Of a stretch of DNA of 35,200 nucleotides, positions 1 through 35,200 are shown one piece after another. Position numbers and translations under genes: made by a program. The first letter of the stretch is position 1. Every line of letters starts with the position of its first letter. The notes below the pieces were generated by a model, which saw only the letters and a list, made by a program, of their open reading frames with translations, made no database searches and was not told where the DNA came from. This stretch comes from Myxococcales bacterium (GTDB taxonomy: Bacteria; Myxococcota_A; Polyangia; Haliangiales; Haliangiaceae), in assembly GCA_005779305.1 (NCBI GenBank), contig SXJR01000303.1, forward strand, positions 1 through 35,200, given 5' to 3'.

Positions 1-481
1 GAGCGGCGCCGCCCGCCATCTGCTCGCCCGGCAGCGAGGCGAGGGTGAAGCGGGCGGCGACCTCCGAGATGCGCTCGGCGCCCTTGGTGATGACCACGAA
101 GTTGACGATCACGAGGATCATGAAGATGATCGCGCCGACGATGAAGTCGCCGCCGATCGCGAAGCGTCCGAAGGCCGCGATCACCGCGCCGGCCGCCTCA
201 TCGTCGTGACCGCCGTGGGTCAGGATGAGTCGGGTCGAGGCGACGTTGAGCGCCAGGCGGAACAGGGTCACGAACAGGAGGAGGGCCGGAAACGCCGAGA
301 ACTCGGTGGGCTTCTCGACGTAGAACGCGACCAGGAACGTGAGCGCCGCCAGGCACAAGGCGGTGCCGAGCAGCAGATCGAACACCATCGGTGGCAGCGG
401 GGCCACGGTGATCCCGAGAACGCCGACGAAGACGGCCGCCATCGCGGCGTCGCCTTTGACGATGGAGCCAAGCCGCGTCAC
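1..481 (-). CDS. flhA: FlhA, flagellar export gate protein (N-terminal part, cut by window edge)
   Basis: FlhA forms the nonameric export gate of the flagellar type III secretion system in the inner membrane. Only about 160 N-terminal residues are in the window; the gene runs off the left edge. The visible part is the start of the membrane domain: hydrophobic segments, then the family signatures TLFRLALNVASTRLIL and NFVVITKGAERISEVAARF, the latter being the highly conserved FlhA cytoplasmic loop. The start is a GTG at 481-479 that overlaps the flhB stop (GTGA), so it is probably translationally coupled to flhB. It is the last visible gene of the fliM-to-flhA run. The loop motif makes the family identification firm; the exact start is inferred from the overlap. 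Confidence 0.95.
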   Translation of the reverse strand, partial: MTRLGSIVKGDAAMAAVFVGVLGITVAPLPPMVFDLLLGTALCLAALTFLVAFYVEKPTEFSAFPALLLFVTLFRLALNVASTRLILTHGGHDDEAAGAVIAAFGRFAIGGDFIVGAIIFMILVIVNFVVITKGAERISEVAARFTLASLPGEQMAGGAA

Positions 482-1518
482 GAGGTCCTCCCGGTGGCGG
501 CCCGGATCCGGTACACGTACGCGAGCACCTCAGCGACTGCGTGGAACAGCTGAGGCGGGATCTCCTTACCCTCGGGCACGAGCTTGTGCAGGGCGCGGGT
601 GAGGGGCGGGCGGCTCACCACGGGGACGCCGGCGCCTCGCGCCACCTCGCGCATACGCGCGGCCACCTCATCGCTGCCCTTGGCGACCACACGTGGCGCC
701 GCGTCGGCGTCGGCGTCGTAGCGGAGCGCCACGGCGAAGTGGGTCGGGTTGACCAGCACGACGTTGGCCTTGCGGGTCTCGGACATCACGCGGCGGCGGG
801 CCAGCTCGCGCATCCGGCGACGGCGGTGGCCCTTCGCCTGCGGATCTCCCTCCTGTTCCCGGTGCTCGCGGCGCAGCTCGTCGGGAGTCATCTTCATCCG
901 CTCGCCGATGCGGCGGCGGGCCATCGCGAAGTCGATCGCTGCGAGCGCCGACAGCGCGAGCGTGGCGATCGCGCCAAGTCCGAGAACGGCGTCCGCGAGC
1001 CGCGAGGCGATCGAGCCCGGATCGGAGATCGTGGTCACCTCACGGACCTGAGCTCGGACCACCAGCGCCACCGCAGCGCCGACGACCACGACCTTGGCGA
1101 TCGCGGTCAGCAGGCGGCGGGTCATCGCCGCGGGCGACAACACCTCGGTCAGGCCGCTCAGGGCCAGCCAGCGCGACGGATCGAAGGAGGGCTTCTTGAG
1201 CGCCGGCGGCCAGCCCAGCTGAAGGCCACCGGCCAGCACGCATCCGACCAGGGCCGCGAGCAGCACGGGCGCGACGGCGACGAGGAACCCGTCGCGCGCG
1301 GCCGCCGCGATGTCACCGAGGCCGGCGCCCATGACGGCGGTCCGGGTCATGACGCAGAACGCGCCCCAGGTGGTCATGGCGCCGAACGCCGCGCCGATCA
1401 GGCCCAGGCCGAGGGTGGCCGCGGAGGTCAGATCACGCGACGTCGCGACCTCGCCCCGACTCCGGAACTCCTTCTCCCGCTTGGGCGTGGGCTTGTGGCT
1501 CCGGGAGGCGTCGCTCAT
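478..1518 (-). CDS. flhB: FlhB, flagellar export switch protein
   Basis: FlhB is the membrane export-gate component that switches substrate specificity from rod/hook to filament proteins. The 346-residue protein has the usual basic N-terminus, hydrophobic segments up to about residue 200 and a basic cytoplasmic linker. The autocleavage motif NPTH lies at residues 257-260, followed by the conserved C-terminal subdomain (segment VPVVSRPPLTRALHKLV and a final hydrophobic helix). Cleavage between Asn257 and Pro258 is expected from the family. The ATG overlaps the fliR stop (ATGA) and its own stop overlaps the flhA start, so three genes in a row are coupled. It is slightly shorter than enterobacterial FlhB. 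Partner in the specificity switch would be FliK at 16623-17516. Confidence 0.96.
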   Translation of the reverse strand: MSDASRSHKPTPKREKEFRSRGEVATSRDLTSAATLGLGLIGAAFGAMTTWGAFCVMTRTAVMGAGLGDIAAAARDGFLVAVAPVLLAALVGCVLAGGLQLGWPPALKKPSFDPSRWLALSGLTEVLSPAAMTRRLLTAIAKVVVVGAAVALVVRAQVREVTTISDPGSIASRLADAVLGLGAIATLALSALAAIDFAMARRRIGERMKMTPDELRREHREQEGDPQAKGHRRRRMRELARRRVMSETRKANVVLVNPTHFAVALRYDADADAAPRVVAKGSDEVAARMREVARGAGVPVVSRPPLTRALHKLVPEGKEIPPQLFHAVAEVLAYVYRIRAATGRTS

Positions 1519-2237
1519 CGCGTCCCCCAGCCGGCCAGGGAGTCGACCGCTGCGCGTGCCGTTCCGTCGATCGAGCTGCCCACCGCCGGCACCGACCCGA
1601 GGAGCACCAGGCCACCTCCGAGCAAGACCACCGTCAGGCTGACCGAGAACACGTTGAGAGCCGGGGCGGCGCGGTTGATGACCGCCAGGCCGACGTTGAT
1701 GATCGTGGCGGCGATCAGCACGGGCGCCGCGAACGCGATGGCGTGTGTCATCACGCTCGTTCCCAGGGCGAGCGCGTCGTTGAGGTGGTGGACGCTGGTC
1801 GCCGACAGCGGCGTGGCGACGCAGCGCACACCCGCCTCGAGGCCGCCAGCGCCGAGGAAGGCCAGGCCCGCGAGCGCTGACAGGACCCGGCGCGCGGCCG
1901 AGGCCGACTCGCCGGCGCGGACGTCGTAGTCGGCGGCGAACCCGAGTCCGAGGTGCAAGCCGATGAGCTGGGCGCCGGCAGCGACCCGGTCGAGCACGAG
2001 GCGAGCCGTGATGCCTGCGAGGGCGCCGGCAGCCAGCTCGAGGGGGACCAAGGCGATGACGCTCGAGAGCTCGTGGGCGGGAGCGGCGGCGCCGACGGCG
2101 AATGCGACGGCGACCGTGAAGACCAAGCGGGCACGCAGCGGCGTGGTGGGCTCGCCCAGCAGGGGCGCCGTGAACGCGAAGCCGCCGGCGCGGGCCAGGG
2201 CCGCCACGAACGGTCCGGAGGCGATGTCCATCATCAT
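1515..2237 (-). CDS. fliR: FliR, flagellar export apparatus membrane protein
   Basis: FliR is one of the FliP/Q/R core proteins of the flagellar export channel in the inner membrane. The reading frame is open far upstream of the gene, but the family-like N-terminus begins at a cluster of three ATGs (2237, 2234, 2231). I chose 2237 because it overlaps the fliQ stop as ATGA, giving 240 residues, close to family length. Visible features are several hydrophobic helices, the segment QLIGLHLGLGFAADYDVRAG (family pattern is G...G.....DP), and a hydrophobic C-terminal third. The gene sits between fliQ and flhB, the usual order. The sequence is divergent, so gene order contributes much of the confidence. 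Confidence 0.92.
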   Translation of the reverse strand: MMMDIASGPFVAALARAGGFAFTAPLLGEPTTPLRARLVFTVAVAFAVGAAAPAHELSSVIALVPLELAAGALAGITARLVLDRVAAGAQLIGLHLGLGFAADYDVRAGESASAARRVLSALAGLAFLGAGGLEAGVRCVATPLSATSVHHLNDALALGTSVMTHAIAFAAPVLIAATIINVGLAVINRAAPALNVFSVSLTVVLLGGGLVLLGSVPAVGSSIDGTARAAVDSLAGWGTR

Positions 2238-2527
2238 GGCGCGGCGTTGCCCGGTGCGCGGTGGTCGGTCGGCGCCGTCACGGCAAGCGAGAAGCTGTAG
2301 CTCGTGAAGCGCGCGAGCCGGTCGACCACGAAGTTCCCACCCAGCGCGATCACCAGGAGCGCGGCGGCCAGCTTGGGCACGAACGACAACACGCTCTCCT
2401 GCAGCTGCGTCGCCGTCTGCACCAGCGCAACCACGAGACCGACCACGAGCGCGGTCACCAGGAACGGTGCCGCCACCGCCGCCAGGGTGATCATCGCTTC
2501 CCGCCACAGATCGGTCGTGCTGGGCAT
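2234..2527 (-). CDS. fliQ: FliQ, flagellar export apparatus membrane protein
   Basis: FliQ is a small two-helix subunit that packs around FliP/FliR in the flagellar export channel. At 97 residues it has family length. It has one helix at about residues 17-37 and a second at about 52-72, joined by the diagnostic loop with QTATQLQESVLSFVPKL, the best-conserved part of the family. The short polar C-terminal tail (about residues 85-97) is unremarkable. Unlike its neighbours it does not overlap the upstream gene: 115 bases separate it from fliP, and that gap contains a sigma-54-type site at 2544-2558. fliQ, fliR, flhB and flhA may therefore form a separate transcription unit as well as being read from fliM. 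Confidence 0.95.
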   Translation of the reverse strand: MPSTTDLWREAMITLAAVAAPFLVTALVVGLVVALVQTATQLQESVLSFVPKLAAALLVIALGGNFVVDRLARFTSYSFSLAVTAPTDHRAPGNAAP

Positions 2528-2543
2528 GCGATGCGTCCTTGGT

Positions 2544-2558
2544 GCAACCGACGAGCCA
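2544..2558 (-). promoter_or_regulatory. Candidate sigma-54 (-24/-12) promoter for fliQ-fliR-flhB-flhA
   Basis: On the minus strand this reads TGGCTC-N5-TTGC, one base from the RpoN consensus TGGCAC-N5-TTGC, with the required GG-N10-GC spacing. The C of the -12 element is 17 bases before the fliQ ATG, so transcription would start about 5 bases before the codon. It lies in the only sizeable gap inside the export-gate genes. An AAGGA at 2538-2534 could serve as a ribosome site but would overlap the predicted transcript start. Confidence 0.6.
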
Positions 2559-2642
2559 GCGCGATCCGACGGTGATCACTGGAAAACCGCCGCTGGCGCC
2601 CGGTCGATGTCGGCGGCGCTGACGCCGGGCGGCGCTGGCGCG

Positions 2643-3377
2643 TCAGACCGCGCCGCGCAGCAGCGACTCGACGATCAAGCGCCATCCGTCGATGGCGAGG
2701 AAGACGAGCAGCTTGACCGGCAACGCGACCACCTGCGGCGGCACCATCACCATGCCGAGCGCCGTCAGGATCGAGGCGATCGCGAGGTCGATCACGAGGA
2801 ACGGCAGGAGCACGGCCAGGCCGATCTCGAACGCCGTGCGCAGCTCGGAGACGACGAAGGCCGGGATCGCGATGCGCAGCGGCACGTCGTCGGCCGTCGC
2901 CGGCCGAGGTTCGGCGGAGACCTCGTAGAAGAGCGCGAGGTCCTCCTGGCGCGTCCGTTCGAGGAGAAACCGCCGCAGTGGAGGTGCGGCGGCGTCGAAC
3001 GCCGCCTTCTCGTCCATCTCACCGTCGAGATACGGACGGCCCGCGCGCTCGTACATCTCCGTGGCGACGGGCGCCGACACGAACACGGTCATGAACAACG
3101 CCAGGCCGACGAGCACCTGGTTGGGTGGAGCTGCCGGGGTCGACAGGCCGGTGCGCACGAAGCCGAGCACGACCACGAAGCGCACGAAACAGGTGCACGC
3201 CAGGACCGCGGCCGGGATCAGCGTGGCCAGCGTCAAGACGCCGATCATGGTGAGCGCGCTGCCTGGCCCGCCCGCGGATCCCGCGGGCGCCGGGACCGTG
3301 GTCGCGGGATCGGCGAAGGCCGCGGAGGCCGCGAGCAGGATCGCCGCGGCCGTCATGAACGGTGCGGCGTGTCTCAT
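2643..3377 (-). CDS. fliP: FliP, flagellar export apparatus membrane protein
   Basis: FliP forms the pentameric core of the flagellar export channel. At 244 residues it matches the family. It has a cleavable N-terminal signal peptide ending near AAFADP (about residue 23), as expected for FliP. Next come two hydrophobic helices, a central polar periplasmic stretch with FLLERTRQEDLALFYE, and the conserved C-terminal membrane block with ELRTAFEIG, LPFLVIDLAIASIL and PLKLL-like PVKLLVFLAIDGW. The ATG at 3377 shares one base with the fliO stop (TGATG). The longer open frame upstream of this ATG is fliO read in another frame and is not part of the gene. Confidence 0.96.
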   Translation of the reverse strand: MRHAAPFMTAAAILLAASAAFADPATTVPAPAGSAGGPGSALTMIGVLTLATLIPAAVLACTCFVRFVVVLGFVRTGLSTPAAPPNQVLVGLALFMTVFVSAPVATEMYERAGRPYLDGEMDEKAAFDAAAPPLRRFLLERTRQEDLALFYEVSAEPRPATADDVPLRIAIPAFVVSELRTAFEIGLAVLLPFLVIDLAIASILTALGMVMVPPQVVALPVKLLVFLAIDGWRLIVESLLRGAV

Positions 3378-4537
3378 CACCGGCGTCCGCCGGTCGCGGC
3401 GAGCAGGTCCTTGGCCCACTCGGCGTCGGCGTCCTCGTCGCCGGTGGCGACGTCTTCGTTCACGGGTGGGGTCCGCTCGCGAAGGCGGATCAGGCCCGAG
3501 ACCGCCGGGCTGGCGCTGGCGCTGGCGCGGGCGAGTCGTCGTGGTCCGGGGGCATCTCGGCTCGGCGCGGGACCGGCATCGGCCGCGCCGACGCCGTCGA
3601 GGACCCGGCCGAAGTCGCGCTCGACACCTCGAGCGCCGCGGCGCCATTGACCGAGCGGCCGGATCTGCTGGGGCGAGATCGCGATCACGATCTCGCGGTC
3701 GCCGGCGCCAAGCCAGACCACTCTCGCCTTGCCGCCCAGCGAGCGCGAGGCGATGACCTCGAGCTGGTCGACGGGGTCGTCGACGCGGCGCCGGCGGCGG
3801 ACGGCCGCGAAGACGCCGCCGCCGATCAAGGCGATGCCGCCGACCACCATCCACCACCGCGTCGACACCGGGCCGGCGCCGCCGGCGACGCCGATCGACG
3901 GGCTCGAGTCGGTCGGGGCGGCTGCGGCGGTGCGGCCTTGACCAGGCATCGAGGCGGCTTCCATCGGGGTCGTCGTCGTCGCGGCCGTCGGGGTCGGGGC
4001 CGTCGTGGTCGGGGTCGTCGTCGTCGGGGTCGTCCGGGTCGCCAGCGGTGCCGGTGAGGGCGAGCCGGTCGCGTTTGCTGCCGCAGGCGGCTCCAGCTCG
4101 ATCTTCTCGTCGACGATGCCTTCGGTGAACGTGTCGGCGCCGGGGGGCGGCGCCACCACGACCGCGCGCGGGATGGTCACGTGCAACGCATCGCCGATCT
4201 GCACGAAGCGGACGCGCTCGGCGATCCCCGCCATGCGGTCGCGGTCGGCGCGGAGCTTGATGCTGAGCACACGAGGCGCGTCGCCACGGATCTCCACCCG
4301 GCGCACCGTGGTGTCGTCGCTCGAGCGCCGCGCGCTGCGGACCGAGCCGACGAGCGGGATCTCGAGCCGCTCGCGTACGACCCCGATGCGTGCTCCGGCG
4401 GCGGCGGTCGCCCCCCGCGCGACGACCTCGACCTGCTCGGCGCCTTCGATGATCTGGAAGCGCTCGGCGTTGTCGGGGCCGGCGAACGCCGGGGTCGCGC
4501 AGAGGCAGAGGATGATGATCGCAGGCAAAGCACGCAT
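3377..4537 (-). CDS. fliO: FliO-like export apparatus protein with a large periplasmic N-terminal domain
   Basis: FliO helps assemble the FliP ring. This protein has 386 residues, far longer than the roughly 100-130 of enteric FliO. The order is: signal peptide (1-19, ending AFA); a beta-rich periplasmic region at about 20-130 of alternating hydrophobic residues that resembles an AMIN domain (my inference); a Thr/Pro/Ala-rich linker at about 155-200; one membrane helix at about 228-246 followed by RRRRR; a FliO domain at about 253-290 (LEVIASRSLGGKARVVWLGA, then REIVIAIS); and a disordered, acidic C-terminus. The FliO domain and position between fliN and fliP support the name. The N-terminal half could bind peptidoglycan or an envelope protein; nothing in the sequence proves this. 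Confidence 0.85.
   Translation of the reverse strand: MRALPAIIILCLCATPAFAGPDNAERFQIIEGAEQVEVVARGATAAAGARIGVVRERLEIPLVGSVRSARRSSDDTTVRRVEIRGDAPRVLSIKLRADRDRMAGIAERVRFVQIGDALHVTIPRAVVVAPPPGADTFTEGIVDEKIELEPPAAANATGSPSPAPLATRTTPTTTTPTTTAPTPTAATTTTPMEAASMPGQGRTAAAAPTDSSPSIGVAGGAGPVSTRWWMVVGGIALIGGGVFAAVRRRRRVDDPVDQLEVIASRSLGGKARVVWLGAGDREIVIAISPQQIRPLGQWRRGARGVERDFGRVLDGVGAADAGPAPSRDAPGPRRLARASASASPAVSGLIRLRERTPPVNEDVATGDEDADAEWAKDLLAATGGRR
3964..4035. repeat. Low-complexity GTC/GGG repeat inside fliO
   Basis: An imperfect run of GTC, GTG and GGG triplets that encodes the Thr/Pro-rich linker of the FliO-like protein. All units are triplets, so length change would alter the linker and not the frame. 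Confidence 0.6.
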
Positions 4538-4542
4538 GACGG

Positions 4543-4803
4543 CTACTCCTTCTCGACGATCTCGAGGATGCGGATGGCGCAGCGATCCCCGACCGCGACC
4601 GCCTCGGCGCGCGCCACCAGTCGGGAGTTGATGCGTACGTCGAGCGGCGCGCCGGTCAGCTTGTCGAGGGTGATGATCGAGCCGGGGCCGAGCCGGCCGG
4701 CCAGCTCGGCCAGGCTCAGTCGGATCCTTCCCAGCTCGACCGTGAGCTCGAGGGGAACGTCGTGGAGCAGGGTCTCGAGGCGCTTGACGTCGGGTTCGTT
4801 CAT
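4543..4803 (-). CDS. fliN: FliN, flagellar motor switch protein
   Basis: FliN is a C-ring protein that works with FliM and FliG in torque and direction switching and docks FliH for export. The protein is 86 residues, essentially just the SpoA (surface presentation of antigens) domain. Residues about 14-83 carry the family pattern VPLELTVELGRIRLSLAEL, LGPGSIITLDK and a C-terminal strand around GDRCAIRILEIV. It lacks the disordered N-terminal extension found in many FliN proteins. The ATG overlaps the fliM stop (ATGA), and the stop is 5 bases before fliO, so it is embedded in the fliM-fliN-fliO-fliP run. Confidence 0.94.
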   Translation of the reverse strand: MNEPDVKRLETLLHDVPLELTVELGRIRLSLAELAGRLGPGSIITLDKLTGAPLDVRINSRLVARAEAVAVGDRCAIRILEIVEKE

Positions 4804-5729
4804 CGGTGGTCCCTTCCGGGGGTGACGACGGCGGCGATCTCGACGGCGATCACGCCGCGCGTGACGACGGGCCGACCCCAGGCCTTGAGCACGTCGCCGC
4901 AGTAGATCGGCATGGGGTCGTCGAGGAACACCGGCAGCGCGATCTGCGAACCTGGCCCGAGGGTGCCGAGCTCGGACATCTTGATGGCGATCGTGGCGAG
5001 CTCGACGCGAACCTCGATCGGGACGGCGCCCAGGGCGGCGGCGATGGTGGCGGCGTCGGCGGGCACCGTCGGGTGGCGTTCGGCCGGCGGCATGATGACG
5101 TTTGGGCGTCCCAGCAAGCGGACGCGACCGGTGGTCGCGCCCGAGACCGCGAGGGTCGCGGCGATGACGGTCTCGCCGCCGATCGCGGAGGCGACGGCGT
5201 CGGGACTCGCGACGGGGCGCTCGATCCGGATCCGTTCGATCTCGGCCCAGGTCTGCTCGAGGGCGGCCGTCGCGGCCTCGCCGGCGGGGGCGAACAGCCG
5301 GAGCGCCAGCGGCGATGGATCTCGACCGGCCGCCTTGATCGCCGGGGCACCGCAGCGCTTGGCGGCCGCCGCCTCGATCAGGTCACCGCCGAAGGCGACC
5401 GCGAGCATCCCTCGCCCAGGTGGCGCGATCAGCGCGACCCACATGGGGCGGAGCTCGTCGGGGAGGGACCCGGCGTCGATCACCTCGGCCCCCATCGCGT
5501 CGACCGTCACGTCGCCGACGAAGGTCCGGAGGGAACGGGCGAGGCGCCGCGCCCAGCGCTGGGCCAGTTCGGCCAGACGGGGGCGCGCGGCCTGAGCTTC
5601 GCGATCAGCAGCGATCAGCGGCAGGGGCTGGGGTTCATGCTGCGGGACCGATGGCGTGGCCGAGGCCCCTTGCCGGATCGCCGCCTGGATCGCCTCGAGC
5701 TCCTGTGGATCGAGGGGATGTTCACTCAC
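4800..5729 (-). CDS. fliM: FliM, flagellar motor switch protein (divergent)
   Basis: FliM is the middle C-ring protein that binds CheY-P, FliG and FliN. Starting at GTG 5729 it has 309 residues. Residues 5-16 (HPLDPQELEAIQ) occupy the place of the FliM CheY-binding peptide but keep little of the consensus. Residues about 60-210 correspond to the CheC-like middle domain, with RRLARSLR, a FGGD and a helix ending in LEQTWAEIE. A C-terminal SpoA domain at about 225-300 includes VELATIAIKMSELGTLGPGSQIAL. The start has an adjacent GAAAGG and a sigma-54 site just upstream. The frame is open much further upstream, but that stretch is the shadow of the receiver-HDOD gene. Strong divergence from enteric FliM is evident. 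Confidence 0.88.
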   Translation of the reverse strand: MSEHPLDPQELEAIQAAIRQGASATPSVPQHEPQPLPLIAADREAQAARPRLAELAQRWARRLARSLRTFVGDVTVDAMGAEVIDAGSLPDELRPMWVALIAPPGRGMLAVAFGGDLIEAAAAKRCGAPAIKAAGRDPSPLALRLFAPAGEAATAALEQTWAEIERIRIERPVASPDAVASAIGGETVIAATLAVSGATTGRVRLLGRPNVIMPPAERHPTVPADAATIAAALGAVPIEVRVELATIAIKMSELGTLGPGSQIALPVFLDDPMPIYCGDVLKAWGRPVVTRGVIAVEIAAVVTPGRDHR

Positions 5730-5743
5730 GTCCCTTTCGGTCT

Positions 5744-5758
5744 GCAACCGGCGCGCCA
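5744..5758 (-). promoter_or_regulatory. Candidate sigma-54 (-24/-12) promoter for fliM operon
   Basis: The minus strand reads TGGCGC-N5-TTGC followed by A, one base from the RpoN consensus with exact GG-N10-GC spacing. The -12 C is 15 bases before the fliM GTG. It lies in the 98-base gap between the receiver-HDOD gene and fliM, exactly where the operon promoter is needed. Confidence 0.7.
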
Positions 5759-5827
5759 GAGGGAAGCTACCGTGACCGCTGGTGTTCCCGATCCGAGCGC
5801 GGCGGTCTGTCGGCGGTGCTGACGGCG

Positions 5828-6889
5828 CTAGTCGACGGGGCCGGGTTTGGCGTGCGCGTCGTACACCGCGAGGGCGATCGGCAGGTCGCAGAGCGTCGAG
5901 CGATCGGCGGCGTGGTGGAGCGCGACCGCCTCGACGACGGGCGGGGGCAGGCGCCACAACCCGAGCAAGTAGGCGCCCAGCTCGGCGTGCGTCGACCCAT
6001 ACAGCGCCTCCTCGGCCTGGTGGAACGCGACGTGGTTGCGCGCCGCGTGTGTCCGCGCGTCGCGTACCCGTGACGGCATCCAGCATGCGAGCGCGCTGAG
6101 CCCGATGTCGGCGAGCAACGCGGCCACGAAGGCGTCCTCGGCGTAGCGCGGGGCGGCGACGCCATGGGCGGCCGTCGCCGCCTCGACCGCATGGGTCGTG
6201 AGCTGCTCCAAGGTCACTCCCGAGGATCGATCGACGTTGAAGGCGCTGCCGGCGAGGGCGAGCGCGGCGACGAGGCGGACGCCCAACCGTCCGATCGCGG
6301 TGCGCAGATCGCGGGCGGGTAGGCCGCGCGTGAAGAACGTCGAGCTGGCCAGCTGCAGGACCTTGGCGACCAGCGCCGGGTCGCGCTTCACCACCACGAT
6401 CAGATCGTCGACCCGAACGCGAGGGTCGTCCATCGCCGCCGAGAGCTCGACGAAGGCCGCCGGCGCCGCCGGCAGGTGTCCGATCGCGCCCAGGATCTCG
6501 CGCAGCGGCGCCGATGGGCTCGGCCGGAGACAGGCCTCGATCTCGCGGAGGGCCGCGATCAGGTCTGCGGCCCGCACCGGCTTCTCGAAGAACTGATGCG
6601 CGATCGACGCGGCCCGGGTCGCGGACGCCGGATCGCTGTGTCCCGAGAGGACGACCCGTACCGTCCCCGGCCATCGCACCCGGATCTCGGACAGGAGCGC
6701 CGTCCCGTCCATCTCCGGCATCGACATGTCGGACACGACGACATCGACCGCGGCGTGATCTAGCTTGGCCAGGGCCTCGCGCGCTGACATCGCCGTGGAG
6801 ACGACCCAGCCGCTGTCGCCGCCGACGCGCAGCACGCGATCGAGCGCGTGCACCAGGCGCGGCTCGTCGTCGACGAGGAGGACCTTCAC
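5828..6889 (-). CDS. Response regulator with HDOD output domain
   Basis: A 353-residue receiver-HDOD protein. The receiver (residues 1-118) has the acidic pair D7/D8, phospho-acceptor D54 in DVVVSDMSMPEMDG, Ser82 and Lys103 in FFEKP. Residues about 125-350 form an HDOD domain: segments LPAAPAAFVELSAAMDD, DPALVAKVLQLASS and IGRLGVRLV are typical. The HD pair is degenerate (LLADIG in place of LLHDIG), as in many HDOD proteins that lack metal-dependent hydrolase activity. The GTG at 6889 overlaps the histidine kinase stop (GTGA), so this is the kinase's likely cognate regulator. HDOD proteins act in several signalling and motility pathways; the exact output here is unknown. Confidence 0.9.
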   Translation of the reverse strand: MKVLLVDDEPRLVHALDRVLRVGGDSGWVVSTAMSAREALAKLDHAAVDVVVSDMSMPEMDGTALLSEIRVRWPGTVRVVLSGHSDPASATRAASIAHQFFEKPVRAADLIAALREIEACLRPSPSAPLREILGAIGHLPAAPAAFVELSAAMDDPRVRVDDLIVVVKRDPALVAKVLQLASSTFFTRGLPARDLRTAIGRLGVRLVAALALAGSAFNVDRSSGVTLEQLTTHAVEAATAAHGVAAPRYAEDAFVAALLADIGLSALACWMPSRVRDARTHAARNHVAFHQAEEALYGSTHAELGAYLLGLWRLPPPVVEAVALHHAADRSTLCDLPIALAVYDAHAKPGPVD

Positions 6890-7848
6890 GGCGTTGGCCT
6901 CGGGCTCCCCAGGGGGAGCTTGATCGTGAACGTGGTGCCGTGTTCGCGCCGAGACGCGACCTGGATCGTGCCGCCATGCCGGTCGACGACCACGGCGTGG
7001 ACGAGCGCCAGGCCCTGGCCGGTGCCGCGACCAACCGGCTTGGTCGTGAAGAAGGGCTCGAAGATGCGGTGACGGATCTCGTCGGGAATTCCGTCGCCGG
7101 TGTCGGTGATGTGCACCATCACCTCGTCGCTGGTGTGGCCGCTCGCGACCGTGATGAGGCCGCGGCCGGTTCGGCCCCGAGCCTGGGCGTCGCCGATGGC
7201 GTGGGCCGCGTTCACGATCAGGTTGAGGAAGGCCTGGCTCAGCTCGTCGCGGATGCCCACCACGGGCGGGAGCGTCGGATCGAGCTCGGTGGCGACATCG
7301 GCGACGTAACGCCATTCACTGCGGGCGACGGTGATCGTCGCGAGCAGGCCCTGGTTCAGATCGAACGGTTCGCGAAGGCCCCGGCTCGGATGCGAGAAGT
7401 CACGAAGCGCTGCGCTGATCGACGCCAGGCGTTCGAGCCCATCGAGGGACTCGCTGAGCGCCCGGGGCACTTCGTCGAGAAACGCGTCGAGCTCGGCCCC
7501 TCCGCCGCGTGATCCTTCCACGGACCGAAGGGCCTCACGGATCGCCACGAATGCACGGGCCACGTAGGCGACGTTGTCCGCGACGTACTGGATCGGCGTG
7601 CTGATCTCGTGGGCGACGCCGGCCGCGAGCTTGCCGATGGCTTCGAGCTTCTTGATCTCGATCGACGTGTCCGGGCTGCAGCGGAGGCGAGAGTCGGCGG
7701 CGGCGAGCGCACGCTGCCAGAGCTCGAGGGCTTCGATCTCCTCGTCGAACAGAACCGGAGGGGCGACCACGGGCATTGCGGCGGGCTCGCCTCCAGGGTT
7801 CGGCCGTTCCACGGACTCGTGCAGGTCGGGACCTCGCGCGTGCGCCAA
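6886..7848 (-). CDS. Soluble histidine kinase
   Basis: A 320-residue sensor histidine kinase without membrane segments. Residues 1-60 have no recognisable sensor domain. The HisKA helix carries KLAAGVAHEISTPIQYV with phospho-acceptor His80. The HATPase domain has the N box NLIVNAAHAI, G1 DTGDGIP, F box FEPFFTTKP and G2 GRGTGQGLALVH, so it should be active. The start is uncertain: TTG at 7848 has GGAGAGGG seven bases upstream and is preferred, while ATG at 7776 would remove 24 residues. The gene overlaps the receiver-HDOD gene by 4 bases, forming a two-gene signalling unit immediately upstream of fliM. It is divergent from the Hsp70-type gene with only 44 bases between them. Confidence 0.92.
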   Translation of the reverse strand: MAHARGPDLHESVERPNPGGEPAAMPVVAPPVLFDEEIEALELWQRALAAADSRLRCSPDTSIEIKKLEAIGKLAAGVAHEISTPIQYVADNVAYVARAFVAIREALRSVEGSRGGGAELDAFLDEVPRALSESLDGLERLASISAALRDFSHPSRGLREPFDLNQGLLATITVARSEWRYVADVATELDPTLPPVVGIRDELSQAFLNLIVNAAHAIGDAQARGRTGRGLITVASGHTSDEVMVHITDTGDGIPDEIRHRIFEPFFTTKPVGRGTGQGLALVHAVVVDRHGGTIQVASRREHGTTFTIKLPLGSPRPTP

Positions 7849-7892
7849 GGTTCGGCCCTCTCCACGCGTCGGATCCGGCCGGTATCCAAGCC

Positions 7893-9083
7893 GTGGCCCG
7901 TGATCTCGTACTCGGCGTCGACTTCGGCACGAGCTACACCTCGGCCGGCGCCTTCGTCGACGGGCGCGTCGAGCTGGTGGTCGACAATGGAGATCCCATG
8001 ATCCCGTCGGTGGTCCACGTGCCCGCGCGGGGGCCGCTGGTGGTCGGCCACGCCGCGGTCGGTCACCTGGCGGCGCATCCGGGCACCACGGTCGCGTCGA
8101 TCAAGCGTCTACTGGGCAGCGACCTGTCCGAGGCTGGCGCGATCCGGCGTCTCGCGCCGACCCTCCCGTACCGCATCACCGCCGGCGCCGGAGGCCGTGC
8201 GCTGCTCCAGCTCGGATCGCACGCCTTCGCGGCCGAGCAGATCGCCGCGGCCATCTTCGACCGCGTGCGCAGCCTCGCGGAACAGCGCTTCGGCGCCAGC
8301 ATCCGGCGTGCCGTGGTGACCGCGTCCGCGGTGGCGCCACCAGGATATGTCGAGGCCCTGCGCCGGGCCGCCCGTCTCGCGCACCTCGAGATCGTCGAAG
8401 TCCTGGCCGAGCCGATCGCGGGCGCGCTCGCCGTCGGGATGCACGGGCGCCCGGCGTCCCGCCGGCTGCTGGTGTGTGACTTCGGCGGCGGCACCTTCGA
8501 CGTCACCACGATGAACCAGGCCGGGCTTCGCTTTCAGTCGATCGCCACCGGCGGGGATCCGTTCCTCGGCGGCGACGACCTCGATGAGGCGATGGTCCAG
8601 GAGCTCGCCGGACTGGTGTTCCGACGGGCGCGTTTCGACCTGCTCCGCGACGTCGTCCGTCGCCAGGTGCTCGCCCAGCGCTGCGAGTCCGCCAAGCGAG
8701 CGTTGTCGAGCGCGAGCGAGGCGCGCATGAACATGCGCGATGCTTACATCGAGGACGGCGCCGGACGCGACATCAACATCGTCCTCGAAAGGACGTGGGC
8801 CGAGCGGCTGTGGGATCCACTGTTCGCGCGCGCCCTCACCGCAGTCGACGACACCCTCAACCGGTCCCGCTGGTCCGACACCGACGTCGATGAGGTCGTC
8901 TTGATCGGCGGCACGTCGCTGGTGCCTCGGTTCCAGGCCTGGGTGAGCCAGCGCTTCGAGCACGTCGAGGTTACCTCCACCGACATCGCCAACGTGGCGG
9001 TCGCGATGGGCGCCACCTTGCTCACCGCCCGTCACGGGCCCGGCGGCGCCGCGGTCCCGGTCCTCGAGCCGATGTCGGCCTGA
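7893..9083 (+). CDS. Hsp70-family ATPase-domain protein
   Basis: An actin-fold ATPase of the Hsp70 superfamily, 396 residues. It has phosphate-1 motif VDFGTSYT (residues 9-16), phosphate-2 motif CDFGGGTFDV with Asp196, and adenosine motif VLIGGTSLVP near residue 336. It ends about where the DnaK nucleotide-binding domain ends, so the substrate-binding domain is missing. It cannot be a normal DnaK chaperone; it may be a signalling or assembly ATPase. The frame is open upstream, but that overlaps the divergent kinase and is non-conserved, so GTG 7893, 6 residues before the first strand, is preferred. No clear ribosome site is seen. It is the first gene of the plus-strand island between the two flagellar halves. 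Confidence 0.88.
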   Translation: MARDLVLGVDFGTSYTSAGAFVDGRVELVVDNGDPMIPSVVHVPARGPLVVGHAAVGHLAAHPGTTVASIKRLLGSDLSEAGAIRRLAPTLPYRITAGAGGRALLQLGSHAFAAEQIAAAIFDRVRSLAEQRFGASIRRAVVTASAVAPPGYVEALRRAARLAHLEIVEVLAEPIAGALAVGMHGRPASRRLLVCDFGGGTFDVTTMNQAGLRFQSIATGGDPFLGGDDLDEAMVQELAGLVFRRARFDLLRDVVRRQVLAQRCESAKRALSSASEARMNMRDAYIEDGAGRDINIVLERTWAERLWDPLFARALTAVDDTLNRSRWSDTDVDEVVLIGGTSLVPRFQAWVSQRFEHVEVTSTDIANVAVAMGATLLTARHGPGGAAVPVLEPMSA

Positions 9084-9157
9084 CGATGTGTCGTCAACGG
9101 CCCCACCGTCGCGCCCGCGGCGTTCTTCCACGTAGGCCAGACCTTTCACTTTTCAGG

Positions 9158-9172
9158 TGGCACCGATGATGC
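9158..9172 (+). promoter_or_regulatory. Candidate sigma-54 (-24/-12) promoter for the Ser/Thr kinase operon
   Basis: Reads TGGCAC-N5-ATGC followed by A: one mismatch to the RpoN consensus, with exact GG-N10-GC spacing. It overlaps the upstream alternative start codons of the kinase (9157, 9166, 9169), which would then be promoter DNA. The next in-frame ATG, at 9190, is 18 bases after the -12 C, matching the geometry at the other sigma-54 sites. Confidence 0.5.
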
Positions 9173-9189
9173 ACACAAGAAAGTCCGCG

Positions 9190-10155
9190 ATGTGCGACCT
9201 CGGCGAACGGTTCACCGGGCCACACCTGAGGGTGGTCGCGAGCACGTCGACCGTCCCGATGGCCTTGGGAAGCCAACCCTTCGAGGCGGTGACCCTCCCA
9301 CCACCGCGCCTGGGCGACTACCGCGTCCTGGCCCTCCTCGCCAAAGGTGGGATGGGTGGCGTCTACCTCGGGGAACACGTGGTCACCGGCGAACGCGTCG
9401 CCATCAAGGTTCTCGACGCTCGCTGGGCCGCGCACGATTCGATCGTCGCCCGCCTGATGGGCGAGTACGAGGTCTCGCAGCGCGTCAGCCACGAGGGACT
9501 GGTCCGGATCCACGCCGCGTCGCAGTCGGAGGACGTCCCCTACCTGCTCATGGAAGTGCTCGACGGAGAGAACCTGGCCAGCCTGCTCGGTCGCAGCCAG
9601 ATCGAACTCGGCGCCGTGGCTGCCATCGGCGCGCAGGTGGCCGATGCCGTCGCGGCGATGCATGACGCACGGGTGGTGCACTGCGACCTGAAGCCCGAGA
9701 ACGTCATGGTGCTCTACCGCGACGGTCTCGCGGGCTGGCCGCGCGCCAAGGTGCTGGACTTCGGCGTGGCGCGGTTCGACGAGAGCCTCGCGATCCAGGA
9801 GATCGCCGGCACTCCTTGCTACATGGCGCCCGAGCAGTGGCGTGGTCACGCCGAGGCTCGCTCGGACGTGTACGCGCTGGGCTGCCTGCTGTACGAGCTC
9901 GCGACCGGTCGCGCACCCTTCGAGGGCCCGATCGCCCAGGTGATGGCCGACCACCATGATCGCCTGCCGCCGGCGATCTCGACTCACCGGGTCGTCCCGG
10001 GGTCGTTCGATCGGCTGGTGTCGCGCATGCTGGCCAAGGAGCCTGGCATGCGGCCGCGCATGAACGAGATCGCCCGTTCGCTGGCTGACGTCGCGTACGC
10101 CATGCCTCCGGGTGCCCGCGGCGGCGCGTGGTGTGCGGCGGCCGGCTCACGCTGA
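9190..10155 (+). CDS. Soluble Ser/Thr protein kinase (PknB-like, non-RD)
   Basis: A eukaryotic-type Ser/Thr kinase of 321 residues with no membrane helix or extra sensor domain. Numbered from ATG 9190: glycine-rich loop KGGMGGVYLG (52-61), ATP-binding Lys73 in VAIK, catalytic loop HCDLKPEN (164-171) with Asp166, DFG at 190-192, and GTPCYMAPEQW in the activation segment. The Arg of the usual HRD is Cys, which makes it a non-RD kinase; in characterised families these are often less dependent on activation-loop phosphorylation. Alternative starts are 9157, 9166 and 9169; 9190 was chosen because a sigma-54-type site overlaps the others. Its substrate is unknown. The gene is 58 bases upstream of the carbonic anhydrase. 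Confidence 0.9.
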   Translation: MCDLGERFTGPHLRVVASTSTVPMALGSQPFEAVTLPPPRLGDYRVLALLAKGGMGGVYLGEHVVTGERVAIKVLDARWAAHDSIVARLMGEYEVSQRVSHEGLVRIHAASQSEDVPYLLMEVLDGENLASLLGRSQIELGAVAAIGAQVADAVAAMHDARVVHCDLKPENVMVLYRDGLAGWPRAKVLDFGVARFDESLAIQEIAGTPCYMAPEQWRGHAEARSDVYALGCLLYELATGRAPFEGPIAQVMADHHDRLPPAISTHRVVPGSFDRLVSRMLAKEPGMRPRMNEIARSLADVAYAMPPGARGGAWCAAAGSR

Positions 10156-10213
10156 CGCGCGCCCGCGACGCCCCGGACCTTCACAGCGGCGGCGCCCGGA
10201 CGATCCATGACTC

Positions 10214-11218
10214 GTGCGTCGTCTCGGATTCCTCGTCGTGATCGTGGGCTGCAAGTACGCCGAACAACCCGCGAGGGTGGAGGCGCTCGAGCGGCGGCTC
10301 GACAAGGTCGCGGCAGCGGTCTCGGAGCTGTCCGGTGAACCCGGCCCCGGGTCCGCGGCGATCGACCCCAAGCACAAGGGCAAGCAACACGAGGCCGGCA
10401 AGTCGGCCGCGAAGGCGAAAGCGAAGGCGAAGGCGAAAGCGGCCGATGCCCACGGCGACGCAGCTGATCATGAACCCGCGCCTCGCGCCAACGCCGCTCC
10501 CCACGGCGGCGCCGCGGCCCCGGCCGCCGCCGCCGCCCTGGCGACACCGCACGGCGACGTCCACTGGGAATACGGCGGGGCGAACGGGCCGCCACACTGG
10601 GCCGACCTCGCCCCGGCGTTTGCCACCTGCGCCAGCGGCAGCGCGCAGTCGCCCGTCGACATCCTGCCAAGGCCGGGCGCCGCGCCCGAGGTGTTCCTCA
10701 TCTACCGCCCGACCCGCGGCGTCGTGGTCGACAACGGCCACACCCTCCAGGTGAACCTCGATCCCGGCAACTTCGCGATCGTCGACGGGGTTCGCTTCGA
10801 TCTGTTGCAGTTCCACGTTCACACGCCGAGCGAGCACACGATCGCCGGCGAGGCGTTTCCACTCGAGGTGCACCTCGTCCATCGCGACCGGTCCGGGGCG
10901 CTGGCGGTGGTCGGCGTGCTGTTCGACGAGGGCGCGCCCTCGCCCGCGATGGCGCCGGTGTGGAAGGGGGCGCCCCGGGCCAAGGGTGGCGAGCGCCGCC
11001 TCGAGCGCCCCTTCGATCCCGGGGGGCTCTTGCCGCGGGATCACGGTGCGTATCGATACGACGGCTCACTGACCACGCCGCCGTGTAGTGAAGGGGTGCG
11101 GTGGATCGTGCTCAAGCGGAGTCGCACCGAGGACGGCGCTCGCATCGCTGCCTTTCGCAAGCGATTCGGTGACAACGCCCGGCCGGTCCAGGCGCTGGGC
11201 GAGCGAGAGGTGCACTGA
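10214..11218 (+). CDS. Lipoprotein-type alpha-carbonic anhydrase
   Basis: Alpha-carbonic anhydrase, interconverting CO2 and bicarbonate outside the cytoplasm; 334 residues. The GTG start is followed by a short signal (RR, then LGFLVVIVGC) with a lipobox at Cys13. Then come a coiled-coil-like heptad stretch (20-41), a Lys/Ala-rich linker (55-110) and the catalytic domain from about 115. Zinc ligands His201, His203 (QFHVHTPSEHT) and His220 (EVHLVH) are present, as are QSPVDI, the gatekeeper Thr in GSLTTPPC, and Cys139/Cys291, which fit the bacterial disulfide. It should be active. The N-terminal anchor-coiled-coil-linker is unusual. Its stop overlaps the start of the zinc-ribbon gene (TGATG), so it is coupled to a signalling/ATPase operon. 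Confidence 0.92.
   Translation: MRRLGFLVVIVGCKYAEQPARVEALERRLDKVAAAVSELSGEPGPGSAAIDPKHKGKQHEAGKSAAKAKAKAKAKAADAHGDAADHEPAPRANAAPHGGAAAPAAAAALATPHGDVHWEYGGANGPPHWADLAPAFATCASGSAQSPVDILPRPGAAPEVFLIYRPTRGVVVDNGHTLQVNLDPGNFAIVDGVRFDLLQFHVHTPSEHTIAGEAFPLEVHLVHRDRSGALAVVGVLFDEGAPSPAMAPVWKGAPRAKGGERRLERPFDPGGLLPRDHGAYRYDGSLTTPPCSEGVRWIVLKRSRTEDGARIAAFRKRFGDNARPVQALGEREVH
10412..10441. repeat. Six-base tandem repeat in carbonic anhydrase linker
   Basis: About five imperfect AARGCG units encoding alternating Lys-Ala in the linker between lipobox and catalytic domain. Six-base units keep the frame if copy number changes. Confidence 0.7.
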
Positions 11219-11622
11219 TGTCCATCCCGGTCACGGGCGGCCGAGCCTGCCCAGCGTGTGGTCGACCCGCAGCGTCGGGTCGCCGCTTCTGCGGCGGCTG
11301 TCGTGCGGTCATGGTGAGGTCGTGCGGCGCGTGCGGGTTCGGCAACGAGCTCGACGACGCCTGGTGCGGCGGCTGCGGGCGCGCCATGGTCGCGTCGGCC
11401 GCCGCCAGGGCCGCCGCCGCCGCCAGGCCCGCCGGCGGTCCAGCGGGCCCCGTCAGCGCGCCGCGGGCGCCCACGGCGCCACCGCCTTCGCCCACGCCGC
11501 CCGCTACGTCGGCCGCCGCGCTGCTGGCGATCAACCGCGCTCGAGCGTCGGCGACCGACAGCGGCGGAGACGACGTCCGCGATCAGGCGGAGCTGGACGC
11601 GTTGTTCGGCGGGGTCGCATGA
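11218..11622 (+). CDS. Double zinc-ribbon protein with FliM-like C-terminal peptide
   Basis: A 134-residue protein of unknown function. Residues 11-53 hold two treble-cysteine ribbons: C11-x2-C14 with C25-x2-C28, and C36-x2-C39 with C50-x2-C53. An Ala/Pro-rich disordered linker (about 57-110) follows. The last 13 residues are DQAELDALFGGVA. This tail closely resembles the CheY-binding peptide at the N-terminus of E. coli FliM (SQAEIDALLNG) and more loosely the CheY-binding C-terminus of CheZ. It looks like an adaptor: a metal-bound head, a flexible linker and a terminal docking peptide. The ATG overlaps the carbonic anhydrase stop and its stop overlaps the ATPase start (ATGA). A CheY-like receiver lies two genes downstream. 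Confidence 0.82.
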   Translation: MSIPVTGGRACPACGRPAASGRRFCGGCRAVMVRSCGACGFGNELDDAWCGGCGRAMVASAAARAAAAARPAGGPAGPVSAPRAPTAPPPSPTPPATSAAALLAINRARASATDSGGDDVRDQAELDALFGGVA

Positions 11623-12764
11623 CGGCGGCACGGGGAGCGGTGCCGCGCTCGGCGCCTCCGCCGACGCCATCCACGGTCATCGGAGTCGTCGCGCGCCGCA
11701 TCGGCCAGGCCCTGGTCGCCGAGGGGCGGCTCCGATCCCCGCAACTCGACGACATGATCCGACGCGCCGATGGTCGCGAGCGGCGGCCGGGCTGGCTGCT
11801 GGTCGAGGCCGGCGCGCTCGACGAGGCGGGTTGGGTCGAACGCGTGGCGGCGCATTTCGGCATGTCGACGGCACGGATCGCCGACTTCGCGATCGATCGA
11901 GCGCTCGCGGCGCGAGTTCCCGAGGAGGTCGCGCGCCGCCACGAGGTGCTGCCGCTGTGCGACGGCGGTGGTGAGGTCTACGTCGCCGTCGTCGATCCGA
12001 CGAAGCTCGATGTCTTCGATCACCTGCGCCGGCTGCTCGCAGCTCCGATCCTCCCGGTGCTGGTCGCGCCGTCCGAGCTGGCGTCGGCGCTGGAGCAGAT
12101 CTTCCTCAAGGACCAGCCGATCGACTTCGAGCACGTCGATGGCGCCGAGCTCGGCGATCTGAGCGCCGCCGAGCTGGCGCGCCTGAGGGAGGAGGGCGAG
12201 TCCGGTCGCGCCGTTCAGCTCGTCGACCGCCTGCTGGCTCACGCGATCTCGGCCGGAGCGAGCGACATCCACATCGAGACCACCCTGAACCATCTGCGCG
12301 TGCGCTTTCGCGTCGATGGCGTGCTGCGCGACGGACCGCGCTACCCGGTCGCCCTCGCCGCGATGGTCGTGTCGCGGGTGAAGGTGATGGCCCAGCTCGA
12401 CATCTCCGAGCGTTTCGTGCCGCAGGATGGTCGGGTCCGGCTGCGTCGTACCAGCCAGGATCTCGACCTGCGCGTGTCGTGCGTGCCGGTGGCACGTGGC
12501 GAGAAGGTCGTGATCCGGCTGCTCAGCGCGGGCCGCGGGCGAGGTTCGCTCGCCGCGCTCGGGCTGCCCACCGAGGTCGCCGCACGACTGCGCGCCCAGG
12601 TCGCTCGCCCGCAAGGGATGTTCCTGGTCACGGGCCCAACCGGGTCGGGCAAGACCAGCACGCTCTACGGGTTGCTGGGCGAGTGCGCCACCACCGAGAC
12701 CAACGTCGTGACGATCGAAGACCCCGTGGAGTACGAATCGAGTCGCTCAACCAGATCCCCGTGA
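11619..12764 (+). pseudogene. GspE/PilB-like secretion ATPase, N-terminal part (frameshifted)
   Basis: First part of a type II secretion / type IV pilus ATPase gene. The ATG overlaps the zinc-ribbon stop. Residues about 18-75 have the repeat pattern of an MshEN/T2SSE-N domain (RIGQALVAEGRLRSPQL, then GWLLVEAGALDEAGW); some MshEN domains bind c-di-GMP. The N2 domain follows (SASDIHIE-like GASDIHIE) and then the Walker A box GPTGSGKT with Lys345. The frame breaks just after TIEDPVEYE: at 12735-12737 one base is missing relative to the conserved reading, so this frame ends at 12764 before Walker B. Either a sequencing/assembly error or a real mutation. Without repair the product lacks Walker B and is inactive. 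Confidence 0.8.
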
Positions 12765-13381
12765 ACCCCAGGCGCGGCGTGACCTTCGCGACCGCCCTGC
12801 GCGCGATCGTGCGTCAGGATCCGGACGTGATCCTGGTCGGCGAGATCCGCGATCATGAGACCGGCGTCCTCGCCGCCGAGGCCGCCCTCACTGGTCACCT
12901 GCTGATGTCGACCCTGCACACCAACGACGCGGCCACCTCGGTCCTGAGGCTGTGCGAGATGGGGGTGCCGCGGTTCCTGGTCGCCGCGGTGATCAACGCG
13001 GTGGCCGCGCAGCGCCTGATCCGCAAGGTCTGTGGCGGCTGCGCGCAGGAGTATGCGCCGGCGGCCGACGAGCTGCGCGGCCTGCGTGGCGGGCTCGAGG
13101 TGCTGGCCGGCGACGCGCGGCTGCGCTTCGTGCGGGGCACCGGCTGTGCGCGTTGCGAGGGCACCGGGTACCGGGGTCGGGTACCCATCGTCGAGCTGCT
13201 CGTCGTCGACTCGGCGATGCGCGAGGCGATCATCGGCGGAGTGGCGTCGCCGACCCTGCATGCGATGGCGGTCGCCGGCGGCATGACCGACCTGCGCTCC
13301 GCCGCGCTGGCCCGCCTGTTCGGGGGCGAGACCACTACCAGCGAGGTCGTGCGCGTGAGCGCCGGCATGATCGGAGGGTGA
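12737..13381 (+). pseudogene. GspE/PilB-like secretion ATPase, C-terminal part (frameshifted)
   Basis: Continuation of the ATPase in the next frame. Reading resumes seamlessly with NQIPVNPRRGVTFATALRAI, then the Walker B region RQDPDVILVGEIRD, the His box TGHLLMSTLHTNDA, and the zinc-binding tetracysteine CGGC...CARC of the GspE family. The C-terminal end is complete. It has no natural start; a GTG at 12761 happens to overlap the stop of the first part (GTGA), but starting there would give a fragment without Walker A. The CheY-like gene begins one base after the stop. Because both halves are fully conserved, the break is recent or an artefact. Confidence 0.8.
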
Positions 13382-13382
13382 G

Positions 13383-13778
13383 ATGTCCGGTGTCCTCATC
13401 GTCGACCAGTCTCCAGCCGCGGCCGCCACGATCCGGGCCGCCTGTGAACAGGCCGGGCTGCACGTGGTCGGCGTGGCCGCCGACGGCCTGGCTGCGATCG
13501 AGATGGTGCGCGCGATGGCCCCCACCATCGTCACCATCGATCTGGTGCTGCCACGGCTGAGCGGCCTCCAGGTCCTGGAGGCGTTCGCGCGCCTCGGGCT
13601 GGAGCCGCGGGTGGTCGTGATCAGCGCCGTCAGCGCGCGCGAACCCGTGGTGGCCGCACGTGTCGCGGGCGCGCGCGCGTACCTGCTCAAGCCCGTCATC
13701 CCGACCAAGCTCGCCGCGATCCTCGACGAAACGTACCCGTCGACCTCGGCGAATGCCGTCGCCAGGAGGTGCCCGTGA
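13383..13778 (+). CDS. CheY-like single-domain response regulator
   Basis: A stand-alone receiver of 131 residues. Phospho-acceptor Asp53 lies in VTIDLVLPRLSG, the switch Ser at 81 (VVVISAVSA) and Lys103 in LLKPV. The metal-binding acidic pair is incomplete: Asp8 is followed by Gln9 (VLIVDQS) in place of Asp or Glu, which may weaken Mg2+ binding or alter phosphorylation lifetime. There is no output domain, so it should act by binding a partner, as CheY does. The gene starts one base after the ATPase stop, and its stop overlaps the HDOD start (GTGA). Possible partners are the FliM-like tail of the zinc-ribbon protein, the HDOD protein, or FliM itself. Confidence 0.92.
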   Translation: MSGVLIVDQSPAAAATIRAACEQAGLHVVGVAADGLAAIEMVRAMAPTIVTIDLVLPRLSGLQVLEAFARLGLEPRVVVISAVSAREPVVAARVAGARAYLLKPVIPTKLAAILDETYPSTSANAVARRCP

Positions 13779-14626
13779 ACGTCGTCCCGAGCCTGACCCG
13801 CGCGATCGACCTGACCCCGTTCGAACGCGCCGTCGACGAGATCGACGTGACCGCCGCGGTGCCGTCCGTGATCCAGCGGCTGCTCGGCCTGCTGGCGGAT
13901 CCCAACGTCTCGTGGACCCGGATCGAGGCGGCGATGGCCCTCGACGGTGCCCTGGTCGCGCGCGTGCTGCGCATCGCGTCCTCGGCCGCGTTCGCCGCCC
14001 GCCCGGTCGCCGACCTGGCCAGCGCCATGCGGATGCTGGGTTGCGAGGAGCTCCGTCGGGTAGCGGTCACGGCCTACTTCACCGGTCGGGGGACGCCATT
14101 CAGTCGGTCCCTGTGGGACTACTCGCTGCGCATCGCGTTCACGACGACCGCCCTGGCGCGGACCGTTCGTCACCGCGGCAGCGCCGATCCATTCCTGTGC
14201 GGCCTTCTGCACGACATCGGCACGATGGCGTTCTCGCGCATCATGGGGCCGACCTACGAGAAGGTCGGCTTCACCCCTGGGGAGGACGACCAGGTCGAGC
14301 TGGAACGCGCCAGCTACGGATTCGACCACACCGATCTCGGCGCGATGGTGGCCAGCCGCTGGAACCTGTTCCCGGAGCTGGAACTGGTGGCCCAGCTCCA
14401 CCACGATCCGCTGGCGTGCGAGCGGATCGGCGCGCCGACCGCCACGCGGGAGCTGGTCGAGCTGGTCGCGCTGGCCCGCTTGCTCGGGCGGGGCGAGGAC
14501 GGCCCGACCCGAGCCCTCCGCGATGCGGCGTGTGCGCGGGTGGGCACGTCGGTCGAGGCCGCGGAGGCGTGCGCGGTGGCCGCCGCGCGTCAGGCCAGCG
14601 ACCTGCGCAGTTCGGTCGGCAGCTGA
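13775..14626 (+). CDS. HDOD domain protein
   Basis: A 283-residue protein that is almost entirely an HDOD domain (residues about 20-225), with VPSVIQRLLGLLADPNV, LVARVLRIASSAAF, AMRMLGCEELRRV and an intact HD motif in LCGLLHDIGTMAF. The C-terminal helices (230-283) are not distinctive. The start is GTG 13775, with AGGAGG at 13764-13769 five bases upstream and overlap with the receiver stop; GTG 13769 is an alternative inside the ribosome site. It is the last gene of the plus-strand island, convergent with flgE and separated from it by 21 bases in which I see no terminator. A CheY-HDOD pair suggests a signalling output module. Confidence 0.9.
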   Translation: MNVVPSLTRAIDLTPFERAVDEIDVTAAVPSVIQRLLGLLADPNVSWTRIEAAMALDGALVARVLRIASSAAFAARPVADLASAMRMLGCEELRRVAVTAYFTGRGTPFSRSLWDYSLRIAFTTTALARTVRHRGSADPFLCGLLHDIGTMAFSRIMGPTYEKVGFTPGEDDQVELERASYGFDHTDLGAMVASRWNLFPELELVAQLHHDPLACERIGAPTATRELVELVALARLLGRGEDGPTRALRDAACARVGTSVEAAEACAVAAARQASDLRSSVGS

Positions 14627-14647
14627 GTCGACGCGCCCCGTCGGTCG

Positions 14648-15931
14648 TCAGCGCTTGAGGTTGGAGATCTCCGACATCATCTCGTCGGCGGTGGTCACGG
14701 TCTTGACGTTGGCCTGGAACGCGCGCTGGTACGCGATCAGCGTGACCAGCTCGTCGCCCAGCTCCACGTTCGATGCCTCGAGCGCGCCGCCCGAGATGGC
14801 GCCACGGCCACCGGTCGCGGCCGCGGCGAGCAGCGGTTGGCCCGACGCCGAGGTCTCGGCATACAACCCGTCGCCGGCACGGACGAGCCCCTCCTCGTCG
14901 CCGAAGACCGCGAGCGCGACGCGGGCCAGAGCCCGGGTCTCGCCGTTGTCGAAGATGCCGCTGATGGTCCCGTCCTCGTCGACCACCACGTCGACGAGCT
15001 GACCGAACCCGTGCCCGTCGATGTCGAGGGCGTTCACCGCGGACGATCCGGCGAACTGCGTCGAGCCTGCCAGGCCCGTTCCGCCGTCGGTGGTGATCGC
15101 GTCCCCGAAGTCGAAGCTGATCGCCTGGCCCGGCGTGGCCCCGAGGAAGTCGGCGCTGGACGCGGCCATCGCCTCGGTGTCGAGCGCGCCGGTCGGGGTG
15201 AACTGAACGGTGCCATTCGCGATCTCGGTCGGGGTTCCAGCGGTGCCGCCGGTGAGCTCGCCACCGTCGACCATGGCGTGCCACTCCCACGCGCCGGCGC
15301 CCTGGGCGCGGAAGTAGAGGTCGACGCGGTGGGGGGCGCCGAGCGAGTCATAGACGGTGGCCGAGGTGGCGTAGTTCGACGTGGCCTGCGGGTTGGTCGG
15401 GTCCCAGGCCGCCGGCGGCGTGGCCGCTGCGTCCAGGTTCAACGACACGTTGGCCAGCGCTGTCGCGACCGGTGGGCTCGCGTTCCCCGCGAGCTGGAGG
15501 TCGCCCGGGGCGGTCGCGGCGACGCCCGCCGGGTCGACCAGGTACCCCTGCAAGCGCAGGCCGCGCGCGTCGACGACGTGGCCGGAGTTGTCGAGCGAGA
15601 AGCGTCCGTCGCGCGTGTAGTACTGCGCCGCGCGGCCGTCGTGGGTGCCGCTCACCGTGAACATGCCGCGCCCGCGGATGGCGAGGTCGAGCGTGCCGCC
15701 GGTCTGCTGGACCGCCCCCTGCTCGAATTGCTGGTCGACGCCGCCGAGCCGGACCCCGGCGCCGAGCCGCTGGCCTTTCAGGCTCCCGCCCAGCACGTCG
15801 GCGAAGGCCGCGCGCGATCGCTTGTAGCCGAAGGTGGAGACGTTGGCGATGTTGTCACCGACGATGCTGATGGCGCCGCCATGCGCGCTCATGCCGCTGG
15901 CGCCGGTGTAGAGGCTGGTCAAGATGCTCAT
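14648..15931 (-). CDS. flgE: FlgE, flagellar hook protein
   Basis: FlgE is the structural subunit of the hook. At 427 residues it is normal for the family. The N-terminus MSILTSLYTGASGMSAHGG then NIANVSTFGYKRSR is the classic rod/hook signature. The central domains (about 90-360) contain LDLAIRGRGMFTV and TRDGRFSLDNSGHVVDARG. The C-terminal segment SNVELGDELVTLIAYQRAFQAN ends the protein. It overlaps flgD (ATGA) and is the last gene of the flgB-to-flgE run. Hook length would be set by FliK, encoded two genes upstream. Confidence 0.97.
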   Translation of the reverse strand: MSILTSLYTGASGMSAHGGAISIVGDNIANVSTFGYKRSRAAFADVLGGSLKGQRLGAGVRLGGVDQQFEQGAVQQTGGTLDLAIRGRGMFTVSGTHDGRAAQYYTRDGRFSLDNSGHVVDARGLRLQGYLVDPAGVAATAPGDLQLAGNASPPVATALANVSLNLDAAATPPAAWDPTNPQATSNYATSATVYDSLGAPHRVDLYFRAQGAGAWEWHAMVDGGELTGGTAGTPTEIANGTVQFTPTGALDTEAMAASSADFLGATPGQAISFDFGDAITTDGGTGLAGSTQFAGSSAVNALDIDGHGFGQLVDVVVDEDGTISGIFDNGETRALARVALAVFGDEEGLVRAGDGLYAETSASGQPLLAAAATGGRGAISGGALEASNVELGDELVTLIAYQRAFQANVKTVTTADEMMSEISNLKR

Positions 15932-16614
15932 GGCTCTCCTGTGGATCTGGCAATGATGGTGACGGCGGCCGGCGAGATCCGGGTGCCGCCGAGAACGAGA
16001 CGGGGGCCGGTCGGGGTGAGCTCGACGGCATCGACGACGCCGCGGAGCTGGGGCCGTGCGGCGATCGGGTCGCCGTCGGACCCGCGCGCGACGACCTCGA
16101 CGCTGTAGGTGCCCGGCGCCAGCGGGACGCCGCTGGCGTCGGTGCCGTCCCAGTCGATCGCCATCGGCGACACCCCGGCGCCGAACGAGACGCGACGCAC
16201 CTCGGCGCCGGAGGCCGAACGCACGATCAGCTCGCCGCCCGCGATCGGATCGTCCCCCGAGATCGCCGCGACCTGCAGCGCGGGCGCGCGGCCGTCGAGC
16301 GTGAGCGTCGACGCATCGGCGGTGACCTCGCGGCCGACCAGATCCGCGAGGGCGGCGCTGCCGGCGGCATCCTGCGCCGACACCAGGTCAGCGAGGCGGC
16401 GGTTGCTCTCGACCGCCTGTTCCAGCGACGAGAACTGGGCGAGCTGCGCGACCATGTCGGCGCCCGATTGCGGATCGAGCGGGTTCTGGTTCTCGAGCTG
16501 GGCGACGAACAGCCTGAGAAACTGATCGCGGCTGGCGGCGCCGGCGGCGGCTCCGGGCCCGGTCGTTCCCGATGGCGACATGGTCGGGATGGAGGGAGAT
16601 GTTGGTTCGATCAT
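15928..16614 (-). CDS. flgD: FlgD, hook cap (hook assembly scaffolding) protein
   Basis: FlgD caps the growing hook and is lost when assembly ends. The protein has 228 residues. The N-terminal domain has FLRLFVAQLENQNPLDPQ and MVAQLAQFSSLEQ, both family signatures, after a short Ser/Gly/Ala-rich leader. The C-terminal part (about 95-190) is the FlgD Ig-like/tudor module, including VSPMAIDWDGTDASGVPLAPGTYSVEV split over two strands. It lies 8 bases after fliK and overlaps flgE by 4, so hook cap and hook protein are made together. Confidence 0.95.
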   Translation of the reverse strand: MIEPTSPSIPTMSPSGTTGPGAAAGAASRDQFLRLFVAQLENQNPLDPQSGADMVAQLAQFSSLEQAVESNRRLADLVSAQDAAGSAALADLVGREVTADASTLTLDGRAPALQVAAISGDDPIAGGELIVRSASGAEVRRVSFGAGVSPMAIDWDGTDASGVPLAPGTYSVEVVARGSDGDPIAARPQLRGVVDAVELTPTGPRLVLGGTRISPAAVTIIARSTGEP

Positions 16615-16622
16615 GGGATCTC

Positions 16623-17516
16623 CTAGGCGAGCGCGCGCAGGCGCGGGTCAGAGATGGGGCCGGACTCGGCTGGGGTCGTCGGACCGACCTCGTCGCGGCG
16701 AGCCGGGCCACGACGGCCTGGCCGGGGACTCGGTGGTCGATCCTCCGGGGCGTCACCGGCGACCAGATCGCCGAGCGCCAGACCGTGGCCGCGCAGCGCG
16801 CCGTCGAGCTCGTCGAGCGATCGGGCGACCGCGCTGGCGAGGTCGTGGTTGCCGGTCCGGATCGCGACGTCGACGGTGCCGTGGCGCAGGGCCACCGAGA
16901 CCACCACGCGCTCGTCCTCGTGCTCGATCACGATCCGGGTGTGCGCGGTCGGGGTCGTGGCCGGTTCGTCGCCGCGTGGCGCCTCGACCGAGTCGATGGC
17001 CACGGTCGGCTCCCCGCTGGCCTGCGCCGGCCGGCCCTGCATCGTGGCCGGTGCGTCGATGGTGAGGGTGGGCGCGAGGGCGCCGCCAGCGTCCGACGCC
17101 GCGACCGGCTCGGTCACCGCGGTCGCGTCGATCATCTCGCCGAGCACGGCGGTGGTCGCGCTCGGCTCCTCGTCGAAGCTCACCTCGAACCCGTCGAGGA
17201 GCTCCGGCATCGCCGCGTTCGAGGTCGTCGCGACGATCGCCGCCCCGGTCACCGCGACGGACGCGGCAGGAGTCGTGGGACGCGTGGGCGCGGTCAGGGC
17301 GGCGTCGATCACCTCGGGCGCGGCCCCTTGGGGCGCGACGACTTGCACCGCCACCACCGGGGCGGCGCTCGAGGAGCCGGCGCTTGCCGGCGTCGGCGCC
17401 GGCTGTGCCTCCTGCATGACCTCGGCGAACCCGCGCGGGCGGCCGGGTCCGGGCTCTGGCGCTCGCCCCCGGGGCGGGCTGAGTGGTGGCGGCGTTGCGG
17501 TGTCGGTGACCCTCAC
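16623..17516 (-). CDS. fliK: FliK, hook-length control protein
   Basis: FliK measures hook length and triggers the FlhB specificity switch. From GTG 17516 (GGAGG about seven bases upstream, stop of fliJ overlapping as GTGA) it has 297 residues. Residues 1-190 are Pro/Ala/Thr-rich and low in structure, as expected for the secreted ruler region. Residues about 195-255 form the Flg_hook domain, with VVVSVALRHGTVDVAIRTG and LARSLDELDGALRGHGL-like ARSLDELDGALRGHGL. The tail is Pro/Arg-rich. The sequence is weakly conserved, as is normal for FliK; placement between fliJ and flgD supports it strongly. Confidence 0.88.
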   Translation of the reverse strand: MRVTDTATPPPLSPPRGRAPEPGPGRPRGFAEVMQEAQPAPTPASAGSSSAAPVVAVQVVAPQGAAPEVIDAALTAPTRPTTPAASVAVTGAAIVATTSNAAMPELLDGFEVSFDEEPSATTAVLGEMIDATAVTEPVAASDAGGALAPTLTIDAPATMQGRPAQASGEPTVAIDSVEAPRGDEPATTPTAHTRIVIEHEDERVVVSVALRHGTVDVAIRTGNHDLASAVARSLDELDGALRGHGLALGDLVAGDAPEDRPPSPRPGRRGPARRDEVGPTTPAESGPISDPRLRALA

Positions 17517-17950
17517 GAATCCCTCCTCCGACCGTTCAGGTCGTCGGTCAGTCGCTGCTCGTCTCGCGAGGCCCCGATCGCCCGCTGCTCCAGGAGCGTC
17601 TCGAGCGCGCGCTCGACCGTCCGCAGCTGTTGCGCTCGCTGCCGGAGATCTCCGACCGCGCGCTCGAGCGCTCGTGCTGCCGCGGCCCGGGTCCGCTCGG
17701 CGTCCATCGCCGCGGCCCGGTCGGCGTCGAGCTCGTCGGCGATGCGATACAGGCTGGCGACGCTGGCGCTGTCGGCCATGCGGGTCCGGGCCCCGACGAT
17801 CGCTTCGTCGAGCTCGGCGGCGGCGCGCTCGGCATCGGCCTGGGCGGCCGCGTCGAGCGTGTGCGCTCTGGCCTCGGCGGCGGCCGCCGCGTCGCGGAGG
17901 TTGGAGCGAGCGACCATGGCGGCGCGAAGGGTGCGGGAACGGATGGTCAT
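17513..17950 (-). CDS. fliJ: FliJ, flagellar export chaperone/coiled-coil protein
   Basis: FliJ is the coiled-coil stalk that fits into the FliI hexamer and links it to FlhA. The 145-residue protein is nearly all Ala/Arg/Glu-rich helix with heptad spacing and no hydrophobic segment, which is the FliJ pattern; sequence identity alone is not diagnostic. The ATG at 17950 overlaps the fliI stop (ATGA), and its own stop overlaps the fliK GTG. The frame continues upstream of 17950, but that is fliI in another frame. The identification relies on size, coiled-coil content and position after fliI. Confidence 0.87.
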   Translation of the reverse strand: MTIRSRTLRAAMVARSNLRDAAAAAEARAHTLDAAAQADAERAAAELDEAIVGARTRMADSASVASLYRIADELDADRAAAMDAERTRAAAARALERAVGDLRQRAQQLRTVERALETLLEQRAIGASRDEQRLTDDLNGRRRDS

Positions 17951-19344
17951 GGCGAAGGTTCCTCTCCCAGCGCGGCGGCCAGGCCGCGCAGGCTGTGGGC
18001 CCACGGCACCGACTCATCGGCGCCTTGCCGGGCCCAGTCGTCGATTCGTCTGCCGGTGGCGATGGCGCGGTCCATCTCGGGGTTGGAGCCCGGGGCGTAG
18101 GCGCCGAGGGCCTGCAGTTCGACCGCTTGGCGACGAGCGGCGAGCACCGCGCGTGCGCGGTCGGCGAGCCCGCAGGCTTCGAGCCCGGCGACGCGGCGAG
18201 CCACGCGGGACGCGCTGGCCAGCACGTCGATCGCGGGGAAGTGCCCCCGGTCAGCGAGGTCGCGGGCGAGCACGATGTGCGCGTCGAGCAAGGAGCGCGC
18301 TGAATCCGCGATCGGGTCGGAGAGATCGTCCCCTTCGACCAGGACGGTGTAGAAACCGGTGATCGTCCCCCCGGACGCGGCCGGCGCGACCCGCTCCAGC
18401 AGGCGCGGCAGCGCGGCGAACACGCTGGGCGGATAGCCCTTGGTCGCCGGTGGCTCGCCGAGGGAGAGGCCGATCTCGCGCAGCGCCATGGCGTAACGGG
18501 TGAGCGAGTCGATCACCAGCAGCACGTGTCGGCCCTGGTTGCGGAACCACTCGGCGATGGCTGACGCGACGGCGGCGCCGCGGACGCGTTCGAGCGGCGA
18601 GCGATCCGCGGTCGCGGCGACGGCGACGATGCGGTCGCGGCGCGCCGAGGCCATCAGCTCTCGGACCTCGCGCCCACGTTCTCCGATCAACCCCACGACG
18701 ACCACGTCGGCGTCGGCGTGATTGGCGATCTGTTCGACGAGCACACTCTTGCCGCAGCCGGCACCGGCGAAGATGCCGACCCGCTGGCCGCGACCACATG
18801 GCAACAGGCCATCGATGGCGCGCAGTCCGGTGGCGAAGCGCGCCTCGACCTGAGCGCGCTGGGCGATCGCGAGGGGGAGGCCCTCGACCGGCATGCGCGC
18901 GAGCGCCACCGGCCTTGGCCCCCCATCGAGTGGAGCTCCGAAAGGGTCGATGAACCGGCCGAGCAACCCCTCACCGACCGCGACCTGGGAGCGCGCGCCG
19001 CATCGCCAGACCGGCGCTCCGGGGATGATCGTTCGCGCCGCGCCCAGAGGTACCGCGAGCAGGTCGTCGCCGCGGAATCCGACCACCTCGCACGGCAGCG
19101 TGCCATCAGCGCCGGCGTCGAGCTCGACCACGTCGCCGACGCGGACCGGGAACCCGGAGATCTTGACCACCAGCCCGTTGACCTCGAGGACGCGGCCACC
19201 CACGACCGGGCCACCGCTACGGCGGGCCAGCTGTGCCACCGAGCCGGCGAGCGGACTGTGCGGGCCCGTCGGTTCGACGATCACCGGGATCCGGCGGCTG
19301 CGCCCGTCGTACGGGTCCGCCGCCCGGGAGAGCTCAGGCGCCAT
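17947..19344 (-). CDS. fliI: FliI, flagellar export ATPase
   Basis: FliI is the F1-like ATPase of the export apparatus. From ATG 19344 it has 465 residues. It has an N-terminal beta-barrel (about 25-100), the strand GLLGRFIDPFGAPLD, Walker A GAGCGKS (194-200) followed by the very conserved VVVGLIGERGREVRE, the Walker B region VLLVIDSLTRYAMA, and the substrate loop KGYPPSVFA. The C-terminal domain is normal. It overlaps fliH by 11 bases and fliJ by 4. The open frame continues upstream through fliH, which is why the start was set by overlap and by family N-terminal length. Confidence 0.97.
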   Translation of the reverse strand: MAPELSRAADPYDGRSRRIPVIVEPTGPHSPLAGSVAQLARRSGGPVVGGRVLEVNGLVVKISGFPVRVGDVVELDAGADGTLPCEVVGFRGDDLLAVPLGAARTIIPGAPVWRCGARSQVAVGEGLLGRFIDPFGAPLDGGPRPVALARMPVEGLPLAIAQRAQVEARFATGLRAIDGLLPCGRGQRVGIFAGAGCGKSVLVEQIANHADADVVVVGLIGERGREVRELMASARRDRIVAVAATADRSPLERVRGAAVASAIAEWFRNQGRHVLLVIDSLTRYAMALREIGLSLGEPPATKGYPPSVFAALPRLLERVAPAASGGTITGFYTVLVEGDDLSDPIADSARSLLDAHIVLARDLADRGHFPAIDVLASASRVARRVAGLEACGLADRARAVLAARRQAVELQALGAYAPGSNPEMDRAIATGRRIDDWARQGADESVPWAHSLRGLAAALGEEPSP

Positions 19345-20068
19345 CGCTGGACTGCTCCTCGTCGGCGGACTGCTCCTCGGTGGCGAGCTCGAACGCCGGT
19401 TCGGCGGCGCGGACGAGCGCAAGCAGCGGTTCGCGCATCGCGGCCAGCCGCGGCGCCCAGCGCCCGTCGACCACCAATCGGGGCGCTTCGACCCAGACCT
19501 CGCCATGGGTGAGGCCGGCGCCGACCTCGCACGCCACACCCGCCGGCAGCTGGCCACCGATCGCGGCCACGTCGTCGGCGCACATGCGCAAGACGAGCTC
19601 CCGCGCGCCGCCGGGCGCGCTCGAGCCGGCGTCGCCCAGCGCGCGGCTGACGAGTTGCACCAGGCCGCGCCGGTCGACGGCGGCGGCGGCGGGCGCCATC
19701 TCGGCGCACAAGCTCAAGGCGACATCGACGATCACCTCGACGACGGCGTCGTCTCGGATCGTGCACGCCAGGGTGACGGCGGCGGCCGCCGCCTCCAGGC
19801 GGTCCCTCGCATGCCTGGTCTCCGCCAGGCCCTCTTCGCGGCCGGCGGCCGTGGCCTCGGCGCGAGCGCGTGCCTGATCGCTGGCGATGGAGCCGAGGTC
19901 GCGGCAGCGGTGGCACCCGGTCGCGCCCGGGTTCGCGCCGGCGTTGGTCTCGGGTTGATCGCGGGCCGCCCAGGACGTCGAGGCCGCCCCGCCCTCGCGC
20001 GGGAGCGTGGACCCGAAGGACACCGTCGCGCCGGTGCGCTCTCCCAGCCAGGGTGTACGCGCGGTCAA
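19334..20068 (-). CDS. fliH: FliH, flagellar export ATPase regulator
   Basis: FliH dimers bind and restrain FliI and dock on FliN. The 244-residue protein starts at a TTG (20068) that overlaps the fliG stop (TTGA) and has GGAGGTGAGG just upstream. Residues 1-65 are Gly/Ala-rich; about 62-95 is a helix rich in Ala/Arg/Glu (the GxxxG-type stalk region of FliH); about 96-230 is the C-terminal FliI-binding domain, with VVEVIVDVALSLCAEM and THGEVWVEAPRLVVDGRW. The end is acidic. Family conservation is low but position between fliG and fliI is decisive. Confidence 0.88.
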   Translation of the reverse strand: MTARTPWLGERTGATVSFGSTLPREGGAASTSWAARDQPETNAGANPGATGCHRCRDLGSIASDQARARAEATAAGREEGLAETRHARDRLEAAAAAVTLACTIRDDAVVEVIVDVALSLCAEMAPAAAAVDRRGLVQLVSRALGDAGSSAPGGARELVLRMCADDVAAIGGQLPAGVACEVGAGLTHGEVWVEAPRLVVDGRWAPRLAAMREPLLALVRAAEPAFELATEEQSADEEQSSDGA

Positions 20069-21096
20069 GCCTCACCTCCGCGCGGGGGCAGCTTCAGCGC
20101 GCCCTCGGCGGCGAGCCGCATCGCCGCCTCGATGATCTCGCGTTGCGCAGCCTCGACCTCGGAGACCCGGCGAGGGGCGCTGGCGGCGAGGTCTTCGCGC
20201 AGCGTGGCGGCAGCGCGTTGCGACAGCCCGGCGAAGAAGTGGTTGCGCAAGGTCTCCCCGGCGGTCTGGAGCGCCGTGACCATCGTCTCGCTCTGCACCG
20301 TGCGAAGCAGCGGCGCCATCGAGCGCGCGTCGACGCGGAGCAGATCCTCGAACGTGAACAGAGCCTCGCGGACGCGCGCGGCCGCGCCCTCGTCGATCGT
20401 CGCCATGCGGTCGAGCAGCGCATCGCCATCGTCGCCGTTCATCTCGTTGACGATCGACGCGGCGAACGCCAGCCCGTCGAAGTCGGAACGGCGATCCGAG
20501 GACGCCAGCCCCCCGGACGCGGCCAGTGCGCGGACCAGCGACTCCGACGCCTCGAGCACGGCGCGGTCGGGGATCTCGTCGAGCGCGGACAGGCGGTTGG
20601 CCAGATCCGCGGAGGTCTCGGGCGGCATCTCCTTCAGCACGCGGGCGGCGAGCGCGGCGGGCAGCTGGGTGAGCACGACGGCGGCGATCTGGGGGTGCTC
20701 CTCGAGCAAGAGGTCGGCGAGCGCCTGGGTCCTGGCCGAGCGCAGCTGCTCGAGTGGCACCGACGGGCTATCGTCTACCGGAGGAGCGAAGAGGCGCCGA
20801 GCACGGTCTTCTCCGAGCGACCTGGCCGCGAGCTGGCGCAGGTAGGCGCCGCCGCCAGTCCGCGAGACCGACCGAGGACCGTTGAGTGCGATCTCGAGCT
20901 CCTCGAGCACGCCGATCAGCGCCTCGGTGGGCACGAGGTCGAGCTCGTCGACGGCGCTGGCGAGCTGTCGGAGCTCGATGTCGTCGAGCTCCGACATCAG
21001 CTGAGCCGCGAGCTCGTCGTCGAGCGCGAGCACGGCGATCGCCGCCTTGTGGCGCGGACCGATCGGCGTGCCGAGACGGGTGATGATCGCGTTCAT
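20065..21096 (-). CDS. fliG: FliG, flagellar motor switch protein
   Basis: FliG is the rotor protein that contacts the MotA stator. The 343-residue protein shows all three ARM-like domains: N-terminal FliF-binding (about 1-105), a middle domain with EHPQIAAVVLTQL (the FliG EHPQ motif) near residue 130, and a C-terminal torque domain with VREALFTFEDLLRVDARSMAPLLR followed by GLSQRAAATLREDL. Charged residues in the last helices fit the stator interface. It overlaps fliF and fliH by 4 bases at each end. Confidence 0.97.
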   Translation of the reverse strand: MNAIITRLGTPIGPRHKAAIAVLALDDELAAQLMSELDDIELRQLASAVDELDLVPTEALIGVLEELEIALNGPRSVSRTGGGAYLRQLAARSLGEDRARRLFAPPVDDSPSVPLEQLRSARTQALADLLLEEHPQIAAVVLTQLPAALAARVLKEMPPETSADLANRLSALDEIPDRAVLEASESLVRALAASGGLASSDRRSDFDGLAFAASIVNEMNGDDGDALLDRMATIDEGAAARVREALFTFEDLLRVDARSMAPLLRTVQSETMVTALQTAGETLRNHFFAGLSQRAAATLREDLAASAPRRVSEVEAAQREIIEAAMRLAAEGALKLPPRGGEA

Positions 21097-22682
21097 GACT
21101 TGCTCGGCTTCGGGTCAGGCGCGCCTAGCCATCCAGAGAGCACGCGCGCGGTTCGGGGTGGATCGGCGCGCACCGCCCGCAGGACGCGCTCCTCGAGGGT
21201 CCGCTCGGCGGATGGTGGCGGCGGCGGGAGCGCGGCGGCGACCTTGCCCCCGCCGGCGAGCGCGCGTTCGACTTCCGCGATCGGCGCCGGAAGGGCCAGC
21301 ACCGCCGGCAGCTGTCGACGCCCGCGCCGCATCATCACGACCGTGACGAGCACGAGCAGCGCCAGGGCGCCGCCAGCGAGCACGGGCAGCGGCACGGGCA
21401 GGCCGGCGGGCACCGCGCGTGGCGGTAGTGGTGCGACGGCCTCGTCGGGAGCGAACGCGAACGAGCGGATCTCGATCGCGTCGCCGCGGGCGGGGTCGAA
21501 GCCGGCAGCCTGTCGCGCCAGCTGCGCGAGCTGGTCGAGCTCGGCCTGGGGCAGGGGCTGCGGTTCGCCGTCCTCGTCGGGCCGGTGGTCGACCAGGATC
21601 GCGAGGTGGAGGCGGGCGACCCGTTCGATGGGCTCGTCGATCTGCCGCACCGTCCGCGAGATCTCGTAGTTCGTGGTCGCCGAGCCACCGGCGCCGAGGC
21701 CGCCGGCGGATGGTCCGCCGCCCGCGGCCGGCGCACCGGGCAGGTTGCCACGCACGCCCGCGATCCCGCCGGTCACCGTGCCACCGGGGGACGCGGTGCC
21801 GGCCACCTGGCTCTCGCTTCGCACCGCGGCGCGGTCCTTGTCGAAGATCTCTTCGGAGGTGCTGACCCGGCGACGATCCATCTCGACCGAGACGACCACC
21901 GCGACATGCCCCGCGCCCACGATCCGCTCGAGCATGCCGCGGACCCGCGCCCCGATCGCGGTCTCCATGGCCGCCTGATCGGTGTGGCCGCCTCGCTCCT
22001 CGCCGGTCAGCACGTCGCCGTGCTGGTCGACCACGACGACCTTGTCTGCTGAAAGCCCATCCACCGAGGCCGAGACCAGCTGGGTGATGCCCCGGACCTG
22101 GTCGGGAGTCAGGTGGCCACCGGGCCGGACCCGCAGCGCCACCGAGGCGCTAGGTGGCTCATCGGCGTCCTTGAACACCGATCGCTTGCCCAGCGCGACG
22201 TGGACGCGTGCTCCCTCGACCGGGGCCAGCGCCGCGATGCTGCGCGCCAGCTCTCCCTGCAGCGCCCGTCGGTAGTTGACCTGCTCGGCGAAGCTCGATT
22301 GGCCGAGCGAGATGCCTTCGAACAGTTCGAAGCCGACCCCGCCGCGGGGAAGCCCGGCCGAAGCCGCCGCGAGCCGCGCCTCGGCCAGACGCGCCGCCGG
22401 GACCTCGACCGTGCGTCCTCCGCCCGCGATGCGCTGCGGGATGCCGCGTCCGGCCAGGACAGCCGAGAGCTCGGACGCGTCCTCGGGCGGCATCGAGGTC
22501 GCGACCGGCCGCCAGCCGTCACCGCCGCCAGCCACCGATAGGTACACGACGGTGCCCAGCACCACGAGCACCAGCGCGAAGCCGACCAGGCGGCCCGAGC
22601 GTGGCATGCGTCGCCATTGTGCGCCCAGCTGGGACGTCAGCTGCGCGGCGGTGCTCGAGGTCGGGGGAGGGGCGTCGGCCAT
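21093..22682 (-). CDS. fliF: FliF, flagellar MS-ring protein
   Basis: FliF forms the MS ring in the inner membrane on which the rod and C-ring assemble. The 529-residue protein has a first membrane helix at about 32-50, ring-building motifs in the periplasmic part (FELFEGISLGQSSFAEQVNYRRALQGEL split over residues 117-145, and EGARVHVALGKRSVF), a Gly-rich loop, a second membrane helix at about 431-450 and a cytoplasmic FliG-binding tail with VRADPPRTARVLSGWL. No clear ribosome site precedes the ATG; 35 bases separate it from fliE. It overlaps fliG by 4 bases (ATGA). Confidence 0.97.
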   Translation of the reverse strand: MADAPPPTSSTAAQLTSQLGAQWRRMPRSGRLVGFALVLVVLGTVVYLSVAGGGDGWRPVATSMPPEDASELSAVLAGRGIPQRIAGGGRTVEVPAARLAEARLAAASAGLPRGGVGFELFEGISLGQSSFAEQVNYRRALQGELARSIAALAPVEGARVHVALGKRSVFKDADEPPSASVALRVRPGGHLTPDQVRGITQLVSASVDGLSADKVVVVDQHGDVLTGEERGGHTDQAAMETAIGARVRGMLERIVGAGHVAVVVSVEMDRRRVSTSEEIFDKDRAAVRSESQVAGTASPGGTVTGGIAGVRGNLPGAPAAGGGPSAGGLGAGGSATTNYEISRTVRQIDEPIERVARLHLAILVDHRPDEDGEPQPLPQAELDQLAQLARQAAGFDPARGDAIEIRSFAFAPDEAVAPLPPRAVPAGLPVPLPVLAGGALALLVLVTVVMMRRGRRQLPAVLALPAPIAEVERALAGGGKVAAALPPPPPSAERTLEERVLRAVRADPPRTARVLSGWLGAPDPKPSKS

Positions 22683-22717
22683 GGTTCGTGCGGTCGGCTA
22701 TGGTTCGGTGCGTTGGT

Positions 22718-23029
22718 TCAGACCTGCGTGTTCATGAGCTCGCGATAGGCGTCGAGCATCTTGTTCTTCAACGTCGTGGCGTAGCGCAGCGAGACGTTCG
22801 CCTTCTCGGCGGCGATCACGACCTCGTGGATGCCGACCGTCGGATCGGCGGCCGCGAATCGGGCCGCCGCGTCACTGGCGGCGCGTTCGCCGTCGCGCGC
22901 CTGGTCGACCGCCTCGGCCAGGGTCGAGGCAAAGCTGGTCGTGGCGTCGGGGCCGCTGGCCCTGGTCGCGGCACCTGGGCGCTCGATCGTGGCGGGCAGG
23001 CCGATGGGCAGGATCGGCGTCATGGTCAC
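22718..23029 (-). CDS. fliE: FliE, rod-MS ring junction protein
   Basis: FliE is a small exported protein that connects the MS ring to the rod. The 103-residue protein has a variable N-terminal third and a typical C-terminal half: HEVVIAAEKANVSLRYATTL then KMLDAYRELMNTQV, the FliE signature. I chose GTG 23029, which overlaps the flgC stop (GTGA); ATG 23023, two codons in, is equally possible. It is followed by fliF. Confidence 0.95.
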   Translation of the reverse strand: MTMTPILPIGLPATIERPGAATRASGPDATTSFASTLAEAVDQARDGERAASDAAARFAAADPTVGIHEVVIAAEKANVSLRYATTLKNKMLDAYRELMNTQV

Positions 23030-23436
23030 CGTCCGATCCCGAGGGCGCGTTCGGCCATGCTGACCGACGTGGTCAAGGCCGTGACGCCGGCCTCGTACGC
23101 CCGCGACGCGGTGATCATGTCGACCATCTCCTCCACCGGGTTGACGTTGGGATAGGCGACGTAGCCTTGCGCGTCGGCGTCGGGATGCCCGGGATCGTGT
23201 TCCAGGCGCGGCGGCGCCGTGTCGGGCTGGATCGACGTGACCGCGACTCCGTTGATGCCGGCGCCTGCGTTCGGCAGAGGCTGGGACTGGACCACCACGT
23301 CCCGGCGCCGATACGGACCCCCACCGGCGGCGCGTGTCGTCGACGCGTTGGCCAGGTTCGAGGCGGCCACGTTCATGCGGGTGCGCTCGACCGAGAGGCC
23401 GGACGCAGACACTTCCATCGCGGTGAAGAAATCCAC
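23026..23436 (-). CDS. flgC: FlgC, proximal rod protein
   Basis: FlgC is a proximal rod subunit. From GTG 23436 (GGAGA about six bases upstream) it has 136 residues, family length. The N-terminus FFTAMEVSASGLSVERTRM then NVAASNLANASTT is the rod signature. The C-terminus VAYPNVNPVEEMVDMITASR then YEAGV is diagnostic for FlgC. The frame stays open for about 1.7 kb upstream, but that is antisense to the PAS kinase and not part of the gene. It lies 11 bases after flgB. Confidence 0.96.
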   Translation of the reverse strand: MDFFTAMEVSASGLSVERTRMNVAASNLANASTTRAAGGGPYRRRDVVVQSQPLPNAGAGINGVAVTSIQPDTAPPRLEHDPGHPDADAQGYVAYPNVNPVEEMVDMITASRAYEAGVTALTTSVSMAERALGIGR

Positions 23437-23447
23437 GGCGTCTCCGT

Positions 23448-23831
23448 TCAGGTGTTGCCGTCGCTGGCGGCGTAGCGAAGCAGGGCGAGGCGGCGCGAGA
23501 CCAGCTCGGCGCTGGTCGAGTACCGGACCCGGTTGGCGTCGATCTTGGCGAGCTCTCGCTCGAGGGCCACCGCGTTGCCGTCGGGGCCGACCAGCGCGCC
23601 GCCGTCGTCGAAGACGAGCCGACCTTCCGCGGCCGGGCCGGCGGACCGATGTGCGTCGTTGGTCCTCGTCATCGAAGCCGGCGCCGCGACGCCGACCTGG
23701 CGCTCGAGGTCGGCCGGGCGATACCCGGGAGTGTCGAGGTTGGCCACGTTCCCGGCCAGCACCGCGTGGCGGCCGCGGTGGTACGACATGGCGCCCGTCA
23801 GCGCGTCGATGCTGTCGTAGATGCGCGTCAC
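23448..23831 (-). CDS. flgB: FlgB, proximal rod protein
   Basis: FlgB is a proximal rod subunit and the first gene of the rod/MS-ring/hook run. From GTG 23831 it has 127 residues. Residues 4-30 (IYDSIDALTGAMSYHRGRHA) lead into LAGNVANLDTPGYRPADLE, the rod-protein signature with the NxxTPGY core. The start has no visible ribosome site and lies only 14 bases after a sigma-54-type -12 element, so the message may be leaderless. No other start would leave a normal FlgB N-terminus. Confidence 0.95.
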   Translation of the reverse strand: MTRIYDSIDALTGAMSYHRGRHAVLAGNVANLDTPGYRPADLERQVGVAAPASMTRTNDAHRSAGPAAEGRLVFDDGGALVGPDGNAVALERELAKIDANRVRYSTSAELVSRRLALLRYAASDGNT

Positions 23832-23844
23832 GCTGCTGGCATTT

Positions 23845-23859
23845 GCAAGGGTCGCGCCG
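23845..23859 (-). promoter_or_regulatory. Candidate sigma-54 (-24/-12) promoter for flgB operon
   Basis: The minus strand reads CGGCGC-N5-TTGC followed by A. The -12 half is perfect and the GG-N10-GC core is intact; two other bases of the -24 half differ from consensus. The -12 C is 14 bases before the flgB GTG, the same distance as at 28425. It is the weakest of the -24 elements but sits where the eleven-gene operon needs a promoter. Confidence 0.55.
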
Positions 23860-23916
23860 GCCCGGAACCATCGGGAACCTGTGGAGGAGTTCCCGCCCGA
23901 GGTGCCGCTCGTCGGC

Positions 23917-25170
23917 ATGGTTGACACCTTGATCGTGGGGCGAACTGGTCGACCCGAGCTGTTGATGGTGCCGCAGCGGTCCGTTGCCGATTTCGTGTTC
24001 GGCGTGATGTTCGCGTCCGTATCGGACGCGGCGTTCGTGGTGCGGCGATCGGATCGCAGGGTCATGTCCGTCAACGCCCGCCTCGAGGATCTGATCGGCC
24101 GCGTGGCCGGCGACGTCGTCGATGGATCGGCGGCCGGGTTGTTCGCCGAGGACGCCCGCCGCACCGACGACATCCTCGATCGTCCCGGCCGCTACGAGGA
24201 CGTGGCCCTCCGCCAGCTCGACGGGTTCCCGCTCGATGTCGAGCTCACCATCGCCCACGTCGAGCACCCCGAATGGGGGTCGCTCGCGGCCTGTCTGGCC
24301 CGCGATACGGCCGAGCGACGCTCCCTCGAACGCGATCTCATGGCCAAACACAGCGCCCTCTACGCGGCTCACGCCGAGCTGGAGCGCGTGGTCGCCGAGC
24401 TGCGCAGGGCGCAGCTCTCGCTCGAGGAGCGCAACCAGGAGATCTCGCTCCTCGCCGGCCAGGTAGCGCGGGTCGGCTGGCGGGCCGCGGTCGGCGAGCT
24501 CGCCGCCGGCATCGCCCACCACCTCAACAACCCGGTGGGGGCGCTGACCAGCACGCTGCGGACGCTGAGCACGCGGCTCGCCGATCCGGACCCTTCGGGG
24601 CGCGCCGACCTCGTCCAGCTCGTGCAACGGGCGCGCACCGCCGCCGGACGCATCGAGGAGCACGTGGGCGCCGTCGTGCGCCTTCATCGCACCGGTGGGC
24701 TCGACGCCACGCCCCGCTGGCTCGACCTCTCCCACGAGCTCGACACCGCGTTGACCCTGTTCTCCGGGCGCCTCGACGCGATCTCGGTCCGGCGCACCTA
24801 CAGCGGACCACTGGCCGCGCACGTGCCGCAGAACGGGCTCCACCACGTGCTGGGCAACGTCATCGAGAACGCCGTCACCGCGATGCCGACCGGCGGCGAG
24901 CTGAACATCGTCGTCGATCGTCGCGGTGAGACCTGGGTGATCGCGGTCGAGGACACCGGCCGAGGCGTGCCAGCCGAGCTCGAGGCGACCGTGCTCGATC
25001 CCATCGCCGCGGGTCGCGCCGGCGGCCTCGGCCTGGCCACCGCGCAGCGCCTGGCCCGGCTCTGGGGCGGCGACCTGGTCAACCGGCCCTGCAAACATGG
25101 CGCCCGCTTCGAGATCGAGGTCCCCGCCGCGGAGTCCGCGGCCCATCCCAACAGGAAAGAGCTGCGATGA
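23917..25170 (+). CDS. PAS-domain histidine kinase (soluble)
   Basis: A soluble kinase of 417 residues from ATG 23917. A PAS-like domain spans about residues 28-130 (VSDAAFVVRRSDRRVMSVN and a following beta core ending RDTAERR). A coiled coil (about 131-180) links it to a HisKA helix with GELAAGIAHHLNNPVGAL, phospho-acceptor His201. The HATPase has N box GNVIENAVTAMP, G1 EDTGRGVP and G2 GGLGLATAQRLA; the F box is degenerate. The open frame extends upstream to 23821 over flgB on the other strand, so a later start is needed; ATG 23965 is an alternative. It is divergent from flgB and overlaps the next gene by 4 bases, as in NtrB-like kinases partnered with flagellar regulators. Confidence 0.88.
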   Translation: MVDTLIVGRTGRPELLMVPQRSVADFVFGVMFASVSDAAFVVRRSDRRVMSVNARLEDLIGRVAGDVVDGSAAGLFAEDARRTDDILDRPGRYEDVALRQLDGFPLDVELTIAHVEHPEWGSLAACLARDTAERRSLERDLMAKHSALYAAHAELERVVAELRRAQLSLEERNQEISLLAGQVARVGWRAAVGELAAGIAHHLNNPVGALTSTLRTLSTRLADPDPSGRADLVQLVQRARTAAGRIEEHVGAVVRLHRTGGLDATPRWLDLSHELDTALTLFSGRLDAISVRRTYSGPLAAHVPQNGLHHVLGNVIENAVTAMPTGGELNIVVDRRGETWVIAVEDTGRGVPAELEATVLDPIAAGRAGGLGLATAQRLARLWGGDLVNRPCKHGARFEIEVPAAESAAHPNRKELR

Positions 25171-26594
25171 ACGACGTCTCCATCCTGGTGGTCGACGACG
25201 ACGACGATGTCCGCGAGGCCCTCCTCGACGAACTCTCCCCTCACTACGTCGTCACGAGCGCGTCGTGCGGCGAGGAGGCCTTCGCGCTCCTGAGCGCGAA
25301 CCGCTTCGACGTGGTGATCTCGGATCTGCGGATGCCCGACCACGACGGGATCGAGGTCCTGGACTTCGCCCAGGTCCAGCAGCACGGCATCGTCCGCATC
25401 CTGCTCACCGGGTATCTCGACGACCGCGCCCACGCCGCGCTCATGGTGCCTGGTGCGCCCTACAAGGTAGGCAAGCCCTGGCACGACGAGATCGAGGTGG
25501 TGCTCCGCCGTGCCCTCGAGCAGCGGGAACGGACCCGCGCCCTCACCGCGTCGCTCGAGGCCGCGTTCAGCCTCAACGACGTCGAGGCCGCGCTGCGGGC
25601 GGCCGGCACGCTGGAGGAGCTGGGCGAGCTCCTGGTGCTCCGGGCAGCGACGATCGTCGGCGTGACCGAGTGCGCGGCGATCCTCGACGGCCGCGTGGTC
25701 GCCGGCCAGTTGCCCCCGGTGGGCGCCTCGGGATGGCGCGTGACCCTGCCCATCGACATCGGTGCCCGCCTCTGCCTGGTCGCGCGCGGCGACGAGGTCG
25801 ATGCCCATGAGCTGCTGTCGCACCTGGCGCGTCGCGCCCAGCGCCAGGGTGGCGTGCTTACCGGCCAGGCGGCCACGCACGCGGCGCGGCCGCGGCGGTC
25901 ACGCGTGGAGGAGCTGATGCGCCAGGCCATGCTGGGCGCGATGGCGGGCGCGGTGATCCACGACATCGCCGGCATCCTGCAGGGTATCGACGGCGCGTTG
26001 CTCACGCTCACCGGGCTGGCTGCGGAGCGCAACGACCTCGAGTTGCTCGCCGTCACCGAGGATGTCGCGGCCGCCGGAAACGAAGCGGTCGAGCTGTTCG
26101 TGGCCATGCGCCGGCTGATGCGTGAAGGCAAGCCGGCCGTGCGCGACGTCTGCGTCAGCGACCTCGTTCGCCGCGCCGTGGTCCAGGCCGGTGCCGTGGT
26201 GCGCGCCCGGGCCGCGCTGCGCGTCGCCGAGTTGCCCGACATCTCGGTGTTCGCCGCCGAGCCGCTGGTGGTGCAGGTCCTCACCGCGGTGCTGCGCAAC
26301 GCCGCCGCCGCCTCGCCCGACGGCCGAACCGGCGCGGTCGACGTGGAGGTCCGTGCCGACGGCGACCGCGTCTTGTTCGTCATCACCGACGATGGCCCGG
26401 GCGTCGCAGCCGACATCGCCGAGGGGATGTTCGAGCCGCATCTGTGGCAACGCCCCGAGGGGGTTGGCGCCGGCCTCGCGATCGCGGCCTACGCGTTGCG
26501 ACTGCAAGGCGGCGCGATCTCGTATCGGCGCGCGCCGGGCCGGGGGGCCAGCTTCATCGTCTCGCTGCCGCGCGTCGCCACGCCCGTGACGTGA
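25167..26594 (+). CDS. Receiver - linker - histidine-kinase-like hybrid
   Basis: A 475-residue hybrid with an N-terminal receiver: acidic run at D10-D14, phospho-acceptor Asp53 in DVVISDLRMPDHDG, Thr81 in LLTGY and Lys103 in VGKPW. A short coiled coil (about 115-130) and a central domain of unclear type (about 140-240) follow. The kinase half has a degenerate H box, GAVIHDIAGILQGI with His265, so the Glu/Asn-Pro of standard H boxes is missing. The HATPase is recognisable: N box VLRNAAAASP, G1 DDGPGVAAD, G2 GVGAGLAIAAYAL. It is probably phosphorylated by the upstream PAS kinase. It may act as a kinase, a phosphatase or only an ATP-sensing scaffold. Confidence 0.87.
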   Translation: MNDVSILVVDDDDDVREALLDELSPHYVVTSASCGEEAFALLSANRFDVVISDLRMPDHDGIEVLDFAQVQQHGIVRILLTGYLDDRAHAALMVPGAPYKVGKPWHDEIEVVLRRALEQRERTRALTASLEAAFSLNDVEAALRAAGTLEELGELLVLRAATIVGVTECAAILDGRVVAGQLPPVGASGWRVTLPIDIGARLCLVARGDEVDAHELLSHLARRAQRQGGVLTGQAATHAARPRRSRVEELMRQAMLGAMAGAVIHDIAGILQGIDGALLTLTGLAAERNDLELLAVTEDVAAAGNEAVELFVAMRRLMREGKPAVRDVCVSDLVRRAVVQAGAVVRARAALRVAELPDISVFAAEPLVVQVLTAVLRNAAAASPDGRTGAVDVEVRADGDRVLFVITDDGPGVAADIAEGMFEPHLWQRPEGVGAGLAIAAYALRLQGGAISYRRAPGRGASFIVSLPRVATPVT

Positions 26595-26623
26595 CGTGAT
26601 CCAAACCAGGGCAGGGCGGCCGC

Positions 26624-27526
26624 TCACCCGTCGAGCAGGTCGAGGAACGGCCGCGATCGTTCGAGCTGGGCCATGACCCGACGATGGAGCCCGTCCATGC
26701 TCTGGTTGCTCAGCCCGAGCGCATCGAGCAGTTGCCGGGTCCGCGGATCCTCGGGCCGCTCGCACTCCGCGACTCCGGCCGAGGCGACCGCCGCCGATGC
26801 CGTCAGGTCGGACACGGCGATGATCTCGGCGCTGACGCGGAACGCGGAGGTGATCCGGTCTCGGAAGGCCGGATCGAGCACCGCGTGGTGGGCCTCGATC
26901 GGCACCGTGAGGCTGGCCGGGAGCTTCCACCGCCGCGCCAGATCGGCGCCGACGCGGTCGTGGGTCGGCAGGCCTGCCCGCTGCTCGGCCTGGGTCGACG
27001 TGATCCCTTCGTCCCTCTGGAAGTTGACCGCCATCAGGAAGGCGTCCGGCGACACCTTGGCGAGCGCGATCTTGCCCATGTCGTGCAGCAGCCCGGCGGT
27101 GAACATCGCACCCGGATCCGGGTGGCGGACATCCTCGGCGAGCACGCGAGCGGTGGCTGCCACCGCGAGCGAGTGCAGCCACAGCGGCCGCGGGTCGAAC
27201 GCAGCGCCCTTCGGCGTCTTCAAGGTGTCCAGGACCGAGACGCTGAGCACGAGCTGGTAGATCGTGTTGAAACCGACGAACGGAATCGCCTTGGCGATGT
27301 CGGTGACTCCGCCCGGGATTCCGAAGTACGCGGAGTTGACCAGGCGAAGCAGCTTGGCCGAGAGGCTGGGGTCGGAGCCGAGCAGCTCGGCGACGTCACG
27401 GATCGAAGAGCGGCGGGAATGGAGGACCTCGCCCAGGCGCAGCGCGACCACCGGCAGGGTTGGCAGGCTGTCGAGGTGTTGCGTCAACCTGGTCTGGTGA
27501 TCGAGCGCAGGTGCTGGCATCGACAT
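26624..27526 (-). CDS. HDOD domain signalling protein
   Basis: A 300-residue HDOD protein, the third in the window. It has LDSLPTLPVVALRLGEVLHS at the N-terminus, then DPSLSAKLLRLVNSAYFG, AIPFVGFNTIYQLVLS and an intact HD motif in AGLLHDMGKIAL, so hydrolase-type metal ligands may be kept. Start at ATG 27526 with GGAGA six bases upstream. The start lies inside the last 43 bases of the lipoprotein gene on the same strand, in a different frame, so the two are in one operon and translation may be coupled. It is convergent with the hybrid kinase, 29 bases away. Confidence 0.9.
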   Translation of the reverse strand: MSMPAPALDHQTRLTQHLDSLPTLPVVALRLGEVLHSRRSSIRDVAELLGSDPSLSAKLLRLVNSAYFGIPGGVTDIAKAIPFVGFNTIYQLVLSVSVLDTLKTPKGAAFDPRPLWLHSLAVAATARVLAEDVRHPDPGAMFTAGLLHDMGKIALAKVSPDAFLMAVNFQRDEGITSTQAEQRAGLPTHDRVGADLARRWKLPASLTVPIEAHHAVLDPAFRDRITSAFRVSAEIIAVSDLTASAAVASAGVAECERPEDPRTRQLLDALGLSNQSMDGLHRRVMAQLERSRPFLDLLDG

Positions 27527-27927
27527 GAGATCTCCGGGGTGAGGGGCTCCTGCGACGGAGCTCGCTCGGGCACAGGGACAGCGTCGGTGGCTGCGTCGAT
27601 CGGGGCGTCGCTCGGGGTGGCGTCGCTCGGGGTGGCGTCCTCGGGGGCGTCGCCCGGGCTGGCGTCGCTCGAGGTGGCGTCGGTGATGTCGGCCGCGTCG
27701 GTGGCGTCGGTGGCGGCATCAGGCTCGGCGCCGGCGTCGGTCTCGGCGCCGGCGTCGTCCTCGGTACCGGCGTCGTCCTCGGTTCCGGCGGTGGCCGACG
27801 CGCAAGCGCCACCCGGCCCGCAGGTCAGCCCGCTCGCGCAGTCGCTGTTGCGAACGCACGGCGCGTCGCAGGCGGCCAGCACGGCCGTCAACAACCAGGC
27901 GGCCGCCGCTTGGAGCTCAGCTCGCAT
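27484..27927 (-). CDS. Cys/Asp-rich lipoprotein of unknown function
   Basis: A 147-residue predicted lipoprotein. The signal runs to LLTAVLAACDA, lipobox Cys20. The mature N-terminus has the pattern CDAPCVRNSDCASGLTCGPG plus a sixth Cys, common in myxobacterial surface lipoproteins. Residues about 48-115 are an Asp/Ala/Thr/Ser/Pro low-complexity stretch (repeats such as GTEDDAG), then a basic tail with CRCQH. The acidic segment suggests a flexible, extended surface or periplasmic spacer. It overlaps the outer-membrane-type protein by 11 bases upstream and the HDOD gene by 43 bases downstream. I do not recognise a specific family. Confidence 0.75.
   Translation of the reverse strand: MRAELQAAAAWLLTAVLAACDAPCVRNSDCASGLTCGPGGACASATAGTEDDAGTEDDAGAETDAGAEPDAATDATDAADITDATSSDASPGDAPEDATPSDATPSDAPIDAATDAVPVPERAPSQEPLTPEISCRCQHLRSITRPG
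27596..27800. repeat. Degenerate GC-rich repeats in lipoprotein gene
   Basis: Imperfect copies of units such as GGCGTCGCTCGGGGT and GGCGTCGGTCTCGGC that encode the Asp/Ala-rich stretch. The units are multiples of three, so copy-number change would keep the frame. Confidence 0.6.
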
Positions 27928-28411
27928 CGAAGATCACGCCCAGGCCGACCAGCAGCTGCAACACCGCGGATCCCGAAGGTAGATCGGTGCCGCCCACCAG
28001 GACGTTCGCCGTGAGATCGACGCAGATCCGCGAGCCGGCGAGTGGCCGGCACGAGCCGCCGCCCGCCGCCGCACCCCAGATCGTGTACGGGGTGACCACC
28101 GCGACCACGCCCGCGCGCAGGCGGACATCATCGCGCGGCGTCAGCGTGAGCCCTGCTTCCCCACCGGCGCCGGTCCGATCGAGAGTCTCGACGAGGAGCC
28201 CGGCGTGCGCGCTGATTCGAGGTTGGTCTCGCACCGCGAGCGCCGCGGCGGCGGTCAGCACCAGTGGTGAGCCGCGGACGGTCGCGCGCCCGGATCCCCC
28301 GCCCGCCGCCAGTCCATACGCGAGGCGCACCTCCGCGGTGGCGAGGCCTGGCTCCGCGCTCGCGGGCGCGACGGACAGCAGGAGGAGCGAGGGCACCACG
28401 AGGGAGCGCAC
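27917..28411 (-). CDS. Small outer-membrane-type or periplasmic beta protein, unknown
   Basis: A 164-residue secreted protein. The signal peptide covers residues 1-19 (VPSLLLLSVAPASAEP). The mature part is rich in alternating hydrophobic residues and Gly (ATAEVRLAYGLAAGGGSG, ISAHAGLLVETL, VRLRAGVVAVVTPY, VLQLLVGLGVIF), which fits an eight-stranded barrel or a beta sandwich; two Cys (in GGGSCRPLAGSRICVD) could pair. I do not recognise a family. GTG 28411 is chosen because it matches the signal peptide; a perfect sigma-54 site ends 14 bases upstream. It heads the operon with the lipoprotein and HDOD genes, between the motor genes and flgB. Confidence 0.72.
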   Translation of the reverse strand: MRSLVVPSLLLLSVAPASAEPGLATAEVRLAYGLAAGGGSGRATVRGSPLVLTAAAALAVRDQPRISAHAGLLVETLDRTGAGGEAGLTLTPRDDVRLRAGVVAVVTPYTIWGAAAGGGSCRPLAGSRICVDLTANVLVGGTDLPSGSAVLQLLVGLGVIFDAS

Positions 28412-28424
28412 GAGGCCAACGTCA

Positions 28425-28439
28425 GCAACGCTCGTGCCA
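28425..28439 (-). promoter_or_regulatory. Consensus sigma-54 (-24/-12) promoter
   Basis: The minus strand reads TGGCAC-N5-TTGC, a perfect match to the RpoN consensus, including the G after the -24 half. The -12 C is 14 bases before the GTG of the outer-membrane-type gene. It is the best promoter of its class in the window. Confidence 0.8.
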
Positions 28440-28501
28440 CGCCCGAGGCGAACCGGTCTCGTCGCTTGCGCGGTCGCTGTCGGCCATCCTGGCGGCGATC
28501 G

Positions 28502-29320
28502 TCAATGGCCACCACGCACCGGGATCGTGGCCTCGGGGGCGACGGCAGGGGGGCGGTAGCGCAGCAACACCGACAGGCGCCGGTTGCGGGCCGCGAAGGG
28601 GTCGGGGTCGAGCGGGGTCGCCGCGCCCCGGCCGATCACGCCAACGACGCGCTGGGGCGCCACGCCCGCACCCTCCAGGATCTTCCGGGCGGCCGCGGCT
28701 CGATCGAACGACAGCTCCCAGTTGGTCATCGGAGTGCCCGCCGCGAACGGACGCGCGTCGGTGTGGCCGTGGATCTCGATGGTCTCGGTCCGCGCCGCCA
28801 GAACCGGCGCGAGGCCCTCCAGGAACTCGATCAGCCCAGGCTTGAGGCGCGCCGATGACAGGTCGAAGAGCAGGCCGTCGTGGCCGTCCTCGTCGACGAT
28901 CTCGATCAGGATCCCGTCGTCGGTGGCGACGACACGCACCCGCGCTGCGATGTCCGCGAGCTGGATGTGGTTCTCCGCGACGTGCTCGATCGCGTCGCGC
29001 AGGCTCTTGATGTCCTCCTGCAGGGAGGCGTCGTCGGGTGGGGGAGGCGCGGGCGCCTTCTCGATGATGGAAGGAACCTGCTGTGCGCCGCCGTTCATCG
29101 CCAGGTCACCGTCGGGGAGGATGCCGGTCCGGAAGTACTGCGAGATCTCCTCGCGCGACTTCTGGTCGGTCGACGCCAGCAGCCAGAGCACCATGAACAG
29201 GGCCATCATGGCGGTGACGAAGTCAGCGTAGGCGATCTTCCAGGCGCCGCCGTGGTGTCCATGGCCGGCGACCTTCTTGACGATGCGGCGGCGTCCCGGG
29301 GTCGGCGGAGCAGGAGGCAC
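28502..29320 (-). CDS. motB: MotB, flagellar stator protein
   Basis: MotB is the peptidoglycan-anchored stator half. The 272-residue protein has a basic N-terminus, one membrane helix at about 30-50 with the ion-binding Asp33 in AYADFVTAMMALFMVLWLL, a plug/linker with Pro-rich APAPPPPDD, and an OmpA-like domain (about 140-255) with IEIHGHTDARPF, NWELSFDRAAAARKIL and ARNRRLSVLLRY. The start is GTG 29320, one base after the motA stop, with AAGGGGA upstream. All key residues are present, so the stator should work. Its stop is 90 bases before the sigma-54-driven operon. Confidence 0.97.
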   Translation of the reverse strand: MPPAPPTPGRRRIVKKVAGHGHHGGAWKIAYADFVTAMMALFMVLWLLASTDQKSREEISQYFRTGILPDGDLAMNGGAQQVPSIIEKAPAPPPPDDASLQEDIKSLRDAIEHVAENHIQLADIAARVRVVATDDGILIEIVDEDGHDGLLFDLSSARLKPGLIEFLEGLAPVLAARTETIEIHGHTDARPFAAGTPMTNWELSFDRAAAARKILEGAGVAPQRVVGVIGRGAATPLDPDPFAARNRRLSVLLRYRPPAVAPEATIPVRGGH

Positions 29321-29321
29321 G

Positions 29322-30176
29322 TCAGGTCCCCTTCAGGCTTTGCAGCGCCTTGTCCAGCTCCTGAAACGTCGGCCTCTCGTCCGGGAAGATCATCTTGCGA
29401 CCGAACTCGATGGCGGTCGCCGGCGCGGCGCCGCGCATCACCGCGATCACACTCGCCTTGATCGCCTCGAGGTAGCGACGGTGGTGGACTTCCTGGATCT
29501 CGCACGCGGTGACGAGCGGCGAGACGATCCCGTACGACATGAGGATGCCCAGGAAGGTGCCGACCAGCGCCGCGGCGATGTGGTGGCCGATCACGGCCGG
29601 TGGTGCGTCCATGTGGCCCATGGTGACGATCACGCCGAGCACGGCGGCGACGATCCCGATCCCTGGCAAGGCGTCGCTGACGGTTCGAACCAGGCCGCCG
29701 GCGAGGTGGTTCACCTTGTCGAACGTGTCGAGCTCCGCGTCGAGCAAGGCGTCGAGGTCGTCGGCGGCCACGCCGTTGGCCATGTGCTGGAGCGCCTCGG
29801 CGAGGAAGGTGCAATAGGTGTCGTTCTTCGCCACGTAGGGGTATCGACGGATGATGTCGCTCTTCTGCGGCTCGGCCGCGTGCGGTTCGAGCGCCAGCAC
29901 ACCCTGCCGCCGGGCGAGCATGAAGAGCTCGTATTCCAGCTTGAGGAGGTCGAGGTAGTCCTTCTTCTTCGGGATGGTGTCCTTGAAGGCCAGCGAAAAC
30001 ACGTGCTTGACGCGCGCCTTCATCTGGCCCGGCGTCGAGATCACCAGCGTGCCGATGGCCGCTCCGACGATCACGACCAGCTCGGGCGGCTGGACCAGGA
30101 TGCCGGTCTGGCCTCCCGCCATCATGAAGCCGCCGATGACGCAACCCATGACGACGAGGATTCCTAGGATGACCAT
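29322..30176 (-). CDS. motA: MotA, flagellar stator protein
   Basis: MotA is the ion-channel and torque half of the stator. At 284 residues it has family length. It has four membrane segments (about 1-20, 30-50, 165-185, 195-215) with a large cytoplasmic loop carrying FKDTIPKKKDYLDLLKLEYE and charged residues that contact FliG. The conserved channel helices include LPGIGIVAAVLGVIVTMG and GHHIAAALVGTFLGIL. The GHHIAAALVGTF form is closer to proton-type MotA than to PomA. It is followed after one base by motB. A sigma-28-type promoter lies 12 bases before the ATG. Confidence 0.97.
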   Translation of the reverse strand: MVILGILVVMGCVIGGFMMAGGQTGILVQPPELVVIVGAAIGTLVISTPGQMKARVKHVFSLAFKDTIPKKKDYLDLLKLEYELFMLARRQGVLALEPHAAEPQKSDIIRRYPYVAKNDTYCTFLAEALQHMANGVAADDLDALLDAELDTFDKVNHLAGGLVRTVSDALPGIGIVAAVLGVIVTMGHMDAPPAVIGHHIAAALVGTFLGILMSYGIVSPLVTACEIQEVHHRRYLEAIKASVIAVMRGAAPATAIEFGRKMIFPDERPTFQELDKALQSLKGT

Positions 30177-30187
30177 GGCTCCCAGAT

Positions 30188-30214
30188 GTATCGGCCGCCG
30201 CCAACCGCTGTTCA
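30188..30214 (-). promoter_or_regulatory. Candidate sigma-28 (FliA) promoter for motA-motB
   Basis: The minus strand reads TGAA-N15-GCCGATAC. The FliA consensus is TAAA-N15-GCCGATAA, so spacing is exact and only two bases differ. It is 11 bases from the end of the -10 to the motA ATG, giving a leader of about 5 bases. Stator genes are late (FliA-class) genes in many bacteria. Confidence 0.65.
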
Positions 30215-30238
30215 GCTCGCCGGCCCGGATCGCTGAAC
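30210..30238. repeat. Inverted repeat upstream of motA
   Basis: GTTCAGC (30210-30216) and GCTGAAC (30232-30238) form a perfect 7-base inverted repeat with a 15-base spacer. The left arm covers the -35 of the motA promoter candidate. It could be an operator or chance; it also lies 65 bases before the DUF362 gene on the other strand. Confidence 0.5.
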
Positions 30239-30302
30239 GGGTCGATGACCCGGAGGAGCCCCAGCCTCGCTAACACTTCCGGCGCTCGTTCGTCCTTTGG
30301 CC

Positions 30303-31208
30303 ATGCTCACCCGGCGTCGCCTCCTTCATCTGGGTGCCACCTGCGCGGTCCTCGGCTGCGGCCGCAACCGCCGCGCGCTCAGCGACGCCGGCGAGACGGC
30401 GACCACCCATCACGCCGCCTTCACGGCAGCCCTCGCCGCCGCCGGCGGCCTGGGCTTCGTCCGCACCGGCGATCGCGTGCTGCTCAAGGTCAACACCAAC
30501 TCCGGCGATCCCTATCCGTACTCGACCAGTCCCGACGTGGTGCGCTGGCTGGCCGAGGAGCTCCACGACCGTGGCGCCAAGGTCACCGTTGGCGATCGCT
30601 CGTTCTGGGGCGACGGTGGCACTCGCGCCAACCTCGAGCAGAACGGTATCGCTGCCGCCACCCGAGCCGCCGGCGCGACGCTCACCGTGTTCGAGGACGA
30701 CGGCGACTGGATCGCGGTCGACGAGGCGCTGGTGCCGAGCTGGCGGCCGCCAGTGCATCTGCCGCGGCTCGCCGTCGAGGCTGACCACGTCTTCAACCTG
30801 GCCTGCGCCAAGACCCACTTCATCACCGGCTGCACGCTCGGCCTCAAGAACCTGCTCGGCCTGGTGCGCGCGCTCGATCGCCGCCGCGAGGGCAACCTGC
30901 GCGTGCACCACGACGAGCTCATCCACCGCCAGATCGCCGACGTCAACCGCGCCATCGCGCCGCGGCTGACCGTGATCGACGGCTACCGCGCGCTGGTCAG
31001 CGGTGGGCCCACGCCGGGCAGCGGCGCGCGCCCGACCATCGTCGAGACTGGCGTGGTCCTGGCCGGTGGTGTGCGCGAGCGGTTGGCGCTCGACGTCGCG
31101 GCGATCGAGCTGTTGCAGAAGCACGCGCCGGCGTCCGAGGCCATCCACGCGACGGCGGCGCGCGATCAACCGACGATCGTCGCGGCGCGAGCGGCGGGCT
31201 TGACCTGA
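30303..31208 (+). CDS. DUF362 family protein with Tat-type lipoprotein signal
   Basis: A 301-residue DUF362 protein. DUF362 proteins are uncharacterised, often exported and linked to iron-sulfur or redox processes. The N-terminus MLTRRRLLHLGATCAVLGCG has a twin-arginine motif and a lipobox at about residue 19. The body shows VLLKVNTNSGDPYPYSTSP, VTVGDRSFWG and the family block with HVFNLACAKTHFITGCTLGLKNL, NRAIAPRLTVIDGYRAL and a C-terminal GGVRERLALDVAAIELL. Upstream TTG 30297 is rejected in favour of ATG 30303, which starts at the signal. No Fe-S ferredoxin motif is seen. Function is unknown. Confidence 0.85.
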   Translation: MLTRRRLLHLGATCAVLGCGRNRRALSDAGETATTHHAAFTAALAAAGGLGFVRTGDRVLLKVNTNSGDPYPYSTSPDVVRWLAEELHDRGAKVTVGDRSFWGDGGTRANLEQNGIAAATRAAGATLTVFEDDGDWIAVDEALVPSWRPPVHLPRLAVEADHVFNLACAKTHFITGCTLGLKNLLGLVRALDRRREGNLRVHHDELIHRQIADVNRAIAPRLTVIDGYRALVSGGPTPGSGARPTIVETGVVLAGGVRERLALDVAAIELLQKHAPASEAIHATAARDQPTIVAARAAGLT

Positions 31209-31241
31209 ACGTAGAAGAAGGAAGGCAAGGGCGAGGGCAAG

Positions 31242-31859
31242 TCAGCGGACGCCCATGGCCAGCAAGGCGCGCAGGGTCTCGCCCACGACCTCGAGCGGCC
31301 GGGGCGAGCGCTCGACCCGCGCCAGCAGGAGCGCGCCCTCGATGGTGGCCAGCGAGAAGGTCGCCAGGCGCGGCGCCACCTCCGCGCTGACGCCGCTGGC
31401 GACCAGGCGGGCGGCGATGGAGGCTTCCCAGCCGGCAAAGTGATCGCGACAGGCGATCCGCACCGGCTCGCTCGATGCCGAAGCCTCCAGCGCGACCGTG
31501 GCGAGCGGACAGCCGAGCTGGAAGTCCGATGCCGCAAGCTTCTCGGCGAAGAGCGCGCACACCGCGACCACGGCGGCGCCCAGATCGGGCGATCGATCGA
31601 TCGCCGCCTCGATCCGCGCTCGCCACTCCTGGCCGGCGTCGTGCAGCGCCGCGACCGCGAGCTCCTCCTTGCCGCCCGGAAAGTGGAAGTACAGCGAGCC
31701 ACGCGGCGCGCCGCTCTCCTCGACGATCTGGGCCAGGCCGGTGGCGTGATAGCCCTGCCGCTGCAGGAGCTCGGCCGCGGTCGCGGTCAGTCGGGCGCGG
31801 GTACGTTCGCCCTTGGTGGCGGTGGCGGTGGCGGTGGCGGGGTCGGCAGGGGCGTTCAT
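31242..31859 (-). CDS. TetR-family transcriptional regulator
   Basis: A 205-residue TetR repressor. After a low-complexity ATATATAT stretch, the helix-turn-helix DNA-binding domain is at about 20-65 (ERTRARLTATAAELLQRQGY, ATGLAQIVEESGAPRGSLYF, HFPGGKEELAVAAL). The C-terminal half (about 75-205) is an all-helical ligand-binding domain, with LGCPLATVALEAS typical of the TetR_C LmrA/YxaF-type group. The ATG overlaps the stop of the Old Yellow Enzyme gene (ATGA), so the two are one operon and the regulator probably controls it through the operator near 33150. Ligand unknown; likely an electrophile or the enzyme's substrate. Confidence 0.92.
   Translation of the reverse strand: MNAPADPATATATATKGERTRARLTATAAELLQRQGYHATGLAQIVEESGAPRGSLYFHFPGGKEELAVAALHDAGQEWRARIEAAIDRSPDLGAAVVAVCALFAEKLAASDFQLGCPLATVALEASASSEPVRIACRDHFAGWEASIAARLVASGVSAEVAPRLATFSLATIEGALLLARVERSPRPLEVVGETLRALLAMGVR
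31815..31840. repeat. GGTGGC hexanucleotide repeat at TetR N-terminus
   Basis: About four tandem GGTGGC units near the start of the TetR gene, read as alternating Ala-Thr. The six-base unit keeps the frame. Confidence 0.75.
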
Positions 31860-33130
31860 GCGGCGGCCTGGACGGTAGCGGCCGCGGGTGACACCGCGGC
31901 CTTGCCCTTGCCGGGCGGTAACACCAACGTGCGGATGCCGCGCCACAGGGCGCCGTAACGCGACAGCGCGGGATCGGGATCGAGGCCGCGTCCCATGCGG
32001 TGGATCTGCTCCTGAAACCAGAACACCTGCAGCGCGTCGTCGATGCGCTTGACCGCGCTGCGTACCTGCACCACCGGGGCGGCCTCGGCGGTTCCGTCGA
32101 GCAGGGCGCGGGGCAGCTCGGGCGCGTGGGTCATGGGCCGGGCCAGGCCGATCACGTCGACCGCGCCCTCGGCGAGCACGCGCTCCATGGTGGCGCGCGA
32201 GCGCATGCCGCCGGTGAGCATGAGCGGCAACCTGGTCACGGCGCGGATCCGGCGGGCGTAGTCGAGGACGTAGGCCTCGCGCTCGCGCGAGGTGTCGCGC
32301 TGCTCGGCCGGCAGCTCGCCCGCGCCGGCCATGGCCGGGCTCTCGTAGTTGCCGCCCGAGATCTCGAGCAGGTCGACGCCGGCGGCCTCGAGGGAGCGCG
32401 CCACCGTCATCGACTCCTCGATCGTGAAGGCACCGCGCTGGAAGTCGGCCGAGTTGAGCTTCACGCCCACCGGGAACCGCGGACCGACGGCGGAGCGAAT
32501 CGCGCGCACCACCTCGAGCAGGAAACGCGCGCGCCGCTCGGCGTCGCCGCCCCAGGCGTCGTCGCGGAGGTTGAGGCGCGGTGACAGGAACTGGCTCACC
32601 AGGTAGCCGTGGGCGCCGTGGACCTGCACGCCGGCGAAGCCCGCGGCCTTGGCCACCGTCGCGGTCGTGGCGAAGCGAGCGATGATGGCCTCGATCTCGG
32701 ACGAGGTGAGCGCGCGCGGGCGCGCGAACGCGCCGGCGAAGCCACGCAACCCGACGTCCGAGGGCGACACCGGCACGCGCGTCAACCGGCGCGGGCTCTG
32801 CCGGCCGGCGTGGTTGAGCTGCATCCACAGCCGCGCGCCGCCGGCATGGGTGGCGGCGGCCCAGCGGGTGAGCGCCGCGAGGTGACGATCGTCGGTCACG
32901 ACCACGTTGCCGGGTTCGCCGCGGCCTTCTGGATCGACGATCACGTGGCCACTGATGAGGAGGCCGGCGCCGCTCCGACCCCAGCGCTCGTAGACGCGGA
33001 TGAGGTCGTCGGTAGGTGCGCCGGTCACCGGGTCGGCGAGCACCTCGCTCATCGCCGCCTTGGCGATGCGGTTGGGGAGGTAGTCGCCGGACGGGAGCGA
33101 GAGCAGCGACGCGAGGTTCGGTACGGACAT
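31856..33130 (-). CDS. Old Yellow Enzyme-type NADH:flavin oxidoreductase
   Basis: An FMN-dependent ene-reductase of the OYE family, 424 residues, reducing activated C=C bonds with NAD(P)H. The TIM barrel spans about 5-350: NRIAKAAMSE (FMN phosphate region), QLNHAGRQSPR, substrate/FMN-binding HGAHGYLVSQFLSP followed by NLRDDAWGG, LEISGGNYESP, and the C-terminal phosphate-binding LTGGMRSRATME and VIGLARP. The last about 70 residues are longer than the core family and contain a helical DALQVFWFQEQIHRMGRG. GAAGG precedes the ATG by about four bases. It heads the operon with the TetR regulator; upstream DNA is AT-rich compared with the rest of the window. Confidence 0.93.
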   Translation of the reverse strand: MSVPNLASLLSLPSGDYLPNRIAKAAMSEVLADPVTGAPTDDLIRVYERWGRSGAGLLISGHVIVDPEGRGEPGNVVVTDDRHLAALTRWAAATHAGGARLWMQLNHAGRQSPRRLTRVPVSPSDVGLRGFAGAFARPRALTSSEIEAIIARFATTATVAKAAGFAGVQVHGAHGYLVSQFLSPRLNLRDDAWGGDAERRARFLLEVVRAIRSAVGPRFPVGVKLNSADFQRGAFTIEESMTVARSLEAAGVDLLEISGGNYESPAMAGAGELPAEQRDTSREREAYVLDYARRIRAVTRLPLMLTGGMRSRATMERVLAEGAVDVIGLARPMTHAPELPRALLDGTAEAAPVVQVRSAVKRIDDALQVFWFQEQIHRMGRGLDPDPALSRYGALWRGIRTLVLPPGKGKAAVSPAAATVQAAA

Positions 33131-33145
33131 GCCTTCACAATATAC

Positions 33146-33154
33146 TGACCGTCA
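33146..33154. promoter_or_regulatory. Candidate TetR operator upstream of the OYE gene
   Basis: TGACCGTCA is a perfect 9-base palindrome around a central base, flanked by TA on each side at the same distance. It lies 16 bases before the OYE ATG and beside a TATATT (33144-33139) that could be a -10. Auto-repression of the OYE-TetR operon is the natural reading. I could not settle the -35. Confidence 0.55.
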
Positions 33155-33274
33155 TAATCCTCAAGTGTAAAATATGCTGATTGATATATTCCGACGGGAG
33201 CGTCGGACCTCCAACGTCAGAAGTGACTGTGCCGAGGCGTACTACATGTGTGATTTCGATAACTTATTTCATTG

Positions 33275-33300
33275 GACTCACTGGCCCAACCAGTGCAGTC
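33275..33300. promoter_or_regulatory. Inverted repeat upstream of the lipoprotein gene
   Basis: GACTCACTGG and CCAGTG-C-AGTC pair as a 10-base stem with one bulged base and a 5-base spacer. The core CACTGG/CCAGTG is perfect. It is 24 bases before the ATG of the gene at 33324. A TGGCCC-N5-GTGC with sigma-54-like spacing (33282-33296) overlaps it but has two mismatches; the inverted repeat is the stronger signal. Confidence 0.5.
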
Positions 33301-33323
33301 TGGATCCAGGCATGAGGGGAACC

Positions 33324-34415
33324 ATGTCGAAGCATTCGCTTGTCTCGCTGCTGGGTACGTCGGCGCTGGCCCTGACGGGTGCGTGCGTCGATACCGATCA
33401 GGATGATGTCGATGAGGCCACGCGGACCACCGTGGTCGGCTCGGGGCAGGCGCTCGTCCTGACGCTCGGCCCGGCCGGTGTGGTGGGTCAGCCGCCCGCG
33501 CCGCTGGTCACCGACGGCGAGTACCAGCTCGCGTCGACGCTCGACGTCGAGGCCCAGGCGTTGCTCCCCGGCCAGGCCTACGAGGCGGTCCAGATCCTCG
33601 AGGGCCTGCGCGACCGTCCGGCCCAGACGCTGTTCGACATGGCCGAAGCCGCGGGCGTGCCGGTCGTCGGCACCCTCCGCGACGCGCTGCCGGGCCCGAT
33701 CGAGTCGCGCCTCTACGGCTGGATCGACGGCTACATCCAGGGCGTCACCACCGGCGACGGCACCATCGCGCAGGTCATCAACACCGTGCTCACCGCCGCG
33801 CACACCGACGTGGCCCACGTCGAGCTCGCGTCGACGCTCACCATCACGGGCAGCACCGCCCAGCATCGCCTCGACACCGTGACGCTTCTCGTCGCCGGTC
33901 AGTCGCTGTCGTACGACGTGGCCCCGCTCGCCGCCATCGGGGCCGCGATCGACGTGCCTGTGATCCATGGCATCAGCGACACCGGCGCCCTCCGCATCTA
34001 CGACCACAGCTTCGAGGTGCCTTACGGCAAGATCGCGTGGCGCGCCATCCAGGCCCAGGTGACCGCCCAGTACGGCACCGACCTGCGCGGCCTGCTCGGC
34101 CGCCAGATCAACTGCGCCGCGATGGCCGCCAACGTCGCCGGTCAGTGTTACCTCGGCCAGTGCGTCGGTCACGAGTCGGACCTCAACTCGATCTGCGAGG
34201 CTGGTCTCGACTACGCCGTCGCCCAGGTCCAGGACCGCGTCGAGGCCGCGACCATCGAGCCCCTCGCTCTCGACGCTGGCACCGGCCAGATGATCGACGG
34301 CGACTTCTCGGACCGCGTCTGCTCGATGATCGACACCGGCGTGTGGAGCGCCCGCCTCGACACCGGCCACGGCCTGCGCCCCGCGCCGGCGTCGTTCACC
34401 GGCACGCGCAACTGA
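33324..34415 (+). CDS. Hypothetical lipoprotein, unknown family
   Basis: A 363-residue predicted lipoprotein. The signal MSKHSLVSLLGTSALALTGAC ends at Cys21, followed by acidic DTDQDD that would favour export. The mature part is well composed and mixed alpha/beta: LASTLDVEAQALLPGQAYEA, a helical segment AQTLFDMAEAAGVPVVGTLRDALPG split at about 115-140, VIHGISDTGALRIYDHSFEVPYG, and a Cys-containing region (INCAAM, QCYLGQCVGHESD, ICEAG) with four or five Cys in about 35 residues that could form disulfides. I do not recognise a family. ATG 33324 has AGGGGA upstream; the longer frame from 33174 includes promoter DNA. The end overlaps the nucleotidyltransferase gene by 20 bases, tail to tail. Confidence 0.8.
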   Translation: MSKHSLVSLLGTSALALTGACVDTDQDDVDEATRTTVVGSGQALVLTLGPAGVVGQPPAPLVTDGEYQLASTLDVEAQALLPGQAYEAVQILEGLRDRPAQTLFDMAEAAGVPVVGTLRDALPGPIESRLYGWIDGYIQGVTTGDGTIAQVINTVLTAAHTDVAHVELASTLTITGSTAQHRLDTVTLLVAGQSLSYDVAPLAAIGAAIDVPVIHGISDTGALRIYDHSFEVPYGKIAWRAIQAQVTAQYGTDLRGLLGRQINCAAMAANVAGQCYLGQCVGHESDLNSICEAGLDYAVAQVQDRVEAATIEPLALDAGTGQMIDGDFSDRVCSMIDTGVWSARLDTGHGLRPAPASFTGTRN

Positions 34416-34986
34416 GATCAGCGGCGACGTCGATGTCGTGAGCGGCGGGGGCGAAGGGCAGGACGACGCGCGCGGCGGTGGCGGCGATGAGCTCGCGGGC
34501 GCCGCGGTCGCCGCCGAGGGCGGTGAGGGCGGCGAAGAGGTCGCGGGCGAAGACCGCGGGTGGGCCGATGGCCACGCCGGCGTCGGTGGCGGCGACGGCG
34601 CTGGCCGTGCGCCGGCGCAGCGCGCACAGGTCGCGCACGTGCTCGGCGGTGACGTCGGGCTGATCGGCCAGGAGGAGCGCGAGATCGTCGACGGCGGGGC
34701 GGGGTAGGAGCGCGGCGGCGGCGCAGGCGACCGAGGTGCCCATGCCGTCGGCCCAGCGCGGGTTGTGCAGCAGCTCGACCGGCAGCTCGGCGATCGCGGC
34801 GGCGACGGAGTCGGCGTGAGCACCGAGCACCACGATGACCGGGGACAGCCCGGCGGCGAGCGCGGTGCGGCAGGCGCGGCGGACCAGCGGCTCGCCGTCG
34901 TACCGGGCGAGCTGCTTGACACCGCCGAAGCGGCGGCCGGCGCCAGCAGCGAGGACCACGCCGGCGGTTGCCCCGGTGGCGCTCAC
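34396..34986 (-). CDS. MocA/MobA-like nucleotidyltransferase
   Basis: A molybdenum-cofactor cytidylyltransferase-like (MocA-type) enzyme of 196 residues. It has the nucleotide-binding N-terminus GVVLAAGAGRRFGGVKQL, then HNPRWADGMGTSV, LLADQPDVTAEHV (metal-binding region), GDRGARELI and the C-terminal DIDVAADL. These match the NTP_transf_3 family that makes MCD/MGD; substrate choice between CTP and GTP is not certain. GTG 34986 is chosen because it overlaps the stop of the upstream frame (GTGA); GTG 35040 is the longer alternative. Its partners (molybdoenzyme subunits, XdhC) may lie beyond the right edge. Confidence 0.85.
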   Translation of the reverse strand: MSATGATAGVVLAAGAGRRFGGVKQLARYDGEPLVRRACRTALAAGLSPVIVVLGAHADSVAAAIAELPVELLHNPRWADGMGTSVACAAAALLPRPAVDDLALLLADQPDVTAEHVRDLCALRRRTASAVAATDAGVAIGPPAVFARDLFAALTALGGDRGARELIAATAARVVLPFAPAAHDIDVAADLSCACR

Positions 34987-35200
34987 GAGCCGCTCACCAG
35001 ACGCGGGCGCGCCGCCCACGGAGCGGTGTCGAGCGCGCACAGGCCGAGGCCGCTGCGGCCGTGCGTCCAGGCCTGCAGCTCGGCGACGATCGGAACGAAT
35101 AGGCGGCGGAGCGTGCTGCTCGGAGACCGAGCCCTCCCCGGCGGCGCTCGGCGTCGCCTCGGACGGCGCGGTGTCGCGCCCGGGGAGGGCGAAGGCGAAC
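34983..35200 (-). CDS. C-terminal end of an unidentified gene (cut by window edge)
   Basis: The minus-strand frame ending with TGA at 34985-34983 reads LFVPIVAELQAWTHGRSGLG then LCALDTAPWAARPRLVSGS, with codon third positions that look coding, and overlaps the nucleotidyltransferase start (GTGA). Further upstream, near 35090-35110, coding-like composition shifts to a different frame, so there is either a frameshift or the end of another frame. Too little is visible to name it. Confidence 0.3.
   Translation of the reverse strand, partial: SPSPSPGATPRRPRRRRAPPGRARSPSSTLRRLFVPIVAELQAWTHGRSGLGLCALDTAPWAARPRLVSGS

Follow-up and report, generated by a model that had tools for sequence, protein, structure and literature searches.

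A double-zinc-ribbon protein with a FliM-like C-terminal peptide as a probable adaptor between a CheY-like receiver and a PilB/GspE-like ATPase

A small protein of a Myxococcales bacterium combines a double zinc ribbon with a C-terminal peptide resembling the CheY-binding peptide of FliM, and its operon also encodes a PilB/GspE-like ATPase and a CheY-like receiver, which raises the question of what the peptide binds and which machine it serves. The window analysed here is the whole stretch of 35,200 nucleotides (G000:C245), from an assembly of 8.08 Mb that is 75% complete. The protein is probably an adaptor that brings the CheY-like receiver to the ATPase, the tail acting as a CheY-docking motif of the FliM/CheZ kind. 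The relevant features of the window are as follows.

4800..5729, minus strand: divergent FliM candidate (TIGR01397) with a degenerate N-terminal peptide; genomic context, not part of the module
11218..11622, plus strand: adaptor of 134 aa with a double zinc ribbon, a Pro/Ala linker and a C-terminal peptide (PF12773, ortholog alignment)
11248..11376, plus strand: double zinc ribbon with four CxxC pairs (PF12773, alignment, AF2 prediction of the relative at L149)
11509..11538, plus strand: second short linker segment, SAAALLAINR, about 22 residues N-terminal of the tail Q
11581..11619, plus strand: FliM/CheZ-like tail DQAELDALFGGVA (Q, D and F invariant in 14 orthologs; matrix transfer)
11619..12764, plus strand: N-terminal part of a PilB/GspE-like ATPase, its start overlapping the adaptor stop as ATGA (by eye)
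12761..13381, plus strand: C-terminal part of the PilB/GspE-like ATPase in another frame, with an apparent frameshift near 12734
13383..13778, plus strand: single-domain CheY-like receiver (PF00072, 75.8 bits)
13775..14626, plus strand: HDOD protein, the final gene of the operon (PF08668, 120.4 bits)

The product of the reading frame at 11218-11622 (plus strand) ends in ...DVRDQAELDALFGGVA, in which DQAELDALFGG occupies 11581-11613 and is followed by VA and the stop codon. The preliminary description had likened this peptide to SQAEIDALLNG of E. coli FliM at most positions, and 7 of the 11 positions are indeed identical; the motif was recognised correctly, whereas the interval given for it (11587..11622) starts two codons inside the motif. 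Its account of a metal-ribbon head, a Pro/Ala linker and a tail agrees with the Pfam match to the DZR family (PF12773, 27.4 bits against a cut-off of 27.3) and with eight invariant cysteines in 14 orthologs. Ribbon families are the only Pfam matches of the window adaptor at E<=1, where neither a FliM middle domain, a SpoA domain nor a CheZ family was found, and none of the CheF-type PH-like or helical C-terminal families of Pfam was matched.

Orthologs were sought in 56 genomes, the window's own included; matches were obtained in 24, and ribbon and tail are both present in 14 orthologs (again with the window's). In the alignment of these 14, M1, the eight cysteines and the tail residues Q123, D127 and F130 are all invariant, and the linker varies in both length and sequence. 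Between the window and G002, the tail and its flank contain 8 identical codons, 3 synonymous and 2 non-synonymous changes, and the linker contains 13, 14 and 39, respectively; the corresponding counts for G003 (5, 3 and 5 in the tail, 10, 15 and 39 in the linker) give a weaker contrast, so that the codon counts clearly agree with tail conservation in one of the two comparisons. Judged from the alignment, the tail is a real feature conserved beyond chance, as the orthologs keep the tail but not the linker.

To compare the tail with known CheY-binding peptides, a 10-position matrix was built from 14 order-level tails and scored against 148141 background 10-mers. In all 26 proteins of other groups, some of which came from profile searches whose profile includes the tail, the best-scoring window lies at most 14 residues from the C-terminus. 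For 24 of these proteins, no shuffled linker equalled the real score in 300 trials; L281 was equalled in 1% of trials and the second copy of L284 in 0.3%. The L281 tail scores 6.3 bits, whereas the 99.99% mark of the background lies at 9.2. Among known peptides, that of E. coli FliM scores 16.6 bits (6.8e-6 of the background is as good), the Caulobacter FliM peptide 11.1 bits (2.7e-5), two FliM proteins of the window's class 12.1 bits each, and the CheZ C-terminal peptide 13.4 bits. The likeness to FliM spans Q, I/L/V, D and L/F, and often a hydrophobic residue before SQ as well. The loci behind the matrix and behind the neighbour counts given below were chosen for the presence of ribbon and tail, and several are close relatives (L168, L266 and L269 are near-copies).

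A profile of 24 tails retrieved neither FliM nor CheZ from PDB chains at E<=10, and ten tails gave no match to NCBIfam models; homology of the tail to FliM or CheZ is unproven by such searches because the motif is too short. The Caulobacter FliM peptide, which carries ILNQDEIDSLLG, binds the CheY-like protein CleD, and an ID-to-WA change in it abolishes binding of CleA (PMC5677366); the motif "EIDALL" is named in PMC9126983. A signal for degradation or oligomerisation, with no CheY role, is a hardly credible reading of the tail: although it is short and lies at the extreme C-terminus, such a signal would leave unexplained both the match to FliM peptides and the constancy of a receiver gene nearby.

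The architecture is not confined to the window's family. Among 317 genomes of the window's class, at least 86 match the adaptor profile at 1e-6 and at least 13 of the matches extend to the tail, in addition to that of G027, whose tail was read directly; all tailed orthologs of this class belong to the window's family except G030, which is of the same order. A scan of named genomes, in which 80 of 140 loci were taken and 50 of those 80 were read, revealed tailed ribbon proteins in Deltaproteobacteria (L149, L168), Planctomycetota (L173), Nitrospirae (L177), Bacteroidetes (L191) and Chlorobiota (L193), in bacteria at L143 and L157, and in an odd member of the Polyangiaceae (L137). The tails of these distant relatives include VSQDDIDALFGG, FDQDDIDALFSS, LSQDALDRMF, VSQDDIDQLLKGSS and LSQEEIEKLI. 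Matches extending to the tail occur in at least 6 of 247 genomes in the phylum of L149 (three being seeds), at least 11 of 198 in that of L177 (one seed) and at least 4 of 247 in that of L191 (one seed). The class- and phylum-wide counts are lower bounds, with 10 to 22 candidates scored per genome.

The constant feature of these loci is the gene company of the adaptor. Using profiles built from the module genes, neighbours were counted at 40 loci, one of which (L082) is truncated and yielded no ribbon, leaving 40 tailed proteins at 39 loci. A receiver is encoded on the same strand within 3.2 kb of 39 of the 40, and a PilB/GspE-like ATPase neighbours 39 of the 40, within 200 nt in 38 cases; at L032 both receiver and ATPase are remnants, the latter at a distance of 208 nt. 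CheX accompanies 13 of the tailed proteins and HDOD proteins accompany 6. The exception is L137, whose tail has no Q and scores 12.3 bits: its own strand has neither receiver nor ATPase, and the opposite strand carries a receiver and a CheX-like gene. Neither neighbour was seen in the available sequence beside five tail-less ribbon paralogs (about 1.5 kb per side or less for four), nor beside four more small ribbon frames, of which two or more resemble truncated cyclase genes. Two tandem sets of receiver, ribbon protein and ATPase occur at L284, and L283 has a tandem set in which a second ribbon protein lies between receiver and ATPase. Next to the L173 module, the opposite strand encodes a secretin, PilO, T2SSF and T2SSG, company that suggests a machine of the pilus or type II secretion kind.

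In the window itself, positions 2-356 of TIGR02538 match 11700-12734 and positions 353-562 match 12722-13360, and the receiver that had been placed two genes downstream is found at 13383-13778, after the ATPase in its two overlapping frames. Conservation of ribbon and tail beside a CheY-like gene, which had been put forward as a check, is seen both in the 14 orthologs and in the receiver count. Proximity to flagellar genes, the other half of that check, is seen in the window, where the opposite strand carries a flagellar operon (FlgE by Pfam), and at L032 and L033, whereas the constant partner is the ATPase.

The neighbours cannot tell which partner the tail touches, because receiver and ATPase always co-occur. 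The tail could dock on the PilB-like ATPase or on CheX instead of the receiver, in which case it would resemble FliM through convergence on a common amphipathic helix. We regard this as unlikely: the receiver is no more constant a neighbour than the ATPase, and the adaptor and ATPase genes often overlap or touch, but known FliM peptides are equalled by 0.7-2.7 per 100,000 background 10-mers (the best background 10-mer reaches 19.0 bits), and structure prediction does not place the tail on the ATPase with confidence. When the L149 adaptor was modelled with AF2 as a fusion to its own ATPase, with the intergenic stop read as Gly and 17 sequences in the alignment, the mean pLDDT was 80.5 and the pTM 0.52; the ribbon (residues 1-50) is fairly confident, with block means of 76-84, and the linker and tail have block means of 33-51, the tail forming a short predicted helix at residues 105-112. 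Judged by pLDDT, nothing in this model suggests docking of the tail on the ATPase, and low confidence in the helix is expected because the partner of the motif is absent. A different part of the adaptor may make that contact: a hydrophobic linker segment comparable to SAAALLAINR lies 22-33 residues N-terminal of the tail Q in 31 of the 40 proteins, whereas 3.5 would be expected if linkers are shuffled.

The module ATPases share the T2SSE and MshEN domains (present by Pfam in all three tested) and the tetracysteine motif with PilB, GspE and MshE, but separate from the other PilB-like ATPases compared. The best of six reaches 624.5 bits with TIGR02538 (PilB) and 604.8 with TIGR02533 (GspE), under the equivalog cut-offs of 675.65 and 630.25; in a survey of 27 genomes, all module ATPases listed fall under the TIGR02538 cut-off, and another gene passes it in 21 of the 27. 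In a tree of 57 sequences, a single branch (98/93; 99% of bootstrap trees) separates 37 module ATPases from 20 other PilB-like ATPases, the latter hand-picked from these genomes and including one 326-aa piece. The branches of L191, L157 and L173 drew a long-branch warning. The ATPases of L149 and L177 pass the c-di-GMP motif model NF053729. Furthermore, it is possible, albeit tentative, that this ATPase lineage has a switch of its own, in which several ribbon adaptors would surround the hexamer and their FliM-like tails would read the phosphorylated receiver as the C-ring does, the change from L to F at the peptide end separating the two circuits.

Some module ATPases have an unusual Walker A motif: GPSVGGKT at L284 (3539-5233), GPAGSGKS at L283 (5418-7109) and GPPGCGKT at L191 (3188-4882). 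Those of L283 and L284 are encoded in tandem with an ATPase bearing the standard motif, and the tandem pairs perhaps form hetero-oligomers.

The receivers are related to those of chemotaxis. For both module receivers that were searched, one of them the window receiver (13383-13778), the closest solved sequences are chemotaxis CheY. The assignment of the window receiver as CheY-like follows from PF00072 and from an alignment scored on marks of CheY (the acidic pocket, Asp57, Thr/Ser87, Lys109 and an aromatic residue at 106); in place of the two acidic residues of CheY it has DQ. At the place of CheY Tyr106, 39 of 43 module receivers have Tyr and 3 have Phe, and Tyr occurs in 13 of 20 other scorable receivers (24 examined), a contrast that is suggestive only. 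Genes that may act on such a receiver accompany the module in some lineages: CheX (PF13690) scores 57.8 bits at L149 and falls slightly under the cut-off at L036 and L040, and kinases with Hpt and HATPase domains are encoded at L040 and L033. At L149 (9096-10004), as at the related loci L168 and L266-L269, the gene of a receiver-GGDEF protein abuts or overlaps the beginning of the adaptor gene, and a local c-di-GMP input is likely at modules of this type.

We therefore propose a module of a CheY-like receiver, a double-zinc-ribbon adaptor and a PilB/GspE-like ATPase, to which some lineages would add a CheX-type phosphatase, an Hpt-bearing kinase, an HDOD protein or a receiver-GGDEF protein. 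The ribbon, the linker segment or both would remain with the ATPase or its machine. Upon phosphorylation of the receiver, its α4-β5-α5 face would take the tail as an amphipathic helix, which would concentrate the phosphorylated receiver on the hexameric motor and alter the activity or the placement of the motor. CheX, where present, would reset the signal.

FliM was examined in genomes that carry the module. The FliM candidate of the window (4800-5729, minus strand) matches TIGR01397 with 21.4 bits over the C-terminal domain only, and it starts with LDPQELEAIQAAI, which scores -3.9 in the tail matrix, a value reached by 2.5% of background 10-mers; the earlier statement that the window's FliM has a poor version of the peptide is accurate, and the peptide is degenerate at L032 as well. 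For the family of the window, PF02154 was rejected as a flagellar marker: it matched 0 of 30 family genomes, although FliP was found in 12 of 13 family genomes searched for it. FliP was found in 26 of the 36 module genomes searched and not in the other 10, of which G027 is 73% complete and nine are of untold completeness. All 13 FliP-positive module genomes outside the window's order have FliM, and 12 of these retain a recognisable peptide: six have LSQ(E/D/A/Q)E(V/I)DxLL or LSQQEIDxLL, and six have LSQ(E/D)EVNALL, with N for the D of the motif. The remaining FliM, of the planctomycete G320, has the degenerate LDPKEMEALL. The last residue of the peptide is L in all 13 FliM proteins and F in 38 of the 40 adaptors, a possible mark of specificity.

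These data bear on two further readings. That the adaptor competes with or replaces FliM as the flagellar target of CheY is very improbable; it draws on the degenerate FliM peptides of the window and of G320 and on the flagellar genes adjoining the operon in the window, L032 and L033, but FliM peptides are kept in 12 of 13 genomes, so the tail coexists with FliM and is no stand-in for it. The preliminary description had suggested that the protein could be a new adaptor capturing CheY at the expense of FliM or as its substitute. The term adaptor suits this protein best, whereas the capture from FliM is unsupported because the ATPase is constant, the FliM peptide is retained and FliP was not found in 10 of 36 genomes. 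Slightly less improbable is cross-talk, in which the tail would bring the flagellar chemotaxis CheY to the pilus-type ATPase and the operon receiver would be a competitor or phosphate sink. FliP is present in most module genomes and a like motif is found on FliM and adaptor, and therefore one CheY could in principle read both; against this, the 10 genomes where FliP was not found (in incomplete assemblies) have the module, and F versus L at the peptide end may keep the two apart.

The proposed adaptor between receiver and ATPase has parallels in several known systems. The N-terminal CheY-binding peptide of FliM and FliY has the same short motif as the adaptor tail, which is instead C-terminal, belongs to a zinc-ribbon protein in which neither a FliM nor a SpoA domain was found, has F and not L as the last motif residue in 38 of 40 cases, and has a PilB-like ATPase as its constant neighbour. 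CheZ shares both motif and C-terminal position, but the window adaptor has no CheZ domain and the phosphatase of the module, where seen, is CheX-like. CheF is an archaeal adaptor between phosphorylated CheY and the archaellum motor, and resembles the present protein in that its C-terminal part binds CheY-P and the other part is thought to face the motor; instead of zinc ribbons, however, it has a pair of PH-like domains plus a long tail domain, and it binds CheY in a different mode (PMC9126983, in the sections available). The AF2 model of the adaptor relative, with its ribbon, low-confidence linker and short helices, is unlike the CheF domains. The archaellum ATPase is related to PilB, and its model scores 59 bits on the L149 ATPase.

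In the PATAN response regulators, PixG and its kin, an output of the receiver type likewise reaches a pilus extension ATPase, PilB1, but through a PATAN domain inside the regulator, and the available sections of PMC12288463 describe no separate adaptor or FliM-like peptide. In the window receiver, Pfam detects Response_reg and no PATAN domain. The accessible text of a 2024 review of PilB cofactors contains "adaptor" 0 times and "zinc" twice, one zinc passage concerning the own motif of the ATPase (PMC11656802). In a literature search that covered few subscription journals and no bioRxiv preprints, no zinc-ribbon adaptor between CheY and a pilus ATPase appeared in the titles and first parts of abstracts among the matches listed, and none was found that combines zinc ribbon, FliM and CheY.

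To our knowledge, how pilus motors receive chemosensory output is a matter not yet settled for most bacteria. The module described here is conserved, and its adaptor bears a peptide of the best-studied CheY-docking kind; it thereby names the parts of one such route and predicts a contact. If the proposal is true, the CheY-binding motif of flagella is not specific to them, and the docking peptide could be a portable plug. The occurrence of the tailed protein beside a receiver and a pilus-type ATPase in several phyla suggests that bacteria have linked the chemotaxis signal to a second kind of machine.

Further observations concern other occurrences of the motif. A tail pattern gave 98 hits in 28 genomes against 56 for the reversed control, and therefore most pattern hits are chance; of the five hits of a degenerate pattern in the window's genome, three had their frame read, and only that of the adaptor is C-terminal. 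QKQVDDLF, present in several genomes, was rejected as a tail since it is internal to another protein, whose end lies 27 residues further on; QSQVDDLF was rejected as internal. Possible further tail carriers are a 274-aa frame at L069 (G039), which has QADIDRVFG at its C-terminus, and the contig end of G005 (L082), which has SQDDLDRLFGGNA with no ribbon seen there. A second double-ribbon family (L020, L022, L026, L029, L153) ends in segments such as HTMPIDVRDVL or NTVPIESI, without a FliM-like tail.

In the window's genus, L032 (6348-7003; G002:C4) has short remnants of the ATPase, receiver and HDOD genes between an intact adaptor and flgE. Because the ATPase of the window is frameshifted and those genes of G002 are remnants, the module may be undergoing decay within this genus, unless the assemblies are faulty; the frameshift near 12734 (12720-12770) is either a sequencing error or real. 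Upstream of the window adaptor, on the same strand, 7893-11218 contains HSP70-like, Ser/Thr kinase and carbonic-anhydrase-like genes, and their order is apparently the same at L032 (by eye).
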